A DNA stretch of 64,000 nucleotides from Deltaproteobacteria bacterium (GTDB lineage: Bacteria; Desulfobacterota; GWC2-55-46), in NCBI GenBank assembly GCA_016219015.1, contig JACRCL010000002.1, positions 1 to 64,000 of the forward strand, given 5' to 3'. Each line of letters starts with the position of its first letter. Position 1 is the stretch's first letter. The notes under the pieces were generated by a model, which saw only the letters and a list, made by a program, of their open reading frames with translations, did no database searches and had not been told where the DNA came from. Shown one piece after another: positions 1 through 64,000 of this stretch. The translations under genes were made by a program, and so were the position numbers.

Positions 1-123
1 CCCCTGGACAAAAGATATGGCGGGTATGTCGACCGGAAGATGGGGCCCTTCGTCGTAGGAGGGCAGATACTCCAGGCGGAGGGGGGACTCGATTTCTGGA
101 TAAAGGGAGGAATACAGTTTTAA
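1..123 (+). CDS. C-terminal end of an unidentified protein (partial)
   Basis: An open frame enters from the left edge and stops at TAA 121-123, giving the last 40 residues of a protein that begins outside the window. The tail is glycine-rich with alternating hydrophobic residues and ends in Gly-Gly-Ile-Gln-Phe. A terminal phenylalanine after a strand-like segment is typical of outer-membrane beta-barrels, so a barrel protein is possible but not shown. It lies on the element side of tRNA-Sec and may belong to the same integrated element as the lysozyme remnant. Confidence 0.4.
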   Translation, partial: PLDKRYGGYVDRKMGPFVVGGQILQAEGGLDFWIKGGIQF

Positions 124-253
124 GAGAATCCGTGGGGCACTGTTGGGGCACTAAAAGAGAAGCTATATAAAATAGGTAAGTTATTAATTTACCTAAATAT
201 GGCCTTCTGAGATTCAAGGCTGGCGTGGGCATAGACCATCGTTGTTCTTATGA

Positions 254-514
254 AATATCGAAAAAGCCATGCGCTCCGTCAAAAGGCTTTGCCCCGTGCC
301 CCTTAAGCCGTGCCAGTTTGCGGCTCTGATAGACTTTTCTTTCAACCTGGGGGCAGGTAATCTGCAGGTCTCGACCTTGAGGAAGGCGGTAAACCGTGGT
401 GACGTCGACCGGGCCGCCGAGCAGTTCTCAAGATGGGTCTACGCGCGTGGGGTTAAGCTGCCGGGGCTGGTTCGGAGACGAACGGCAGAAAGAGAGATGT
501 TCCTCGTAGTATAG
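254..514 (+). pseudogene. Truncated phage-type lysozyme (glycoside hydrolase family 24) remnant
   Basis: The translation from 254 matches the C-terminal two thirds of GH24 (T4/lambdoid endolysin) lysozymes. It has the pattern QFAALIDFSFNLGAG followed by a conserved W near the end of the fold (FSRWVYARG) and a final RRRTAEREMF helix. The homology starts right after an in-frame TGA at 251-253. The N-terminal catalytic part with the E-(8)-D-(5)-T active site is missing, so this cannot be a working lysozyme. The first ATG (269) would give 81 residues. I read it as prophage debris. A hairpin terminator follows it. Confidence 0.75.
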
Positions 515-551
515 TTCACGAACTCGTCTGCCATGCGTAGAAGGAGTAGCG

Positions 552-587
552 AAGCCGTCCCCTTGTGGGGCGGCTTTAGTTTTTTTT
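552..587 (+). terminator. Rho-independent terminator after the lysozyme remnant
   Basis: The hairpin aagccgtcccc / ggggcggctt is followed by a long T run (580-587). It separates the lysozyme remnant from the oppositely oriented GIY-YIG gene. Confidence 0.75.
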
Positions 588-589
588 GT

Positions 590-1171
590 TTATGAGTTAC
601 TATCGCCTCGTTTAGCCGACGTTACATTAAAAAACCCTAACCCCATCTCTAAGTTTTCAACTGTGACGGGGAGCATACATATGCCCCTTTTTATGTCTTG
701 TGCAAAATTATAAACCAGCTCGCCTATAAACCATTCACCACGCCTTCTGTAATAAGTAAAACGCTTATGTAGTAGCTTTTCCATCTCAGGGTGCCCAAGT
801 ACATGCGCTATGAGTTTTATCTCAAAAGGGCTACCAATCTGCAAATGCCTTATTCGATTTTTGACATTATTGCTTATCCCTATTTTAGTCCAATATTCAT
901 CATTATGTTTGAAACCTAAAAAATAGAGATATATAGGCTTTATTCTTTCAAGCGCGTTTGCCAGCAGTGCCGCATGTTCATAGTGTCGCAAGGGTCGGCC
1001 ATTGAAAGAATAAATCCTTTGCTTCGTCTGAGAAATATAAAGAAAATATCTATCAGCAACTACGTTGCAATCTGGACATTTAAAATCTTGAAAAGGTTTT
1101 TTGCATGCATGACATTTTTGCCGCGTCTTGACCTTTGTCCGGGGACACGTTGGGGACGTAGTAAAACCCAT
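590..1171 (-). CDS. GIY-YIG / T5orf172-type nuclease-like protein with N-terminal zinc ribbon
   Basis: The protein has 193 residues if started at the ATG at 1171; the longer frame would run into tRNA-Sec and is rejected. The N-terminus holds a small zinc ribbon (CHAC...CPDC). The middle and C-terminus resemble the T5orf172/MUG113 branch of GIY-YIG proteins: YLYFLGFKHNDEYWTKIGIS, then an arginine-containing helix (NRIRHLQIGSP) and a terminal HKRF...GEWF block. Such domains are common in phages and mobile elements. The gene is clearly richer in A+T than the lipid A genes to the right and lies immediately 3' of tRNA-Sec, which fits an acquired gene. Its target is unknown. Confidence 0.65.
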   Translation of the reverse strand: MGFTTSPTCPRTKVKTRQKCHACKKPFQDFKCPDCNVVADRYFLYISQTKQRIYSFNGRPLRHYEHAALLANALERIKPIYLYFLGFKHNDEYWTKIGISNNVKNRIRHLQIGSPFEIKLIAHVLGHPEMEKLLHKRFTYYRRRGEWFIGELVYNFAQDIKRGICMLPVTVENLEMGLGFFNVTSAKRGDSNS

Positions 1172-1208
1172 TATGCCGTTCTTAACTATTTTATTTTCCA
1201 ACGATATT

Positions 1209-1306
1209 TGGCGGAAGGGGGAGGGAGTCGAACCCCCCAGCCGCCGGTTAACGGCGGCAGAACAGGTTTTGAAGACCTGCAGGGCCACCGGGCCCTGTCC
1301 CCTTCC
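1209..1306 (-). tRNA. selC: tRNA-Sec (anticodon UCA)
   Basis: The minus strand folds as a selenocysteine tRNA. It has an extended acceptor stem starting GGAAGGGG at 1306, a long D stem (GGGCC/GGCCC), an anticodon loop CTTCAAA between CAGGT and ACCTG giving anticodon TCA, a long variable arm (GCCGCCG, loop TTAA, CGGCGGC), a T loop TTCGACT, and an encoded CCA at 1209-1211. The length of 98 nt is typical for tRNA-Sec. It delivers selenocysteine to UGA codons, so selA, selB and selD should exist elsewhere in the genome. A promoter lies directly upstream, and element debris lies directly downstream of the 3' end. Confidence 0.95.
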
Positions 1307-1315
1307 TTCTCAGCT

Positions 1316-1343
1316 ATTCTATCCGAATACAAGGCTTGTTCAA
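1316..1343 (-). promoter_or_regulatory. Promoter of tRNA-Sec
   Basis: On the minus strand TTGAAC (1343-1338) and TAGAAT (1321-1316) are spaced by 16 nt. The expected start of transcription is a few bases upstream of the tRNA 5' end. Confidence 0.6.
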
Positions 1344-1458
1344 GCAAAAATAAAGTTCACCAGTTAAAGCGCCACCAAGCGGAGCCTCCATTAAAGTCTA
1401 TCCAAATTCACAAGCTAAATATCAAAAGCTGTTTTGACCCGTAAGCCGGACGCAAGGC

Positions 1459-1490
1459 AAAAAAAATCCGGACTCAGTCCGGATTTTTTT
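1459..1490. terminator. Bidirectional hairpin terminator
   Basis: A perfect 9-bp stem AATCCGGAC / GTCCGGATT with a 3-nt loop is flanked by eight A on one side and seven T on the other, so it can end transcription in both directions. On the minus strand it would stop transcripts that come through the gene-free 1500-2500 region before they reach tRNA-Sec. Confidence 0.8.
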
Positions 1491-1514
1491 AAATACAAAG
1501 CTGATTATAAATTT

Positions 1515-1865
1515 ACAGGCAAAGACTTCATAAAGAAGGCGGCCCGCTTTGGGTTTCGTATCTTTTTACTTTTTCCCCGAAAAAAGAAAAGGCCAAACAG
1601 GCGTTGAGGAGAACTTTCTTCCAATCCGCTGGTCCTTAAGGTGTCGGCCTCTTCCGGGCTCCCTCACTCCCTTTCAGGAGCTTAACCCCATCGGGGCCGC
1701 CGCCGTTTGGCCGCAACCCCTTTCGGGCCTAATCCCTTAAGGCCACTTTAGATGGTTGGTACGCATCCACGGGTGGAAATTAAGCACCTTGGCTTCAGTC
1801 CAACCACGCCCGTTTAACCTCTTCTCCTAATCTTATTTTACCACTAATTCCGAGCCGCCGCAGTA
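1515..1865 (-). other. Hairpin-rich non-coding segment, possible structured RNA or decayed repeat
   Basis: No convincing gene lies here. The segment is dense in short complementary arms: TGGTTGG/CCAACCA, CCCGAAAGGG, CCCCGATGGGG, CTCCTGAAAGGGAG, and two copies of CCTTAAGG that can pair with each other. Read on the minus strand it runs into the strong terminator at 1459-1490. It does not match what I know of RNase P RNA, tmRNA, SRP RNA or 6S RNA. A C/T-rich start (ttactttttcccc) resembles dispersed repeats of other proteobacteria, so a decayed repeat is the main alternative. The strand is not certain. Confidence 0.3.
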
Positions 1866-1897
1866 AAAACTGGAGATATTTTTTTTGATTTAACCGG

Positions 1898-1948
1898 ATG
1901 TGCCAGCCTTGACCCGCATAAGCGGGATGCGGCTAAGCATACCATACA
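1898..1948 (-). repeat. Repeat family A, partial inverted copy
   Basis: On the minus strand this reads TATGGTATGCTTAGCC, a variable stem CCCGC/GCGGG, then GGCTGGC. This is the first hairpin of family A. It faces the full copy at 1968-2078, with a fragment of family B between them (1949-1962). Confidence 0.6.
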
Positions 1949-1967
1949 GGCTGCTCAAAAAGTTGAA

Positions 1968-2078
1968 TGGGTATGCCAGCCGCAATCCCGTCGCTTTAGT
2001 GGCGGGTCAAGGCTGGCAAATAAAAATGACCTTCCGTACCATCAAAAATCTCCGTCATTTATGGCGGAGATTTTTCAT
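1968..2078 (+). repeat. Repeat family A, copy 1
   Basis: The element is about 110 bp, with GCCAGCC/GGCTGGC arms around an inner stem closed by a CTTTAG loop, the spacer aataaaaatg, and a second hairpin ATCTCCG/CGGAGAT. Other copies are at 11299, 28918 and 32843. Confidence 0.8.
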
Positions 2079-2186
2079 CTCCCCGCAGCTTTTCTTCGGG
2101 GAATCTTCGACACATAAGGAAAAAATTCGATCCGCTCGGCTTGTCCCCGCTGCAAGCAACGGGGAGTGCGCTCGCTATGCGTGTTC
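2079..2186 (-). repeat. Repeat family E, copy 1
   Basis: On the minus strand this reads gaacacgcatagcgagcgc, an inner C/G stem, cttatgtgtcgaagattc and a final ccccg/cgggg hairpin. It matches copies at 19837 and 52779. Confidence 0.7.
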
Positions 2187-2285
2187 AAGATGCAAGGAGT
2201 CGAAAGCTTAGGAGCGAGTCGTACTTGTAGCCTCAATGACGAATTTTGAAGACAACACAGCAGGTTGGACTTTTTGAGCAGCCTG
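2182..2285 (-). repeat. Repeat family B, diverged copy
   Basis: The element ends in ggactttttgagcagcctg. Read on the minus strand it begins CAGGCTGCTCAAAAAGTCC, as the other B copies do. The interior is decayed, and the element abuts the family E copy. Confidence 0.65.
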
Positions 2286-2293
2286 TTAAGAGG

Positions 2294-2471
2294 TTCAAAG
2301 GGCATGTCAGGTATGGAGAAGAACTACCGACAGGTGGTGGTCCAGAAGAGCGGTTCAGGCTTCCAGCTTTTTTCGCCCTCAAGGGGCGGCCGGCTTGCAC
2401 ACCCCGCTCCGAAGGGCCCCTAACGGAAACGAACGAAACTCATCTCCATCAATCCCGGTATGCCCTTTGAA
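2294..2471. repeat. 178-bp segment bounded by 12-bp perfect inverted repeats
   Basis: TTCAAAGGGCAT at 2294-2305 is repeated in inverted form as ATGCCCTTTGAA at 2460-2471. Inside the arms, further short matches (tggaga / tctcca) continue the symmetry. No gene is visible. It may be a small non-autonomous element; only one copy is seen here. Confidence 0.4.
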
Positions 2472-2504
2472 GCCGTGATTATCAATGCATGTCTTTACAA
2501 TAAT

Positions 2505-2533
2505 ATGATACCTCTTTTGAAAATTTAAGTCAA
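2505..2533 (-). promoter_or_regulatory. Possible promoter firing into the gene-free region
   Basis: On the minus strand TTGACT (2533-2528, inside the last codons of lpxL) and TATCAT (2510-2505) are spaced by 17 nt. It points toward the hairpin-rich segment and the terminator at 1459. A chance match is possible. Confidence 0.3.
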
Positions 2534-3409
2534 CCCCGCGCCCTCAGCGGGCGGGCGGGTCTTCCACCTCCTGTGCACCCAGAACCACTGCTCGGGGTGC
2601 GCGCGCGCCATATCTTCTATGACCTTTGTCATCCGTCTTGTGTTCTCGACGACGTCCTTTTCCCTGTCGCCGGTATCTATGGTCTCTATCGGCTCATTTA
2701 TAATCAACCTATGCCTCCTGCCCTCCCTTACTATGAAGGCGGGCACCACGGCCGCCCCCGAGGCGGCCGCTATCAGCGCCGGCCCCTTGTTGGTGCAGGC
2801 GGGTGTGCCGAAGAAGTCCACGAAGACACCCTCGACGAGCGCCACGTTCTGGTCGAGCAGTATGGTCACGATGCCGTTCTCGGAGAGCCGTTTTAATATC
2901 TTACGCATGGACCTGTTCTTCGGTATCATCTTATTCGAGGTGCTTGTCCTCACCCAACTTACGAACCCATCGACACCGGGGTTGTCGAGCTCCCTTATAA
3001 CGGGGTCGAGCGGATAACCGATGAGACCGAAGTACGTGGCCAGGAGCTCCCAGTTGCCGAAGTGGCCTGTAAGGAGGATTACGCCTTTTTTTCTTTCCAG
3101 CGCGGCTTCGAGGTGATCGAGCCCTTCGCAGGTTACGAACCTGTCGATACGGTCCTTTTTCAGCCACGGTATCCTCAGGAACTCGATCAGCATGACGGCA
3201 AGGTTCTTGTATACCTCTTTCGCAATGCGGCATTTTTCAGCCGCGTCGAGTTTGTCCCCGAAGGCCCTGTCGAGGTTCTCTTTTACTATCCGCCTCCGCT
3301 TTTTATCCATCGAGTAGGCGAGATACCCGAGGCCCCTGCTCAAGGGGTAATATATAAAGGAAGGCAGATGGCCGAGGAGGAACGACAAAGATTTGAGGAA
3401 CAATATCAT
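2525..3409 (-). CDS. lpxL: Lipid A biosynthesis lauroyl/myristoyl-type acyltransferase (LpxL/HtrB family)
   Basis: This 294-residue inner-membrane enzyme adds a secondary acyl chain to Kdo-lipid A. An N-terminal hydrophobic segment (about 1-30) is followed by the HxxxxE motif HFGNWE near residue 116, the acyltransferase catalytic dyad of the LpxL/LpxM family. A second block, LLDQNVALVEGVFVDFFG, matches the family's substrate pocket, and the C-terminus ends WFWVHRRWKTRP as in other members. It is the last gene of the lipid A operon, and its ATG overlaps the stop of lpxK by 4 bp (ATGA), which implies translational coupling. Whether it acts as LpxL or LpxM cannot be told from sequence. Confidence 0.85.
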   Translation of the reverse strand: MILFLKSLSFLLGHLPSFIYYPLSRGLGYLAYSMDKKRRRIVKENLDRAFGDKLDAAEKCRIAKEVYKNLAVMLIEFLRIPWLKKDRIDRFVTCEGLDHLEAALERKKGVILLTGHFGNWELLATYFGLIGYPLDPVIRELDNPGVDGFVSWVRTSTSNKMIPKNRSMRKILKRLSENGIVTILLDQNVALVEGVFVDFFGTPACTNKGPALIAAASGAAVVPAFIVREGRRHRLIINEPIETIDTGDREKDVVENTRRMTKVIEDMARAHPEQWFWVHRRWKTRPPAEGAGLT

Positions 3410-4461
3410 CGCTCCGCCCTCCGGGGAGGGAGGATGAGGGCGTGGAACTTCTCCATATCCTTTACGTCAACGTCTATCGAGAGCGAGAACGCGGGAAGGC
3501 CGAGGGACTGGCCTTTGAGCTTTACCCCGTCTTTTTCAGTGGTGATGATGAGCTGGGCCTCTTTTGAGAGCGCCCTTATCCCGTTTATGTCCGGGCTGGT
3601 GTAGCCGTGATGGTCGGGGAAGGAGACGGTCCTTACGACATTCGCATTCAAACGGGCGAGGGATTTGAAGAACGAAGAAGGGTTCGCAATCCCGGCTATA
3701 GCGATTACCTTTTTCCCGGCGATGAAATTAAGCCCGGCCTCTATGGCGTTGTCCATGTCTCGTAGCGCCAAAGGCCTGTAGCTGAACTCGAATACCGGCA
3801 GGTTATAACCTTTAAGGAACTCCCCCGTCCCGTCCTTGACCATTATGAGATCGGCCCTCCTGACCGCCTCCACCGGCTCCCTCAAGACCCCCCTCGGAAG
3901 GAGGCGTCCGTTGCCGAAGCCCTCGGTCGAATCGACGAGAAGGATATTCACGTCCCTTTCAAGCCTTATGTGCTGGAACCCGTCGTCGAGTATGATGACA
4001 TCGGGCGAGAACTTATCGATCGCGTAGAGGCCCGCCCTGTACCTGTCCGCGCCTGTTATGACGGGGACGGATTTTAGCCTCTCGGCCATAAGGTACGGCT
4101 CGTCCCCGGCCTCTTTCGGCTCTGCGAGGATGCCCTTTCCGTCGGATACGACTGTAACGCCTTTTGAGGAGCCCTTGTACCCCCTGCTCAATATCACGGG
4201 CCGCGCGTTGTTCTTTTTAAGGAACTCGGCTATATGGATGGTGACCGGGGTCTTGCCGGTGCCGCCCACGGTCAGGTTGCCGACCGAGATGACCCTGCAC
4301 GGGAGCCTCTTTGTCCTGCGGAACCCTGACCTGTAAAGGAGCGACCTCAGCCGTAACCCCGAAGAATAGACGGACGACAGCGTTGAGAGAAAAAGGCCGG
4401 GCAGCGCCCCTGCCTCTTCTTCACGCATGCATTGTTCTATCTTTTTCCTGATTCCATCCAT
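3406..4461 (-). CDS. lpxK: Tetraacyldisaccharide 4'-kinase
   Basis: This 351-residue enzyme phosphorylates the 4' position of the lipid A disaccharide to make lipid IV-A. An N-terminal membrane-associated helix is followed by the P-loop SVGNLTVGGTGKTP (about 59-72), characteristic of LpxK. A later acidic block, DVIILDDGFQHIRLERD, carries the conserved DDGFQH signature. Length and motif order fit the family. It sits between waaA (20-nt gap) and lpxL (4-nt overlap). It acts at the inner face of the inner membrane, before Kdo addition by the neighbouring WaaA. Confidence 0.95.
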   Translation of the reverse strand: MDGIRKKIEQCMREEEAGALPGLFLSTLSSVYSSGLRLRSLLYRSGFRRTKRLPCRVISVGNLTVGGTGKTPVTIHIAEFLKKNNARPVILSRGYKGSSKGVTVVSDGKGILAEPKEAGDEPYLMAERLKSVPVITGADRYRAGLYAIDKFSPDVIILDDGFQHIRLERDVNILLVDSTEGFGNGRLLPRGVLREPVEAVRRADLIMVKDGTGEFLKGYNLPVFEFSYRPLALRDMDNAIEAGLNFIAGKKVIAIAGIANPSSFFKSLARLNANVVRTVSFPDHHGYTSPDINGIRALSKEAQLIITTEKDGVKLKGQSLGLPAFSLSIDVDVKDMEKFHALILPPRRAER

Positions 4462-4481
4462 TCTTGAAAACCCTGAAAGCC

Positions 4482-5768
4482 TTATTTGGCGCGCCTGAGC
4501 AGCCCTTCTATTATTTCCACTGTCCTTTTTGACGCGCCCCTGTTCTCCTCGACGACCCTTTTGGCCGCCTCTCCGGTGCGCTTCCTCAAAAGGTCGTTCG
4601 TGAGCATCTCGCGCAGCTTGCCCGCGAGCCCCTTCTCATCGACCCTTATGCCGCCGCCCGCGTCCTCGAGCATAAGGGCCATGTTGAGGTACGTTGTAAG
4701 GTGCGGCCCGTAGAGCACGGGTTTCCCGAAATAGGCAGGCTCAAGGAGGTTATGGCCGCCGATGCCCGGCACGATCGAGCCGCCGACGAAGGCGACTGTC
4801 GCGAAGGAATAGACGGTCATGAGCTCGCCTACCGTGTCGAGGAGTATTATGTCGCCGCCCTTTGACGAGCTCCTCTTTGAATAATCTATCCCGGTCTTTT
4901 TTATGAGCGCTTCGGCCTCGGCGAACCTCTCCGGGTGCCTCGGCGCGAGTATCAGTTTAAGGCCCTTGAAAGACCCGTGAAGGCTTGAGTATGCACCGAG
5001 TATTATCTCTTCCTCGCCGGGGTGCGTGCTGCCGGCGACTATCACCCTGTCCTGGGGCTTTATATCGAGAGATGCACTCAGCGCCTCCATGGCCCGCGGG
5101 TCAAGGGCAGGGGGCTTTATGTCGAACTTCAGGTTGCCGATCGTCCTGACCCTTGCCTTTTTTACGCCCGCCTTTATCGCCCTCTCGGAGTCCTCTTTTG
5201 TCCTGCCGCAGAAGAAGCTGACCCTGCTGAAGACGTACCCGAAGAAGAACTTGAACCTCATGAACCTCTTGAAAGAGCGCTCGGAGATAGTCCCGTTGGC
5301 CACTATCACCGGTACGTTCTGTGCATCGAGTATCCTGTAGAGGTTCGGCCAGACCTCTTTCTCGACGACTATGAGCGCACGCGGCTTTGCCGAGCGGACT
5401 ACCCTTCTTATGGCCCACGACAGGTCGAGCGGGAAGTAGACGAGGGCGTCTATCAGGCCCGCGCCGTCGCTCGCGGCGGTCCTGTTCCCTGTGCGGGTAA
5501 CGGTCGAGAAGAGCACCTTTACCTCCGGCCTTTTCTCCTTTAAGAGCCGGACCGCGGGCATTATCGCCTTTGTCTCGCCAACCGATACCGCGTGGAACCA
5601 GACCACGGGCCCGCCGAGGAGCCTCTTGAGCTTCCCCTTTTTTATGAGCCCGAACCGCTCTGGAACTCCCTCACGGTATTTGCGGGCCGCTGCCATCTTG
5701 AAGATGAAATAGGGGAGCAGTATTATGACGGATGCGTGCAGAAGTATATCGTAAAGGAGAAATATCAT
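4482..5768 (-). CDS. waaA: 3-deoxy-D-manno-octulosonic acid (Kdo) transferase
   Basis: This 428-residue glycosyltransferase (GT30) transfers Kdo from CMP-Kdo to lipid IV-A. A single N-terminal membrane anchor (about 1-25) is followed by the acceptor-side motif VWFHAVSVGETKA, with the conserved glutamate used as the base. The C-terminal donor-binding region has VAGSTHPGEEE and FVGGSIVPGIGGHNLLEPA, both WaaA signatures. Its ATG overlaps the stop codon of the upstream DUF374 gene by one base, so translation is probably coupled. How many Kdo residues it adds cannot be read from sequence. Confidence 0.95.
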   Translation of the reverse strand: MIFLLYDILLHASVIILLPYFIFKMAAARKYREGVPERFGLIKKGKLKRLLGGPVVWFHAVSVGETKAIMPAVRLLKEKRPEVKVLFSTVTRTGNRTAASDGAGLIDALVYFPLDLSWAIRRVVRSAKPRALIVVEKEVWPNLYRILDAQNVPVIVANGTISERSFKRFMRFKFFFGYVFSRVSFFCGRTKEDSERAIKAGVKKARVRTIGNLKFDIKPPALDPRAMEALSASLDIKPQDRVIVAGSTHPGEEEIILGAYSSLHGSFKGLKLILAPRHPERFAEAEALIKKTGIDYSKRSSSKGGDIILLDTVGELMTVYSFATVAFVGGSIVPGIGGHNLLEPAYFGKPVLYGPHLTTYLNMALMLEDAGGGIRVDEKGLAGKLREMLTNDLLRKRTGEAAKRVVEENRGASKRTVEIIEGLLRRAK

Positions 5769-6442
5769 TAAAGGGAGGTAGAGTTTGAAAAGTAATTATC
5801 GGCTTTTTCAGTCAGTGCGGTAAGCGCCCTCTCAAGCGAGATACGGGCACCTTCCATCTCCGAAGGCCCGGCGGTTGGGCTTACGAAGATAGGCTCCCCG
5901 CAGATGAACACGCCCTTTGAGAAGGGGTACGGGAGCATGAAACTGTCCCAGCTCGCGAACGTTTTTTTTTTCGAGGCGCCGAAAGACATCGGTATTATCG
6001 GCAGCCCAGTTGTCCGGGCTATCTGTATGACGCCCATCTGCGCCCTCATGCCGGGCCCCTTAGGCCCGTCCGGCGTTATCGCTATGTCTTTGCCGTCATT
6101 GACGGACTTAAGAAGCCCCTTTATCCCTCCGAACCAGCCGCGCGTGGAAGAGCCCCGCACGGATTCTATCCCGAAGCCCCTTACGGTCCTGCTTATGAGC
6201 TCGCCGTCCTTCGACTGGCTGACGAGTATCGTTATGCCTTTGCCGGGGTAGGAGTAGGGCATCATCAGGAGCCTGCCGTGCCAGAAGGCGAGTATTATCT
6301 GCTTGCCCCCGGAGAGCATCTTCCTGTAGCCCTCGAAGTTCACGTACGACTTCCTCATCGTCGCCGAGATGAGCCTTATCACCCAGAACGCCATGCGGGG
6401 CGCAAGGGCCAGGGATATTCTGTCGAGCGGTCTGCTCTTCAT
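5768..6442 (-). CDS. DUF374 lysophospholipid acyltransferase-family protein
   Basis: The protein has 224 residues and belongs to the DUF374 branch of acyltransferases. AFWHGRLLMMPY carries the family's FWH motif, followed by VSQSKDGELISR, the RGSSTRG block and AITPDGPKGP. These four motifs in this order are diagnostic of DUF374. Members are often found beside waaA and msbA in lipid A operons, as here, but the acyl acceptor is not well established. A short N-terminal hydrophobic helix suggests membrane association. It lies 19 nt after msbA and overlaps waaA by one base. Confidence 0.85.
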   Translation of the reverse strand: MKSRPLDRISLALAPRMAFWVIRLISATMRKSYVNFEGYRKMLSGGKQIILAFWHGRLLMMPYSYPGKGITILVSQSKDGELISRTVRGFGIESVRGSSTRGWFGGIKGLLKSVNDGKDIAITPDGPKGPGMRAQMGVIQIARTTGLPIIPMSFGASKKKTFASWDSFMLPYPFSKGVFICGEPIFVSPTAGPSEMEGARISLERALTALTEKADNYFSNSTSL

Positions 6443-6461
6443 AGGTCAAATGGATTAAGGC

Positions 6462-8225
6462 TCACCCGTGGAACTGCATCGTGTAGAGGCGCGAATACTC
6501 GCCCCTCAGGTTAAGCAGTTCCTCGTGCCTTCCCATCTCCTGGATATTGCCGTTGGCAAGGACGATTATCCTGTCGGCGTTCCTTACGGTGGAGAGCCTG
6601 TGCGCGATGACGAAGGTCGTTCTACCCTCCATAAGGTTAGCTATGGCCTTCTGGACCTCGTGCTCGGATTCGGTATCGAGGGCCGAGGTAGCCTCGTCGA
6701 GTATCAGTATCGGCGCGTTCTTGAGGATCGCCCTCGCAATGGAGAGCCTCTGCCTCTCCCCGCCCGAGAGCCTCACGCCGCCCTCGCCGATTATCGTGTC
6801 ATAGCCGTTGGGGAGCCTCGTGATGAACTCGTGGGCGTTCGCCGCCTTTGAGGCCCTTATTATGTCGTCTTCGCCGACCTCGACTCCGCCGTAGGCGATG
6901 TTCCGCCTTACGGTATCGTTAAAGAGTATTACCTGCTGGGAGACTATCGAGACCTGCGAGCGGAGCGACTTTAAGGTTATCTCCCTTATGTCCCGGCCGT
7001 CTATGAGTATGGCGCCCTCGGATACGTCGTAGAAGCGCGGGATAAGGTTCACGAACGTGGTCTTCCCCGCGCCGCTGCTCCCGACTATGGCGAGTATTTC
7101 GCCCCTTTTTACCTTGAGGTCGATATCCTTCAATACCCATTCCCCGCCGTATCTGAAGGAGACCCCTCTTAATTCCACGGACTCGTTGACACCGTTAAGC
7201 GCGGCCCCGCCGGCCTTTTCGGCCTCGGCCGTCTCGTCCATGACATCGAATATCCTTACGGCGGCGGCAAGGCCCTGCTGTATGTTGAGGTTTACCCCGT
7301 TCAGCGACTTTATGGGCTGGTAGAACATTATCACAGAGGCGAAGAACGAGATGAAGGTCTCGGGCTTCAGCGTGCCGTGGCTTATCCTGTAGGCGGCGTA
7401 CCAGATTGTCACGGCAAAGCCCACGGCCCCGAAGGTCTCCATGAGCGGGGAGGAGATGGACCTTACCTTTATGGTCTTCAGCTGGTTCCTCGTATAATAC
7501 TCGTTCTCCTTCTGGAACCGGGCCGACTCGTACCCCTCCATGCAGAAGGCCTTCACTATCCTTATCCCGGCGATCGCCTCGTGCAGTAGCGACGTCATCG
7601 TGCCGATGGAGACCTGCCCCTGGGTGGATATCTTCTTCATCCGGAGGCCAAGCCTCCTCATGGGGTAGGCCGAAAGCGGGAGGGCCACGGAGGCCGCGAG
7701 CGCGAGCTTCCAGTCCAGGCTTATGACAACGGCCGCAAGGACGATGATCGTCAGGCTCTGCTTGAGTATCGTCGCGATAGCGTCGGACGTGGTGGACTGA
7801 AGGAGGTTCACGTCGTTCGTGAGGCGCGAGATAAGCACGCCCGTGGGGTTCGTGGTGAAGTACTTGACCGGCAGGCTCAATATATGGTCGTAGAGCCTCT
7901 TCCTAATGTCCCTCACCACGCCCTGACCCACGTAGCCCATGAAGTACGACTGCCCGTAGGAGCTCAGGCCCTTGACCACGGCCACGACTATGATAGCCAT
8001 AGGTATGGCTACGAGCATCTTCTCCTTCGGGATGGTATAGAGGTTGAAGGGGATAAGCTTGATCGAAGCGTCCGCCTCGTTGGAGAAGAGGAACTTCATG
8101 ACGGGCCCGATAAGGTAAGCCATCGCCCCGTTCGACAGGGCGAAGCCGACCATGCATATGAATGCGAGGAAGGCGGGCCCCTTGTACGGCGGCAGCAGCT
8201 TTAATATCCGCAAATAGGTGTTCAT
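6462..8225 (-). CDS. msbA: Lipid A export ABC transporter, permease/ATP-binding protein
   Basis: This 587-residue half-transporter flips core-lipid A across the inner membrane as a homodimer. Six transmembrane helices fill residues 1-315. The nucleotide-binding domain follows, with Walker A VGSSGAGKTTF (about 382), signature LSGGERQRLSIA, Walker B ILILDEATSALD and the H-loop IAHRLSTV. Its size and position in a lipid A gene run support MsbA over a drug exporter. It overlaps the upstream lpxB by 4 bp (its ATG sits in the lpxB stop region). Confidence 0.92.
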   Translation of the reverse strand: MNTYLRILKLLPPYKGPAFLAFICMVGFALSNGAMAYLIGPVMKFLFSNEADASIKLIPFNLYTIPKEKMLVAIPMAIIVVAVVKGLSSYGQSYFMGYVGQGVVRDIRKRLYDHILSLPVKYFTTNPTGVLISRLTNDVNLLQSTTSDAIATILKQSLTIIVLAAVVISLDWKLALAASVALPLSAYPMRRLGLRMKKISTQGQVSIGTMTSLLHEAIAGIRIVKAFCMEGYESARFQKENEYYTRNQLKTIKVRSISSPLMETFGAVGFAVTIWYAAYRISHGTLKPETFISFFASVIMFYQPIKSLNGVNLNIQQGLAAAVRIFDVMDETAEAEKAGGAALNGVNESVELRGVSFRYGGEWVLKDIDLKVKRGEILAIVGSSGAGKTTFVNLIPRFYDVSEGAILIDGRDIREITLKSLRSQVSIVSQQVILFNDTVRRNIAYGGVEVGEDDIIRASKAANAHEFITRLPNGYDTIIGEGGVRLSGGERQRLSIARAILKNAPILILDEATSALDTESEHEVQKAIANLMEGRTTFVIAHRLSTVRNADRIIVLANGNIQEMGRHEELLNLRGEYSRLYTMQFHG

Positions 8226-9361
8226 GCCTCCATGACCCTCAAGACCGCCTTCGCAGCCTTTTCGGCCGCGCCCCTGTTGCCGAGGCTGAGCCTTATTCCC
8301 TTGTAAGCCTTGAGTATTTCACCCCGTGTCTTATCCACAGTCAATATTTGAAGGACCTCCCTGGCGACATTTTCCGGGCTCGCGTTGCCCTGAAGGAGCT
8401 CCGGGACCACTTGCCTTCCGGCGATTATGTTCGGAAGCCCCGCGTGGTCAAGCCTGACGAGCGCCTTGGCCACGCCGTAGGACAGCGGCGACATCTTGTA
8501 TACTATGACCATCGGCGTGCCTATGAGGGCCGTCTCGAGCGTGGCGGTGCCGGAGGCTACGACCGCCGCGTCCGACGCCCGTAGCGCCGAATACATCTGC
8601 CCCCTTATTACCCTTACCTCGACAGGGGAGTCCTTTAAAAATCCGTTCAGCAATACGTCGTCTATCCCGCCCGCGGCAGGCAGAAGGAAGACGGGCTTAT
8701 CTTTAAACCCCTTCTCAATGAGGCCGCCCGCCTTAAGCAGCGTTGGGAGTATCCTTTTCACCTCGCCCCCGCGGCTCCCGGGCAGCAGCGCAACGCACGT
8801 TGCGCCTCTCTCCACGCCGAGGGCTGCCCTCGCGGCCTCTTTCGTAAGCGAGCACTCGGCAGTGTCCGCGAGCGGGTGGCCCACGTACTCGACGTCTACG
8901 CCCGCGTCTTTATAAAGCCCGGCCTCGAAAGGGAATACCACGAGCATCTTCTTTACGAGGCTGGCGATCTTCTTTATCCTGCCCTTCCTCCATGCCCAGA
9001 CCTGCGGGCTTATGTAATATATTACAGGCACGCCCGCGGCCTTCGCCACTTTCGCGAAACGGAGGTTGAAGTCCGGGAAGTCTATGAGGACTACAGCCTC
9101 GAACTTTTTGCTGAGAAGGAGGGCTTTCAGTGCTTTGAATGATCTCAGTATCTGCGGGAGCTTTTCAACGACCTCGACCAGCCCTACTACGGAGACCTCT
9201 TTCGAGTCGAGCCCCTTAAGTCCCGCCTCCCTCATCCTGTGGCCGCCCATGCCGGAGAATTCGAGGGAGGGCGCCATCTTCCTTAGCGCCTTCATGAGGG
9301 ACGCGCCGTGGAGGTCGCCGGACTCCTCGCCGCTAACTATGAACAGGCTCCTTTTTTCCAT
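8222..9361 (-). CDS. lpxB: Lipid-A-disaccharide synthase
   Basis: This 379-residue GT19 glycosyltransferase condenses UDP-diacylglucosamine with lipid X. The N-terminus SGEESGDLHGASLM carries the conserved GE-SGDLH motif. GMGGHRMREAGL, DFPDFNLR and YYISPQVWAWRKGRIK follow, all family signatures, and the donor site has LLPGSRGGEVKR. The lpxB substrates require a UDP-diacylglucosamine pyrophosphatase (LpxH, LpxI or LpxG), none of which is in this window. It follows the Gfo/Idh gene by 21 nt. Confidence 0.95.
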   Translation of the reverse strand: MEKRSLFIVSGEESGDLHGASLMKALRKMAPSLEFSGMGGHRMREAGLKGLDSKEVSVVGLVEVVEKLPQILRSFKALKALLLSKKFEAVVLIDFPDFNLRFAKVAKAAGVPVIYYISPQVWAWRKGRIKKIASLVKKMLVVFPFEAGLYKDAGVDVEYVGHPLADTAECSLTKEAARAALGVERGATCVALLPGSRGGEVKRILPTLLKAGGLIEKGFKDKPVFLLPAAGGIDDVLLNGFLKDSPVEVRVIRGQMYSALRASDAAVVASGTATLETALIGTPMVIVYKMSPLSYGVAKALVRLDHAGLPNIIAGRQVVPELLQGNASPENVAREVLQILTVDKTRGEILKAYKGIRLSLGNRGAAEKAAKAVLRVMEA

Positions 9362-9382
9362 GTCTGTAGAGGCGGGCCGGGG

Positions 9383-10336
9383 CTATCCCGAAAGCCCGGC
9401 CCCCTCCCTTACCGCCTCCTGTATCCTCCCGGCCACTTCGAGCGCGGCCCTGCCGTCCCAGCCTGAGACTACAGGCGCGGTCTTTTCCATTGAGCAGAGG
9501 AGGAAGGACTTGATCTCCTCTAAGAGAGAGTCGCCCTTCGCCACCTTCACCTCTTCCTCGGTTATCCTGCCGAAGGGCTTCCCCGGCTCGACGCTCGATA
9601 TGAAAAGCTGCTGGTTAAGGAAATCGACGGAGATGAGCGAGCCGGACTGCGCGATATTGAGCCTCCGCACCTTCTCCCTGGCGGCCCTGCTCCCTATTAT
9701 GTTAGCGGTGCAGCCGTTCTTGAACCTCAAGCGGGCGTTGCATATATCGAGCTTGTCGGTTAAGACCCGCGTGCCCGAGGCCTCGACTTTCGTGACCTCC
9801 GAATCGACGAGGCTCAGGACTAAGTCTATGTCGTGTATCATCACGTCGAGTATCACGTCCACGTCCGTGGACCTGTTCGGGAAAGGCGAGAGCCTGTGGG
9901 CCTCTATGTACGAGGGGACGGTTATGCGTTTCCGCGCTTCTGTAAAGGCCGCGTTGAACCTCTCGAGGTGGCCGACCTGCAGGACCGCCTTCGACCTGTC
10001 GGCCTCCTTTATCAACGCGTCCGCCTCCGCGAGGTTGGAGGCAATGGGCTTTTCCATCAATACGTCTATGCCCCTTGATAGGAACTCGGCCCCGACCTTC
10101 GCGTGGCTCTCGGTGGGAGTGACCACGCTTACGGCGTCGACATGGCCGAAAAAGTCCTTGTACGCCGGGTAGGCCGTCGTACCGGTCAAAGAGGCGATCT
10201 CTCTGGCCCTCGCGTGGTCGATGTCCGTCACGCCCACGAGCTCGGCCTCCGGTATCTTCGCGTACTTTTCGGCATGGAGCTTGCCGAGGTAGCCTACGCC
10301 TACTACGCCGACCCTAATCTTCTTCCTCGAATTCAC
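9383..10336 (-). CDS. Gfo/Idh/MocA-family oxidoreductase, possibly GnnA-like
   Basis: The protein has 317 residues. An N-terminal Rossmann domain (VGVVGVGYLGKLHAEKY, residues 8-24) and the EKPIA motif (about 95) with a later HLERF block are typical of Gfo/Idh/MocA NAD(P)-dependent sugar dehydrogenases. The gene lies between lpxA and lpxB and overlaps lpxA by 23 bp, so it is almost certainly made with the lipid A enzymes. In Acidithiobacillus a protein of this family at the same position (GnnA) oxidises the 3-OH of UDP-GlcNAc before transamination by GnnB; no GnnB-type aminotransferase is seen here. The exact substrate is inferred only. Confidence 0.8.
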   Translation of the reverse strand: MNSRKKIRVGVVGVGYLGKLHAEKYAKIPEAELVGVTDIDHARAREIASLTGTTAYPAYKDFFGHVDAVSVVTPTESHAKVGAEFLSRGIDVLMEKPIASNLAEADALIKEADRSKAVLQVGHLERFNAAFTEARKRITVPSYIEAHRLSPFPNRSTDVDVILDVMIHDIDLVLSLVDSEVTKVEASGTRVLTDKLDICNARLRFKNGCTANIIGSRAAREKVRRLNIAQSGSLISVDFLNQQLFISSVEPGKPFGRITEEEVKVAKGDSLLEEIKSFLLCSMEKTAPVVSGWDGRAALEVAGRIQEAVREGAGLSG

Positions 10337-11153
10337 TCCTCTTCGTCCTTTCGCGCGCTACGCCCCTCTTCGAGCCTTTTATGAAATCGATGTACCTTTG
10401 TGCGTGGATGGAATCCGGCAGTTCCTTTTTAAGCTCAGCAAGGGCCTCGTTCCGGCCCAGTGAAGACCTGAATAATATGGTGTACGCCCTTTTTATCTCC
10501 TCAAGCTCCTTTTTGGGGAAGCCCTGCCTCCGCAGGCCTACTGAATTAAGGCCGAAGAGGTGCGCCCTGTTGCCCACTGCCATGACGTAGGGCGGGATGT
10601 CCTTGCTCACGGCGGAAGCGCCGCCTATGATGCAGTAGGCCCCTATCCGCACGTGCTGGTGTATGGCGACGAGGCCGCCGACTATGGCGTTCCTCTCGAT
10701 GGTGACGTGGCCTCCGAGGGTGGCGGAGTTCGCCATTATTATGTTATCCCCGATATCGCAGTCGTGCGCTATGTGGACATAGTTCATGAGGAGGTTGTTG
10801 CTGCCGCATACGGTCTTGCCCCTGTCCTTCGTGGTCGCCCTGTGTATGGTGACGAACTCCCTTATGGTATTGTTGTCGCCTATTATGACCTCGGTCTTCT
10901 CCCCCTTGTAGCCCAGGTCCTGCGGGGCCGCGCCTATGGAGACGAACTGGAATATATTGCAGTTCTCCCCGATGGTCGTCCACTTGTCTATGACGGTATG
11001 CGAGGCGATCCTCGTGCCCTTCCCGATGACGACCCCTTCGCCGACGACCGAATAGGGGCCGACCTCGGCCCCGGCGTCGATCTCGGCCGTGGGGTGCACG
11101 TACGCGGTTGGGTCTATCCTGGTCTCCTTTGCCTTCTTCGCGGTCCTTCTCAT
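10314..11153 (-). CDS. lpxA: Acyl-ACP--UDP-N-acetylglucosamine O-acyltransferase
   Basis: This 279-residue left-handed beta-helix enzyme catalyses the first step of lipid A synthesis. Hexapeptide repeats run from residue 15 to about 195 (IDPTAYVHPTAEIDAGAEVG and onward), with the catalytic-histidine region MNYVHIAHDCDIGDN and the LpxA-type C-terminal helices (GLNSVGLRRQGF, then EIKRAYTILFRS). Ends and length agree with the family. It is preceded by a 313-bp gap filled by repeats B and A that separates it from fabZ, and it overlaps the Gfo/Idh gene. Confidence 0.95.
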   Translation of the reverse strand: MRRTAKKAKETRIDPTAYVHPTAEIDAGAEVGPYSVVGEGVVIGKGTRIASHTVIDKWTTIGENCNIFQFVSIGAAPQDLGYKGEKTEVIIGDNNTIREFVTIHRATTKDRGKTVCGSNNLLMNYVHIAHDCDIGDNIIMANSATLGGHVTIERNAIVGGLVAIHQHVRIGAYCIIGGASAVSKDIPPYVMAVGNRAHLFGLNSVGLRRQGFPKKELEEIKRAYTILFRSSLGRNEALAELKKELPDSIHAQRYIDFIKGSKRGVARERTKRSEFEEED

Positions 11154-11173
11154 CTTAAGGTCTACCTTTCTAA

Positions 11174-11293
11174 CAGGCTGCTGAAAAAGTCCATCCGCCG
11201 CGTTATCCGTGGCGCAATAACGTAGAGGACTACGCCTCGTTCCTCGCCCCCTGTTTAATAGGGGCCTTGCATCCGGAGCTTTTTGAGCAGCCT
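11174..11293 (+). repeat. Repeat family B copy between fabZ and lpxA
   Basis: It starts CAGGCTGCTGAAAAAGTCC and ends GAGCTTTTTGAGCAGCC, so its ends are inverted repeats. It is about 120 bp with a variable interior. With the family A copy that follows it fills the fabZ-lpxA gap. Confidence 0.85.
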
Positions 11294-11298
11294 CTTTG

Positions 11299-11409
11299 TA
11301 TGGGTATGCCAGCCGCGCCGCCGCTTTAGCGGCGGATCAAGGCTGGCAAATAAAAATGATTTTCCTTGCCATCAAAATTCTCCACCATAAATGGCGGAGA
11401 ATTTTTCAT
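11299..11409 (+). repeat. Repeat family A, copy 2
   Basis: The GCCAGCC/GGCTGGC outer arms enclose a perfect inner stem CCGCCGC/GCGGCGG. The second hairpin is ATTCTCC/GGAGAAT. It lies 5 bp after a B copy. Confidence 0.85.
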
Positions 11410-11466
11410 TTCGAGTTTTTCGGCGCCCTGCTAAAAGCCCTGTGGCGAGCCTCAAATTTTTTGTGT

Positions 11467-11895
11467 TTACTTGTCCATTATCGTGGCCATGAGCTCGGCC
11501 TCGGCCACGAGCGCATTGGCTACGCGCGCCTCGCCCTTGAACGCCCAGATGCTCCCCCTGGACTTGGTGACGACGACCGTCAGTTCGAGGGAATCGCCCG
11601 GTATGACCGGTTTTCTGAACCGCGCGTTGTCGATGCCCATGAAGTATACGACCTTGTTGTTGACCGAGGCCGACTTGAAGGCGAGGACCCCTCCCACCTG
11701 GGCCATGGCCTCGATTATCAGCACTCCCGGCATGATGGGGTGGCCGGGGAAGTGCCCGAGGAAGAACGGCTCGTTTATCGTGACGTTCTTGAGGCCCTTT
11801 GCGGATTTGCCTACGTCGAGCTCGAGGATCCTGTCTATGAGGAGAAAGGGGTACCTGTGCGGAAGGATCGACTGGATCTCCTTTATGTCTATCAT
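11467..11895 (-). CDS. fabZ: 3-hydroxyacyl-[ACP] dehydratase FabZ
   Basis: This 142-residue hot-dog-fold enzyme dehydrates 3-hydroxyacyl-ACP in fatty acid synthesis. It draws on the same 3-hydroxyacyl-ACP pool that LpxA and LpxD use. The start at 11895 is chosen because AAAGGAGGGG lies just upstream and the protein then begins [19 protein letters not shown], as FabZ does; the longer frame would overlap lpxD. The catalytic histidine lies in [20 protein letters not shown], which includes the catalytic glutamate. It is flanked by lpxD (49 nt upstream) and by the repeat-filled gap before lpxA. Confidence 0.95.
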
Positions 11896-11944
11896 AGCCC
11901 CTCCTTTTAAGGATGTGACCTCTGTCTTTACCGTAGCTACGCTA

Positions 11945-13015
11945 CTATCTTTTTCCATTGCCTTCGAGCTCCTCGACCCTTTTTTCAAGCTCAGAGATCC
12001 TCTTTTTAAGCTCAGAGATCCTCTTTTTAAGCTCCGGGAGTTTTCCGAATATCGCGGCCGCGCGGAGCCACTCCTTATGAGCTATGGCGGGTATGCCGGA
12101 TACCACCGCTCCATCGGGGACGCTGTTCGTAACGCCGGACTTCGCCCCGATCATCACGCCGTCGCCCACCTCTATGTGGCCGACGACGCCGACCTGTCCG
12201 CCGAACTGGACGCCGCTGCCTATCCTGGCGCTGCCGGCTATGCCGGTCTGCGCGGCTATAACGGAGTCCCGCCCGACTTTTACGTTATGCGCTATCTGGA
12301 CGAGGTTGTCTATCTTCGTGCCGCTGGCGATGACGGTTTCGCCGAGCGTCGCCCTGTCTATCGTGGCGCAGGCACCTATCTCGCAGTCGTCCTCTATCCG
12401 CACGATCCCCCTCTGGGGTATCTTGTGGTAGGCCCTGCCCTCCCTCGCGTACCCGAACCCGTCGCTCCCCACGACAGCGTTGCAGTGGATTATGACCCTG
12501 CTGCCGACAACGCAGTCTTCCCGCACGGCAACGCCGGGGTAAAGGACCGAGCCCTCGCCCACGGAGGCGTTCCTGCCGACATATACATTCGGGAAGAGTA
12601 TGGCGCGGGGGCCTATCCGGGCGCCTTCCTCAACTACGGCAAAAGCGCCGACCGAGACGCCTTCGCCTAACTCAGCCCTTGGGTGCACCTCGGACTTGGG
12701 GTGTACGCCGGGAGCTGGCATGGAAGCGGGCCTGAACAACTCTATCAGGGCCGCGAAGGCGAGCTGGGGGTTTTTGACGGCGATGTAGTCCTTTCCGCCC
12801 TCAGGCGCAACACCCTCTCCCCATTCCCCGATGACTATCGCCGACGCCCTGCACGAGGCGAGGAGCTTCAGATGCCTCTGGTCGGAGAGGAAGGTTATGG
12901 CGCCGGGCGCGGCCTCCTCGATGGTGGCGACACCGGAGATGACGGTATCGCCCCGCCCGATAAGCCGGCCGTTCACCAGATGCGCGAGTTCTTCCAGCCT
13001 TTTCTGTAGCGCCAT
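11945..13015 (-). CDS. lpxD: UDP-3-O-(3-hydroxyacyl)glucosamine N-acyltransferase
   Basis: This 356-residue enzyme catalyses the third step of lipid A synthesis. An N-terminal uridine-binding domain (1-100, with [13 protein letters not shown]) precedes a left-handed beta-helix of hexapeptide repeats (105-290). The catalytic histidine lies in [12 protein letters not shown]. The C-terminus (about 325-350) is a short coiled coil of three near-identical heptads, LKKRISE, encoded by 21-bp direct repeats. The start is 2 nt after the stop of ompH/skp. LpxD is trimeric, so the heptads could extend the trimer stalk. Confidence 0.95.
11980..12040 (-). repeat. 21-bp tandem repeat inside lpxD
   Basis: Three units of about 21 bp (plus strand tctttttaagctcagagatc) are present. 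Each encodes one coiled-coil heptad of the LpxD C-terminus. The copy number may vary between strains. Confidence 0.75.
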
Positions 13016-13017
13016 CT

Positions 13018-13548
13018 TTACTTGGATTTCGTCCGTTTGTTGTAGACCTTTATGACCTCGTCGGTCAGGTCCGCGTCAGAGGGCGCGTAAAGAAGGCCCC
13101 CGACTGATTTTTCGAATACGTACGTAAAGTTCTTCTTTTTCGCTATCTCCTCGACCACGTCCCGCAGGTCCTCAATTATCTGGGCCTCGACGTCCTGCTT
13201 CCTCTTGTTGAGCTGCTCGCCGTAATCCATGAATTTTTGCTGGAAGTCCTGGCTCTTCGTCTTGAACTCCTTTTCCTTGGCTTCCCGGGTCTCCTTGTTC
13301 CAGACGCTGGCCTTCTTGTCGAGCTCGTCCTTCATCTTCTTGAGCTCTTCCTGCTTTACGTTCAGCTCGTCTTCGAGCTTTTTCGCCTCGTCCTTGAGCG
13401 TGTCCTTCGCCTTTATGCCGGCGTCGCACTCGTTCAGGGCCTTCTGGAGGTTCGCGTACCCGATCTTGACATCCGCGGCCCGGACACTCACGGCCGATAA
13501 AATAAAGGCGAACAGAGTCAGCCCTAATAGCAGTCCCTTTTTTTTCAT
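13018..13548 (-). CDS. skp: Periplasmic chaperone OmpH/Skp family
   Basis: This 176-residue protein has an N-terminal signal peptide (MKKKGLLLGLTLFAFILS, cut near AVSVRA-AD) and then the Skp pattern VKIGYANLQKALNECDAG. A long charged coiled coil (about 45-130), the tentacles of the trimeric chaperone, follows. The C-terminus has VVEEIAKKKNFTYVFEKS, as in OmpH/Skp proteins. Skp holds unfolded outer-membrane proteins in the periplasm and hands them to BamA, whose gene is directly upstream. A B repeat lies between the two genes; lpxD follows after 2 nt. Confidence 0.92.
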   Translation of the reverse strand: MKKKGLLLGLTLFAFILSAVSVRAADVKIGYANLQKALNECDAGIKAKDTLKDEAKKLEDELNVKQEELKKMKDELDKKASVWNKETREAKEKEFKTKSQDFQQKFMDYGEQLNKRKQDVEAQIIEDLRDVVEEIAKKKNFTYVFEKSVGGLLYAPSDADLTDEVIKVYNKRTKSK

Positions 13549-13601
13549 CCTTCTCTCCTTTTCCTTTTTTCGCCCGGCGTTGCCGGCCTTTTTTGAGTTA
13601 G

Positions 13602-13716
13602 CAGGCTGCTGAAAAAGTCCATCTGCTTTGTTGTCTTCGTCTTGTCATAACGCAAGGTGAGTACGTCTCATTCCTCGCTTCCTCGACGCCTCGCGGACTC
13701 GATTTTGAGCAGCCTG
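13602..13716 (+). repeat. Repeat family B copy between bamA and skp
   Basis: It begins caggctgctgaaaaagtcc and ends gattttgagcagcctg. It fills most of the 199-bp gap in the operon. Confidence 0.85.
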
Positions 13717-13747
13717 CCTCTTAAATTTTGAGTTTTTCCGCACCCTG

Positions 13748-16414
13748 TTAGAATATCGTGCCGATGGCGAAGTCCCACTGCTGGGCGGCCTCGCCCGTCT
13801 TCCTGTCGAGGTTGAACCCGAGCTCAAGCCTCAAGGGGCCCAGCGGCGAGAACCACCTTATCCCGACGCCGGCGCCTTTCCTCAGGTCCCCGAAGTCTAT
13901 CCTCTTCTCGTACGCGTTGCCCGCGTCGAAGAAGACGAGCCCCTTTATGCTCTGCTCGGGCATGAGCGGAAAGAGGAACTCCGCGTTCACCACGAGCATC
14001 GTGTTTCCGCCGATGAGGTCGCCGGTGGCCGGGTCCTTGGGGCTTATGGACCTGGTCTGGAAACCCCTGACCGAGTTTATCCCGCCGAGGAAGTACCTTT
14101 CGTATATGGGTATGGTGTGCCCCTGGTAGCCCTGCACGTAACCCACCGAGCCGTGGAGCGAAAAGGTCGTGTCCAGCGGGAGCGGGAAGAACTTTACCGC
14201 GTCGGCCTCGTACTTTATGAAGTGGCTCGTGCCTCCGAGCGGGCCTCCGGCGAACTCGGTCGATAGGTTCACCACCGAGCCCTCGCTCGGGAAGAACGCG
14301 TCGTCGCGAGTGTCCCTCCTTAAAGACGCCCTTATGCTGCTCTCGGTGGTCCTGCCCTCCTGCTCCTTTATAAGAGTCGAGGCCGTAGTGGCGACGTCGG
14401 AGATATCGACGTTCTCGAGCTTGTAGGTGACGAACCCCCGCGTGTACCTCTTTGTTATGGGGAAGCCGAACCTCAAGTCAAAGCCTTTCTTGTGGAGCTT
14501 GAAGTCAGGGTAGTCCTTGTCAGTGTTGTAGATGTCGAACCCCGCCGAGATGGGCTTGTCGAAGAGCCAGGGCTCGGTAAAGCCGAGGACGTATTTGGAG
14601 GAGCTCGAGCTTATGGTGCCCGAGAGGTCGAGCTTTATGCCCGTGCCCATGAAATTGGCTTGCGAGACGGAGGCCGTGCCTATGAGCTTATCGACCGAGC
14701 TGTACCCGAACCCGACTGATACCGAGCCGGTGGGCCGCTCCTTGACCTCTATGTCGAGCTTCATCCTGTCGGGGGCCGAGCCCTGGGTCTGTGATATCCT
14801 CACGTCCTCGAAGTACCCGAGCCTCCTTAAGTTGTTCCTGCTCTTTTTTATCTCCGAGGAGGCGAAGAGGTTGCCCTCTCCGAGCTCCATCTCCCTCCGT
14901 ATGACCTTATCGCGCGTGCGCACGTTGCCGGAGATGTCGATCCTCTCGATGTAGACGAGGTCGTTCTTCTTCGCGTCCAGCGTTATGTCGACGGTCTTCT
15001 TATCCGGGTTCACCTGCGTCAGAGGCCTGATGTCGGCGTAGGCGTAGCCCTTGTCGCCGTACACGTCCGAGACGGCGTCCACGCCCTTGGACAGCTTCGT
15101 CCTGTTGAAGACCTCTCCGGTCTTCAGTTTGAGCTTCTCAAGGAGGTCCTCCTTGGTCGTAAGCACCTCGCCCTTTACGTCGAGGTTACCCACCGAGAAC
15201 TGCTCTCCCTCGGTCACGGCTATGGTTATGTAGAACCACTTCTTGTCCTCGCTCAGGAGCACCCTCTGGTCTACTATGTCGGCGTTTATGAAGCCGTTGT
15301 CGAAGTACTTGCCCATGATTATGGCGAGGTCGTTGTGGAAGACGAACTCGTTGAACTTGCCGGAGCCGGAGAGGATGGAGAATATCCCGACCTCGGACGT
15401 GTTCATGAAGCCCTTGAGCTTCTTGGCGCCGAAGAACCTGTTCCCGATGAAGGTGATCCTCTTTACCTTCACCGCCGGGCCCTCGTCTATCTTGAAGACG
15501 ACCTTCGCCTCGAGCCCGTCGGATTCTATCACCGGGTTTACGGCGGCCAGGTAGTAGCCCTCCTCGGCGTACATCGCCTTTATCTTCTCGGCGTTCTCGC
15601 CGAGCACGACCCTGTCGAGGACGGTGTTCTCCTTTATCGTCAGCGCCTCTTTTATCTTTTCGTCCTTTATCTCCTTGTTGCCCTTGAACTCGACCTTCTT
15701 TACGAAGGGCATCTCCTTTACGGTAAAGACGAGGACCTTTCCGGAGGCGGTGTCCGTAAGGTCGGCTGTGACGTCGTCGAAGAACCCGGTGCCGAATAGA
15801 GTCCTTATGTCCTCTTTCACGTCGTCCGGGGAGAAAGGCTCGCCCGGCTTGCTCGTAAGCTTCCGGGTTATGGCCTCGGTATCGACCCTCCTGTTGCCCG
15901 CAACTATTATCCTGTCAATGACGCCGGATTTCACGGCCGGCCTTGCTATGAGGACGCTCGCCATCTTGCCGGTCATCAGGGGCGCGGAGTCCCTGACCTT
16001 CCTTATAAGCTCCCCTTCCGATTCGGAGGACTTGAAATAGAAGGCGACGGGCCTTTTGTCCTTGAGGTCGATGACCCGCCAATCGGCCTCAGAGGCCTGT
16101 GCGAGCTTCGTTATCGAGCCGATGAGGGCGAAGTCCGCGCGCGCCTCTGCCCCGATCGCGTAGGCGTCCTTCTCGTCGAACCTCTTTACGCCACCCTTGA
16201 GCATCCGTTCTTTTACGACTTCAACGCCGGTCACCTCGGCGCCGCCCTCTTCCAGAGAGCCGGCGAGCGCCTCCATTATCGACCTCCTCAAGCCCGAGAT
16301 GTCCGTTGAGCTGTGCATGTCGAACGGGAGTATCAATACCCTCGGCCCTTCTGCGAACGCGTTGAAAGGGATGACAAGCAAAAACAAGACTGCGATAACG
16401 CGAAAGAGCCTCAA
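13748..16414 (-). CDS. bamA: Outer-membrane protein assembly factor BamA with an extra N-terminal domain
   Basis: This 888-residue protein is longer than most BamA (about 750-810). A signal peptide (1-21) is followed by an added domain of about 140 residues (GPRVLILPFDMHSS ... AYAIGAEARADFALIGSI) that looks like the nucleotide-independent TolB/FlgT-type alpha/beta fold. Five POTRA domains run from about 165 to 560, and a barrel with the conserved VRGF motif (loop 6) follows. The protein ends in phenylalanine, the outer-membrane sorting signal. The start is TTG at 16414, with AAAGGA about 10 nt upstream. It inserts beta-barrels into the outer membrane. It lies between lolD (134-nt gap) and skp. 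Confidence 0.93.
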   Translation of the reverse strand: MRLFRVIAVLFLLVIPFNAFAEGPRVLILPFDMHSSTDISGLRRSIMEALAGSLEEGGAEVTGVEVVKERMLKGGVKRFDEKDAYAIGAEARADFALIGSITKLAQASEADWRVIDLKDKRPVAFYFKSSESEGELIRKVRDSAPLMTGKMASVLIARPAVKSGVIDRIIVAGNRRVDTEAITRKLTSKPGEPFSPDDVKEDIRTLFGTGFFDDVTADLTDTASGKVLVFTVKEMPFVKKVEFKGNKEIKDEKIKEALTIKENTVLDRVVLGENAEKIKAMYAEEGYYLAAVNPVIESDGLEAKVVFKIDEGPAVKVKRITFIGNRFFGAKKLKGFMNTSEVGIFSILSGSGKFNEFVFHNDLAIIMGKYFDNGFINADIVDQRVLLSEDKKWFYITIAVTEGEQFSVGNLDVKGEVLTTKEDLLEKLKLKTGEVFNRTKLSKGVDAVSDVYGDKGYAYADIRPLTQVNPDKKTVDITLDAKKNDLVYIERIDISGNVRTRDKVIRREMELGEGNLFASSEIKKSRNNLRRLGYFEDVRISQTQGSAPDRMKLDIEVKERPTGSVSVGFGYSSVDKLIGTASVSQANFMGTGIKLDLSGTISSSSSKYVLGFTEPWLFDKPISAGFDIYNTDKDYPDFKLHKKGFDLRFGFPITKRYTRGFVTYKLENVDISDVATTASTLIKEQEGRTTESSIRASLRRDTRDDAFFPSEGSVVNLSTEFAGGPLGGTSHFIKYEADAVKFFPLPLDTTFSLHGSVGYVQGYQGHTIPIYERYFLGGINSVRGFQTRSISPKDPATGDLIGGNTMLVVNAEFLFPLMPEQSIKGLVFFDAGNAYEKRIDFGDLRKGAGVGIRWFSPLGPLRLELGFNLDRKTGEAAQQWDFAIGTIF

Positions 16415-16548
16415 CTCCGGTAAGTCCTTTCCAGCGGTAGAAACCGTTTTGCCTTTGGGCGCGACGGGCTTATTCTTTTTTTAGCAGGGTGTTTTTCAAC
16501 AACCTGATAGTGCGGTAAATAAAACGGACGGCCGGAGGCGTATGCGCC

Positions 16549-17223
16549 TTATTCCTCTATGAGCCTGCCGTCCGTCATCTTAAGCCTTCTGTTCAAACGC
16601 GAGGCGAGCCTCTCGTTATGCGTCACGATGACCATGGTGGTGCCCTTCGACTTGTTGAGGTCGAGCAGCACCTCGAAGACCTCGTCCCCGGTGCGGGTAT
16701 CGAGGTTCCCCGTAGGCTCGTCGGCCAGCAGGACCTCGGGCGATTGTATTAGCGCGCGCACTATCGCGGTCCTTTGCTGCTCCCCGCCTGAAAGCTCGCC
16801 GGGCTTGTGGTTGAGCCTGTCTGAAAGGCCGACCTCCTTGAGGAGTTCCTCTGCCCTGCCGTAGGCCTCGTTCCTCCCCGACCCCCCTATTAGCGCCGGG
16901 AGCATGACGTTTTCAAGCGCCGTGAACTCCGGCAGGAGGTGGTGGAACTGGAATATGAACCCGATAGACCTGTTCCTGAAGGCCGCGAGTTTTTTATCGT
17001 CGTACCTGAATACCGGCTCGCCGTTATAAAAGACCTCCCCGTCGGTGGGCTTGTCGAGCGCGCCGAGGATATTAAGGAGCGTCGATTTGCCCACGCCCGA
17101 GGCGCCTATGATGGCGACGGTAGAGCCCTTCGCCACACTAAGGTCCACCCCTCTTAAGACCTCGACCCTCTTGTACCCGTTCCCGTAGGTCTTGGAAAGG
17201 GCTTTTACGTTTATAAAATCCAT
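16549..17223 (-). CDS. lolD: Lipoprotein-releasing ABC transporter ATPase
   Basis: This 224-residue ATPase powers release of lipoproteins from the inner membrane to LolA. Walker A is [15 protein letters not shown] (about 37-51), the Q-loop region has [21 protein letters not shown], which is typical of LolD, the signature is [15 protein letters not shown], and Walker B is [12 protein letters not shown]. The usual partner LolC/E is two genes upstream. A cyclic-nucleotide-binding gene is inserted between them, with 5- and 6-nt spacings. Confidence 0.93.
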
Positions 17224-17228
17224 TTAGG

Positions 17229-18407
17229 TTATACGCATACTTCCGCGCCGCCGCGGAATTTAAGCAGGTCGCTGACCCGCTCCTTTATCACCTTCTCAAG
17301 GGCCCCTTTCGCCTCCGGGTGCTTCGTTATGACGTCCCTGATGACAGCCCTCGAGAAGGCCGCAAGCTCGATGTCCGTGGCCGCCCTTACCGTGGCCGTC
17401 CGCGGCCTCGTCGTGGCAAGGCCTATCTCTCCGAAGAGGTCTCCCTCCCCGAGCTCCGCTATCGGCACCGCGCCTTCCTTGCCGCCTATAGATACCGACG
17501 CCCTGCCTGATTTGATCAGGTACATGGTATCGCCCCTGTCGCCCTCTTTTACTATAACACTGCCTTTCTCGAACTTGACGAGCGTGACGCGCTTCAGCGC
17601 CTCTTTCCTCTCGTCATTGTCCAGGGACCTGAACAGCTCCGAGAGGGCCATGAAACGGTCGAGCACCCTTTCCTTGTAGAAGCCGAAAAGGACGTCCTCG
17701 ACCCTTTTGTGCCTCGATATTATCCCGTCCAGGTCCTCTTTCGTAAGCTCGAGTACCGTGGACCTCGCGGAGCCTTTTACGTCCGTAGTCCTTTTTGAGT
17801 TGAGGAAGAAGCCGAACTCCCCGAATACCGCCCCGTCGCCGAGGGACGCGAGCCTTACGGACGCCGAGTCCTTTGCCCTGCCGATGACCTCTACCGCGCC
17901 TTCGGCCACCATGTAGATCGAGTCCCCGCTGTCACCCTCCCTGAAAAGGTATTCGCCCGGGGGCAGCTCCCTCGACCGTACCTTCCTTACCACGGCCAGG
18001 AACTCCTCTTCGGTGAAGTCCGAGAATAGCGGCGTCCTCGGGACCCTAACGCCGCCGTCATGGCGCGGGGGCTCCGCATTCGACTGGCCCTTGTAGAGCC
18101 CCGCGAGCTTTTCCTGGATATCTTCCCTCGCGGGGTCGATATTCATTATCAGCTTGCATACGGCTATGGCCTTTACGATGAAGCCGAGCTTCGTGAAGCT
18201 CTCGGCGGCCTCGTTATAGTAGCCGACGGCGAGCCGTGCGTCCGCCGCCTTTCTCGCTATGTCCCCGAGCCTCAGGAATATCCTCGGGTCTTTCGCGCCG
18301 TAAGGCATTATCTTCTCATAGGCCTCGATAGCCTCCCTGTACCTGCCTTTTGCAAACAGCGATTCGGCCCTGTCCTTGACCGCTCCGATGACGGCGTCAG
18401 AAGCCAT
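17229..18407 (-). CDS. TPR-like plus tandem cyclic-nucleotide-binding domain protein
   Basis: The protein has 392 residues. The N-terminus (1-110) is a helical repeat of TPR type (AIEAYEKIMPYGAKDPRIFLRLGDIA). Two cNMP-binding domains follow: domain 1 at about 130-245 (PPGEYLFREGDSGDSIYMVAEG) and domain 2 at about 265-380 (GDLFGEIGLATTRPRTATVRA, with the phosphate-binding GEIGL...R.ATVRA motif). No DNA-binding or catalytic domain is seen, so it is probably a sensor or scaffold. It is packed between lolD and lolC with gaps of only 5-6 nt, so it is made with the lipoprotein exporter. Its partner and ligand are not known. Confidence 0.8.
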   Translation of the reverse strand: MASDAVIGAVKDRAESLFAKGRYREAIEAYEKIMPYGAKDPRIFLRLGDIARKAADARLAVGYYNEAAESFTKLGFIVKAIAVCKLIMNIDPAREDIQEKLAGLYKGQSNAEPPRHDGGVRVPRTPLFSDFTEEEFLAVVRKVRSRELPPGEYLFREGDSGDSIYMVAEGAVEVIGRAKDSASVRLASLGDGAVFGEFGFFLNSKRTTDVKGSARSTVLELTKEDLDGIISRHKRVEDVLFGFYKERVLDRFMALSELFRSLDNDERKEALKRVTLVKFEKGSVIVKEGDRGDTMYLIKSGRASVSIGGKEGAVPIAELGEGDLFGEIGLATTRPRTATVRAATDIELAAFSRAVIRDVITKHPEAKGALEKVIKERVSDLLKFRGGAEVCV

Positions 18408-18413
18408 TGGGGA

Positions 18414-19667
18414 TCACTCGTACCTCAAGCCCTCGACAGGGTCGAAGCGCGAGGCCTGCCACGAGGGGTACAGGGTCGCCAGGAAACTTATCCCGATGGA
18501 GATGAGGACGATCACGAGTACGACCGAGGGCTCGACCTTCGAGGGGAACGTGTCGATATAATAGACGCTCGGCGGCAGCACCTTGAAGTGGAACGCCCTT
18601 TCGATGAACTGGACAATCTTTTCAAGGTTCAAGGCGGCCGCGAGCCCGAGCACCGTGCCGAAGAACGTGCCCGTTACGCCGATTATTATCCCCTCTACCA
18701 TGAATATCTTCATTATCCCGCCGGACGTCGCGCCGAGGCTTTTAAGTATCGCGATGTCCTTGCCCTTCTCCATCACGACCATTATGAGCGTGCTTATTAT
18801 GTTGAGCGCGGCAACGAGTATTATGAGGGTGAGTATGATGAACATCGCGACCTTCTCGAGCCTGAGGGCTGAAAATAAGTTCCTGTTCATCTCCATCCAT
18901 GTGCGCGTCCAGTAAGGGCCCTTGAGCCCGTTCATTATCTCGTCGGCTGCCTGTTCGGCCCTGTAGATGTCGTCTATCTTGACCTCTACCCCCGTTACGG
19001 TGTCGCCTAATCTAAAGAAGCTCTGCGAGTTCTCAAGCGAGATGAAGGCCATGCTCGAGTCGTACTCGTACATCCCGAGCTCGAAGATCCCCGCCACCTT
19101 GAAGGCCGCCATCCTCGGCACCGGGCCCGCCGGGGTCATCGTCCCCATGGGGGAGATGACGTTTACGCTGTCCCCGGGCTTTACCCCGATGTTCCGAGCA
19201 AGCTCGCTCCCTATTATTATGCCCGGTGAAGCGCCCTTCAGCGGGGCCTTTATGCCTTCGAGAGAGCCTTCCCTTATCTTCGAGGGGAGCACGGTCACCG
19301 AACCCGCGGTCTTTACGTCGAGGCCCCTTATCACAGCGCCTACAACGCCGCCGGGAGAGGAGATCATCGCTTGGTTATAGGTAAACGGCGACGCGCCCGT
19401 TATGCCCGGCATATTCCTTACCTTTTGAGCGACCGCGTCATAGTCCCTCATCCCCTGCCCGAGCTCGGTTACGACGACGTTGGCGTTGATGCCGAGTATC
19501 TTCTCCTTGAGGTTCTCCTCGAACCCGTTCATGACGGACAGGACTATTATGAGGGCCGTGACGCCCACGGTTATGCCGAGGACCGAGATGAAGGTTATGA
19601 CCGAGATAAAGGTCTGCTTCCTCTTGGCCTTCAGGTACCTGAGGCCTATGAAAAGCTCGTAGCCCAT
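18414..19667 (-). CDS. lolC: Lipoprotein-releasing ABC transporter permease (LolC/LolE family)
   Basis: This 417-residue protein has one N-terminal transmembrane helix (about 20-48), a large periplasmic domain, and three C-terminal helices (about 275-395) of FtsX type. The motif VITFISVLGITVGVTALIIV at the first helix and PVEGLRYE at the C-terminus are typical of LolC/E. Only one such permease gene is present, so the complex is likely to be LolF-like, with two identical subunits plus LolD. A repeat-filled 284-bp gap separates it from lysS upstream. Confidence 0.92.
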   Translation of the reverse strand: MGYELFIGLRYLKAKRKQTFISVITFISVLGITVGVTALIIVLSVMNGFEENLKEKILGINANVVVTELGQGMRDYDAVAQKVRNMPGITGASPFTYNQAMISSPGGVVGAVIRGLDVKTAGSVTVLPSKIREGSLEGIKAPLKGASPGIIIGSELARNIGVKPGDSVNVISPMGTMTPAGPVPRMAAFKVAGIFELGMYEYDSSMAFISLENSQSFFRLGDTVTGVEVKIDDIYRAEQAADEIMNGLKGPYWTRTWMEMNRNLFSALRLEKVAMFIILTLIILVAALNIISTLIMVVMEKGKDIAILKSLGATSGGIMKIFMVEGIIIGVTGTFFGTVLGLAAALNLEKIVQFIERAFHFKVLPPSVYYIDTFPSKVEPSVVLVIVLISIGISFLATLYPSWQASRFDPVEGLRYE

Positions 19668-19716
19668 AATATTAAGTCCAGAAGATTAAAAAACATGAGT
19701 TTTAACATTAAAATCT

Positions 19717-19837
19717 CAGGCTGCTGAAAAAGTCCATCTGCTTTGTTGTCTTCGTCGCTCGTAATTGCGACGTACAAAAAAAGTACGTCTCATTCCTCAC
19801 TCCTCGACGCCTCGCTTACTCGATTTTGAGCAGCCTG
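19717..19837 (+). repeat. Repeat family B copy between lysS and lolC
   Basis: It begins caggctgctgaaaaagtcc and ends gattttgagcagcctg. Its interior hairpin is gcgacgtac/gtacgtc. It abuts a family E copy. Confidence 0.85.
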
Positions 19838-19926
19838 AACACGCATAGCGAGCGCATGCGAGCGAATCGAAATCGAAATCTTCCTTATGTGTCGAAGATT
19901 CCCCGCAGCTTGCTGCGGGGAGATTC
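19837..19926 (+). repeat. Repeat family E, copy 2
   Basis: It reads gaacacgcatagcgagcgc, ttatgtgtcgaagattc and the terminal hairpin ccccgcagc/gctgcgggg. It starts on the last base of a B copy. Confidence 0.8.
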
Positions 19927-19951
19927 CACAAATTGGTTTTTTCGCTGCATG

Positions 19952-21427
19952 CTACTTCTTAAGCTGCGGGAAGAGGATCACGTCCCGTATCGACGGCGAG
20001 TCCGTCAGTATCATAACGAGCCTGTCGATGCCTATGCCCTCTCCCGCCGTCGGCGGCATGGCGTACTCAAGCGCCTTTACGTAGTCCTCGTCCATCTCGT
20101 GGGCCTCCACGTCCCCGGCCGCCTTTTCCTTCATTTGATTCATGAACCGCTCCTTCTGGTCTATCGGGTCGTTAAGCTCGGAGAAGGCGTTAGCTATCTC
20201 GCGGCCATTAACCAAAAGCTCGAACCTGTCGACGAGGGACGGGTCGCGCTCGTTCTTCCTCGAAAGCGGGGAGACCTCGACCGGGTATTGGGTGACGAAG
20301 GTCGGCTGGATGAACCTGTGCTCGGCGGTATGCTCGAATATCTCCGTTATTATCTTGCCGTGGCTCAACGCCTCGGGGATGCTAAGGCCCAGCTCTTTTG
20401 AGAAGGCAAGGGCCTTGCCCCTGTCAGTGAATATCTCTTCGGTGGCCTTCGAGTATTTGAGGACGGCGTCTTTTACCGTTATCCTCTGCCAGGGAGGGGT
20501 GAAGTCCAGTTCCGTGCCCTGGTATGTTATCTTTTTCGAGCCGTGCACCTTCTCTACGATGGAGCTTATCATCTCTTCGGTCAGGTCCATCAGGTCCTCG
20601 TACGTGGCGTACGCCTGATAGAACTCGAGCATCGTGAACTCCGGGTTATGCTGGGTAGATATCCCCTCGTTCCTGAAGTTCCTGTTTATCTCGAAGACCC
20701 GCTCGAAGCCGCCCACGACGAGCCTCTTTAAATAAAGCTCGGGGGCTATCCTCATGTACAGCTCCATGCCGAGGGCGTTGTGGAAGGTCTTGAAGGGCTT
20801 CGCGGCCGCGCCGCCGGCTATGGGCTGGAGCATCGGCGTTTCCACCTCGATGAAGTCCCTTGAGGAGAGGTAGTCCCTTATGTATTTAACTATCATCGTC
20901 CTCTTCAGGAAGACGTCCCTGACCTCGGGGTTCACCATTAGGTCGAGGTACCTCTGCCTGTACCGCGCCTCCACGTCGGTAAGCCCGTGCCACTTCTCGG
21001 GCAGGGGGTGGAGGCCCTTGGCAAGGAGCCTAAGGTTCTTCGCCTCTATCGTAAGCTCGTTTGTGCGCGTCCTGAACAGCGTGCCTTCTATCCCGATGAT
21101 GTCGCCCATGTCCATGGCCTTGAATAGATTGTAGGCCTCTTCGCCCACGAGGTCCTTTTTCACGTAGCCCTGTAGCCTGCCGCTCCTGTCCTGGACCTGG
21201 ATGAAAGAGGCCTTGCCGAAGTCCCTTATGGCCATTATCCTGCCAGCTATCGAAAGGACGGCCTTCTTAGCCTCGAGGTCCTCTTTTGTCAGGTCGCCGT
21301 AGTCTTTTATGGCCTCTGCGCAGACATGCGCGGGCTTGAAGTCGTTAGGGTAGGGGTTTACCCCGGCCTTTTTAAGGTCCTCGAGCTTGGCCAGCCTCTG
21401 CTGGTATTCAATGCTTTTTTCTTCCAC
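19952..21427 (-). CDS. lysS: Lysine--tRNA ligase, class II
   Basis: This 491-residue enzyme charges tRNA-Lys. An N-terminal OB-fold anticodon-binding domain (about 60-165) precedes the class II core. Motif 2 is FRNEGISTQHNPEFTMLEFY and motif 3 is GEGIGIDRLVMILTDSPSIR. Length and motifs match LysRS2. It is the first gene of the long outer-membrane gene run, a common arrangement in deltaproteobacteria. A good promoter lies about 140 nt upstream. Confidence 0.96.
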   Translation of the reverse strand: MEEKSIEYQQRLAKLEDLKKAGVNPYPNDFKPAHVCAEAIKDYGDLTKEDLEAKKAVLSIAGRIMAIRDFGKASFIQVQDRSGRLQGYVKKDLVGEEAYNLFKAMDMGDIIGIEGTLFRTRTNELTIEAKNLRLLAKGLHPLPEKWHGLTDVEARYRQRYLDLMVNPEVRDVFLKRTMIVKYIRDYLSSRDFIEVETPMLQPIAGGAAAKPFKTFHNALGMELYMRIAPELYLKRLVVGGFERVFEINRNFRNEGISTQHNPEFTMLEFYQAYATYEDLMDLTEEMISSIVEKVHGSKKITYQGTELDFTPPWQRITVKDAVLKYSKATEEIFTDRGKALAFSKELGLSIPEALSHGKIITEIFEHTAEHRFIQPTFVTQYPVEVSPLSRKNERDPSLVDRFELLVNGREIANAFSELNDPIDQKERFMNQMKEKAAGDVEAHEMDEDYVKALEYAMPPTAGEGIGIDRLVMILTDSPSIRDVILFPQLKK

Positions 21428-21564
21428 GGAAAGACCTCTGATGGATTTTGAAGCCTATATCTTCTTCAATTGAGGAAACATCGGATCAGAACGCCGTCCA
21501 CGATGGGCGCGCGTTTTTAATCGGCAAATCCACTACTTACAAAAACCGGACTGTAATGAATAAA

Positions 21565-21592
21565 ATTATCTTATTTAAGCGTGTAAAGTCAA
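21565..21592 (-). promoter_or_regulatory. Promoter upstream of lysS and the outer-membrane gene run
   Basis: On the minus strand TTGACT (21592-21587) and GATAAT (21570-21565) are spaced by 16 nt in an AT-rich stretch. It could drive lysS and read on into lolC. Confidence 0.55.
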
Positions 21593-21653
21593 GCGAAAAG
21601 GACTGATTTCAAAGGGTTTGGGAGGGGTGGAAAGGACGGGTAGAGGGCCGGCT

Positions 21654-22754
21654 TCAGGGCAGCGGCCTGTAATCCTTGCCGAGCGCCACTGCGACGGCCG
21701 GGTGGGTGACAGCGCCGCTATGGATGTTCACGCCCTTTTTTAACGACATATCCGCTTCGATCGCCCCTTTAAGCCCGAGGCGGGCAAGGCTCAGCACATA
21801 AGGGAGGGTGGCGTTTGTAAGCGCGAAGGTGGAAGTCCTCGGCACCACGCCCGGCATGTTCGCGACCCCGTAGTGTACTATCCCCTCGAACTCGTAGGTG
21901 GGGCTGGCGTGGGTCGTTGGGACGATCGTCTCTATGCACCCGCCCTGGTCAACGGATACATCGACGATTACGGAGCCCTTTTTCATCAACGGGAGCATGT
22001 CGCGCGTTATGAGCTTCGGCGTCCTCGCGCCGGGGATATGGACGGCGCCTATGAGGAGGTCGCACCTTTTAAGGCGCTCTTCGATATTATGCGCGTTCGA
22101 GATAAGCGTCTTTACCGAAGGGCCGAAGAGGTCCTCCAGGTGGCGGAGCTTCTCCACCCTTGTATCGAGCACGGTCACCTCAGCCCCCAGCCCCACGGCG
22201 ATCTTCGTGGCGTTCTGCCCGACTATCCCGGCCCCGAGTATGAGCACGTCCCCGCGCTCTACCCCGGCTACCCCGCTTAGAAGCACGCCTCTGCCCCCGT
22301 AAGCCTTCATCAGGTAATGCGCGCCCGCCTGCACGGAGAGCCTGCCCGCCACTTCGCTCATGGGCGCGAGTATCGGGAGGCTTTTATCCTGCAGCTCAAC
22401 GGTCTCGTACGCGATGGCAATCGTGCCTTTCCTCAAGAGCTCTTCGCCGAGTTCTTTGTCAGCGGCGAGGTGGAAGAAGGTGAAGACCATCTGGCCTTTA
22501 AGGAAGCGGTACTCCTGCGGCCTCGGCTCCTTTACCTTTACAATAAGCTCGGCCGTGCCGTAGACCTCGTCGGGCGTATTTACGACCTCCGCGCCTGCGG
22601 AAGCGTATTCGGCGTCGGATATGTAGCTCCCCGCGCCGGCGCCGGTCTCTACAAGGACCCTGTGCCCCTCGGCCCTGAGCGCTTTGACGCCCGCGGGCAC
22701 GACCCCGACCCTGTATTCGTTATCCTTTATCTCTTTGGGTACGCCTATGATCAT
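21654..22754 (-). CDS. ald: Alanine dehydrogenase
   Basis: This 366-residue NAD-dependent enzyme interconverts alanine and pyruvate plus ammonia. The N-terminus MIIGVPKEIKDNEYRVG is the family signature. The conserved lysine and histidine are in VKVKEPRPQEYRFLK and FTFFHLAADK. The Rossmann motif is VLILGAGIVGQNA (about 170), and DVSVDQGGCIET is the conserved late block. It stands alone, on the same strand as lysS but about 230 nt from it, and a repeat B copy lies upstream. It links amino-acid nitrogen to pyruvate and may complement the glycine cleavage genes. Confidence 0.95.
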   Translation of the reverse strand: MIIGVPKEIKDNEYRVGVVPAGVKALRAEGHRVLVETGAGAGSYISDAEYASAGAEVVNTPDEVYGTAELIVKVKEPRPQEYRFLKGQMVFTFFHLAADKELGEELLRKGTIAIAYETVELQDKSLPILAPMSEVAGRLSVQAGAHYLMKAYGGRGVLLSGVAGVERGDVLILGAGIVGQNATKIAVGLGAEVTVLDTRVEKLRHLEDLFGPSVKTLISNAHNIEERLKRCDLLIGAVHIPGARTPKLITRDMLPLMKKGSVIVDVSVDQGGCIETIVPTTHASPTYEFEGIVHYGVANMPGVVPRTSTFALTNATLPYVLSLARLGLKGAIEADMSLKKGVNIHSGAVTHPAVAVALGKDYRPLP

Positions 22755-22777
22755 AGACTTCTTAAGCCTTTATTTAG

Positions 22778-22909
22778 CAGGCTGCTGAAAAAGTCCATCT
22801 GCTTCGTTGTCATCAAAGCTCGTCACTGCGACGTACGGACAGAGTTGCCTCATTCCTCGCTTCCCTATTTCAGTGGGGGCCTCGCATCTGGAGCTTTTTG
22901 AGCAGCCTC
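22778..22909 (+). repeat. Repeat family B copy upstream of ald
   Basis: It begins caggctgctgaaaaagtcc and ends gagctttttgagcagcc. It occupies the ald upstream region, so the promoter of ald must lie in or before it. Confidence 0.85.
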
Positions 22910-22970
22910 TTTGAACACGCATTTAGACGATATTTTAAAATTATCAGTTTTACGGATTAGAGTCAATGGC

Positions 22971-24098
22971 TTAGCCCTTCTTCCTTACTATCGGCAGGAC
23001 TTCCTTTTTAAGATACGCGATGTCCTTGTCTATATCCGCTATCTCCTCGGGCCTTAACCTGAAGGGCGGCATGGGAGGGTCCCTCATCACTCCGGATTTG
23101 AAAATCTCCCCGTTCTTCTGGATGAACGGTCTCGGGACCTCATCGGGCACCTCCACCCCGTTCATTATGCCCCACGCAAGGGTCCACGCGCGCGCGACGT
23201 TACTGAGGTCGTACCCCCCGCCGCCGAGCGCGACCCACGGGAGCTTGAAGGAGAGGAAGCGGCTTACGATCTTCTCGAAGCTGTTGGTGGTAAGGCTTAA
23301 ATGCGTGATAGGGTCTGTTTCGAAGGTATCGACCCCGAGCTGGGTGACGATTATATCGGGCCTGAAGGCCTCTATGAAAGGCGGGACTATCTCGTTAAAG
23401 ACCCTCAGGTAGACCTCGTCGCAGGTCGAAGGCGGCAGCGGCATGTTGACCGAGAAGCCCGTCCCGTCGCCGACCCCGGTGTCGGTAACGAGCCCTGTGC
23501 CCGGGAAGAGCCATTGCCCGCTTTCATGCAGGGATATCGTAAGCACCCTGTCTGAATCGTAGAACGCGTACTCGACCCCGTCCCCGTGGTGCGCGTCTAT
23601 GTCGATGTAGGCGACCCTTTTGCCGAGGCTCGCGAGGTACTTTATCGCCACTGCCGCGTCATTTATATAGCAGAAACCCGAGGCCCTGTTGGGCATGGCG
23701 TGGTGCAGGCCGCCGGCGATGTTGAAGGCTATGTCGTAGAAGCCCTTTGCCACGAGCTCGGCGGCCTGGAGCGAGGCCCCGGCGCAGTAGCTCGACCACT
23801 CGAATACGCCCGTGAATACGGGGTTGTCCCCGAAGCCCAGTCCGTGTACAGGGCCTTCAACGGGGATGATGCCGGTATTCGCCTCGCGTAAGACCCTTAT
23901 GTACTCGGCCGTATGGAAAAGAGCCATCTCCCTGTCCTGCGCGGGGCGGGCCTCGATGATGTCGGCCTCCGCGAGCCTCGTAAGCCCGAGGGCGTCCATC
24001 AGCTCGTAGGTGAGCTGGAGCCTCACGGGCCTCATCGGGTGCTCGGGGCCGTAATGGAACGAGCCGAACTTTTCGTGGTAGAGGAAGGCCTTTTTCAT
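22971..24098 (-). CDS. acuC: AcuC-type histone deacetylase-family protein
   Basis: This 375-residue zinc deacetylase has the class I HDAC fold. Active-site elements are visible: GGLHHAMPNRASGFCYINDAA (paired histidines), YIDIDAHHGDG (zinc-binding Asp and His), and a late GVDTFETDP block with the third zinc ligand. Bacterial AcuC deacetylates acetyl-CoA synthetase; other family members act on polyamines. The start is set at 24098 (MKKAFLYHEKFGSFHYGPEHPM), a typical AcuC beginning. No acetyl-CoA synthetase gene is nearby, so the substrate is inferred. Confidence 0.88.
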   Translation of the reverse strand: MKKAFLYHEKFGSFHYGPEHPMRPVRLQLTYELMDALGLTRLAEADIIEARPAQDREMALFHTAEYIRVLREANTGIIPVEGPVHGLGFGDNPVFTGVFEWSSYCAGASLQAAELVAKGFYDIAFNIAGGLHHAMPNRASGFCYINDAAVAIKYLASLGKRVAYIDIDAHHGDGVEYAFYDSDRVLTISLHESGQWLFPGTGLVTDTGVGDGTGFSVNMPLPPSTCDEVYLRVFNEIVPPFIEAFRPDIIVTQLGVDTFETDPITHLSLTTNSFEKIVSRFLSFKLPWVALGGGGYDLSNVARAWTLAWGIMNGVEVPDEVPRPFIQKNGEIFKSGVMRDPPMPPFRLRPEEIADIDKDIAYLKKEVLPIVRKKG

Positions 24099-24300
24099 AA
24101 AAAGATACCTGTCACCGGCTGAAGACGGTCACTATCTAAAGCACAGAGGCAAGGTCCGGGTCATTCAGTTTTTCAGGCGTCATTTTAAATTCTTACGGCG
24201 GGTGTTAAGGTCTGAGGGGTAAAATATTATTCTTTCTTAAGTGTGCCTTGCGGCTCTTTCACAAAACCTTTTTGCGCGCTGCCGCGCGCCGAAAGTAAGT

Positions 24301-24978
24301 CTATTTCTTCCGGTCCGCCTTGCGGGCGGGCTCGCGGAGCAATATCTTTCTCGGGCGCATGCCGACAGAGTGATCCTTGGGAGCGGATATCTTCTTCATG
24401 AGGTGGAGCCTGTCCTGCTTTTTAAGCCTATTATATATCCTTACCCACGCGCATTCATTGTCGATATTAACCTCGCACATGCCGTCAACGACCCCTCCGC
24501 AAGGGCCGTTAAGGAGCCCCTTCGGGCACTCGGTATGTGGGCATATCCCGCCCGTTTCAATGAGGACGCACTCTCCGCAGAGCGAGCACCCCTCGAAGAA
24601 CCTCCCGACGCGTTCGACGGTGGCGAGGAAGAGGGAGTCGAGCGCGGGCAGGACAGGCTGTTCCTCCTCTGCCACGTCGGCCACGGTCCTCACTCCCGCA
24701 CCGCAGGCAAGGACGAGCACGGCATCGGCCTTTTTAAGCCCTTCCTGCGTCCTGTATTCCTTCAAAATGAGCTGCCTGTAGCAGGTCTCCTCTGGCAGGG
24801 AGCTGCCGAGCACCTCTATACCGTTATCCTTGAGTATCCGCGCCATCTCGTCGAGCTCTTTTTGCCCTCCTGTGGCGCACTGCTCGGCGCATGAATCGCA
24901 CCCGAAGAGGTAGACGCTCTTTTTCTCCTTGAGGGCATCGAGTAACTTGCCTATATCTTTTTTCTTCGTGATTATCAT
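24301..24978 (-). CDS. metV: MetV-like protein (methylenetetrahydrofolate reductase C-terminal domain family)
   Basis: The protein has 225 residues when started at ATG 24978 (MIITKKKDIGKLL); the upstream extension has no similarity to the family. It is cysteine-rich: GCDSCAEQCATGGQ near the N-terminus, then a C-terminal set (CSLCGECVLIETGGICPHTE, CPKGLLNGPCGG, CEVN, ECAW) that would bind zinc or iron-sulfur. This is the MetV family, which forms a complex with MetF in Wood-Ljungdahl organisms. FolD lies directly upstream on the same strand, but no metF is next to it. Whether it works with a distant MetF is not visible. Confidence 0.82.
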   Translation of the reverse strand: MIITKKKDIGKLLDALKEKKSVYLFGCDSCAEQCATGGQKELDEMARILKDNGIEVLGSSLPEETCYRQLILKEYRTQEGLKKADAVLVLACGAGVRTVADVAEEEQPVLPALDSLFLATVERVGRFFEGCSLCGECVLIETGGICPHTECPKGLLNGPCGGVVDGMCEVNIDNECAWVRIYNRLKKQDRLHLMKKISAPKDHSVGMRPRKILLREPARKADRKK

Positions 24979-25077
24979 CGTGCAAGCCTTAGCAGCAACT
25001 AATTCAAAATGAAACGCGAAACAGGCCCGGCAGGGCCGCATGGAACGAAGAAAAAAATCAAGGAACGGTATTGACGT

Positions 25078-25947
25078 TTATATCGAGGCCAGCTTTTTCG
25101 CCGCCTCGACGGTATTTTTAAGGAGCATGGCTATTGTCATCGGGCCCACGCCGCCGGGCACGGGCGTGATGAAAGAGGCCTTGCGCGAGGCCCCCTCGAA
25201 ATCCACGTCGCCCACGAGCTTGCCGTCGGGCGCCCTGTTTATGCCCACGTCTATGACTATCGCGCCCTCTTTTATCCAGTCGCCTTTTACAAACTGCGCC
25301 CTGCCCATGGCCGCTATGACGATATCCGCGCCCCTGACCTTTTCAGGGAGGTCTTTTGTCCTGGAGTGGCAGATGGTGACCGTGGCGTTCTTTCTTAAAA
25401 GCATCATGGCCATCGGCTTGCCGACGATATTGCTCCTGCCGATGATGACGGCCTCCTTGCCCGAAAGGTCGGCCCCCGTTGACTCAAGGAGCCTCATGAC
25501 GCCGAAGGGCGTGCAGGGCTGCAGGAGCGGGCTCCCTATCATGAGCCTTCCCATATTATACGGGTGGAAGCCGTCTACGTCCTTTTGGGGGGATATAGAC
25601 TCAAGGACTTTCTCCTCGTTTATCTGTTTGGGCAGCGGGAGCTGGACGAGTATGCCGTGGACTTCCTTCGAGGCGTTCAGCTCCTTTATGAGGGTAAGGA
25701 GTTCGCCCTCGCTCAAGGACTCTGGCAGGGTATGCTGGAACGAGCGGATGCCCGTTTCCTCGCAGGCCCTTGTCTTATTCCTGACGTATACCTTTGAGGC
25801 GGGGTTCTCGCCCACGAGCACGACCGCGAGCCCCGGCGTAAGCCCGTGTTTTTGCTTTAGATACTCTATCTCCGCCTTCAGCTCTGCCCTGACCCTCGCG
25901 GAGACCTCCTTGCCGTCGATAATGGACGCGGTTTTAAGGTTTTCCAT
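25078..25947 (-). CDS. folD: Bifunctional methylenetetrahydrofolate dehydrogenase/cyclohydrolase
   Basis: This 289-residue enzyme converts methylene-THF to formyl-THF. The active-site tyrosine and lysine lie in [16 protein letters not shown], followed by [12 protein letters not shown] and [13 protein letters not shown]. The NADP-binding motif is [18 protein letters not shown], and [14 protein letters not shown] is at the C-terminus. All are FolD signatures. About 100 nt downstream is metV, and the gcv genes elsewhere in the window feed methylene-THF into this step. Confidence 0.96.
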
Positions 25948-26086
25948 AGGGTTTTAAGTATACTTTAAGGAGCTTGATTTTGCAAAGGATTTCAAAAAAA
26001 GGGCGGACCGTCGGCTTGGCCGGGGGCGGCTTAAATGAAGCGCTCGAAGCAGGGGACAAAAGGCGCCTGACCCCCGCTCCTTTTCC

Positions 26087-26116
26087 TTGACATACGGAAG
26101 CGTTGGCTATTATTAT
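26087..26116 (+). promoter_or_regulatory. Promoter of the small coiled-coil gene
   Basis: TTGACA at 26087-26092 and TATTAT at 26111-26116 are spaced by 18 nt. AGGAGG follows at about 26124, directly before the gene at 26138. Confidence 0.65.
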
Positions 26117-26137
26117 GGAATTTAGGAGGGCAGATGG

Positions 26138-26449
26138 ATGGGCTTTTGGGAAAACGTAAACGATGAATTGAAGAAGGCTGTCGAGGAAGGCTGGACAGTC
26201 GTAAAAGAGAGCGCCAAGATAGGCAAGCTCCGCATCTCCATCCATAACCTGAATAAAAGGATAGAGAAGCACCTGGCCGAGATAGGCGGGGTAGTCTATG
26301 ACTCGTCGAAGCTCCCGTGGGAGAACCCGCTTTCAAACCCCGAGGTCCTCAAAATAATCGAGGCCATTAAGAAGATAGAGGCCGAGAAGAAGGACCTTGA
26401 GGCGGAGCTGCTTAAACTTAAGAGCAAAGAGGCCGGGGCAAAGCCTTAG
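26138..26449 (+). CDS. Small coiled-coil protein, unknown function
   Basis: The protein has 103 residues and is almost all helical and charged. Residues 1-50 form an amphipathic helix (MGFWENVNDELKKAVEEGW), and residues 70-98 form a coiled coil rich in E, K and L (IIEAIKKIEAEKKDLEAELL). There is no signal peptide or membrane segment. It has its own sigma70-like promoter and a strong AGGAGG ribosome site. The pattern recalls small envelope- or phage-shock-like helical proteins, but I do not recognise a family. Confidence 0.7.
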   Translation: MGFWENVNDELKKAVEEGWTVVKESAKIGKLRISIHNLNKRIEKHLAEIGGVVYDSSKLPWENPLSNPEVLKIIEAIKKIEAEKKDLEAELLKLKSKEAGAKP

Positions 26450-26570
26450 CCCGCGTCCGTTATTTGACCGGAGCCGGAATATCCGGGAACCAGTTCGATC
26501 TTCTCGACCAAACCCCTCCTGAACCCGTTAATATCAATAATTCTTTTTAGTCTTTTCTCTTTATAATAAA

Positions 26571-26727
26571 CAGGGCATAGGGCGTAGCGACCGTAGGGAT
26601 AGAGGAGGGACGGGCGAGCGGGGTGGAAGGCGTATTTCTTAGGAAGGTTCGGCGGGCTCGTCATCCGTGAATGAGGCAAAGGGAGCCGAGCCCTATGCCC
26701 GAAAGCGCATGGCAATGCGCAAAAAGG
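26571..26727 (+). repeat. Repeat family F, copy 1
   Basis: The repeat is about 157 bp, from cagggcatagggcgtagcgac to gcatggcaatgcgcaaaaagg. The ends are inverted repeats (gggcatagggc / gccctatgccc). An inverted second copy is at 54583. It fills most of the 334-bp gap between the coiled-coil gene and the antiporter; an open frame over it (26446-26715 minus) is not a gene. Confidence 0.8.
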
Positions 26728-26783
26728 ATTTTCTGTAAAGGCGACAAGTAAGTCAAAGAGACTTTAAACATAAAAGGCCCACA

Positions 26784-28760
26784 TTGGAAAACATCCCCTT
26801 ACTTAAAGATATAGTTATATTAATGGCCGTCTCGGTGCCCATAAGCATCGCGCTCATGAGGATGGGCCTGCCGACGGTCATAGGCTTTTTCCTCACGGGC
26901 GTGATACTCGGGCCTTACGGCTTCGGGCTTGTGACCGAGCTGCATAAGGTAGAGACCCTCGCTCAGATAGGCATAGTGCTCCTCCTTTTCACCATCGGCA
27001 TCGAGTTTTCGATAGCGCGGATGCTCAACATCCGGCGTGAGGGCATCTTCGGCGGCGGGTTTCAGGTAATACTGACGACAACGATAGTCCTTTTGGCCGG
27101 GCTCGCCTTCGGGCAGCCCTTTTCAGTATCACTGCTGCTCGGCTTCATCATCTCCCTTTCATCTACGGCGATAGTATTGAAGCTCCTCGTGGACAGGGGG
27201 GAGGTGAACTCCCCGCACGGGAACCTGTCGGTCGGCGTATTGATATTCCAGGACCTGTGCGTAGTCCTGATGGTCATGGCCATACAGACCATCGGCAAGG
27301 GCGCCCCGTCGTCGGCCTCCGGCATAGCGAAGGGGCTCGGGCTGTCTATCGTCACCTTCGCGCTGATAGTAGCGGGGGTCACCCTGATAATCCCGCGCCT
27401 TTTCAACCAGGTCGTAAAGCTTCGCAATCGCGAGGTCTTCATACTGACCATAGTCCTTGTCTGCCTGGGCACCGCGTGGCTGACGTCGCTCGCCGGGCTT
27501 TCGCTCGCCCTGGGCGCGTTCATAGCGGGCCTTGCCATCTCGGAGTCCGAGTACTCCAACCAGATAGTGGCCGAGGTCATCCCGTTCAGGGATACATTCT
27601 CAAGCCTCTTTTTCATCTCGATAGGCATGCTCTTAGACGTTGGGTACTTCGCCTCCCACACGCTCATGATCGCACTCGCCGTCATCGCCATAATCGGCGT
27701 AAAGACGATAGTCCTTGCCGGGGTGGGGCAGGTATTGCGGTATCCTCTAAGGCTGTCGCTTATTGTAGGTTTGAGTCTCGCCCAGATAGGGGAGTTCTCG
27801 TTCATATTGATAAAGATGGGACAGGAATACGGGCTCCTTAACGAGGCGCTCTACCAGGGCCTGCTGTCGGCTTCTATTGTGAGCATGGCGCTTACGCCCT
27901 TCATATACCAGAGGTCCGCGAAACTCGCTTACGGCATAGGGAAGTACTTCGGCCGGGGCGGGGCAAAGGAGCCGTCCAAGAAGTCCGCCCTCTCGAACCA
28001 CGTGATAATAGTCGGCTACGGCCTTAACGGCAGGAACCTTGCCAGGGTATTGAAAGAAACAGCGATACCGCACCTCGTGATAGACATAAACATGGACAGG
28101 ATACACAAGGCGAAGGCCGCCGGGCACAAGGCCTACTTCGGGGACGCGTCTCACCCGGAGGTGATAAAGAAGATGGGCGTCGAGATGGCCAAGATGGTCG
28201 TCACGGCCATTTCAGACCCCATAACCACGAGGATGATAGTCAAGACGGCAAGGGAGATAAACCCGGCCGTCTCGATACTCGCGAGGACCCGTTACACGAG
28301 GGAGGTCGAGGAGCTCTACCGCCTCGGCGCGAACCAGGTGATACCCGAAGAGTTCGAGACCTCGGTCGAGATATTTGCCCGCGTGCTACGGGACTACAGG
28401 ATACCCGGCAATATCATCCAGAACCAGATAGACCTCGTCAGGCAGGAGGGCTACGCGATGTTCAGGAGCCCGTCGATAGCCGGAGAAAGGCTCGCCAAGC
28501 TCACGGCTGTTTTAGAAAAGACCGTGATGGATACGTTCTTCATAGACGGGGCCTGCTCCATAGCAGGCAAAACGCTCCGCGATCTTGACTTGAGGAAAAA
28601 TACCGGCGCTACGATAATAGCGATAATAAGGAAGGGGGAGGCGAAGACGAACCCGGCCGGGGACTTCGTCATCAACGAGGGGGACATACTGGTCCTCCTC
28701 GGCAGCCACGCCCAGTTGAATGCCGCTTTTGGTTTCCTTACCCAGGTCTGCCCGATTTAA
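26784..28760 (+). CDS. CPA2-family monovalent cation/proton antiporter with TrkA domains
   Basis: This 658-residue protein has a KefB-type membrane domain of about 12 helices (1-385, with FFLTGVILGPYGFGL and FTIGIEFS near helices 2-4). A cytoplasmic TrkA-N domain follows (about 405-520: HVIIVGYGLNGRNLARVL, an NAD-binding GxGxxGxxxA motif), then a TrkA-C domain (570-655). This is the plan of KefB/C and related K+/H+ or Na+/H+ antiporters gated by nucleotide. The annotated start is TTG at 26784; ATG at 26823 would remove 13 residues. Ion specificity cannot be told. Confidence 0.9.
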   Translation: MENIPLLKDIVILMAVSVPISIALMRMGLPTVIGFFLTGVILGPYGFGLVTELHKVETLAQIGIVLLLFTIGIEFSIARMLNIRREGIFGGGFQVILTTTIVLLAGLAFGQPFSVSLLLGFIISLSSTAIVLKLLVDRGEVNSPHGNLSVGVLIFQDLCVVLMVMAIQTIGKGAPSSASGIAKGLGLSIVTFALIVAGVTLIIPRLFNQVVKLRNREVFILTIVLVCLGTAWLTSLAGLSLALGAFIAGLAISESEYSNQIVAEVIPFRDTFSSLFFISIGMLLDVGYFASHTLMIALAVIAIIGVKTIVLAGVGQVLRYPLRLSLIVGLSLAQIGEFSFILIKMGQEYGLLNEALYQGLLSASIVSMALTPFIYQRSAKLAYGIGKYFGRGGAKEPSKKSALSNHVIIVGYGLNGRNLARVLKETAIPHLVIDINMDRIHKAKAAGHKAYFGDASHPEVIKKMGVEMAKMVVTAISDPITTRMIVKTAREINPAVSILARTRYTREVEELYRLGANQVIPEEFETSVEIFARVLRDYRIPGNIIQNQIDLVRQEGYAMFRSPSIAGERLAKLTAVLEKTVMDTFFIDGACSIAGKTLRDLDLRKNTGATIIAIIRKGEAKTNPAGDFVINEGDILVLLGSHAQLNAAFGFLTQVCPI

Positions 28761-28902
28761 GGCTACCTCTAAAAATTGTTCTTTTTCCTGATCTCTGCGT
28801 CAGGGCAAAAATAAAAATGCTCACATATTACATATATGCTGCGCTTTTTATTTCCGCCCTTCCTTGACCTCAGAAAAAATTCCTAATTTTTAGAGGCAGC
28901 CT
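28760..28902. repeat. Repeat family D, copy 1
   Basis: The inverted ends are AGGCTACCTCTAAAAATT / AATTTTTAGAGGCAGCCT, with an inner palindrome aaataaaaatgc / gcgctttttattt. It begins on the last base of the antiporter stop codon and could serve as its terminator. A second copy is at 35593. Confidence 0.85.
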
Positions 28903-28917
28903 TAATACGAACGCGAT

Positions 28918-29028
28918 TATGGGTATGCCAGCCGAATCCCGGCGCTTTAGCGCCAGGGTTAAGGCTGGCAAATAAAAATGTTTTTCCTTGCCATCAAATT
29001 TCTCCTTATTTAAAGGAAAAATTTTCAA
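28918..29028 (+). repeat. Repeat family A, copy 3
   Basis: The inner stem is GGCGC/GCGCC with a tttа-type CTTTAG loop and the outer arms are GCCAGCC/GGCTGGC. It is almost identical to the copy at 32843 and is followed by the same 'ctttatacttcgttgtgctcct' type sequence (split here for length). Confidence 0.85.
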
Positions 29029-29091
29029 TGTCTTTATACTTCGTTGTGCTCCTCGTCCAATCCTAAGACGTACATACCCCTCTTTACCGAA

Positions 29092-29124
29092 ATAAAAAAC
29101 CCCCTCCCTTTCGGGAGGGGGTTT
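29092..29124 (-). terminator. Terminator of the zinc-ribbon gene
   Basis: The stem AACCCCCTCCC / GGGAGGGGGTT has a 4-nt loop. On the minus strand it is followed by a T run. It lies 25 nt after the stop of the gene at 29149. Confidence 0.8.
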
Positions 29125-29148
29125 CAGTTTAGATGGACACAGAAAGTT

Positions 29149-29439
29149 TTACCTGTCCTCGGGGAGCTTGTAGCCCTTGCCAGCGAACTGTACGCCGTCC
29201 GGGTCCTCGCACCTCGGGGGGGATACCGCGTGCACCCCGCCGCACTTGGGGCATTTGCCCACGAAAGTCTTGAGGATAAACGCCTCTCCGCACCCCTGGC
29301 ATTTTGTCTTCAACCCGCCGTCCGGGATTGGCGCGTTCCTCACGCCGCCGCCGTGCGCGTTATAGACGAACTCCACAAGCTCAATACCCTCTGAAAACGG
29401 ACCACCGCCATTCGGCCCGCAGCTTCCGCAATCACCCAT
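29149..29439 (-). CDS. Small zinc-ribbon protein, unknown function
   Basis: This 96-residue protein begins MGDCGSCGPNGGG, a small glycine-cysteine cluster. A central zinc ribbon has the knuckles CQGCGEAF and CPKCGGVHA, with one more cysteine at PPRCEDPDG. The ribosome site AAGGAGG is strong, and a clear terminator follows, so it is a real single-gene unit. The ribbon suggests binding to nucleic acid or a metal-transfer role. I do not recognise the family. Confidence 0.7.
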   Translation of the reverse strand: MGDCGSCGPNGGGPFSEGIELVEFVYNAHGGGVRNAPIPDGGLKTKCQGCGEAFILKTFVGKCPKCGGVHAVSPPRCEDPDGVQFAGKGYKLPEDR

Positions 29440-29634
29440 TGTAAGACCTCCTTCAGATTAAAAATAGGAAAATATCGATAAATATAAGGATACTACAAAT
29501 CCGCACGCGGTTCAAATGCAAATAATAACAGGGTTTAAGGGGCGGGATGGATGATAAATGTCAGATTTGGGGCAAAATCATTATTACATATAGTCTCTGT
29601 AATTATCCCTTATAGAAATCTATACTTCCGGCAC

Positions 29635-29883
29635 ATGGGTAAAAAACAAGCCGCTGACGAAAGATGCCTCGCCCTCGGGCAAAAGATAAAAAAACTGAGG
29701 GAGCTACGAGGTCAGACCCAGGAGGGCCTCGCCGAGAAGGCGGATATTGATACAAGCTACATCGGGCAGATCGAGAGGGGGCTAAGGTATCCTTCTTTAA
29801 AAGTCCTTTTCAGGATAGCAGACGCGCTGAATGTAAAAATTATAGAACTATTTAAGGAAGTCAGTACCCAAAAAGCCAAGTGA
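29635..29883 (+). CDS. XRE-family HTH regulator (controller-type)
   Basis: The protein has 82 residues from ATG 29635; a longer frame from 29551 adds a hydrophobic stretch unlike the family. The helix-turn-helix spans about 15-70: LGQKIKKLRELRGQTQEGLA, then the recognition helix DTSYIGQIERGLRYPS, then LFRIADALNV. Size and layout match the C proteins that control restriction-modification genes. The gene is only 28 nt upstream of the HARE-HTH nuclease-like gene and on the same strand, so it probably regulates it. The DNA here is visibly AT-richer than the surrounding genes. Confidence 0.85.
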   Translation: MGKKQAADERCLALGQKIKKLRELRGQTQEGLAEKADIDTSYIGQIERGLRYPSLKVLFRIADALNVKIIELFKEVSTQKAK

Positions 29884-29911
29884 AGCTATTTCTTGTTGAA
29901 CCGGGTTTGCC

Positions 29912-30646
29912 ATGAAACAGTATGAGGCTGTAATAAAAATTATGGAGGAGAATGGCGGGTTCGCTACTCTTGGCTTTTTAAATCAGAATGTTTTGCGAGT
30001 TGAAGGTTGTGAGTGGAAGACAAAAACCCCTTTTGCAAGTATCCGCCGCATTGTCCAGGATGAGCGTTATTTCTTTAAAGTACGGCCTGGCCTATGGGCA
30101 TTAAAATCCGCTAAAGGTAAACTTCCTCCGGAAATCCTGCCCGCGAAAGGCCAACCAAAGGCACAACAGGAAGAATATTCTCATACCTATTATCAGGGGC
30201 TGATTGTTGAACTTGGGAATTTCAACAAGTATAAGACATTTGTTCCAAATCAGGATAAAAACAGGCTTTATTTGGGCAAGAAACTCTCAGAGATAGCGAC
30301 AGTTCCCAACATAAACAAGTTCAGCTACGATCATATTGTTCGTACAACCCAGACGATAGACGTAACGTGGTTTAACGGAAGAAGTATGCCAGCAAGCCTT
30401 TTTGAGATCGAACATTCGACACCCATGCATAGTTCTTTATTGAAGTTCTTTGAGCTTCAGGATTTTCATGCTAACTTCCGTATAGTCGCCGACGCGGTTA
30501 GAAAAAAAGAGTTTCATGCAAAATTATCTTTGGAGGCTTTTAAGCCGATTTGCAATCGGATTGGGTTTTGGAGTTATGAAGAGGTAGTCGAATTGCATGC
30601 AAAAACAAGCGCAGTTATAAGTGTCGAAGCAAGGCTCGGATTATAA
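29912..30646 (+). CDS. HARE-HTH protein with a restriction-endonuclease-like domain
   Basis: This 244-residue protein has residues 5-65 that form a HARE-HTH winged helix (AVIKIMEENGGFATLGFL ... TPFASIRRIV ... VRPGLWAL), a module fused to restriction enzymes in bacteria and thought to recognise modified DNA. Residues 93-200 look like a PD-(D/E)XK-type core: E100 in an early helix, D150 in QTIDVTWF, then the FEIEHST strand with E165, E167 and H168 where the canonical E-x-K would be. No methyltransferase lies nearby, which fits a modification-dependent (type IV-like) enzyme. The gene is AT-rich and flanked by an XRE regulator and a small acidic protein. Nuclease activity is inferred. Confidence 0.7.
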   Translation: MKQYEAVIKIMEENGGFATLGFLNQNVLRVEGCEWKTKTPFASIRRIVQDERYFFKVRPGLWALKSAKGKLPPEILPAKGQPKAQQEEYSHTYYQGLIVELGNFNKYKTFVPNQDKNRLYLGKKLSEIATVPNINKFSYDHIVRTTQTIDVTWFNGRSMPASLFEIEHSTPMHSSLLKFFELQDFHANFRIVADAVRKKEFHAKLSLEAFKPICNRIGFWSYEEVVELHAKTSAVISVEARLGL

Positions 30647-30661
30647 GGGACTGAGGTAAGA

Positions 30662-30862
30662 ATGGATTTCCCGGTAGACAAATGGGCAAAGGCTATTGCT
30701 GAAAGGCTAAGTGATGAATGGGACGGCAAGGCAGACTTTCCGGAAGATGCCGAGTTGTTGAAGGAGGTTTTAACAAAGGCGCTCAGCGCCGTCCCCGGCG
30801 AGTGCATGCGGTTAGTCGGCAGCGGAGTAATCGAAGAGTCATACTTTGAGCCGCTTGACTAA
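30662..30862 (+). CDS. Small acidic protein downstream of the HARE-HTH gene
   Basis: This 66-residue acidic protein (DFPVDKWAKAIAERLSDEWD ... FEPLD) has no signal peptide, membrane segment or known motif. It starts 15 nt after the HARE-HTH gene; the sequence between has GGGACTGAGGTAAG, a usable ribosome site. Its place as third gene of the island suggests a partner or inhibitor of the nuclease, but this is only positional. It is followed by the convergent dGTPase gene. Confidence 0.6.
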   Translation: MDFPVDKWAKAIAERLSDEWDGKADFPEDAELLKEVLTKALSAVPGECMRLVGSGVIEESYFEPLD

Positions 30863-30905
30863 AGCCAAATTAATAAGCAGAAAGCCTCGTTAAAGCATCC
30901 CCCCC

Positions 30906-32060
30906 TCACACCTTCTCATACGGGTCAAAGAGCTTTTTGAACTCGTCGAGGGCGAACCTGTCGGTCATGCCCGCTATGTAGTCGCAGACGACCCTGTGCT
31001 TGGCCGATTTTTCAATGAGCGAGTGCACGTGGGGCGGCAGGAGCTTGGGCGCCCTTAAGTACGCCTTGAAAAGCTCCTTTATTATCCTCTCGGCCTTGTC
31101 GGCCATCCTTATGACCCGGTGGTGCCTGTAGAGGTTCTCCCTCAGGAACTTCTTCAACTGCCTGTTCTTCTTCTCCATCTCGGGGCTGAACTGCGCGATG
31201 TTCTTCCCCCGCGCCCTTACGTCCTCTATCGAGGATACGCCCTCGGCCTCGATGGTCTTTGATACCGTCTCGACAAGGTCGGTGACCTGCGCGTTTATTA
31301 TGCTTATGATGGTCTGGTACTTGAGCACCTTCTGGTCCGACTCAGGGTACTGCCCCCTTATCCTCTCGTAGTTCGCCTGCCAGAGCTCGACATTTTTTAA
31401 TTGGGCCGGGTCTAACATCTCTGAAGTGAGCCCGTCGTCTATGTCGTGGTTGTTGTAGGCTATTTCATCAGCTATATCGGCTATTTGCGCCTCCAGGCAG
31501 GGAGACTTGCCGTTCTCGTACTCGTCGTTCAGCTTCGGCCTGTCGTGCTCAGAGTTGTGCTTTACTATCCCCTCCCTTACCTCCCAGGTGAGGTTAAGGC
31601 CCGGAAAGCCGGGGTACCTCTTCTCAAGCTCTTCGACTATCCGCAGGCTGTGCGCGTTATGCTCAAACCCGCCGTGCTCGGACATAAGCTCGTTTAATAC
31701 TGTCTCCCCGGAGTGCCCGAAGGGAGGGTGACCTAAGTCATGGGAAAGCGCGATGGCTTCTGATAAATCTTCATTGAGGGCCAGAGCTCTCGCTATGGTG
31801 CGGGATATCTGGGCTACTTCGATGGTATGCGTAAGGCGGGTCCTGTAATGGTCGCCCTCATGGTAGACGAAAACCTGGGTCTTGTACTCGAGCCGCCTGA
31901 AGGCGTTGCAGTGTATGACCCTGTCCCTGTCCCTCTGGAAGGGGGTCCTGAAGGGGTGTTCCGGCTCTTTGTACCTGCGCCCCCTCGTGGAATTGCTCTT
32001 CGCCGCGTAAGGGGCGAGCCTCTGCGCCTCGATCTCGGAAAAGTTCATATTTTTAGCCAT
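30906..32060 (-). CDS. dgt: Deoxyguanosinetriphosphate triphosphohydrolase-like protein
   Basis: The protein has 384 residues from ATG 32060; a TTG two codons upstream and ATG 32048 are alternatives. It is an HD-domain dNTP triphosphohydrolase: RLTHTIEVAQISRTIA carries the first histidine, HDLGHPPFGHSGE the HD pair, and ADEIAYNNHDIDDG the final aspartate. The early block RRLEYKTQVF is also conserved. It hydrolyses dGTP (or other dNTPs) to the nucleoside and triphosphate. It is divergent from the Slp gene with 33 nt between starts and convergent with the HARE island. Family size and motifs make it a housekeeping enzyme. Confidence 0.92.
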   Translation of the reverse strand: MAKNMNFSEIEAQRLAPYAAKSNSTRGRRYKEPEHPFRTPFQRDRDRVIHCNAFRRLEYKTQVFVYHEGDHYRTRLTHTIEVAQISRTIARALALNEDLSEAIALSHDLGHPPFGHSGETVLNELMSEHGGFEHNAHSLRIVEELEKRYPGFPGLNLTWEVREGIVKHNSEHDRPKLNDEYENGKSPCLEAQIADIADEIAYNNHDIDDGLTSEMLDPAQLKNVELWQANYERIRGQYPESDQKVLKYQTIISIINAQVTDLVETVSKTIEAEGVSSIEDVRARGKNIAQFSPEMEKKNRQLKKFLRENLYRHHRVIRMADKAERIIKELFKAYLRAPKLLPPHVHSLIEKSAKHRVVCDYIAGMTDRFALDEFKKLFDPYEKV

Positions 32061-32087
32061 TGACAAATCCCTAAAGGATAATACAAT
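32060..32087 (+). promoter_or_regulatory. Promoter of the Slp lipoprotein gene
   Basis: TTGACA at 32060-32065 and TACAAT at 32082-32087 are spaced by 16 nt. The ATG at 32094 is only 6 nt after the -10 box, so the mRNA would start at or next to the start codon. Confidence 0.65.
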
Positions 32088-32093
32088 TTAGTT

Positions 32094-32690
32094 ATGAAAA
32101 ACCTCATCCTCGTACTCGCGGCTCTTGTCGTCTTTGCAGGCTGTTCCGTCATGCCCAAGACCATCTTGAAGGAGGTCGACCGGGATATCACCCTCGACAT
32201 GGTCCGGTCGAGGCCCGAGCAGTTCGTAGGCAAAAGGGTCCTCTGGGGCGGAAAGATACTCGGCACCGATAATCTCGAAGAACATACCGAAATAGAGGTC
32301 CTCGAATCGAGCCTCGGGTACGACGACACGCCCGCGAACGGCACATCCAAGGGCCGTTTCATAATACAATCCAAGCAGTTCCTCGACAGCAACATCTACA
32401 AGGCCAATAAAAGGATAACCGTTGCCGGCACCATAAAGGGCGTCGAGGTGAGGAAGATCGGCAAGTCCGACTACCGTTACCCGATAATCACCCCGATAGA
32501 TATGCGCCTTTCGGAGCAGCCACCGCAGACGCCTTACCCGGACTATTACAATTATCCGCCCTATATGTACGGGCCTTACGGGCCATACGGGCCGTATAAC
32601 CCGTTCTATCCTTCCTCGCCCTACGGGCCAACGCCTTACCCTTACAGGTACCCGTATCCGTGGCCGTATCCGTACCCGCCCTTCCCTTAA
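32094..32690 (+). CDS. Slp-family outer-membrane lipoprotein with Pro/Tyr/Gly-rich tail
   Basis: This 198-residue protein has a signal peptide with lipobox VFAGC (Cys 17), so it is lipid-anchored. Residues 20-140 match the Slp/YeaY starvation lipoproteins: DITLDMVRSRPEQFVGKRVLWGGKI, the ESSLGYDDTP block and GRFIIQS...FLD. Residues 145-198 are an unusual low-complexity tail of P, Y and G with repeated GPYGPY and YPYP units, not typical of Slp. The gene starts with almost no leader. The tail may be a surface or cell-wall contact segment. Confidence 0.85.
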   Translation: MKNLILVLAALVVFAGCSVMPKTILKEVDRDITLDMVRSRPEQFVGKRVLWGGKILGTDNLEEHTEIEVLESSLGYDDTPANGTSKGRFIIQSKQFLDSNIYKANKRITVAGTIKGVEVRKIGKSDYRYPIITPIDMRLSEQPPQTPYPDYYNYPPYMYGPYGPYGPYNPFYPSSPYGPTPYPYRYPYPWPYPYPPFP

Positions 32691-32703
32691 TCGGTACGAG
32701 CGC

Positions 32704-32842
32704 GATAAAAGTCTTTATACTTCGTTGTGCTCCTCGGAAAATCCTCGACGTACCGCAAAAAGTACGCCTGCGGTTTTCCTCGTCGCCCGCCTCGTCTAAA
32801 GCCATTTCTCGCGCTCTGAGCATTTCTTGGTACGAGCGCGAT
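32704..32842 (+). repeat. Repeat H unit and spacer before family A copy 4
   Basis: It reads aagtctttatacttcgttgtg, then a small hairpin gtaccgcaaaaagtac. It is bounded by two copies of ggtacgagcgcga (32692 and 32830). Related sequence follows the A copies at 29028 and 32953. Confidence 0.6.
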
Positions 32843-32953
32843 TATGGGTATGCCAGCCGAATCCCGGCGCTTTAGCGCCAGGGTTAAGGCTGGCAAATAA
32901 AAATGCTTTTCCTTGCCATCAAATTTCTCCTTATTTAAAGGAGAAATTTTCAA
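32843..32953 (+). repeat. Repeat family A, copy 4
   Basis: It is nearly identical to the copy at 28918. The inner stem is GGCGC/GCGCC and the second hairpin is TTTCTCC/GGAGAAA. It is followed by a repeat H unit up to about 33025. Confidence 0.85.
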
Positions 32954-33186
32954 AGTCTTTATACTTCGTTGTGCTCCTAAGAAAAATCCTAAGACGTCCG
33001 CAAAAAGTACGCCTGCGGTTTTACTTCTAAACCCCTCCCCCTTGACGGGGGAGGGCAGGGTGGGGGTGAAATGGGTTGTCGGTTTACGGTTATCAGCAGA
33101 TAACGGACAACCGATAACTGATAACTTTCAAAAAAACTCACCCTTCCCTCAGTCCCCTCCCATCAAGGGAGGGGAGGTTAGCTGTC
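32954..33186. repeat. Repeat H unit and G/C palindromes in a gene-free gap
   Basis: The gap holds repeat H (to 33025), a short palindrome cctccccctt/acgggggagg near 33033, and an inverted pair ggttatc...ataacgg...gataactgataact near 33090-33120. No gene is seen until the 45-residue ORF at 33187. Confidence 0.5.
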
Positions 33187-33324
33187 TTATTTCGGGCCGC
33201 AGCCGTCCTTTACGCCCCTCAAGAAGGCGAGATACTCGTCGTAGTACTCGTCCATGAACTCGAATATATCCTTGCCTTCCATGTCGATGCCCTTCTTACT
33301 TTTAAGGAACTCAAGAAAGGTCAT
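33187..33324 (-). CDS. 45-residue protein downstream of queC
   Basis: The short ORF is MTFLEFLKSKKGIDMEGKD ... DGCGPK. It has a strong AAGGAGG 6 nt before its ATG and lies 9 nt after the queC stop codon, so it is likely to be translated from the queC mRNA. It is acidic and helical in the middle (FEFMDEYYDEYLAFLR), with one cysteine near the end. I know no function for it. Confidence 0.6.
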   Translation of the reverse strand: MTFLEFLKSKKGIDMEGKDIFEFMDEYYDEYLAFLRGVKDGCGPK

Positions 33325-33333
33325 AAGGCCTCC

Positions 33334-33993
33334 TTATCTGTAGTGTATTGGGTCAGGGACCCCGGCCTCGTGGAAGCCCCTGAGCCTCAAAAGGCACGAG
33401 TCGCACTCGCCGCAGGCCGCCTTAGAGTCTTTGTAACATGACCACGTAAGGTGCAGGGGCGCGTTCAGCTCAACGCCTTTTCTGACTATTTCTGATTTAC
33501 GCATGTGTATAAGTGGGGTTATTATCCTTATGGCGCTGCCTGGCTTCGTGCCGAGCGAGACGGCCGCCTCAAACGCCTTGAAGAACCCCTCCCGGCAGTC
33601 GGGATAGCCCGAGGAGTCTTCCTCCACTGCCCCGATGTAGACCTCTTTCGCTCCTATGACCTCCGCCCACGACACGGCTATCGACAACAAATGCGCGTTC
33701 CTGAAAGGGACGTAGGTTATCGGCACGCCCTTTCTTCCGAGGTCGCCCGAGGGGACGTCTATCCCGGAGTCGGTCAGGGCCGACCCGCCGATCTCCTTAA
33801 GATAGCCTATCTCGGCCACCAGCCGCGCCTTTACATCGAAGTAATCGGCGATTTTATTGAAGGCCTCGAGCTCGCGCCCTTCGGTCCTCTGGCCGTAGTT
33901 GACGTGTAAAAAAGCGGCATCGCCTTTTGCGCGGGCGATGGCGGCGGTAACGGCGCTGTCGAGCCCGCCGCTTACTAAAACTACTGAGCGCAT
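33334..33993 (-). CDS. queC: 7-cyano-7-deazaguanine synthase
   Basis: This 219-residue enzyme converts carboxydeazaguanine to preQ0 for queuosine (or deazaguanine DNA modification). The N-terminal PP-loop is VLVSGGLDSAVTAAIA. The C-terminal zinc site has CYKDSKAACGECDSCLLRLRGF, with four cysteines. Length and motifs match QueC. No queD, queE or queF is next to it, and no dpd DNA-modification genes are seen. The 45-residue ORF follows in the same direction. Confidence 0.95.
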   Translation of the reverse strand: MRSVVLVSGGLDSAVTAAIARAKGDAAFLHVNYGQRTEGRELEAFNKIADYFDVKARLVAEIGYLKEIGGSALTDSGIDVPSGDLGRKGVPITYVPFRNAHLLSIAVSWAEVIGAKEVYIGAVEEDSSGYPDCREGFFKAFEAAVSLGTKPGSAIRIITPLIHMRKSEIVRKGVELNAPLHLTWSCYKDSKAACGECDSCLLRLRGFHEAGVPDPIHYR

Positions 33994-34024
33994 GGTTCAA
34001 TTAAAGCATATAGTAATTGCCGCC

Positions 34025-35590
34025 TCAACCGAAAATTTTCGCTGTCGCCTCGATAAGGCTCCCCTCGGCAGATTTTCCGGTATCGACCCGGAAGCCCTCC
34101 CCTGCTATCCCTTTATAAAGCCCCTTCTGTTTCAAATAGACCTCCCAGCGCGCATCCGAAACCCCGCAGGGCTCAGTAGCCCTTATTTCAAGCCGTTCTT
34201 TTATGACGCCTTCGTCGGCAACGCATTCAATGACAACGAGCCGCGCCCCTGCCTTCGAGGCCGCCTCTTTCGCCATATCAAGGTGGGCAGGGTTTAAAAA
34301 AGTGGCGTCGAGTATTACGGAGCGCCTTTTGCGCAGGAGCTTGACGCCTTCACTTATCAGGGCCGCGTACGTCATTTCCGTAAACTCGTCGGAGTATATC
34401 CCCTTCTTGAAAGGCTCGCGCCGTTTTTCATGCAAGGGGACCCCCGCAAGGTCTTTCCTCACAAAGTCCGAAGATACGCGCCTTATCTTCGTGGCCCGGG
34501 AGAGCCTGTCCGCGAGGGTCGATTTGCCGGTGCCCGAAAGCCCGGAGATTATTATCATGACCGGCCTGAAGCCTCCGGCCGCGTAAAGCCGCGCGAGATA
34601 AAAGTGGTACCTCGCGCCTATGACGGCGAGCGTCCTGTCCTCTTCAGAGACTTCGGCCTCCCTTGATTTGAACCCCTCGACCTTCCCCCTCACATAGGCC
34701 CTGTAGCACTTGTAGAAATCGAGGAGCTTAACGCCGTCCCTGTCAAAGGCCTCCTTGAAATACTCTTTAGTAAGCGCGCCGGAAAGGTCGTGGCGGCCTT
34801 CGAAGTCAAGGTCCATGGCAAGGAACGCAATGTCCGCTACCGTGTCCGAGAACCTGAACCTCTCGTTGAACTCTATGCAGTCGAATATGTTTATCCCGTC
34901 GGTGATAGAGATATGCTCGCAGTGGATGTCCCCGTGGCAGTCCTTGATGAAGCCCTCGTTCACCCTCCTGAGGAAAAGGTCTTTGTTAGTTTCAAGGAAC
35001 GAGCCGGTATAGTCCCTTATCGCGTTGTATTGCCCGGTGGAGATGGTAGAGCCTATGAAGTCCCTTGTCTGGGTGAAGTTCTCATCCGTATTCTTTTTAA
35101 TCGTCTCCAATGAGCCGAAGCCTGATATGTACGCGCTTGTCGGGGCGCGTTTGTGGAACTCCGCTATCACATGGGCGATACGGATGATGACGTCTTTTTT
35201 CACCTCGCCGCTCGACAGCGCCCGCTCAAGGATGCTCTCCTCGGGCAGGCGCGTCATCTTTACGGCATATTCGATTATATCACCTCCAATGGCCACGAAC
35301 GGGAACCTTTCCGGCGCGGCAATGCCTACCACCCCGAGGTAGATGGAGGGCGCGAGCCTCCTGTTGAGGCGCACCTCCTCGTCGCAGAAAAACTTCCTTT
35401 TCTCAAGGGTGGTGAAATCGAGGAAGGCGAAGTCAACAGGCTTTTTTATCTTGTAGACGAAGTCCGGGGTGAAGAAGAGGTAAGAGATGTGGGTCTGGCG
35501 GAGCTTTACTTCAGAAGGCCTTTCGGGCCAGGCGCGCGGGTCGAGGAGGGCGGCGATTAGGGGGGGAAGCTCCAAGGTCTCCTCCTGCAA
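34025..35590 (-). CDS. APH-like phosphotransferase fused to a P-loop kinase domain
   Basis: This 521-residue fusion has an N-terminal half (about 30-340) that is an aminoglycoside-phosphotransferase-like kinase domain: VYKIKKPVDFAFLDF near the lysine, KDCHGDIHCEHI as the catalytic HGD loop, and IFDCIEFNERFR as the metal site. The C-terminal half (about 345-521) is a P-loop nucleotide kinase domain: IIISGLSGTGKSTLADRLSR. This fusion (COG2187/COG0645 type) is widespread, but its substrate is unknown. It is separated from queC by 31 nt on the same strand. Upstream lies a family D repeat. Confidence 0.88.
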   Translation of the reverse strand: MQEETLELPPLIAALLDPRAWPERPSEVKLRQTHISYLFFTPDFVYKIKKPVDFAFLDFTTLEKRKFFCDEEVRLNRRLAPSIYLGVVGIAAPERFPFVAIGGDIIEYAVKMTRLPEESILERALSSGEVKKDVIIRIAHVIAEFHKRAPTSAYISGFGSLETIKKNTDENFTQTRDFIGSTISTGQYNAIRDYTGSFLETNKDLFLRRVNEGFIKDCHGDIHCEHISITDGINIFDCIEFNERFRFSDTVADIAFLAMDLDFEGRHDLSGALTKEYFKEAFDRDGVKLLDFYKCYRAYVRGKVEGFKSREAEVSEEDRTLAVIGARYHFYLARLYAAGGFRPVMIIISGLSGTGKSTLADRLSRATKIRRVSSDFVRKDLAGVPLHEKRREPFKKGIYSDEFTEMTYAALISEGVKLLRKRRSVILDATFLNPAHLDMAKEAASKAGARLVVIECVADEGVIKERLEIRATEPCGVSDARWEVYLKQKGLYKGIAGEGFRVDTGKSAEGSLIEATAKIFG

Positions 35591-35592
35591 TT

Positions 35593-35737
35593 AAGCTATC
35601 TCTAAAAATTGTTATTTTTCCTGACCTCTGCGTCAGGCGCGGAAATAAAAATGCTCACATATTAACATATATGCTGCGCTTTTTATTTCCGCCCTTCCTT
35701 GACTTCAGAAAAAATTCCTAATTTTTAGAGGCAGCCT
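35593..35737. repeat. Repeat family D, copy 2
   Basis: The ends are AGCTATCTCTAAAAATT / AATTTTTAGAGGCAGCCT. The inner palindrome aaataaaaatgc / gcgctttttattt is the same as in copy 1. It lies between hpt and the kinase fusion gene. Confidence 0.85.
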
Positions 35738-35791
35738 GGAATTTATTCTGTCTCTCTATATTACCGAATCCCGTCCCGTAATGTTTTGAGG

Positions 35792-36322
35792 TTACCTGCC
35801 GATACGCGCGGCCTTCGGTCGAGGGGGTTCGAGTATGTATATGCCCGGCAGGTTCCTGTATTCCTCCTTATAGTCCATGCCGTAGCCGACCACAAACCCC
35901 TCGTAGACCCTCGCGCCGACGTAATCTATCTCCATCCCGGCGTGGGAGTCCCGGAGCAGCAGGGTGCAGACCTTGACCGAGGCCGGGCCTTTTTTCCTCA
36001 GATGCCCCATGACCGCGCGGACTGTCGTGCCTCTGTCTATTATACCCTCAACTATGATAACGTCCCTGCCTTTTATGTCTACCGTTATATCGCCTTTTAT
36101 CCTGACCTCCGTGGAAGGCTCGTCCTTCAAGCCGTAAGAGGCGGCCTGTATGAAATCGACCTCAACGGCCCCGTTCAATTCCCGTATAAGGTCGGAGACG
36201 AACATGAACGCGCCCTTGAGGACCCCTATGAAGACAGGTGCGCCTTTCATCTCCGGCCTTAGCTCTCCGGCAAGCCGCTTGACCGTCTTTTTTATCTCTT
36301 CAGGAGAGTAGAGGAGTTTCAT
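35792..36322 (-). CDS. hpt: Hypoxanthine phosphoribosyltransferase
   Basis: The protein has 176 residues from ATG 36322 (MKLLYSPEEIKK); the longer frame from 36457 reaches into a repeat. It salvages hypoxanthine or guanine with PRPP. The type I PRTase fold shows FIGVLKGAFMFVSDLI early and the PRPP loop VIIVEGIIDRGTT. In most relatives this loop starts with two acidic residues (E-D or D-D); here the second is glycine. The flexible-loop block and the late DYVGARVYEGFVVGYGMDYKEE match bacterial HPRT. The motif change may affect PRPP binding. Confidence 0.88.
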   Translation of the reverse strand: MKLLYSPEEIKKTVKRLAGELRPEMKGAPVFIGVLKGAFMFVSDLIRELNGAVEVDFIQAASYGLKDEPSTEVRIKGDITVDIKGRDVIIVEGIIDRGTTVRAVMGHLRKKGPASVKVCTLLLRDSHAGMEIDYVGARVYEGFVVGYGMDYKEEYRNLPGIYILEPPRPKAARIGR

Positions 36323-36436
36323 GCCGTCCCGCGTGTCCAAAGAAATCTCCCGCTTGAAATTAAACCGCACGGCTGACCTTGCCGCGCATTTTAAAGCATA
36401 TAATCTGCGGGAATTTGTGTCAAGCGCAGTTTTTAG

Positions 36437-36560
36437 CAGGCTGCTGAAAAAGTCCATCTGCTTTGTTGTCTTCGTCGCTCGTCATTGCGACGTACGAAAA
36501 AAGTACGTCTCATTCCTAAGCTTCTCGACGCCTCGCATCTGGAGCTTTTTGAGCAGCCTG
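36437..36560 (+). repeat. Repeat family B copy upstream of hpt
   Basis: It begins caggctgctgaaaaagtcc and ends gagctttttgagcagcctg, with the internal hairpin gcgacgtac/gtacgtc. Confidence 0.85.
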
Positions 36561-36684
36561 AACAAATTCGAGTTTTTCGGCAACCTGTTGGCGCGTAAAA
36601 GCATATCTCCGTAGTTTAAGCCTTGAATTAGAAATCCTCCTGTGCTACAAATAAAAAAAACCTTTTACTTTTTTCCGGCACATA

Positions 36685-37974
36685 ATGATCATTCAATGCG
36701 ATAAATGCTCGACCAAGTTCAGGCTCGACGATTCGAGGGTCACTGGCGGAGGCGTCAAGGTAAGGTGCACCAAGTGCCAGAACGTCTTTATCGTTGCGCC
36801 TCCCGCGCCGCCCCCTCAGATCGAAGAGGTCCAGGTCGAGGAGGTCTTCGCCGCCAACGGGTCTCCCAAAAAGCCCGATGACATTAAAGCGCGCGAGCGC
36901 GCGAAGGCCGCGGCAAACATGAACCTCAAGTTCGACTTCTCAAGGCCCGACGAAGAGGCCGAAGGGCAGGAGAAGGTTCCCGCGCCAAAGGAAAGGCCGG
37001 AGGAAGAGGACTTCAGCTTTTCGCCGGAAAATGACGGGGGCGAGAAAGAGGCCCCTTTTCTTGATGGCGGCGAAGGCAACGAGCCGTTTTCCAGGGAAGA
37101 GGGTTTTACCGTTGATGAACCCCCGAAGACCGATAAAAAGGATGCCGGGCCCGACACCGAGCACTCCGATGACCTTGATTTCAGCTTTGACGATATTGAA
37201 AAGAAAGAGGAGCCGGCAAAAAAGCCCGATGAGTGGGATATAACCGGCGATGACGGCCCTCAGGAGGGGAAGGAAGAGCCCCAGCCAGTGAAACAGGCTG
37301 CCCAGCCCGTTGTCGCCGCTCCTCAGCCCGCTAAGGCGAAAGAGCCGGCCCAGCCCCCTAAAAAGGAAGAAGAGGTCAAAAAGGACAGCTTTTCGGAGCT
37401 TCTTTCGCGCTCAATCTCCGAGCCACGGGAGATACCTGAGATAGAGAACAGAGAGGAACTGAGGAAAGAGTTTTCCCCCAAGGCAAACCCGCCGAAAAGA
37501 GGCGGAGCCGGGCTTATGATAGCGGTCCTCGTATTCATTATCGGGGGGGTAGTAATATACTTCTCGGGCGTTATCGACACGTTCGCCAGGAGGATAGCAG
37601 GTCCCAGGACAGCCGTCCAGAAGACCGTCGAGATAGAATACATAAACGGCAAATTCCCGGAGAACAAATCCTTCGGAAGGTTCTTCGTCATAGAGGCGCG
37701 CATAAAGAACGTCACCGAATCCCCTCAGGAGATAAAGGCCGTAACAGGCGTGATATATAACGATAAAGGCGAGAAGATAGCGACCCGCTCGGTATCTCCG
37801 GGCAGGATGGTATCTGTTGACGACCTCAAGAACCTTTCAAAGGAAGACATCCTTAAATCCTTCAAAGACCCGTCCGGCGGGTCTATCCCGCCCAAGGGAA
37901 CGGTACCTGTCATGGTCCCGTTCATAGACCTCCCGCCGGGGCTGTCCGAGTACGGGATAGACATCGTCCGTTAG
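36685..37974 (+). CDS. MJ0042-type zinc finger plus DUF3426 membrane protein
   Basis: This 429-residue protein has residues 1-37 that are the MJ0042 finger (IQCDKCSTKF ... VRCTKCQNVF). A long acidic, Pro-rich, low-complexity linker (45-265) is followed by one transmembrane helix (about 272-294, GLMIAVLVFIIGGVVIYF) and a C-terminal DUF3426 domain (305-429), which would lie outside the cytoplasm. Such proteins are common in deltaproteobacteria, but their role is unsettled. The start ATG at 36685 has no clear ribosome site in front. Confidence 0.82.
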   Translation: MIIQCDKCSTKFRLDDSRVTGGGVKVRCTKCQNVFIVAPPAPPPQIEEVQVEEVFAANGSPKKPDDIKARERAKAAANMNLKFDFSRPDEEAEGQEKVPAPKERPEEEDFSFSPENDGGEKEAPFLDGGEGNEPFSREEGFTVDEPPKTDKKDAGPDTEHSDDLDFSFDDIEKKEEPAKKPDEWDITGDDGPQEGKEEPQPVKQAAQPVVAAPQPAKAKEPAQPPKKEEEVKKDSFSELLSRSISEPREIPEIENREELRKEFSPKANPPKRGGAGLMIAVLVFIIGGVVIYFSGVIDTFARRIAGPRTAVQKTVEIEYINGKFPENKSFGRFFVIEARIKNVTESPQEIKAVTGVIYNDKGEKIATRSVSPGRMVSVDDLKNLSKEDILKSFKDPSGGSIPPKGTVPVMVPFIDLPPGLSEYGIDIVR

Positions 37975-38021
37975 GGCCTGCTCCAGGCCTGCCTTTTTCC
38001 TTTTAATTTTAGTATAATCTA

Positions 38022-38157
38022 ACAGGTTGCGGAAAAAATCGACGAAGTCGTCATTCTGAGGAGCCGAAGGCGACGAAGAATCCCGTAACTTGTTGATTCC
38101 ATTAGCCCCCGAGATTCTTCTTAGCTCAGAGGCTAAAATGGTTTTTCAGCAACCTGC
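38022..38157 (+). repeat. Repeat family C copy 1, decayed
   Basis: The outer ends are aacaggttgcggaaaaa / tttttcagcaacctg and the core gtcattctgaggagccgaag ... gagattcttc. It ends 6 bp before the start codon of the next gene. Confidence 0.7.
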
Positions 38158-38163
38158 AAACCT

Positions 38164-38910
38164 ATGCCAGATATAGAGGCCATGGCGGCCCGGATATTGA
38201 GCGACCTGTCGGCCCTCCCGGAGGAGAAGATGAGGCTCGACCTCCTCGGCAGGCGGCTGTCCGCCCTTGAGCCGGGGGACGCCGCGAAACTGATAGACAC
38301 GGTCTACAAAAAAGGCGCAGACGATAAGGAGGCGCGCAGGTTCCGCGCCCTCCTTGTAAACCCCGAAGGCCTCAGGAAGGCCCTTGGCGAGGACAGGCAC
38401 CGCTCGATATACCACGCTTCGGTACAATTGGGGCTACGGAAGGTCAGCAGGCTCTTCACGGACCTGCCGCCGAGGAAGACCGGGGTTGCGGGCTACGAGA
38501 AGGAGGAAGAGGCAAAGATGGAGTTCATAACGCTCGGCCAGAGGAGGGCGATGTCGAAGAGCAACGTGAAAGACACCATCGACAGGCTCCTGTCCGACCC
38601 CGACGTAATGGTCGTCAACAACCTCTTGAACAACCCGAGGCTGACCGAGAAAGAGGTATTGAAGATCGCCTCAAAGAGGCCCAACTCGGCCCAGATACTG
38701 AAGCTCGTCTCTACCCACAGGGTCTGGTCGAAGCGCTACGAGGTGAAAAAGGCGCTGATACTCAACCCCTACACGCCGCCGAGGATATCGATAGCGCTCC
38801 TTGAGTTGATGCTTACGCAGGACCTGAAGCTCGTGGCCGAGGACAAGACTTTACATTCGCAGGTAAAGCTTTCGGCAAAGGACCTTTTGAACGAAAGGGA
38901 AGGCAAATAG
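38164..38910 (+). CDS. Helical-repeat protein of unknown function
   Basis: This 248-residue protein is entirely helical, with no signal or membrane segment. The C-terminal half (135-245) has HEAT/LRV-like repeating helices: DRLLSDPDVMVVNNLLNNPR, LTEKEVLKIASKRPNSAQIL, ALILNPYTPPRISIALLEL. The repeated N-N-P and N-P pattern suggests a leucine-rich-repeat-variant-like solenoid for protein contacts. I do not recognise a named family. A family C repeat ends 6 nt before the ATG, leaving no ribosome site; ATG 38182 is an alternative start. Confidence 0.75.
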   Translation: MPDIEAMAARILSDLSALPEEKMRLDLLGRRLSALEPGDAAKLIDTVYKKGADDKEARRFRALLVNPEGLRKALGEDRHRSIYHASVQLGLRKVSRLFTDLPPRKTGVAGYEKEEEAKMEFITLGQRRAMSKSNVKDTIDRLLSDPDVMVVNNLLNNPRLTEKEVLKIASKRPNSAQILKLVSTHRVWSKRYEVKKALILNPYTPPRISIALLELMLTQDLKLVAEDKTLHSQVKLSAKDLLNEREGK

Positions 38911-38922
38911 GCAGGGGTATGC

Positions 38923-38945
38923 AAAAAGCCCGGAGAGCCCGGGCT
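38923..38945 (-). terminator. Terminator of tatA
   Basis: The stem AGCCCGG / CCGGGCT has a 5-nt loop and is followed on the minus strand by TTTTT. It lies 5 nt after the tatA stop. Confidence 0.7.
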
Positions 38946-38950
38946 TTGGG

Positions 38951-39166
38951 TTATACTTTCTCTTTATTCGATTTTCCGGCTGAGGACGAGAGCTTCTGGC
39001 CTTCGTCCTTCGGGGTCACGTCGATCTCGGTGTCGTTTGAGGCCTTTTTGAAGTTCTTGATGGCCTTGCCCATGCCGGTGCCGATGTCCGGGAGCTTGCC
39101 CACCCCGAAGATTATAAGGACGATGACCAGTATGAGTATGAGCTCACTCGTGCCCAATCCAAACAT
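38951..39166 (-). CDS. tatA: Twin-arginine translocase subunit TatA/TatE
   Basis: This 71-residue protein has one N-terminal transmembrane helix ([20 protein letters not shown]) followed by the [20 protein letters not shown] amphipathic helix and a polar tail, exactly the TatA plan. The F-G at the helix hinge and the LPD/E motif are conserved. It forms the pore-like part of the Tat export system. tatC is not adjacent. It is divergent from the tonB gene, with 79 bp between starts, and has its own terminator. Confidence 0.93.
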
Positions 39167-39245
39167 TTGAATATCTCCGGTTAAAGGTGTAAAATACTGT
39201 AAAAGCCCTTCTTTTCTTATTTAATCTTGACAGAATAGCCCCGTT

Positions 39246-40235
39246 ATGTCAATAAAAACTTTCTCCCCGAGGAATGACCCTGTATTCGTATTTCTGGCCT
39301 TATCAATAATCATCCATGCCGGGATATTGATGGGGGTCATCTCATTGACCCCGATGGCAAAGGGGCTCTTTAGCCCATTTCAGAGGCAGGGTGAGCCCAT
39401 TATCGTGGACGTTGTGGACCTCCCGCCCGAAGACGCGACTGAGAAGTCCCCGGTAAAAAAGCCGCCGACCCATTACGCCCAGAGGAGCCAGAGCGTAATA
39501 AAAGAGACCTATCCCGAGCCTTCAAAGACGCCGAAGGCAAGGACGATACCAAGGCCCATACTCGTCAACCCAATGCCCCCGGCCGCCTCCGCTGAGAAAA
39601 AGGGCGCGGCGGCCTTGCCGCCTTCCACGGGCCTGGATAAGGGGCAGGGCAAGGGAGAGGCTAAACCGGGTGAGAAGGCCGAGGCAGGCGGAGATGTTAC
39701 CGGTGATACCTACAGGGAGCCTTCTTCAGGTGAAAGGCCGGGCGCGAGGCAGGGCGGCGTCCAGTCCCAATCCGGTCTACAGGGCAGGGGAGCGGCCCGT
39801 TCGACACCCGCGAGGCCCAACCTGTTCCTGCCCGATGAGAGGATAGCCGAGCTCGAAAAGAGGTACGAGGCAGAGGCGCCCAAGGGCGAGGTCGGCAAGA
39901 CCCTTCAGCTCAATACCTCGGAATTGAAGTATCAGAAGTACCTCGTCAACATGAAGGACAGGATACAGATGAAGTGGGAGTACCCGGACATAGCCTCCCG
40001 GAGCGGCTGGCAGGGCAAGCTGAGGATAGATTTCCGGATAAACAAGGACGGCACCGTAAGCGACATAAAGCTCATGAAGTCCTCGAACTACCCTGTGCTC
40101 GACGACGCGGCGATAACGGCTTTGAGGCTCGCGGCCCCGTTCCCGCCCTTCCCGAACGACTTCAGCGTGGAGGAGATAAACATAAGGGCAAACTTCGAGT
40201 ACACGATATACGACGTGGCGCCTGTGCAGAGGTGA
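39246..40235 (+). CDS. TonB-family energy-transducing protein
   Basis: This 329-residue protein has an N-terminal transmembrane helix (about 14-36, VFVFLALSIIIHAGILMGVI), a long Pro/Lys/Gly-rich periplasmic linker (50-200), and a TonB C-terminal domain (about 232-320: WQGKLRIDFRINKDGTVSD, LDDAAITALRLAAPFPPFP). TonB couples the proton-motive force to outer-membrane transporters. exbB and exbD are not in the window, and the linker is longer than in E. coli. A TolA-like role is possible. It is followed by a hairpin terminator. Confidence 0.88.
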   Translation: MSIKTFSPRNDPVFVFLALSIIIHAGILMGVISLTPMAKGLFSPFQRQGEPIIVDVVDLPPEDATEKSPVKKPPTHYAQRSQSVIKETYPEPSKTPKARTIPRPILVNPMPPAASAEKKGAAALPPSTGLDKGQGKGEAKPGEKAEAGGDVTGDTYREPSSGERPGARQGGVQSQSGLQGRGAARSTPARPNLFLPDERIAELEKRYEAEAPKGEVGKTLQLNTSELKYQKYLVNMKDRIQMKWEYPDIASRSGWQGKLRIDFRINKDGTVSDIKLMKSSNYPVLDDAAITALRLAAPFPPFPNDFSVEEINIRANFEYTIYDVAPVQR

Positions 40236-40287
40236 GGAGAGGGAAAAGCAAGGTAGGTTGGGTTAGCGGAGCGTAACCCATCAAAGC

Positions 40288-40318
40288 GGGTTCAGGTTTC
40301 CAACCTGAACCCTTTTTT
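40288..40318 (+). terminator. Terminator of the tonB-family gene (repeat G)
   Basis: The perfect 11-bp stem GGGTTCAGGTT / AACCTGAACCC has a TCC loop and then six T. The same gttcaggtt/aacctgaac hairpin occurs at 54518, 54778 and 49109, so it is a small mobile-like terminator repeat. Confidence 0.85.
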
Positions 40319-40404
40319 ATTGCGTATCTCCAACAACGGGACGGTACTAAGGAATTGATATAGAATTAATTATAGAAACGGTTTCAGCCAGGAGGTGAAA
40401 AGTC

Positions 40405-40587
40405 ATGCCTGCGAGAGTAAAAAAGATCGCTCAAGGGAAAAGGAGAGGCAAATGCGAAGTGGTAACGCCGGAAGGGGATGTTACCGCGAAAGGCACTACA
40501 AAAGAGAAGGCCGAGGCCCAGAGAAGGCTTCTTGAAGGCGTTAAGCACGGATGGAGGCCCACAGGGAAGAAGAAAAAGGCCGCATAA
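40405..40587 (+). CDS. Small basic protein, unknown function
   Basis: This 60-residue strongly basic protein reads MPARVKKIAQGKRRGKCEVV ... GWRPTGKKKKAA. It has a strong AGGAGGTGA ribosome site and a bidirectional terminator just after its stop, so it is a free-standing real gene. The charge suggests binding to nucleic acid or ribosomes. I do not recognise a family. Confidence 0.7.
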   Translation: MPARVKKIAQGKRRGKCEVVTPEGDVTAKGTTKEKAEAQRRLLEGVKHGWRPTGKKKKAA

Positions 40588-40626
40588 AAAAAGGCGGGCC
40601 ATCAAATGGCCCGCCTTTTTATTTTT
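40586..40626. terminator. Bidirectional terminator between the basic-protein gene and gcvPB
   Basis: The stem AAAGGCGGGCCAT / ATGGCCCGCCTTT has A and T runs on both sides. It serves the convergent gene pair. Confidence 0.85.
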
Positions 40627-40647
40627 AAATTGATATCCCCCCGCCCC

Positions 40648-42126
40648 TTATCCCTTCCTCCACCTAAGTATCGGCTCCCTCGCGGCTTTTGTCTCGTCGA
40701 CCCTCTGCACCTTCGTGTTCGCGGGCGCGTCCTTCAGTGCCTGCGGGGAGGTCTTCGCCTCTTCGGCTATCGCTTTCATGGCGACGATGAACTTATCGAG
40801 CGTCTCAAGGGTCTCCGTCTCCGTGGGCTCAATCATTATCGCGCCGTGGACCACGAGCGGGAAGTAAACAGTCGGCGGGTGGAATCCGTAGTCGATGAGC
40901 CTCTTGGCGATGTCCATGGTGGCGACGCCGCTTCCGAGCTGGTACTTGTCCGAGAAGACGCACTCGTGCATGCACGGCTCGTCGTAGGGCAGGTGGTACG
41001 TGCCCTTGAGGTTCTCTTTTATATAGTTCGCGTTGAGTATCGCCGTCTCGCTCGCCCTCTTAAGCCCTTCGGCCCCCATCCTCCTTATGTAGGAGTAGGC
41101 CCTGACCATTATCGAGAAGTTCCCGTAGAACGCCTTCATCCTGCCGATGGACTTGGGCCTGTTAAAGTCGAGCGAATACTTCGAGCGAGTCTTTTTTATC
41201 CTCGGTACGGGCAGATAGGGCGCCAGCGCCTTTTTTACTCCCACCGGCCCGCTGCCGGGCCCGCCGCCGCCGTGCGGGGTCGAGAATGTCTTGTGGAGGT
41301 TGAACTGTATTACGTCAACTCCGAGTTCCCCTAATTTTATTATGCCCATGAGGGCGTTAAGGTTGGCCCCGTCGCAGTAGACAAAGCCGCCCTTCTTGTG
41401 GACAAAGTCCGCTATCTCTTTGATGTTACGCTCGAAGAGGCCGATGGTATTGGGGTTCGTTAGCATCAGGGCCGCCACGTCCCTGTCCATCACCCCTTTT
41501 ATGGCATCGAGCGAGAGCACACCCCTGCCCTCTGATTTCACGGGCACGACCTTGAAGCCCGCCAGATGGGAGCTTGCCGGGTTTGTGCCGTGGGCCGTAT
41601 CAGGGATTATTACCTTTGTGCGGGGCCTGCCTTTGTCCTTGAAATAGGCTGATATGGCAAGCAGCCCGCAGAGCTCGCCGTGAGCGCCTGCCGAAGGCTG
41701 GAGCGTGACCGCGTCCATGCCGCTTATCTCTGCGAGATAGTTCTCAAGTTCGTACATGAGCTGCAACGCGCCCTGCGTAAGCTCCTCGGGCTCGTAAGGG
41801 TGGAGCATGGCAAAACCGGGCAGCCTCGCAGCCTCCTCGTTCACCTTGGGGTTATACTTCATTGTGCAGGAGCCGAGCGGGTAGAAGCCGGAGTCCACGC
41901 CGAAGTTCCACTGCGAAAGCCTCGTATAGTGGCGGACTATGTCCATCTCCGATACGTCTGGGAAGCCTTCGATTGCGCCCCTGAGCATCTGTTTCGGGAT
42001 AATGCCTTCTATGTCCGCCTCCGGGACATCGAAGGACGCGGGCTCCACGCCCGTTCTTCCGGGAGAGGATTTTTCGAATATAACGGGCTCTTCGAGGAGA
42101 AGGCCCTTTGCGCCGTTCATTGACAT
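40648..42126 (-). CDS. gcvPB: Glycine dehydrogenase (decarboxylating) subunit 2
   Basis: This 492-residue subunit binds PLP. The lysine is in VIQFNLHKTFSTPHGGGGPG, the P-protein signature, and the early block GSCTMKYNPKVNE is typical of GcvPB. It forms the P-protein with GcvPA and decarboxylates glycine, passing the aminomethyl group to lipoyl-GcvH. It is the last gene of the run gcvT-gcvH-gcvPA-gcvPB, 67 nt after gcvPA. The two-subunit P-protein is usual in archaea and many non-enteric bacteria. Confidence 0.96.
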   Translation of the reverse strand: MSMNGAKGLLLEEPVIFEKSSPGRTGVEPASFDVPEADIEGIIPKQMLRGAIEGFPDVSEMDIVRHYTRLSQWNFGVDSGFYPLGSCTMKYNPKVNEEAARLPGFAMLHPYEPEELTQGALQLMYELENYLAEISGMDAVTLQPSAGAHGELCGLLAISAYFKDKGRPRTKVIIPDTAHGTNPASSHLAGFKVVPVKSEGRGVLSLDAIKGVMDRDVAALMLTNPNTIGLFERNIKEIADFVHKKGGFVYCDGANLNALMGIIKLGELGVDVIQFNLHKTFSTPHGGGGPGSGPVGVKKALAPYLPVPRIKKTRSKYSLDFNRPKSIGRMKAFYGNFSIMVRAYSYIRRMGAEGLKRASETAILNANYIKENLKGTYHLPYDEPCMHECVFSDKYQLGSGVATMDIAKRLIDYGFHPPTVYFPLVVHGAIMIEPTETETLETLDKFIVAMKAIAEEAKTSPQALKDAPANTKVQRVDETKAAREPILRWRKG

Positions 42127-42193
42127 AAGAGTGCTCTATCTGAATCTGAGGTTTTTATTTTCTTTCCGAAATTGCCGCACGGCCGCAAGGAGT

Positions 42194-43555
42194 TTATTTC
42201 GCGGCAGGGACGAGCACCCCGGCCATCGCGTCCGCGAAGGCGTCGATTTCGCCCTTTGAGTTCATCTCCGTGGCGGTTATAAGTAAGTGCTGTTTGAGGT
42301 CGGGGTAGAACCTCTTTAACGCGAGGCCGCCTATTATCTTTTTCTTCAGCAGCGACTTCAATATAGTCTCGGGGTCTTTATCGAGCCTCACGGTGAACTC
42401 GTTGAAGGTCTGCCCCCTGAATGCGGGCTCCACGCCAACGGTCTTGAGCCTGTTCTTCAAATACTCGGCCTTGGAGAAGTTGAGCCTCGCCAGTTTTTTA
42501 AGGCCACCCTCGCCGAGGCTTGTCATGTGGATGGCCGCGGCCAGGGCGCACAGGCCGTGGTTGGTGCAGATGTTCGACGTGGCCCGCTCCCTCCTTATAT
42601 GCTGCTCCCTTGTGGAGAAGGTAAGGCAGAAGGCCCTCTTGCCGTTCTTATCTACAGTCTGGCCCACGAGCCTTCCGGGCATCTGCCGGACGAACTCGGT
42701 TTTCGTAGCCATGAACCCGAGGTACGGGCCGCCGTAGCTTAACGGGTTGCCGAAAGACTGGTTCTCCCCGACGGCGATGTCGCACCCGAGGACACCAGGG
42801 GGCCTGAGGAGACCGAGCGAAATAGGCTCTGTTACGACAGCTATGAGGAGCGCCTTTTTCCTGTGGACGACTTCTGAAAGCGCGGCTAAATCCTCAAGTG
42901 ACCCGAAGAAGTTCGGGTGCTGGACTACCACGCAGGCGGTGTTATCGGAAATATTTTTTTCTATCGCCTCCGGCAGGGTCGTACCCGCCTCGGTGCAGTA
43001 TAGGGCTTCCGAGATATGGTCTCCCGTGCCCACGAGATAGGTCTTTACGGTCTCCCTGTATTCGGGGTGGAGCGCGGCGCTTAAGATTATCCCTTCTTTC
43101 CCGGTTATCCTCCTTGCCATGAGCGCGGCCTCGGCCACGGCGGACGCGCCGTCGTAAAGAGAGGCGTTCGCCACGTCCATAGAGGTAAGCTGGCAGACGA
43201 GGGTCTGGTACTCGAATATCGCCTGTAGCGTGCCCTGGGATATCTCCGGCTGGTAAGGGGTATAGGAGGTGTAGAACTCCGAGCGCGAGATGAGGCTGTC
43301 TACCACGGAAGGTATGTAGTGGTTATAGGCCCCCGCGCCGAGGAAGCTTGAATACTCCCCGGTCGTAACGTTCCTTGAGCTTAAGTCCCTTAAAAGGGCC
43401 TTAAGCTCCTGTTCCGGGAGGCCTCCGGGGAGGTTTAGCGGGCCTTTTAACCTTGAACCGGCGGGAAGCGACGCAAGGAGCTCGTCAATAGACCCTGCGC
43501 CGACTGCCTGGAGTATCGTCCTGGCGTCTTTATCGGTATGCGGGATATAGGGCAC
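42194..43555 (-). CDS. gcvPA: Glycine dehydrogenase (decarboxylating) subunit 1
   Basis: This 453-residue non-PLP partner of GcvPB starts MPYIPHTDKDARTILQAVG, a typical GcvPA beginning. It has SSFLGAGAYNHYIPSVVDSL, YTPYQPEISQGTLQAIFEYQ and GQSFGNPLSYGGPYLG (here ENQSFG), all conserved in the family. It lies 6 nt after gcvH. Confidence 0.96.
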   Translation of the reverse strand: MPYIPHTDKDARTILQAVGAGSIDELLASLPAGSRLKGPLNLPGGLPEQELKALLRDLSSRNVTTGEYSSFLGAGAYNHYIPSVVDSLISRSEFYTSYTPYQPEISQGTLQAIFEYQTLVCQLTSMDVANASLYDGASAVAEAALMARRITGKEGIILSAALHPEYRETVKTYLVGTGDHISEALYCTEAGTTLPEAIEKNISDNTACVVVQHPNFFGSLEDLAALSEVVHRKKALLIAVVTEPISLGLLRPPGVLGCDIAVGENQSFGNPLSYGGPYLGFMATKTEFVRQMPGRLVGQTVDKNGKRAFCLTFSTREQHIRRERATSNICTNHGLCALAAAIHMTSLGEGGLKKLARLNFSKAEYLKNRLKTVGVEPAFRGQTFNEFTVRLDKDPETILKSLLKKKIIGGLALKRFYPDLKQHLLITATEMNSKGEIDAFADAMAGVLVPAAK

Positions 43556-43561
43556 TGAGAG

Positions 43562-43948
43562 CTACTTCTCTTCTTCTATGTATTTCTGGTATTCCTCTGC
43601 CGAGAGAAGGTCGCTCAGGTCATTGGGGCTGTGCACCTCGACCCTTATCATCCACGCGTCCCCGTACGGGTCGTCGTTTATGACCTCGGGGCTGTCGATA
43701 ATGGCGTCGTTCACCTCTGCCACGCTGCCGCTTACCGGTGAGTAGAGGTCCGATACCGCCTTTACGGATTCAACGACCCCGAACGGTTCGTTCTTGGTAA
43801 CTGAACCGCCTTCCTGGGGCAGTTCCACGTAGACCACATCTCCGAGCGAGTCCTGGGCATAATCGGTAATCCCGACCGTTGCGATGCTTCCGTCGACCTT
43901 GACCCATTCGTGCTCTTTGGTGTACTTAAGGTCCTTCGGGAACTCCAT
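43562..43948 (-). CDS. gcvH: Glycine cleavage system H protein
   Basis: The protein has 128 residues from ATG 43948; AAAGGAG lies 8 nt upstream, which rules out the start at 43966. The lipoyl lysine is in FGVVESVKAVSDLYSPVSG. It shuttles the aminomethyl group between the P and T proteins. A few bases of family D (taatttttagaggtaacctg near 43981) lie between gcvT and gcvH. Confidence 0.97.
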   Translation of the reverse strand: MEFPKDLKYTKEHEWVKVDGSIATVGITDYAQDSLGDVVYVELPQEGGSVTKNEPFGVVESVKAVSDLYSPVSGSVAEVNDAIIDSPEVINDDPYGDAWMIRVEVHSPNDLSDLLSAEEYQKYIEEEK

Positions 43949-44011
43949 ATGCTTTCTCCTTTCCATATTTAACGCTAAGCTAATTTTTAGAGGTAACCTG
44001 TATCTATTATT

Positions 44012-45112
44012 TTATACCGCGGCCTTCTTTGTCTGAAGCTCAGACTGGTAAAAAGGCGGCTTTGCGGTCATCGCCTTCGCCGCCCTGTTCCTTATCATGA
44101 CCTCTATCTCCGGGCCCTTCAGCGCAGAGTCGATGAACCCCATCCCTATCCCGGCGTTCAGCGAGGGCGAAAGGGTCCCGCTCGTCACCTTGCCGGCGGC
44201 CTTCCCGCCGATGTAAATCTCGTAGCCGGTCCTCGGGATGCCGGGGTCCTTCATCTTGAACCCTACGAGGGTCTTTTTTACGCCCTCATTGGCCTGCTTC
44301 TGGAGGACGTCTTCGCCGATGAAGCCCCTGCCGAACCTTACGTACTTCTTAAGCCCCGCCTCTATGGGCGTTATCTCCTCGCTCAGCTCATGGCCGTAAA
44401 GCGGGTACCCCATCTCAAGCCTCAGGGTGTCGCGCGCGCCGAGCCCGATGGGCTTTATGCCGTATTGCCTGCCGGAGTCCATCAGGGCGTCCCATACGGC
44501 CTCGGCGTCAGCAACTGGCAGGTATATCTCGAAGCCGTCCTCGCCCGTATAGCCTGTCCTCGATACTATCGCCTCTATGGAGCCTGAAAGCTCGCCCATG
44601 ACGAAGTGGAAGTGCTTTATCTCCGAAGGGTCGATGTCAAGCAGCGGCCTTAAGACCTCCACGGACTTCGGCCCCTGGAGCGCGAGCTGTGCGTACTCGG
44701 GACTCAGGTCCTCTACGAGCGCGCCGGAAGAGTTTGCCTTTATCCACTCGGACGCCTTTTCGGTATTCGAGGCGTTTACGCAAAAGAGGAACCGCTCGCT
44801 GTTGAAGCGGTATACTATGCAGTCATCGACCACTCCGCCGTCCGGATAGCACAGGAGCGTATACTGGCACTGGCCGTCCACGACCCGCTCTATGTCGTTC
44901 GTCATGAGCCTCTGCACGGCCTTGAGCGCGCCTTTACCGGATACCTCGACCTCTCCCATGTGGCTTACGTCGAAAAGGCCGCACGCGCCCCTCACGGCGA
45001 GGTGCTCATCTATCACACCGGAGTACTGGACGGGCATCTCCCAGCCGGCGAATTCTACTATCTTCGCACCGAGGGACCTGTGCGCTTCATATAAAGGGGT
45101 TCTCTTCAGCAA
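44012..45112 (-). CDS. gcvT: Glycine cleavage system aminomethyltransferase
   Basis: This 366-residue T-protein transfers the methylene group to tetrahydrofolate. It starts MLKRTPLYEAHRSLGAKIV, with EFAGWEMPVQY and FDVSHMGEVEV, then QRLMTNDIERV and SRTGYTGEDGFEI, all family signatures. It is the first gene of the gcv run. No glycine riboswitch is visible in the 210 bp upstream. Confidence 0.97.
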   Translation of the reverse strand: MLKRTPLYEAHRSLGAKIVEFAGWEMPVQYSGVIDEHLAVRGACGLFDVSHMGEVEVSGKGALKAVQRLMTNDIERVVDGQCQYTLLCYPDGGVVDDCIVYRFNSERFLFCVNASNTEKASEWIKANSSGALVEDLSPEYAQLALQGPKSVEVLRPLLDIDPSEIKHFHFVMGELSGSIEAIVSRTGYTGEDGFEIYLPVADAEAVWDALMDSGRQYGIKPIGLGARDTLRLEMGYPLYGHELSEEITPIEAGLKKYVRFGRGFIGEDVLQKQANEGVKKTLVGFKMKDPGIPRTGYEIYIGGKAAGKVTSGTLSPSLNAGIGMGFIDSALKGPEIEVMIRNRAAKAMTAKPPFYQSELQTKKAAV

Positions 45113-45287
45113 TTTACGCGATTTCTAAAGTGGGCCTGGGGCCGTTAAATCCTTCCAAATTATTTAAGCATTTTGAATTATTACCAAAAGGTAAAAAAAT
45201 GTCAAAGAAAAAATCCATGGACCGATTATTTTTTTTCCGGCACCCGGGGCCTTCCCGCGCCAGGGCCGTTTTTATGATATTATAGAC

Positions 45288-45316
45288 TTTAAATCCGCTC
45301 TGTCAAAATTTATATT
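45288..45316 (+). promoter_or_regulatory. Possible promoter of the Clp1-like gene
   Basis: TTTAAA at 45288-45293 and TATATT at 45311-45316 are spaced by 17 nt. The GTG start is 7 nt after the -10 box. Confidence 0.45.
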
Positions 45317-45323
45317 CAAACAG

Positions 45324-46196
45324 GTGGCCGTGGCTGAGAACGGGTATATAAGCAAGGGCGGCAGGCTTGCGGCGCGCCTTTCAAGGCCCGAAAGCCGTGT
45401 GATAATGGTCGTCGGGGGCGCTGATACGGGCAAGACGGCTTTCGTCGGGGAGCTATCGGGCCTTCTCTCCGATGGGGCTATTGTAGGGGTGCTCGACCTC
45501 GACATGGGCCAGTCCCACATAGGCCCGCCCACCACCATCGCGTGGGGGAAGGTCGAGGGAGGGTTCAAGGGTTGGGACGCGATAAAGGCGGAGGATATAT
45601 ACTTCACCGGCGCGCTCAGCCCGCCGGGCAACCTCCTCCCGGCAATAGTCGGGGCCAAAAAGGTCCTTGACCTGGCCATGCCGAAATGCGAAAAGCTCGT
45701 AATCGACACGACGGGCCTCATAGCGGGCCCGCTCGGCAGGGTCTTCAAGCATTATAAAATCGAGCTACTGGACCCGGACATCATAATAGGGCTTGAGCGC
45801 GCCTCCGAGCTTGAGCACATACTCGGCCCCCTTAAATTCGACAAGAGGACGGTAATAAGGCTCAAGACGCACAAGTCTGTCTCATATAAGACCCCTGCCG
45901 CAAGGGCCGGGTACAGGGAGGAGGCGTTCAGGAGGTATTTTCTGGACGCCCGGCAGATAGAGGTCGGGCTGGACAGGGTCGGGGTAAGGCATACGAGGGC
46001 GGATGAAGGGGGCAGCCTCACCGGAAGGATAGTCTCCCTGAGGTCCGGGGACAGGGACCTTGCCCTCGGTTTCGCAGTCAAGAGGCCGATGAAGGAGAAG
46101 AACCTCGTTATCCGCACTCCCCTTGAAAGAGGGGAGAAGTTCACCACGGTGCTTATCGGCGAGGCCGCCGTACCACAGGGAATCCTCGATGCGTAA
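45324..46196 (+). CDS. Clp1/NOL9-like polynucleotide kinase family protein
   Basis: This 290-residue protein starts at GTG 45324. The P-loop is MVVGGADTGKTAF (about 28-40), followed by GVLDLDMGQSHIGPPTTI, the DxDxGQ motif of the Clp1/Grc3 family of 5'-hydroxyl polynucleotide kinases. The core is followed by a C-terminal beta-rich domain (RTVIRLKTHK ... TGRIVSLRSGDRDLALGFAV). The family phosphorylates RNA or DNA 5' ends in eukaryotes and archaea; bacterial members are poorly studied. Its last codons overlap the ATG of the Nramp gene (8 bp), so the two are translated together. Confidence 0.78.
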   Translation: MAVAENGYISKGGRLAARLSRPESRVIMVVGGADTGKTAFVGELSGLLSDGAIVGVLDLDMGQSHIGPPTTIAWGKVEGGFKGWDAIKAEDIYFTGALSPPGNLLPAIVGAKKVLDLAMPKCEKLVIDTTGLIAGPLGRVFKHYKIELLDPDIIIGLERASELEHILGPLKFDKRTVIRLKTHKSVSYKTPAARAGYREEAFRRYFLDARQIEVGLDRVGVRHTRADEGGSLTGRIVSLRSGDRDLALGFAVKRPMKEKNLVIRTPLERGEKFTTVLIGEAAVPQGILDA

Positions 46197-47433
46197 CCCC
46201 TTCCGCCTCACCTTGAACCCTGAGCTTCTGAGGTACCTTGGCCCCGGCTTCCTCGTAACCGTCGGCTTCATAGACCCCGGCAACTGGGCGACCAACATCG
46301 CCGGCGGCTCGGAGTTCAATTACTCCCTCCTCTGGGTCATAACGCTATCGACCCTCATGCTCATATTCCTCCAGCACATGTCAGCGCACCTCGGCATCGT
46401 CACGGGGGACTGCCTCTCGGAAAGCTGCAGGCGCTGGTTCCCGCGATGGGCGAACTGGATGCTCGGGGGGTCGATAATGGCCGCGTGCGTCGCCACTGCC
46501 ATGGCGGAGTTCCTCGGCGCGGCCATCGGGTTGAGCATACTTTTCCGGCTCCCGCTGGCCTTATCCGCGCTTGTCTCGGGGGTCATAATATTGTCCCTCG
46601 TGACGGTGCAGAAATACGACCAGATAGAGCACCTCATAATCTCCTTCGTGTCGATAATAGGCTTTTGCTACCTGCTGGAGATGTACCTCGTAAGCCCTGA
46701 ATGGGGTATGGCCGCGAAGGCGAGCGTCGTGCCTTACCTGGGCTCGTCGGAGATATTCATAGCCATGGCCATGCTCGGCGCGGTCGTCATGCCGCATAAC
46801 ATATACCTCCATTCGGAGGTCATACAGAAGAGGAACTGGAAGGCCACTACCGAGGAGAGGAAGAGGCAGCTCCTGAGGTACGAGTTCATGGACACCATCC
46901 TTGCCATGGGTACCGGATGGATGATCAACTGCGCGATGGTGATCGTCGCGGCGGCCGTCTTCTTCAGGCACGGCGTCGTCGTGAAGGACGTAAGCCAGGC
47001 GGCGGAAACGCTAAGGCCGCTCGCCGGGAATCTGGCCGAGATGCTTTTCGCCATAGCGCTCGTATGCGCCGGGTTCTCGTCCTCCATAACGGCGTGCCTC
47101 GCGGGCGGGACGGTATTTACGGGGTTTCTCGGCAAGGAAATAGACCCGCAGAAGAAGTGGTTCAGGGCCGGGGTGCTGATAACGTCCGTCCCGGCGATAG
47201 TCCTCATAATCCTCCTTACGGACACTTACAGGGCCCTTATATGGAGCCAGGTCGTCCTGTCCATACAGCTCCCGCTTACGATACTGCCCCTGATACTCCT
47301 TACGAGGAGCCCGAAGGTGATGGGCCAATACGCAAACGGGAGATTTGAAAATTTTCTCCTCTACCTTTGCGGCGGGATAATAAGCTTTCTTAACATATTG
47401 CTTTTATTGACCTTTTTTGGCCTTACTTTTTAG
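46189..47433 (+). CDS. Nramp-family divalent metal transporter
   Basis: This 414-residue protein starts at ATG 46189, inside the end of the Clp1-like gene. It is an 11-helix membrane protein. The metal-binding motif DPGN lies in helix 1 (GFIDPGNWATNIAGGS), and helix 6 carries MPHNIYLHSEVIQKRN, where the M-P-H pattern is the usual Nramp one. These point to Mn2+/Fe2+ uptake with protons (MntH-like). No yybP-ykoY or MntR site is seen upstream. The coupling to a polynucleotide kinase gene is unexplained. Confidence 0.9.
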   Translation: MRNPFRLTLNPELLRYLGPGFLVTVGFIDPGNWATNIAGGSEFNYSLLWVITLSTLMLIFLQHMSAHLGIVTGDCLSESCRRWFPRWANWMLGGSIMAACVATAMAEFLGAAIGLSILFRLPLALSALVSGVIILSLVTVQKYDQIEHLIISFVSIIGFCYLLEMYLVSPEWGMAAKASVVPYLGSSEIFIAMAMLGAVVMPHNIYLHSEVIQKRNWKATTEERKRQLLRYEFMDTILAMGTGWMINCAMVIVAAAVFFRHGVVVKDVSQAAETLRPLAGNLAEMLFAIALVCAGFSSSITACLAGGTVFTGFLGKEIDPQKKWFRAGVLITSVPAIVLIILLTDTYRALIWSQVVLSIQLPLTILPLILLTRSPKVMGQYANGRFENFLLYLCGGIISFLNILLLLTFFGLTF

Positions 47434-47447
47434 CCTTAAGACCCGCC

Positions 47448-47476
47448 TTGACAAAAGCCTAAGCCCGTTGTAAATA
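47448..47476 (+). promoter_or_regulatory. Possible promoter of the dihaem cytochrome gene
   Basis: TTGACA at 47448-47453 and a weak TAAATA at 47471-47476 are spaced by 17 nt. A ribosome site CGGAGGA precedes the ATG at 47566. Confidence 0.35.
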
Positions 47477-47565
47477 GATGCTATCCTACTAAGCAGATTT
47501 AAATTGCAAGGGCTGCCCTTATTCAGGCAACCCATGTCCGGGATTCCCTTCTTTCGGAGGACTTT

Positions 47566-48852
47566 ATGAAGATAAAGGCAGCCCCTTTACTGTTGTCGGC
47601 CTTGTTGCTCTTCGGCTGCGGGCCCTCCGTCAATTTCGATAAACAGATAAACGAGAACTCCAACAGGCTCTATGACGAGGGGAGGAACTCCTTCCGTTAC
47701 GATACCTTCGGGAGCGAGGACTTCTGGGGGGGGCTGTTGAAGCTCCAGGACGCCGTAAAAGGCGAAAGGCTCGGCGGGGTCGGCACCGGGCTGAGTCCCG
47801 CGGATATCCTGGGCCTCGGGCTCAAGATCGATAAGGACAAGGTCTCATGGGGCGTTGCGCGCTCGCTCACAGGCCCTGATTCAGGGCCCAAGGAGACGAT
47901 AGCTCTCCTTAAGGCCGACGCCATAGTGGGGGTAAAGGGCTTTTTCGACGAAGCGGGGTCGCTTAAGTCAGTCGGCATACAGTGTTCGCTATGCCATTCA
48001 ATAGTCGACGACTCGGCCTCAAAGGGAGTGGGCAGCCGCCTCGACGGCTGGCCCAACCGCGACCTCAACATGGGCGGCATAATCGCGCTGGCCCCGGAAC
48101 TCGACGTGATAGCCGAGAGGCTCTCTATCGATACCGGCACCCTGAAGAGGGTGCTGGAGGCATGGGGGCCGGGCAGGTTCGACTCAGAGGTGCTCCATGA
48201 CGGGCAGGGCTTCAGGCCCGACGGCAAGACCGCCGCCACGCTCGTCCCGGCCACCTATGGCCTTGCGGGCGTTAACAGCTCTTATACCGGGCTCGGCCCT
48301 GATTCGTACATAAACGCCTACTCGGCGATAACCCAGATGAGAGGCAAGGGCATATTCTTCGACCCGCGCCTAAACGACCCCGACCATTACCCTATAGCCG
48401 CGAGGACAGGCGATTGGAACATAAGGAACAGCCCCGACCTTGTCACCTCGAAGCTCGCCGCGCTCCACTTCTACGAGCTCGCTCTTCCCGCTCCGAGGCC
48501 GCCGGAGGGGTCGTTCAACAGCCAGTCCGCGGCGCGGGGCAGGGAGGTCTTCGAGGGGAAGGCCCGGTGCGCCTCCTGCCACGTGCCCCCGCTCTACTCG
48601 GAGCCGGGCTGGGCCATGCACACAGCGGATGAGATCGGGATAGACGACTTTCAGGCGAGCCGCTCGCCCGAGAGGCAATACTACCGGACGACGCCGTTAA
48701 AGGGGTTATTCGCGCGGACAAAGGGGGGCTTTTACCACGACGGCCGCTTCCCTGACCTCGCAGCGGTAATAGACCATTATAACGACCTGCTGGGCCTCAG
48801 CCTCACGGACGAGGAGAAGGCCGATTTAAAAGAGCACCTGAAGTCGCTTTAA
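47566..48852 (+). CDS. Dihaem c-type cytochrome lipoprotein
   Basis: This 428-residue protein has a signal peptide with lipobox LLFGC (Cys 18), so it is membrane-anchored on the outside. Two haem sites are visible: CSLCH at about 140 and CASCH at about 340. The second is followed by a late methionine (GWAMH) that could be an axial ligand. The size and two-domain plan resemble dihaem cytochrome c peroxidase relatives (MauG/CcpA superfamily), but the family's typical mid-region is not clear to me. It stands alone. A role in periplasmic electron transfer or peroxide removal is possible. Confidence 0.8.
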   Translation: MKIKAAPLLLSALLLFGCGPSVNFDKQINENSNRLYDEGRNSFRYDTFGSEDFWGGLLKLQDAVKGERLGGVGTGLSPADILGLGLKIDKDKVSWGVARSLTGPDSGPKETIALLKADAIVGVKGFFDEAGSLKSVGIQCSLCHSIVDDSASKGVGSRLDGWPNRDLNMGGIIALAPELDVIAERLSIDTGTLKRVLEAWGPGRFDSEVLHDGQGFRPDGKTAATLVPATYGLAGVNSSYTGLGPDSYINAYSAITQMRGKGIFFDPRLNDPDHYPIAARTGDWNIRNSPDLVTSKLAALHFYELALPAPRPPEGSFNSQSAARGREVFEGKARCASCHVPPLYSEPGWAMHTADEIGIDDFQASRSPERQYYRTTPLKGLFARTKGGFYHDGRFPDLAAVIDHYNDLLGLSLTDEEKADLKEHLKSL

Positions 48853-48960
48853 GGTAGGATGGGAAAAAAGTTTTAGAGATGGAGTCCTTGGCGTTACTCC
48901 ACGACAGTTCAGAAAGTGTCCAGGCATCTTTTAAGCAGGCAGCTGAAAAGGCCACGAAGT

Positions 48961-49076
48961 TGTCATTCTGAGGAGCCGAAGGCGACGAAGAATCTCGTAA
49001 CTTGTTGATTTGCATACTACGAGATTCTTCCCCTTCGCTTCGCTCAGGGCTTCGGCTCACACGCTCAGAATGACAG
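48961..49076 (+). repeat. Repeat family C, copy 2
   Basis: It starts gtcattctgaggagccgaag and ends cacacgctcagaatgac. The ends are inverted repeats. The remainder of the 315-bp gap 48853-49167 holds a hairpin related to family G (cagttcagg ... cctgaac) and nothing else seen. Confidence 0.85.
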
Positions 49077-49167
49077 ACTAAAATAGCTTTTCCACATTTC
49101 GAATGCAGTTCAGGCAGCAAACCTGAACCCCGAATCCGTAATCCAAAAGGGACGACAATAGCCCCTT

Positions 49168-49998
49168 CTACTCGTACTTGTAAAACCCCTCCTTCGTCTT
49201 CCTGCCGAGCTTGCCTTCCTTCACAAGCCTTTTTAATGTCCGGGGCGGCCTGAACCTCTTATCCCCGAGCCCTTCATGGATATTCTCCATAGTCTCCATG
49301 CATATGTCGAGCCCGATGAAGTCCGCAAGCTCTATGGGCCCCATCGGGTGGTTCATGCCGTGCCTCATGCATACATCTATGTCCTCTTTCGTCGCTATAC
49401 CCTTCTCAAGCGTCCTTATTGCCTCGCCTATCAGGGAGAAAAGAAGCCTGTTCGTGACAAAGCCGGGAGAGTCTTTGACGACGGCCGCGGCCTTATCGAG
49501 GCTTTGGGCCAGCCCCGTCACTGTCTCCACCGTCTCCACGGAGGTGCGCCTGCCTGCGATGACCTCTACAAGCCTCATCACCTTCGGAGGGTTCATGAAG
49601 TGCATGCCGATAAACCTGCCGGGGTTAGAGACATACCTGCCGAGCCTCGTTATCGAGATGGAGGATGTGTTCGTGGCTATTATGGCGTCCTTTCCGCAGA
49701 CCTTATCGAGGGCCTTCAGGACTTCCTTTTTCGCCTTCATATCCTCGTAGACAGCCTCTATCACGATATCGGAGCCGCCAAGGTCGTTTAAATCAGTCGA
49801 TGTCTTTATTAAGGCGTCTATCTTCTCCCACAGCGCCGGGTCGGTGTGTTCCTTTACCCTGTCGATGGCCGCGCGAAGCGCCTCCACTGATCTGTCCGCC
49901 AGTGTCACCGTATATCCGTGCAGGGCAAAGACCTGCGCGATGCCGGCGCCCATCGTGCCCGCGCCCGCCACCCCGGCTGCTTTTATCGGTCTACCCAT
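49168..49998 (-). CDS. 3-hydroxyacyl-CoA (3-hydroxybutyryl-CoA) dehydrogenase
   Basis: This 276-residue enzyme has the N-terminal Rossmann motif AGAGTMGAGIAQVFALHGY, catalytic block GMHFMNPPKVMRLVEVI and late NHPMGPIELADFIGLD, typical of short-chain 3-hydroxyacyl-CoA dehydrogenases (PaaH/Hbd). It oxidises 3-hydroxyacyl-CoA with NAD+, or works in reverse. It is the last gene of a four-gene operon with a crotonase, a thiolase and an MBL hydrolase; the gaps are 12-16 nt or less. Confidence 0.93.
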   Translation of the reverse strand: MGRPIKAAGVAGAGTMGAGIAQVFALHGYTVTLADRSVEALRAAIDRVKEHTDPALWEKIDALIKTSTDLNDLGGSDIVIEAVYEDMKAKKEVLKALDKVCGKDAIIATNTSSISITRLGRYVSNPGRFIGMHFMNPPKVMRLVEVIAGRRTSVETVETVTGLAQSLDKAAAVVKDSPGFVTNRLLFSLIGEAIRTLEKGIATKEDIDVCMRHGMNHPMGPIELADFIGLDICMETMENIHEGLGDKRFRPPRTLKRLVKEGKLGRKTKEGFYKYE

Positions 49999-50010
49999 GG
50001 ATGGCCTCCT

Positions 50011-50844
50011 CTACGATACCTTCTCGAATATCGGGTCTACGCCGTCGAGTTTCACGTATCCCATGCTCGCATGAGGGTCGTGCTCGAATACAAGGAGCCA
50101 CTTTTCAGATGCCGCTTTTCTGACAAGTTCTTTTTTCACATTCAGGGTATCCAGAGGGAAGAGGTCGTAGCCCATTATATACGGGAACCTAAGGTGGGTT
50201 ACCGTGGGGATTATGTCGCCGAGGAATACGGCGGTCTCCCCGTTTGAGTTTATCCTTACGAGCTGGATGTCCCTGTTATGCCCCGAGGTCCTGAAGACCT
50301 CAACGCCTTCCACTATCACGCCGTCCCCCTCGATAAGCTCGAACAACCCGGCTTCCATCACGGGCGCGAAGTCCTCGGGCCTGTAGCTTGCGCGTGTGCG
50401 CTCGTTCGGGTCTGTGGCGGCCTCCCATTCGCCCTTCTGCACGATGTGCCTGGCATTTTTGAATACAGGCTCGATACGCCCTTCAACGAGCCGGGTATTT
50501 CCCCCGGCGTGGTCGAAGTGGAGGTGGGTATTGATGACTATGGTGATATCGTCTTCACCGAGCCCGATGGAGTTGAGGGAGGCCTTAAGCGTTGCGGTCT
50601 TCTCTATCCCGTAGATCGCCCTCGACCGCTCGTCCCACTTATCCCCTATGCCCGTGTCAACGAGTATATTCTCGCTCCCGGTGCGTATGAGGAGCGGGTT
50701 CAGGCCGAGGAGCACCCGGTTCTTCTCATCGGGCGGGTTGGTCTTCTCCCAGATAGTCCTCGGCACGACCCCGAACATCGCGCCGCCGTCGAGTCTGAAG
50801 CGCCCGTCGCTCAGAGAGTGCAGTTCAAAGCCGCCCAGCTTCAT
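50011..50844 (-). CDS. Metallo-beta-lactamase-fold hydrolase in the acyl-CoA operon
   Basis: This 277-residue protein has the MBL motif THLHFDHAGG (H-x-H-x-D-H, near residue 108) and later GHNRDIQLV and FLGDIIPTVTHL, which give the other metal ligands. The fold is like that of lactonases and thioesterase-type MBL proteins. It lies between hbd (12-nt gap) and the thiolase (16-nt gap). Its substrate may be an acyl-CoA or lactone, but this is inferred only from place. Confidence 0.85.
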   Translation of the reverse strand: MKLGGFELHSLSDGRFRLDGGAMFGVVPRTIWEKTNPPDEKNRVLLGLNPLLIRTGSENILVDTGIGDKWDERSRAIYGIEKTATLKASLNSIGLGEDDITIVINTHLHFDHAGGNTRLVEGRIEPVFKNARHIVQKGEWEAATDPNERTRASYRPEDFAPVMEAGLFELIEGDGVIVEGVEVFRTSGHNRDIQLVRINSNGETAVFLGDIIPTVTHLRFPYIMGYDLFPLDTLNVKKELVRKAASEKWLLVFEHDPHASMGYVKLDGVDPIFEKVS

Positions 50845-50860
50845 AAGAGTGAAACCCTTT

Positions 50861-52030
50861 TCATATCGTCCTTACGGCCATGCTCATCGCCCCGCCCCCG
50901 CCGAGGCATATCGTGGCAAGGCCCTTGCCGCCGCCCCTCTGTTGTAATGCGTTTATAAGCGTTACGAGGATGCGCGCCCCGCTTGCGCCTATGGGGTGGC
51001 CGAGTGCTATGGCCCCGCCGTGGACGTTCAGTTTCAGGGGGTCGATGGAGAGTTCCTTGATAACGGCAAGGGTCTGAGCGGCGAACGCCTCGTTCTCTTC
51101 GATGAGGTCGAAGTCATTGACCTTCATGCCTGTCTTTTTAAGGAGGGCGTTTACCGAGCTTACCGGGGCGATAGTAAACCACTTAGGGTCGGTATGGCTT
51201 GAGGCAAAGCCGATGATTTCGGCGACAGGCTTTATCTTGAGCCTGTCCGCCTTTGTACGCGACATGAGGACGAGGGCGGCTGCTCCGTCGTTAAGCCCGG
51301 GCGAGTTCCCCGCCGTAATTGTCCCGCCCTTCTTGAACACAGGGTCAAGCCCGGAGAGCTTTTTAAGGGTAGTGTCCCGCCTTATGGTCTCGTCGATATC
51401 GATTATCTCGCCATCGATTTCAACCGGCGCAATTTCGTCCCTGAATATCCCTTCATCCGTCGCTTTCATGGCCTTCTTATGGCTCTGGAGCGCGAACGAG
51501 TCCTGGTCTTCCCGGGATATATTGTATCTGGCCACCGTATGCTCGCAGAGCTCCCCCATGTGCTCGCCGTAATAGCAGTCCAGGAGGCCGTCATTGATCA
51601 TCGAATCTTCTATCTTCGCCTCGCCGTACTTCCTGCCCCGCCTCATATCCCTTAAGAGGAAAGGCGCGTTGCTCATCGACTCCATGCCGCCCGCTATCAC
51701 GGCGTCAGCCTCGCCGAGCATGATAGCCTCCGCGCCCAGCGCAACGGCCTTCAGCCCGGAGGCGCAGACCTTGTTCACGGTAAAGGCGTTTATGGTATCG
51801 GGCAGTCCCGCCATGAGAGCGGCCTGGCGCGCGGGGTTCTGCCCGACGCCGGCCGAGACGGCGTTGCCCATTATTACCTCGTCTATGAGGGATTCAAGCC
51901 TGTATCTTCCGATCAGCTCTTTAATGACGATAGAGCCGAGCCGGGGGGCGCTCAAACGCGAGAGCTTCCCCAGGAGCCTTCCGACCGGCGTCCTCAAGCC
52001 GCCTATTATCACGACGTCTTCCATCGGCAT
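50861..52030 (-). CDS. Acetyl-CoA C-acyltransferase (thiolase)
   Basis: This 389-residue enzyme starts DVVIIGGLRTPVGRLLGKLS. The nucleophile cysteine is in NKVCASGLKAVALGAEAI, the catalytic histidine is in NVHGGAIALGHPIGASGARI, and the second cysteine is in GLATICLGGGGAMS. It condenses two acetyl-CoA or cleaves 3-ketoacyl-CoA. Its ATG overlaps the crotonase stop by one base (TAATG), so translation is coupled. Confidence 0.95.
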   Translation of the reverse strand: MPMEDVVIIGGLRTPVGRLLGKLSRLSAPRLGSIVIKELIGRYRLESLIDEVIMGNAVSAGVGQNPARQAALMAGLPDTINAFTVNKVCASGLKAVALGAEAIMLGEADAVIAGGMESMSNAPFLLRDMRRGRKYGEAKIEDSMINDGLLDCYYGEHMGELCEHTVARYNISREDQDSFALQSHKKAMKATDEGIFRDEIAPVEIDGEIIDIDETIRRDTTLKKLSGLDPVFKKGGTITAGNSPGLNDGAAALVLMSRTKADRLKIKPVAEIIGFASSHTDPKWFTIAPVSSVNALLKKTGMKVNDFDLIEENEAFAAQTLAVIKELSIDPLKLNVHGGAIALGHPIGASGARILVTLINALQQRGGGKGLATICLGGGGAMSMAVRTI

Positions 52031-52764
52031 TATTTCTTCTTCAGGAACTCGCCCATGAGCCTTTTCTGGTCCTCGTAGGAGAACATCGAGCTGAAAAGCT
52101 CCATCTCTTTTTCGAAGGAGCCGGAGTTGATCAGCCTTTTTACCGCCTCAAGGCACTGTATTGGTTTTGACGCCAGCAGTTGGACGAGGTTCGAAAGCTC
52201 AAGCCCGAGCCTGTCGGCAGGGACTATCCTGTTTATCAGCCCGAGGCCCAGGGCCTCTTCGGCGTAGACCCTCCTGCCGGTGAATATAAGCTCCTTTGCC
52301 TTGAGCCTGCCCAGGCGGCGCGTGAGCCTCTGGGTCCCTCCGGCGCCGGGGAGTATCCCGATGTTTATCTCAGGCGCGCCGAAGACGGCCTTCTCGGAGG
52401 CTATGACGAGGTCGCACGACAGCGCCATCTCAAGCCCTCCGCCAAGGGCAAACCCGTTAACGCCGGCCACGACCGGCCTCGGGAAGGCCTCGAAAAGGTC
52501 CATCACCCTGTGGATGAGCCTTGCGAACTTCATCGCCTCCGTTGGACCGAACCCCGACATCTCCTTTATGTCAGCCCCCGCGCAGAAGGTAGCGCCCGTG
52601 CCCGTAATCGCGAGGGCCCTGATATTTTCCTTTGTTGAGTTCAGGACGCCGAACGCCCGGACGAGGTCGTTCAATACCGGGGTCGAAAGGATGTTCGCGC
52701 GCGGGTTGTCGAACGTGAGCAGGGTGACCCGGCCCTCGTCTATCCTGAAACCGTTATAATCCAT
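52030..52764 (-). CDS. Enoyl-CoA hydratase (crotonase)
   Basis: The protein has 244 residues from ATG 52764; AGGAGG lies 6 nt before it, which rules out the start at 52788. The oxyanion-hole block FCAGADIKEMS is present, and both catalytic glutamates are seen, one in GGGLEMALSCDLVIAS and one in FGAPEINIGILPGAGG. It hydrates trans-2-enoyl-CoA. It is the first gene of the operon and lies next to a family E repeat, which may hold the promoter. Confidence 0.94.
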   Translation of the reverse strand: MDYNGFRIDEGRVTLLTFDNPRANILSTPVLNDLVRAFGVLNSTKENIRALAITGTGATFCAGADIKEMSGFGPTEAMKFARLIHRVMDLFEAFPRPVVAGVNGFALGGGLEMALSCDLVIASEKAVFGAPEINIGILPGAGGTQRLTRRLGRLKAKELIFTGRRVYAEEALGLGLINRIVPADRLGLELSNLVQLLASKPIQCLEAVKRLINSGSFEKEMELFSSMFSYEDQKRLMGEFLKKK

Positions 52765-52778
52765 CAGGCCTCCTTTTT

Positions 52779-52889
52779 GAACACGCACAGCGAGCGCATT
52801 CCCCGCTGCTTGCGGCGGGGTTTAGCGAGCGAATCGAAATTTTTTCCTTTTGTGTCGAAGATTCCCCGCAGCTTGCTGCGGGGAGATTC
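52779..52889 (+). repeat. Repeat family E, copy 3
   Basis: It reads gaacacgcacagcgagcgc, an inner stem ccccgc/gcgggg, ttgtgtcgaagattc and the final hairpin ccccgcagc/gctgcgggg. Confidence 0.8.
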
Positions 52890-52971
52890 AACGGGGGGCT
52901 TATCCCCGTTACAATTAAAGTATCAAATCACTTTTTTGTCAAATGCGCTGATACGGGCGTTGCCGGGACGG

Positions 52972-53001
52972 TTGACAACGGGGATTTCAGCGTGGGATAA
53001 T
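52972..53001 (+). promoter_or_regulatory. Promoter of the pyruvate kinase gene
   Basis: TTGACA at 52972-52977 and GATAAT at 52996-53001 are spaced by 18 nt. The ATG at 53010 is 8 nt after the -10 box, and no ribosome site is present. Confidence 0.7.
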
Positions 53002-53009
53002 CTATTGAA

Positions 53010-54476
53010 ATGGAAAAACAGTCTTTCAGGAAAACCAAGGTCGTCGCCACCATCGGCCCCGCCTCTCAGTCGCCTCAGGTCATAGAGGAGCTGTTGAGGG
53101 CGGGCGTTGACGTGGTGAGGCTCAACTTCTCGCACGGCGAAAGAAACCTCCACGGGCAGGTCATAAGGGATGTCAGGGCCGCGAGCAAAAAGCTCAGCCG
53201 CCCGGTGTCGATATTGATGGACCTCCAGGGGCCGAAGATACGGGTAGGGAGGCTCATTAAACCCTCTATAGCGCTTAAAAAGGGGGATAAGCTGCTCATC
53301 AGCGCCGAAGACCTTGACGGGGACGAGAGGATGATATCAACCACCTACGCCGACCTTTACAGGGACGTAAAGGCAGGGGACAGGATACTCATGGACGACG
53401 GCCTCATAGAGGCGAAGGTCAAAGGGGTCGCGGGCAGGGTCGTTGAGTGCGAGGTCGTCTACGGAGGGGTACTCAAAGAGCACAAGGGCATGAACCTGCC
53501 CGGCGTGAACGTAAGCGCCCCGAGCCTGACCGATAAGGACATGGAGGACCTCGACCTCGGCATAGGGCGGGAGGTCGATTATATCGCGCTCTCTTTCGTA
53601 AGGAGGCGCGCTGACCTCGTTGACCTTAAAAGGCGCATAAAGGACAGGGGCGCGGACATCCCGGTAATAGCGAAGATAGAGAAGGCCGAGGCCATAGAGG
53701 ACCTCGACGCGATACTCGACGAGGCCGACGGCATAATGATAGCCAGGGGGGACCTGGGGGTGGAGCTTTCGGCCGAGGTGATACCGATACTGCAGAAAAA
53801 GCTCATCTCGAAGGCGAACGAGGCCGGAAAGATCGTCATAACCGCCACGCAGATGTTAGAATCGATGATAGAGAACGCGAGGCCCACAAGGGCCGAGGCC
53901 TCTGACGTGGCGAACGCGGTATTCGACGGCACCGACGCGCTGATGCTCTCCGGGGAGACGGCCGTAGGCAAGTACCCCGTGAGGGCCGTTGAGATGATGG
54001 TGAGGATAGCCGCTGAGGCCGAAGAGGCCGCGCTTTCGCAGAAGCACTTTTTGAGGAGGAAAAAGCCGCAGGCGGGCTCGTTCGCGCAGGCCGTGGCCTT
54101 CGCGGCCAGCGCCGCGTCCAGCGAGGTCAACTCAAAGGCGATAGCCGTTTTCACCCAGACAGGGGACACCGCGCGGATATTGTCAAAGCTCCGGCCGTCC
54201 ACGAGGGTGGTCGCCTTCACCCCGCTTGAGCCGACGTGGAGGAGGCTTTCTCTGGTGTGGGGGGTCGAGCCGTTCATGTTAGAGTTCGGCGCGCATACGG
54301 ACGAGATGATATGCAGGGGCGAGGCCGCTCTTCTGGATAACGGGGTCGCTTCTCTCGGCGATACCATCGTGATAGTCTCAGGCACCAAGGTCGGCATGAT
54401 AGGCGCCACGAACATGATGAAGATAGACTGGATAGGCAGCGAGGAGTGCAAGCTGTATATAAAGGAGAAGAAGTAA
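53010..54476 (+). CDS. pyk: Pyruvate kinase
   Basis: This 488-residue enzyme makes pyruvate and ATP from phosphoenolpyruvate. It starts RKTKVVATIGPASQSP and has VDVVRLNFSHGERN, the active-site block VIAKIEKAEAIEDLDAIL, GDLGVELSAEVIP and TATQMLESMIENARPTRAEA with the conserved threonine. The C-terminal effector domain (about 360-475) is present. The first ATG is certain because no other fits the family's N-terminus, yet it lies right after the promoter, so the mRNA is probably leaderless. Confidence 0.96.
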   Translation: MEKQSFRKTKVVATIGPASQSPQVIEELLRAGVDVVRLNFSHGERNLHGQVIRDVRAASKKLSRPVSILMDLQGPKIRVGRLIKPSIALKKGDKLLISAEDLDGDERMISTTYADLYRDVKAGDRILMDDGLIEAKVKGVAGRVVECEVVYGGVLKEHKGMNLPGVNVSAPSLTDKDMEDLDLGIGREVDYIALSFVRRRADLVDLKRRIKDRGADIPVIAKIEKAEAIEDLDAILDEADGIMIARGDLGVELSAEVIPILQKKLISKANEAGKIVITATQMLESMIENARPTRAEASDVANAVFDGTDALMLSGETAVGKYPVRAVEMMVRIAAEAEEAALSQKHFLRRKKPQAGSFAQAVAFAASAASSEVNSKAIAVFTQTGDTARILSKLRPSTRVVAFTPLEPTWRRLSLVWGVEPFMLEFGAHTDEMICRGEAALLDNGVASLGDTIVIVSGTKVGMIGATNMMKIDWIGSEECKLYIKEKK

Positions 54477-54483
54477 GGAGGGG

Positions 54484-54506
54484 CGCTGCGCTGGGCGCGT
54501 TTTTTG
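54484..54506 (+). terminator. Possible terminator after pyk
   Basis: A short GC-rich stem gcgctgcgctgggcgc is followed by six T. Confidence 0.4.
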
Positions 54507-54582
54507 AAAACCCTATGCGGGTTCAGGTTTGCAACCTGAACCCTGAAATTTGCAATCCCTCCGGAAATTATCTTAGGCAATG

Positions 54583-54739
54583 CCTCTTTGCGCATTGCCA
54601 TGCGCTTTCGGGCATAGGGCTCGGCTCCCTACAGCCTCCTTCCTCCGGGCGAGCCCGCCGAAGCTTCCTAAGAAATACGCCTTCCGCCCCGCTCGCCCGC
54701 CCCGCCCCCAACCCTACGGTCGCTACGCCCTATGCCCTG
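54583..54739 (-). repeat. Repeat family F, copy 2 (inverted)
   Basis: It is the reverse complement of the copy at 26571, from gcctctttgcgcattgcc to acgccctatgccctg. It lies in a 541-bp gene-free gap with two G hairpins (54518-54543 and 54778-54799). Confidence 0.8.
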
Positions 54740-54808
54740 TGTGTTTGTAAAAACAAAAGATAAAAGAAAAAAGCGGGTTCTGGTTTGCAACCTGAACCGA
54801 ATTTCTAA

Positions 54809-54971
54809 GGAACCTCTGATTAATTAAGTCTTCCTGTCATTCTGAGGGAGCGGAGCGACCGAAGAATCTCGTAACTTGCTGATTTGCATACGATTCTTCC
54901 CTTTCGCTTCGCTCAGGGCTTCGGCTCACACGCTCAGAATGACATGTGGCTGCGAATTAATCAGAGGTTCC
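54809..54971. repeat. Repeat family C copy 3 inside a 17-bp terminal-inverted-repeat element
   Basis: The outer ends GGAACCTCTGATTAATT and AATTAATCAGAGGTTCC are perfect inverted repeats of 17 bp. Inside is the family C palindrome gtcattctgagg ... cgctcagaatgac. The whole looks like a miniature inverted-repeat element of 163 bp. Confidence 0.8.
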
Positions 54972-55017
54972 CTGATACAGTTTTTTTAGCAAGGCCTTTT
55001 TGCGCGCTGTGCTTGCC

Positions 55018-55800
55018 TCATCTCTTCCCGAATATCTCGCTTAAGAATATCTTCATCGCCTCCCAGGAGCGCTTACCCGCCTTTTCATTATAGGCAACGC
55101 CCTTGGAAGGGTCGTTGCCCGAGGCCGGGTTCGTGAAGCTGTGGACAGCCCCTCCGTATATGTTCACCTGCCAGTCCACTCCATTCTTTCTCATCTCGTC
55201 CTCAAAGGCGATGACCTGCTCCATCGACGCGAGTCTGTCCTCGCTCCCGTGGAGCACGAGGACCCTGCCTTTTATGTTTTTGGCGTCTTCGGGGTTGACG
55301 GCGTCGAGATTTCCGTGGAAGCTGACGGCCCCGAGGATGTCGGCCCCGCTCCGGGCGAGCTCGAGAGCCACGGTCCCGCCGAGGCAATAGCCCATGGCGG
55401 CTACTCTGGCCCTGTCGGTTAAGGGGTTGCTTCTAAGCTCATCAAGTCCGTCTCTTGCGCGCTCCCGCATAACGGCCCTGTCCCCTCTTAATATCTCGGC
55501 CAGCCCGGAGGCGCTTTTAGCGTCCTTCGGCCTTATCCCCCTCCCGTACATGTCAGGGGCAAAGGCTATGTAGCCGAGGGCCGCGACCTCCTCAACGCGC
55601 CTTTTTATGTAATCGTTTATCCCCCACCACTCATGGAAGACGAGGACACCCGGCATGGGCCCCTTAACGGCGTCGTCATAGGCGAGATAGCCTTCGAGCA
55701 CGTCGTTGCCGGGCCTGTAGAAGACGTCTTTTTTGACGACCTTCGCGTAAGCCTCCCCGGCCGGCATAAGGAGAAGCATTATGATAATAATGTATCTCAT
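55018..55800 (-). CDS. Dienelactone hydrolase-family protein, exported
   Basis: This 260-residue alpha/beta hydrolase has an N-terminal signal peptide (about 1-19, MRYIIIIMLLLMPAGEAYA). The nucleophile cysteine is in AAMGYCLGGTVALEL, and HGSEDRLASMEQV and GGAVHSFTNPAS give the acid and the histidine. The PGVLVFHEWWGIND block is typical of dienelactone hydrolases. Its real substrate is not known. A B repeat lies upstream. Confidence 0.88.
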   Translation of the reverse strand: MRYIIIIMLLLMPAGEAYAKVVKKDVFYRPGNDVLEGYLAYDDAVKGPMPGVLVFHEWWGINDYIKRRVEEVAALGYIAFAPDMYGRGIRPKDAKSASGLAEILRGDRAVMRERARDGLDELRSNPLTDRARVAAMGYCLGGTVALELARSGADILGAVSFHGNLDAVNPEDAKNIKGRVLVLHGSEDRLASMEQVIAFEDEMRKNGVDWQVNIYGGAVHSFTNPASGNDPSKGVAYNEKAGKRSWEAMKIFLSEIFGKR

Positions 55801-55814
55801 ATTTTATGTGTGCT

Positions 55815-55929
55815 CAGGCTGCTCAAAATAGAGTCCGCGAGGCATTGAGGACGCGAGGAATGAGACGTACTCACCTTTCGTTATGACAAGACGAAGCCAA
55901 CGAAGCAGATGGACTTTTTCAGCAGCCTG
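55815..55929 (-). repeat. Repeat family B copy between two convergent-side genes
   Basis: On the minus strand it begins caggctgctgaaaaagtcc and ends ctctattttgagcagcctg. It lies between the dienelactone hydrolase and the quinone oxidoreductase gene. Confidence 0.85.
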
Positions 55930-55933
55930 TATC

Positions 55934-56893
55934 TCAGGGGACAAGGACGATCTTCCCGTAGGCGCGCTCCTCCAATATCGCGTGGTGCGCCGCTTGCGCG
56001 TCCTTGAGCGGCATCTCCCGCCCGATTATCGGCCTCAACGTCCCGTTCTCAAGCCCTGCCACAATGGCCGAGTGTATGCTGAAAAGCTCTTTTTCAGTCG
56101 CGTTAAATAGCGACATGCCCAGTATATTGCCGTCCCTTCCCATCGATTCTCTCGGGTCTATCTCTATTTTACCCCTGCACCCTACGACGACTATCCTGCC
56201 GCCTTTTGCTATCGTCTTCAGGTCAGAGGCGAGGTTCACGTTCGCGAGGAACTCTATTATGACATCCGCGCCGTTGCCTCCTGTCAGCCTCATTACCTCG
56301 TCCATGTGGTCTGCCCTTGTGTGGTCCACCACATAATGCGCCCCTTCTTTAAGGGCAAGGGCTCGTCCGCGCTCCGTACCGGCGGTGCCGATGACCTTCA
56401 TGCCCGCGGCCCTGGCGAGCTGGACAGCGGCCACTCCTACCCCGCCGCTTGCGCCGTGGACGAGGACCATCTCTCCGGGCAAGGCCTTTGCGCGCTGGAA
56501 TATCGCCCTGTAAGCGGTGGCAAAAGGCACGCCCAATGACGCGCCCTGTGCAAATGTCGCTCCCTCAGGCAATTTGTGCGCCTGCGCTTCTTTGCAGAGC
56601 GTCTTTTCGGCGTAAGCGCCGGTTATGGTCCCCGAGGTATATACCCTGTCGCCGGGGGAGAATCCTTTTACGCCCTCTCCGGTTGCCTCGACTACCCCGG
56701 CCGCGTCGGAGCCCGGCGTGAACGGAAGGGCCCTCGCGCCGTAACTCCCTGCCCTGATATACGTATCGACAGGGTTTACTCCGACGGCCTTTACGCTTAT
56801 GAGCACCTGTCCCGGGCCGGGCCTCGGGGCCTCGACGTCTTCAAATTTCATGACCTCCGGCGGGCCGAACTCGTGCACCCGTATAGCCTTCAT
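55934..56893 (-). CDS. NADPH:quinone oxidoreductase-type zinc-independent MDR protein
   Basis: This 319-residue medium-chain dehydrogenase has the GroES-like start MKAIRVHEFGPPEVMKFEDV and then VGVNPVDTYIRAGSY, typical of zeta-crystallin/quinone oxidoreductases. The Rossmann motif is VHGASGGVGVAAVQLARAAG (about 145-165). No zinc-binding cysteine cluster is seen. It ends just 5 nt from the B repeat. It probably reduces quinones or enones. Confidence 0.92.
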   Translation of the reverse strand: MKAIRVHEFGPPEVMKFEDVEAPRPGPGQVLISVKAVGVNPVDTYIRAGSYGARALPFTPGSDAAGVVEATGEGVKGFSPGDRVYTSGTITGAYAEKTLCKEAQAHKLPEGATFAQGASLGVPFATAYRAIFQRAKALPGEMVLVHGASGGVGVAAVQLARAAGMKVIGTAGTERGRALALKEGAHYVVDHTRADHMDEVMRLTGGNGADVIIEFLANVNLASDLKTIAKGGRIVVVGCRGKIEIDPRESMGRDGNILGMSLFNATEKELFSIHSAIVAGLENGTLRPIIGREMPLKDAQAAHHAILEERAYGKIVLVP

Positions 56894-56949
56894 AAAATTG
56901 ACCTCCGCATCTATGTATGAATTAAGGCTGCTGAAAAAAGTACATAAAT

Positions 56950-57064
56950 TGTCATTCTGAGGAGCCTAAGGCGACGAAGAATCCCGTTACTCGTTTATTC
57001 ATAACCCTTAGATTCTTCCCCCTTCACTTCGCTCAGGGCTTCGGCTCACACGCTCAGAATGACA
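56950..57064 (+). repeat. Repeat family C, copy 4
   Basis: It reads tgtcattctgaggagcctaag ... cacgctcagaatgaca in near-palindromic form. A fragment of family B (aggctgctgaaaaaagt) sits just before it at 56925. Confidence 0.85.
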
Positions 57065-57129
57065 AGCTTGCAGCTAATACAAGTATTACACATTTTTATT
57101 ATCCCGGCAGGTGGGGCAGGGTCTATTTG

Positions 57130-57163
57130 AAAAAAAGCGCCCCTTCCTTACGGAAGGGGCGCT
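57130..57163 (-). terminator. Terminator of the glucan phosphorylase gene
   Basis: The stem AGCGCCCCTTCC / GGAAGGGGCGCT has a 4-nt loop and on the minus strand is followed by TTTTTTT. Confidence 0.9.
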
Positions 57164-57188
57164 AAAGGACGATTACACCAAATTCATG

Positions 57189-58904
57189 TTACCTAATGTA
57201 CGCCTCGGTAACATACCTCCTCATCATCCTGTGGGAGTTGAAGTAGTAGGCGACCTTGCCTATGGAGTTCTCCATCATCTTTATCCATATCTCCCGGTGG
57301 TTGTAGTAGGTTGGCAGGACGAGGTTCTCGAGTTTATTGTACAGGTCCTCGGCGTCCTGCTCGAATGTCGATTGGGTAAGCGTAGCCTCGGTGGGTGGCG
57401 GGCCTATGGACCAGCCCGTATAGCCTTCGATGTGCCCCTCTATCCACCAGCCGTCGAGCACGCTGAAGTTTATGACGCCGTTATGCGCCGCCTTCATGCC
57501 GCTCGTGCCCGAGGCCTCCCTCGGCCTCATAGGGGTGTTGAGCCACACGTCCACGCCCGAGACCATCTGGAGCGCGAGGTCCATGTTGTAGTTCTGGAGG
57601 TAGACTATCTTTATGGAGTCCTTGAGGACGCCCGCCTTCCTTATTATCTCCTCGATATTCCTCTTGCCGTCGCCGTCCTTAGGGTGCGCCTTGCCCGCGT
57701 AGATGACCTGTATCCTGCCGGAGCCTATCTTTTTAAGCCGCTCTATGTCCGAGAGCAGGAGGTTCGCCCTCTTGTAGGCCGTGGCCCTGCGCGCGAAGCC
57801 GATTGTCAGGGTGTCGTAGTCCATGGACGCGCCCGTGAGGCGGTTAACAAAGTCAACGAGCTTCTTTTTCGCCTCCATGTGGGCGTCCCAGAGCTCTACG
57901 GGCGGGATCTTGTCTATCCTTACGAAAAGCTCGGGCTCGTTCGCCCAGCCCGGGAGGTATTTGTCGTAGAGCCTGGCGAAGCTCTCGCAGGTCCAGGTGA
58001 AGCTGTGGACGCCGTTCGTTATGGCCTGTATCTTATAGCCGGGGAAGAGTATCTTCGAGACCTCTCCGTGTTTTTTGGCCACCCCGTTTATGTACTGGCT
58101 CAGGTTCATGGCAAGGAGCGTCATGTTCAGCTTGTCCTTCCCGGCGAGGTCCTTCAAGACGTCTATCGGTATGGTCTCGCCCACGACCTGCCTGACCATG
58201 TCGTAAGGGAACTTGTCGTGGCCCGCCTCCACAGGCGTATGCGTGGTAAAGACGCACAGGTCTTTTACCTTCTCGACGTCCCATATCTCCCTTTCGTCCC
58301 AGACGGACTCGATGTCCCTCCTGTGCCTTTTAAGCAGCTCCAGCGTAAGCAGGGCTGCGTGCCCCTCGTTCATGTGGTACTTTTTTATCCTGAAGCCGAG
58401 CGCCCGGAGCATAAGCACCCCGCCTATGCCCAGCACCATCTCCTGCTTGAGCCTGTAGCGGTCGTCCCCGCCGTAGAGGTAATGGGTCAACTGCCTGTCC
58501 TCGGGCGCGTTCTCCGGCAGGTCCGTGTCGAGGAAGAATATCGGGACGTTCCACTTCGTGACAAGGCTTGAGATGTTGTAGACCCACGCCTGGACAGCGA
58601 CCTCCCGGTCCTCGATGGTGAGCCTTATCTTCTGCGGCACAAGCGACATCTGCTCGGCAGGGTTCCATTCCTCGGGGTGCTCAACCTGCCTGCCGCCCGC
58701 GTCTATCTCCTGCCTGAAGAAGCCCTTTCTGTATATGAGCGTTACCGCCACCATGGGGAGGTTCAGGTCGGCCGCTGATTTTATGGTGTCCCCGGCAAGG
58801 ACCCCCAGGCCGCCGCTGTAGGTGGGTATGTCGTTCCTGAAACCGACCTCCATGGAGAAGTAGGCTATCTTTGACTCAGAGGTTAACTCCTGAATATATT
58901 TCAT
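57189..58904 (-). CDS. glgP: Alpha-glucan phosphorylase (short form)
   Basis: This 571-residue enzyme is the short, GT35-type maltodextrin/glycogen phosphorylase of bacteria and archaea, shorter than E. coli GlgP (about 815). N-terminal block IAYFSMEVGFRNDIPTYSGG and GLGVLAGDTIKSAADL are family signatures. The PLP lysine is in REASGTSGMKAAHNGVINF. It releases glucose-1-phosphate from storage glucan. No other glycogen gene is next to it. A good terminator follows. Confidence 0.95.
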   Translation of the reverse strand: MKYIQELTSESKIAYFSMEVGFRNDIPTYSGGLGVLAGDTIKSAADLNLPMVAVTLIYRKGFFRQEIDAGGRQVEHPEEWNPAEQMSLVPQKIRLTIEDREVAVQAWVYNISSLVTKWNVPIFFLDTDLPENAPEDRQLTHYLYGGDDRYRLKQEMVLGIGGVLMLRALGFRIKKYHMNEGHAALLTLELLKRHRRDIESVWDEREIWDVEKVKDLCVFTTHTPVEAGHDKFPYDMVRQVVGETIPIDVLKDLAGKDKLNMTLLAMNLSQYINGVAKKHGEVSKILFPGYKIQAITNGVHSFTWTCESFARLYDKYLPGWANEPELFVRIDKIPPVELWDAHMEAKKKLVDFVNRLTGASMDYDTLTIGFARRATAYKRANLLLSDIERLKKIGSGRIQVIYAGKAHPKDGDGKRNIEEIIRKAGVLKDSIKIVYLQNYNMDLALQMVSGVDVWLNTPMRPREASGTSGMKAAHNGVINFSVLDGWWIEGHIEGYTGWSIGPPPTEATLTQSTFEQDAEDLYNKLENLVLPTYYNHREIWIKMMENSIGKVAYYFNSHRMMRRYVTEAYIR

Positions 58905-58993
58905 AAAATTCCCTTTTTTTCGGTGATTAAGGAATTATACAACATCAAAGGAGTTAATCAAGGCTTTTCAGGATATTTTTTTTGCAAGCACCG

Positions 58994-59022
58994 TTGGAAC
59001 TTACCCCGGTATATGCTATAAT
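58994..59022 (+). promoter_or_regulatory. Promoter of the lytic transglycosylase gene
   Basis: TTGGAA at 58994-58999 and a perfect TATAAT at 59017-59022 are spaced by 17 nt. AAGGAG at 59031 is the ribosome site for ATG 59043. Confidence 0.75.
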
Positions 59023-59042
59023 ACGCGTCGAAGGAGTCTTGG

Positions 59043-61442
59043 ATGCGGAAATCAAAAAGGGTCCTTCATTTTTTGACAGGCGCGTCGTTCCTTATATCCG
59101 CCGCCCTTACCGTTTCCTCTTGCTCATCCCGCAGGCCGCTCATCCCTGTCAACACCGCTGACGCGGCAATCCCCATAAGAACGGAAAAGGCTTCAGCGTC
59201 TGCGAAGAATGATGGCTGCCGGCCCGAAGAGTGCGTAAGATCGGCGATTAAGGACCTTGCCAAAGGGGACCTTTTGTCCGCCGAACAGAAGCTCGAAGAG
59301 GTGCGCGAGGGGTACCCGAATACCCTTTGGGCCGCGAGGGCGTCGTTCCTCCTCGCGGGCGTCACGCTTGCGCGCGGCGGGGACGCGACCGCCCTCCTCG
59401 AAGAGACCGAGCCCCTTTCACGGATACCCGATTATATCCTTTTCTACAAGGGCAGGGCCTTTTACCAGGCTATGAGGCCTGATGAGGCCGTAGAGGCCTA
59501 TGATTCCCTGATACAGGAGTACCCTGACTCGGCATTGGCGCCGGACGCCCTCTTCCGGAAGGGACTCATCCAGACGGAGCAGGGCGGGTATTCAGAGGCC
59601 CGGAAGACCTTTGGCGAGTTCATATCGTCTTTCCCCAAAGACCTTTCCGTCCCTGAGGCGTTAATCAAAATGGCGGAATGCTCCATGAAGCTCGGGGAGC
59701 CGGCCCAGGCCGCCGGGCCCTTGAAAAAGGTGCTGGTCTATTACGCGACGGATAAGAACGCGCCCAGGGCCAAAGTCCTCCTCGACGAGATAAAGGGGCA
59801 GGGGGTGGAGGTGCAGGCGTTTACGGGCGAAGAGGAGTTCGAGAGGGCGAAGAGGCTGTTTTTCAACGCGAGTTATAAAGACGCCATCGACGGCTTTTTC
59901 AAGGTTATCAGGGAAAAAGAAAGCCCGTTTTTCGACGCCGCCTATATGAAGAAGGCGGTGGCGGAGATAAGGCTTAAGCAATACGCGGACGCGGAGAAGA
60001 CCTTGAAGGATTACCTCGCGACCGCCGCCCCGAGGAAGGAGTGCGAGGCCCTTTACTGGCTCGGTGCCGTATATCTGCGGACGAACGACGAGGGCGGGCT
60101 CCTTAAGATAGATGAAAGGCTTTCGGCAAGCTGCCCGGCAGGGACTGAGCGGCCGCAGGTGCTGTTGTATTTAGGCAGGCTCTACGCCGAAAAGGGGCTC
60201 AAGGAAAAGTCCCGCGCGACGTATAAAAGGGTTATCGAGGGGTATAAGGGGAGCATCTACGCCGAAGACGCGGCGTGGTCGCTCGGGTGGTCGAGCTACA
60301 GGGCGGGCAGGTTCGAGGAGGCCTACAACGACTTCCTTTCTCTGATAGAGGCGCGTCCCAACGGCGGGAAGACCGGGCAGTTCCTTTACTGGGCGGGCAA
60401 GAGCCTTGAGAGGATGGGTAGAAACCAGGAGGCCGCCCGCGTATATGAGAGGCTCTCTGCCGTCGACGACGGCTATTATTCGATGATGGCGCGCCAGAGG
60501 CAGGGCCTTGTCAGGAATGACGCGCCCCTTCAGGAGAAGGAGCCTTACGCGCCGGAGACTGAGTTCAAGTACGTGGAACCCCCCGCGGAATACTCCGTGG
60601 AATACCCTGCCTCGAAGGCTGATAGCAATTACGGGATATATAAGGAAAAGGAAGGGCTTGCCGGGGACAGCCATTACCGCGCCTCGCTGGAGCTGCTTTT
60701 ACTCGGGCTGAACGAAGAGGCGGCCCAGGAGGCGGACCTCCTTGCGAAGAGGTATTCGGAAGATAAAGGCGCTCTATCCGGGCTGGCCGAGCTGGCGCGG
60801 CTTTTCTACGAGGCCGGGGACTATTACCGCGCGCTCAAGCTCCACCAGGGCTGTCTTTCAAAGGGGGCAAAGGGGCAGGGGGAGGCGTCTGAGGCGTTCG
60901 CGTTCCCTCCGGGGCTTGTCGAGGATATCAAAGAGAGGGTAAACGGCGCGATAGACCCGCACCTCGTGGCCGCTATAATAAGGGAGGAGAGCCACTTCAA
61001 CCCTGATGCCGTCTCCAGCGCCGGGGCGCTCGGGATAATGCAGATAATGCCGTCCACCGGCGCTTTCATAGCAAGGGAGCTTAACAGGGCGTTCGACGTG
61101 AAATACCTCCTCGACCCGTCCTTCAGCATAGAGCTCGGCTCGTGGTACCTCGGGCACCTCGCGAAGAGGTTTGACGGCGACCTTGTCCTTGCCATAGCGG
61201 GCTATAACGCGGGGCCCGGCGCGGCGGCAAGATGGAAAGAGACTCTGCCCCCGGAGCTCGACGAGTTCATAGAGTCGATCCCCTACGCGGAGACCCGCTC
61301 ATACGCAAAAAAGGTCTTGAGGAGCTACGCTCGGTTCCTGAACACTCCCGGCAGCAACGGGGCGGACCTGAGCCCGATAGTAAAGCGCGTAAGGAAGCGC
61401 GATAAGGACGTGAAAATAAACCACGATAAAGGGAGGTCTTGA
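59043..61442 (+). CDS. TPR-containing lytic transglycosylase, lipoprotein
   Basis: This 799-residue protein has a signal peptide with a lipobox VSSC (Cys 27). Residues 60-600 are TPR-like repeats (AVEAYDSLIQEYPDSALAPD and similar). A C-terminal SLT domain (about 635-760) has the catalytic glutamate in HLVAAIIREESHFNPDAVS and the GALGIMQIMPSTG motif, then IAGYNAGPGAAARWKE. It cuts peptidoglycan glycan strands. It is longer than Slt70 by its repeats. The next gene starts 45 nt downstream. Confidence 0.93.
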   Translation: MRKSKRVLHFLTGASFLISAALTVSSCSSRRPLIPVNTADAAIPIRTEKASASAKNDGCRPEECVRSAIKDLAKGDLLSAEQKLEEVREGYPNTLWAARASFLLAGVTLARGGDATALLEETEPLSRIPDYILFYKGRAFYQAMRPDEAVEAYDSLIQEYPDSALAPDALFRKGLIQTEQGGYSEARKTFGEFISSFPKDLSVPEALIKMAECSMKLGEPAQAAGPLKKVLVYYATDKNAPRAKVLLDEIKGQGVEVQAFTGEEEFERAKRLFFNASYKDAIDGFFKVIREKESPFFDAAYMKKAVAEIRLKQYADAEKTLKDYLATAAPRKECEALYWLGAVYLRTNDEGGLLKIDERLSASCPAGTERPQVLLYLGRLYAEKGLKEKSRATYKRVIEGYKGSIYAEDAAWSLGWSSYRAGRFEEAYNDFLSLIEARPNGGKTGQFLYWAGKSLERMGRNQEAARVYERLSAVDDGYYSMMARQRQGLVRNDAPLQEKEPYAPETEFKYVEPPAEYSVEYPASKADSNYGIYKEKEGLAGDSHYRASLELLLLGLNEEAAQEADLLAKRYSEDKGALSGLAELARLFYEAGDYYRALKLHQGCLSKGAKGQGEASEAFAFPPGLVEDIKERVNGAIDPHLVAAIIREESHFNPDAVSSAGALGIMQIMPSTGAFIARELNRAFDVKYLLDPSFSIELGSWYLGHLAKRFDGDLVLAIAGYNAGPGAAARWKETLPPELDEFIESIPYAETRSYAKKVLRSYARFLNTPGSNGADLSPIVKRVRKRDKDVKINHDKGRS

Positions 61443-61487
61443 GAGAAAGCACCTTGAAAGCCAGCCGTCCCTGAAAGGCTCTGTTCC

Positions 61488-63269
61488 ATGGCTTCGCAAA
61501 GAAGCAGTTACTACCCCGCCCTGAGCTACTCCATCAAAGTCGCCCTGACAGTATTCCTTACGGAAGTCCTTATAATGTTCGTCTTCGCCGTATTCCCTAT
61601 CGAGGACGACATAGAGAGGGCGCTCGCCGACAGCCTCCTTCTCGTTATCGTGCTCATCCCGACCTTTTACGGGCTCGTATACCGGCCCCTTTTTAGGGAG
61701 ATAAGGCTCAGGGAGAACGCGCAGGACGAGCTGAAGGAGGCGAACGGGAAGCTAAGCGAGTACGCAAGCGGGCTTGAGAGGCTTGTGGACGAGAAGGTCC
61801 TCGAGAAGAGGCAGACCGAGGAGCAGTACAAGGCCCTGCTTGAGAACTCGAACGACATCATAATAATAGCGGACCCGAATATGAAGGTAGCCTTCTGGAA
61901 CAGGCTCGCCGAGGAGTCTTTCGGATATAGCGGCGATGAGGCCGTGGGCAAAGGGCTCGGCATCATAGTCCCGGAGAAATACAGGGAGGCGCACGATAAA
62001 GGCTTCAGGAGTTTTATAGAATCCGGAAGCCTGAAAAGAGGCAAGCTCTCCGGGATAGAGGGGCTCAAAAGGGACGGGACCATGTTCCCTGTCGAGATAT
62101 CGGTATCGTCTTACGGGACAGACGGCAGGCGTTTCGTCACGGCCATTATCCGCGACATAACCGAAAGGAGGCAGACCGAGGCCCGGCTGAAGGAGCAGAT
62201 AGAAAAGCTCTCGGCCTTCCGCAATATCGACATGGCCATCTCGTCGAGCCTCGATATCCGCCTTACCCTGAACGTCATCCTCGACCAGATAACCGCTACC
62301 CTCAACGCAGACGCCGCGGACATACTGCTTTTCAACCCCGCGACCTTACTACTCGAATACAGCGCGGGCAAGGGTTTCCGCACGGAGGCGCTGAAATACA
62401 CGCGGCTGCGCGTTGGAGACGGCTACGCCGGGAAGGCGGCTTACGAGGGAAAGAGCTTACGCATAAAAAACATTAATATCGAACAGGGCGAGCTCGCAAG
62501 GGCGCCCCTTTTCCAGCAAGAGGGGTTTATCTCCTACTGCTCCGTGCCGCTGCTTTCAAAAGGGGACCTTAAGGGGGTGCTTGAGATATACAAACGGTCC
62601 GAATCCGTGTATTCGCCCGAGACGCTCGACTTCATCGACGGGCTTGCCCTCCAGGCAGCCATAGCCATAGACAACGCGGAGATGTTCAACGAGGCGAAGA
62701 GGTCCAACATCGAGCTTGCGCTGGCGTATGAGACTACCATTGAAGGGTGGTCGAGGGCGCTGGATTTAAGGGACAAGGAGACCGAGGGCCACTCCCAAAG
62801 GGTCACCGATATGACCGTCCGGATAGGCAGGGCGATGGGCCTGACGGAAGCCGAGCTAGTCCATGCGAGGAGGGGGGCCCTCCTCCACGACATAGGGAAG
62901 ATGGGCGTGCCTGACGCGATACTGCTCAAACCCGGCCCGCTTACGGAAGAGGAATGGGCGATAATGAGGAAGCACCCGGTCTACGCATACGAGATGCTCC
63001 AGCCGATAAGCTACCTGAGGCCCGCCGCCGACATCCCGTACTGCCACCATGAGAAGTGGGACGGGTCGGGCTACCCGCGCGGGCTTAAAGGCGCGGAGAT
63101 CCCGATAGCGGCCCGCGTATTCGCCCTTGCCGATGTCTGGGACGCGCTCCGCTCCGACAGGCCTTACAGGCCCGCCTGGAGCGATGAGAAGGCCAGGGCG
63201 GAGATTATTTCGATATCGGGCAAGCACCTCGACCCGCAGGTAGTGGAGATTTTCTTGAAAGGCGTATAA
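61488..63269 (+). CDS. Membrane PAS-GAF-HD-GYP cyclic-di-GMP phosphodiesterase
   Basis: This 593-residue protein has two transmembrane helices (about 12-66), a short coiled coil (70-105), a PAS domain (110-230, KALLENSNDIIIIADPNMKV), a GAF domain (245-400), and an HD-GYP domain (420-590). Motifs HDIGKMGVPDAILLKPGPLT and CHHEKWDGSGYPRGLKG carry the HD and HHxxWDGxGYP-type residues. HD-GYP proteins degrade cyclic-di-GMP. The PAS and GAF domains would sense a signal such as a ligand or redox state. It follows the transglycosylase gene. Confidence 0.93.
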   Translation: MASQRSSYYPALSYSIKVALTVFLTEVLIMFVFAVFPIEDDIERALADSLLLVIVLIPTFYGLVYRPLFREIRLRENAQDELKEANGKLSEYASGLERLVDEKVLEKRQTEEQYKALLENSNDIIIIADPNMKVAFWNRLAEESFGYSGDEAVGKGLGIIVPEKYREAHDKGFRSFIESGSLKRGKLSGIEGLKRDGTMFPVEISVSSYGTDGRRFVTAIIRDITERRQTEARLKEQIEKLSAFRNIDMAISSSLDIRLTLNVILDQITATLNADAADILLFNPATLLLEYSAGKGFRTEALKYTRLRVGDGYAGKAAYEGKSLRIKNINIEQGELARAPLFQQEGFISYCSVPLLSKGDLKGVLEIYKRSESVYSPETLDFIDGLALQAAIAIDNAEMFNEAKRSNIELALAYETTIEGWSRALDLRDKETEGHSQRVTDMTVRIGRAMGLTEAELVHARRGALLHDIGKMGVPDAILLKPGPLTEEEWAIMRKHPVYAYEMLQPISYLRPAADIPYCHHEKWDGSGYPRGLKGAEIPIAARVFALADVWDALRSDRPYRPAWSDEKARAEIISISGKHLDPQVVEIFLKGV

Positions 63270-63373
63270 GGACTACTCCTTTCAGGCAAGTTTTATCGGC
63301 TTGCCCCTTTCTCGTAAAATTTCTTTTTTGAAGGTTCAATTAAGCAATACCGGTGTATTTTGGCCTTTCTTCT

Positions 63374-63381
63374 GATAGAAT
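63374..63381 (+). promoter_or_regulatory. Extended -10 element before the M48 gene
   Basis: TGATAGAAT (TGn-TAGAAT) ends at 63381, 6 nt before the ATG. No -35 box or ribosome site is clear. Confidence 0.4.
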
Positions 63382-63387
63382 TTTCTT

Positions 63388-64000
63388 ATGGCATTGCTCA
63401 TAACCCTCATAGCGCTCTATATACTCTTTACCGGGTTCGTCCTTTTCCTCGAATACCTGAACGTCTCTTACCTTGAAAAGAACAGGGGCAAGGTCCCGCC
63501 GGGGTTCGAAGGGTCCGTCGGCCCGGACTTCCTTGAAAGGGCCTCGGGGTATCTGAGGGAGAATACGAAATTCGGGGCTGTGGCGTACAGCATCGAGAGG
63601 ATTGTAGCCCTTATATTCGTATTTGCGGCGCTCGGGTACTATAACAATCTCATCTCCTCGCTCAAGCTATCCTTCCCGTTTTCCGGAGTCATATTTTTCA
63701 TGCTCCTTTTTTACGCGGACGCCCTTCTTACCGCGCCTTTGAGCCTGTACAGGACCTTCGGCATAGAGAAAAGGTACGGGTTTACCACCATGACACCGGG
63801 GCTTTGGGCGGTGGATTTCATGAAATCGCTCGTTGTCTCGACGGTTATCCTCGCGGCGATAACCTACGCCGCGCTAAAGATAGTCGAGATGAGCCCGGCG
63901 CTCTGGTGGTTCTGGATATGGGCGCTATTCCTCGCGTTCAGCGTATTCATGCTCTATATCTCGCCGTATGTAATAGAGCCGCTTTTCAACAAGTTCGAGC
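63388..64000 (+). CDS. M48-family membrane peptidase (Ste24/CAAX protease-like), N-terminal part
   Basis: The first 204 residues of a gene that runs off the right edge are seen. At least four to five hydrophobic helices are present (1-23, 67-90, 95-120, 140-165, 170-195). The segments YRTFGIEKRYGFTTMTPGLW and YISPYVIEPLFNKFE are the N-terminal signature of Ste24/CAAX prenyl protease 1-type M48 peptidases. The zinc motif HExxH lies outside the window. In bacteria it may work in membrane-protein quality control. Confidence 0.85.
   Translation, partial: MALLITLIALYILFTGFVLFLEYLNVSYLEKNRGKVPPGFEGSVGPDFLERASGYLRENTKFGAVAYSIERIVALIFVFAALGYYNNLISSLKLSFPFSGVIFFMLLFYADALLTAPLSLYRTFGIEKRYGFTTMTPGLWAVDFMKSLVVSTVILAAITYAALKIVEMSPALWWFWIWALFLAFSVFMLYISPYVIEPLFNKFE

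Follow-up and report, generated by a model that had tools for sequence, protein, structure and literature searches.

A winged-helix nuclease, predicted from its structural model, in a restriction hotspot beside a dGTPase gene

Does a restriction nuclease that is accompanied by a controller-like regulator and by no methylase cut DNA because it is modified, or because it is not? The question is raised by a short cassette in the 64,000-nucleotide stretch of deltaproteobacterial DNA analysed here, positions 1 to 64,000 of contig JACRCL010000002.1 (hereafter, the window). Few readers of DNA modification have been characterised, and the nuclease of this cassette is widespread, compact, well predicted and directly cloneable. 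It also bears on the question of which marks, adenine or cytosine, are recognised by winged helices of the HARE type (PMC11037411).

Three ORFs, all on the forward strand (29551-29883, 29912-30646 and 30662-30862), lie between genes of the opposite strand (Table 1), as the original prediction of three short co-directional genes had described. The window as a whole has a GC content of 0.559 and the flanks have 0.54-0.55, but 29551-30862 has 0.438; of 627 sliding 1.3-kb windows, just 2 reach so low a value, and all of these overlap the locus. The nuclease gene is the A+T-rich part (GC 0.415), whereas gene 3 is not A+T-rich (GC 0.522, GC3 0.60), so that the A+T excess claimed for the cassette holds for the segment as a whole and fails for its last gene. 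We take the segment to be, probably, a solitary restriction cassette acquired by horizontal transfer.

Table 1. Coordinates of the cassette, its bordering genes and the predicted functional elements of the nuclease
Feature	Position	Strand	Basis or remark
Zinc-ribbon-like gene, left border of slot	29149..29439	-	Beside the slot also in G003, G006, G015, G026
C-box-like operator TTATTACATATAGTCTCTGTAATTA, 30 bp before probable XRE start	29581..29605	+	18/25 identical to C.Esp1396I OL+spacer oligo
XRE/C-protein-like transcription regulator, 82 aa	29635..29883	+	Pfam HTH_3 E 1e-15; PADLOC Control_protein E 3e-14
Winged-helix/PD-(D/E)XK-type endonuclease (predicted), 244 aa	29912..30646	+	AlphaFold2 pLDDT 92.3, pTM 0.90
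N-terminal winged-helix domain, residues 1-70, HARE-HTH-like	29912..30121	+	VIA-align Z ~6-7
PD-(D/E)XK-type catalytic core, residues 83-244	30158..30643	+	VIA-align Z 5.8-7.8
D150, predicted catalytic residue, directly before strand 151-154	30359..30361	+	Invariant in 26 homologues; position from model
E165-x-E167, predicted E-x-E catalytic motif, end of strand 160-166	30404..30412	+	Conservation in 26 homologues
Gene 3, acidic helical protein, 66 aa	30662..30862	+	Three helices in the model, pLDDT 76
dGTPase/HD phosphohydrolase gene, right border of slot	30906..32066	-	Pfam HD + HD_assoc; 3' side is the family insertion hotspot

The predicted nuclease and its relatives

In a confident structural model, the 244-residue protein consists of a winged helix joined to a PD-(D/E)XK-type nuclease with an E-x-E site, and the prediction of such a core is thus borne out. 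Foldseek alone returned no match with E below 1e-3 for this model. A second look at its candidates with VIA-align, in which Z scores below 8 are modest, aligned residues ~80-240 with AF1548 (7.8), N.BspD6I (7.8), BsaWI (7.3), EcoT38I (7.2), FokI (6.5), BstEII (6.2) and BamHI (5.9), with SgrAI also among the core matches (range 5.8-7.8), and these matches are dominated by a single superfamily, PD-(D/E)XK. As expected of this fold, the model (pLDDT 92) has D150 near one strand and the E-x-E variant on the next, both placed where the superfamily has its catalytic residues. BamHI likewise uses E-x-E, with E in place of K. Searches of solved structures by sequence gave Cag-Z at best (E 0.39), and none with a 26-row profile, but the PADLOC type II restriction endonuclease family (REase_II) matched residues 100-228 (E 2e-7) and 25 of the 26 homologues.

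In the alignment of these 26 homologues, R45, L64, H91, G96, G102, T109, D115, L125, D150, W153, P160, E167, T170, F185 and F201 are invariant. At position 165, E is found in at least 90% of the sequences and D in two divergent members. H168 is not conserved. The active site originally placed at FEIEHS therefore stands for D150, E165 and E167, whereas H168 lies outside any conserved motif.

The N-terminal region was expected to be a HARE-HTH domain. The model supports a winged helix, residues 1-70 of which align with FOXN1 (forkhead), Z-alpha domains, the TFIIIC eWH domain and a model of RpoE, which we take to be a HARE-HTH protein, at VIA-align Z ~6-7. The HARE-HTH assignment itself stays below threshold: PF05066 matches residues 5-66 with E 0.0025 and 18.6 bits, against a Pfam cut-off of 25.9, and 12 of the 26 homologues match weakly (best E 7e-4). 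In HARE-HTH domains, the HTH of the winged helix contains an additional helix (PMC11037411); residues 30-39 of the model form a lower-confidence loop rather than a clear extra helix.

Homologues that are 43-66% identical span at least six other phyla (Zixibacteria, Bacteroidota, Spirochaetota, Bacillota, Campylobacterota and Pseudomonadota), and one with 49% identity lies on a haloarchaeal (Halobacterium) plasmid. Within the phylum of the window, the nuclease is sparse (7 of 395 genomes at E 1e-20), and no relative was found in the phage records and viral contigs searched. Longer proteins of ~420-450 aa, often annotated as 'type II restriction endonuclease', share only the core. Three plasmid proteins of 420-440 aa (L054:5287-6552, L055:5230-6537 and L056:1434-2693) have the core in common and a different N-terminal part, and two of the three are near metal-resistance-type genes. 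One Treponema copy (L022:5986-6480) is a 164-residue core lacking the winged helix, a natural deletion of the reader. In genome G004, a remnant of the nuclease N-terminus (L052:3468-3596; 58% identical, with internal stops) lies in a housekeeping region, and an intact copy is present on another contig.

A restriction hotspot and the genes that accompany the nuclease

We read the sequence on the 3' side of the dGTPase gene in the 25 genomes of the family that have this gene. This side is a restriction hotspot at which DpnI, the present nuclease and restriction-modification (R-M) pairs are exchanged. The slot is empty in G003, with 143 bp between the zinc-ribbon gene and the dGTPase gene. It holds the present nuclease in the window genome (G000) and in G026, where the gene is frameshifted; DpnI (PF06044) in four genomes (G011, G020, G006 and G015); a methylase with a MutH-related nuclease in three (G016, identified with Pfam, and G024 and G028, assigned by sequence resemblance); a methylase with a weak PDDEXK_11 nuclease in G021 and G027 (the methylase Pfam-checked in G021); and a PIN gene in G009. 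In G022, DpnI is ~1.8 kb from the dGTPase gene. Thus, the R-M-type cassettes (five genomes) contain a methylase, whereas those of DpnI (four) and of the present nuclease (two) do not. The left flanks of the slot are mostly A+T-rich (GC 0.38-0.47; 0.53-0.55 in G006 and G015), compared with 0.53-0.62 for the dGTPase genes. Because ordinary R-M pairs occupy the slot too, sharing it does not by itself demonstrate the same chemistry. In G020 (L072/L042), a HicAB-like pair, assigned to this family by eye, separates the dGTPase gene from gene 3; beyond it lies an 81-bp copy of the dGTPase 3' end, 94% identical, as if an insertion had duplicated the end of the gene.

Gene 3 matched no known family in Pfam and PADLOC searches, DpnD/PcfM (PF14207) included. 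Among the 63 genomes of the class that were searched, its homologues, 80-85% identical, occur only in G011, G020 and G026. All four copies are at the slot, two beside the present nuclease (window and G026), two beside DpnI (G011 and G020) and none beside an R-M pair. Put differently, gene 3 is present in 4 of the 6 slots in which DpnI or this nuclease adjoins the dGTPase gene and in 0 of the 19 others (hypergeometric P ~0.001, calculated by hand and optimistic given shared ancestry). Its restriction to the family and its host-like composition indicate that it was probably not brought in together with the nuclease. That leaves a local accessory or a passenger; as an accessory or regulator, it might serve whichever modification-dependent nuclease fills the slot. 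If the present nuclease does cut methylated DNA, one slot would be a place where such enzymes alternate with ordinary R-M pairs and gene 3 stays with the former only, a pattern that makes the role of DpnD-like accessory genes testable.

Small genes accompany the nuclease elsewhere as well. Another small gene, SM2, adjoins DpnI in G011 and G015 and immediately follows the nuclease in L003 and G209, and in L004 the nuclease is followed by a DpnD/PcfM (PF14207) gene. In 17 of 32 copies, a short ORF in the same direction begins no more than 30 bp from the nuclease stop, which holds for 32 of 169 control ORFs (P 1.7e-4, a value that treats related copies as independent and draws on controls that include spurious ORFs). 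Across loci, these genes are mostly unrelated to one another. At L012 (923-2221), 154 bp downstream of the nuclease, lies a methylase with an N-terminal DpnD/PcfM domain (PF14207, E 8e-12), which ties DpnD-like domains to methylation.

The regulator was predicted to resemble the controller (C) proteins of R-M systems, and it does: the closest solved structure is C.AhdI (E 3e-9), and C.BclI and C.Esp1396I are among its further matches. Its gene probably starts at the ATG at 29635 rather than at 29551, given that 82 residues is the size of a C protein and that, in the longer ORF, the HTH match falls at residues 46-100. Upstream, TTATTACATATAGTCTCTGTAATTA is the top-scoring C-box site on both strands of the whole window, equalled in 1 of 1000 dinucleotide shuffles; the query was the C.Esp1396I operator (PMC3758141), in which the printed 25OL oligo is one letter short of its stated length and was completed with C. 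The site is embedded in an inverted repeat, ATTATTACA/TGTAATTAT, at 29580-29606, and the OR half of the operator is degenerate. A small XRE protein and a predicted C-box operator upstream of its own gene are what marks a C protein, and such a regulator would bind the C-box in its own promoter and thereby delay or limit expression of the nuclease. None of the other nuclease loci studied has such a gene, which makes the predicted C-control a local addition. We accordingly abandoned the idea that the three genes form a conserved cassette: the XRE gene was found only at the window locus, and gene 3, far from being a constant partner of this nuclease, also accompanies DpnI at this slot.

Methylases and the mode of restriction

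The claim that the cassette lacks a methyltransferase is upheld by tblastn, which found none within 10 kb of the window nuclease. The linked cognate methylase of a type II R-M system is therefore missing, and in this the locus agrees with type IV systems. Searches of the window genome for methylases of the N6/N4, C5 and D12 classes found four, one and none, respectively. One each is paired with a BglII-like, an XhoI and a type III nuclease (the last recognised by eye), and the C5 methylase has HNH and, as judged by eye, Vsr-like genes beside it. The fifth is an orphan N6/N4 methylase on contig C8 (L097:3839-5272), matched in 25 of 30 family genomes and ~60-80% identical in most of them; such a distribution argues against a dedicated partner of the nuclease, and we consider it a candidate epigenetic regulator.

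Methylases around the homologues were counted by tblastn (the motif [DNS]PP[YFW] misses some of them). Among ~34 distinct nuclease loci, an apparently intact methylase lies within 5 kb in seven (L005, L011, L012, L013, L015, L021 and L050), and remnants or frameshifted genes in six (L006, L007, L008, L016, L108 and L109); L019 is ambiguous, L014 has a weak distant fragment only, and the remaining loci, some with short flanks, have none. In the tree clade of the window nuclease, no locus has an intact methylase nearby, two have remnants, and G026 has none intact. In three Lachnospiraceae loci, a methylase lies downstream of the nuclease (L011:7116-8039), and its N-terminal stretch is winged-helix-like in appearance; the L011 type is possibly a genuine R-M pair within the nuclease family.

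In one Treponema clade of nucleases (support 100/100), the D12 methylase gene directly upstream of the nuclease is complete in L005, carries a frameshift in L008, has shrunk to 66 and 54 matching residues in L006 and L007, respectively, and is missing from L009; these genomes have no second close D12 copy. The nuclease is intact in all these loci, with dN/dS of 0.03-0.05 for L007, L008 and L009 (dS is near saturation for two of the three pairs), and by this measure is under purifying selection where the methylase is broken or lost. A nuclease that attacks unmodified DNA should not persist once its methylase is gone, and the pattern thus counts for modification dependence. It is not specific to this nuclease: in L006, the methylase remnant is likewise accompanied by an intact AlwI-type enzyme. 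At L005 (4971-10260), a 5.3-kb restriction cluster comprises the D12 methylase, the present nuclease, a small gene, an AlwI-type nuclease, DpnI and a further methylase.

We consider it probable, though well short of firm, that the cassette nuclease is a modification-dependent (type IV-like) restriction enzyme, DpnI-like in its working and outside the DpnI family. Given that it has no partner methylase and occupies a slot where relatives carry DpnI or R-M pairs, it probably destroys wrongly marked invading DNA. Its N-terminal winged helix would read the modification, a methyl group or another altered base, and the core, presumably metal-dependent through D150, E165 and E167, would cut the modified foreign DNA, as DpnI and other modification-dependent enzymes do. 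Under this proposal, host DNA would not carry the mark and no protective methylase would be needed. The missing methylase and the pattern of slot use and methylase loss thus favour the modification-dependent defence first suggested for this locus, with the exception of its three-gene unit.

The main competing explanation, which we judge rather unlikely, is an ordinary type II enzyme that cuts unmodified DNA, with its methylase in trans, for example the contig C8 orphan or an undetected one. C proteins usually belong to R-M systems with a methylase, which counts against modification dependence, and the C-box-like site, the type II core recognised by PADLOC, the annotation of the long relatives and the intact methylases beside several homologues favour the same explanation. 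The seven loci with an apparently intact methylase suggest that some members of the family could be ordinary R-M enzymes. Against the type II explanation for the window copy, the methylases detected in the window genome are paired with other nucleases or are family-wide, the clade of the window nuclease has no intact neighbouring methylases, and the Treponema copies persist beside broken ones.

A toxin-like or abortive module, in which the XRE repressor or gene 3 keeps the nuclease off until infection releases it and no modification is read, would fit the repressor-like gene directly upstream, the frequency of small genes after the nuclease and the PIN gene at the slot of G009. We find it improbable, because the XRE gene occurs at no other nuclease locus studied and most of the small genes after the nuclease are unrelated to one another, so that there is no constant antitoxin; a constant toxin-antitoxin partner was rejected on account of this diversity. 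It is very improbable that the cassette is a decaying or inactive remnant of a former R-M system: the frameshift in G026, the N-terminal fragment in G004 and the origin of the data in metagenome-assembled genomes are compatible with decay, but the ORF and active-site residues of the window copy are intact and its close relatives have low dN/dS. The modification-dependent reading therefore remains our preferred one. Its furthest extension is tentative and rather doubtful: a modification-dependent restriction family that combines an N-terminal winged-helix reader with an E-x-E nuclease, that in the window is controlled by an R-M-type C protein in spite of lacking a methylase, and whose accompanying small protein, interchangeable between this nuclease and DpnI, would be a shared accessory of methyl-dependent restriction.

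Relation to known restriction systems

HARE-HTH domains were reportedly found fused to restriction endonucleases by Aravind and Iyer in 2012. Fusions of this type have been described and proposed to discriminate modified DNA (PMC10853773; PMC12839542), and the PD-(D/E)XK-winged-helix enzymes DpnI, FcyTI and Psp4BI are 6mA-dependent type IV nucleases (PMC11037411); the window nuclease is accordingly no new kind. Like the HARE fusions, it joins a HARE-like helix-turn-helix to a restriction endonuclease domain, but its HARE match is sub-threshold, and it stands alone with a C protein rather than in a Dnd or BREX locus. With DpnI-type enzymes it shares a PD-(D/E)XK-type nuclease and a winged helix in ~250 aa, the usual lack of a methylase and a small accessory gene nearby; 87% of their winged-helix fusions have no adjacent methylase, and some adjacent methylases are inactivated by frameshifts (PMC11037411). 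Sister genomes have DpnI itself at this chromosomal position, and both nucleases are accompanied by gene 3 and by the SM2-type small gene. The two differ in that the winged helix is N-terminal in the window nuclease and C-terminal in DpnI, and in that the window nuclease has an E-x-E site, its own C-protein-like regulator and no match to PF06044 (catalytic domain) or PF17726 (C-terminal HTH), the profiles of the DpnI family, which the intact slot-sharing DpnI proteins match at E ~1e-56 or better.

A slot shared by DpnI, R-M pairs and a winged-helix nuclease, a small gene common to its occupants and a C protein on a methylase-less nuclease appear to be unreported in the accessible literature. 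As in the C-protein-controlled type II systems Esp1396I, AhdI and PvuII, the C gene lies upstream of the nuclease gene, in the same direction, and a C-box-like operator is present; unlike them, the cassette has no methylase gene and the second operator half is degenerate. The closest parallel to the slot itself is in Streptococcus pneumoniae, where DpnI and DpnII cassettes are exchanged at one chromosomal site (PMC3573125, citing Lacks 1986): in both cases, alternative restriction cassettes succeed one another at a single position, but here at least four cassette types do so, beside a dGTPase gene and in an unrelated lineage.
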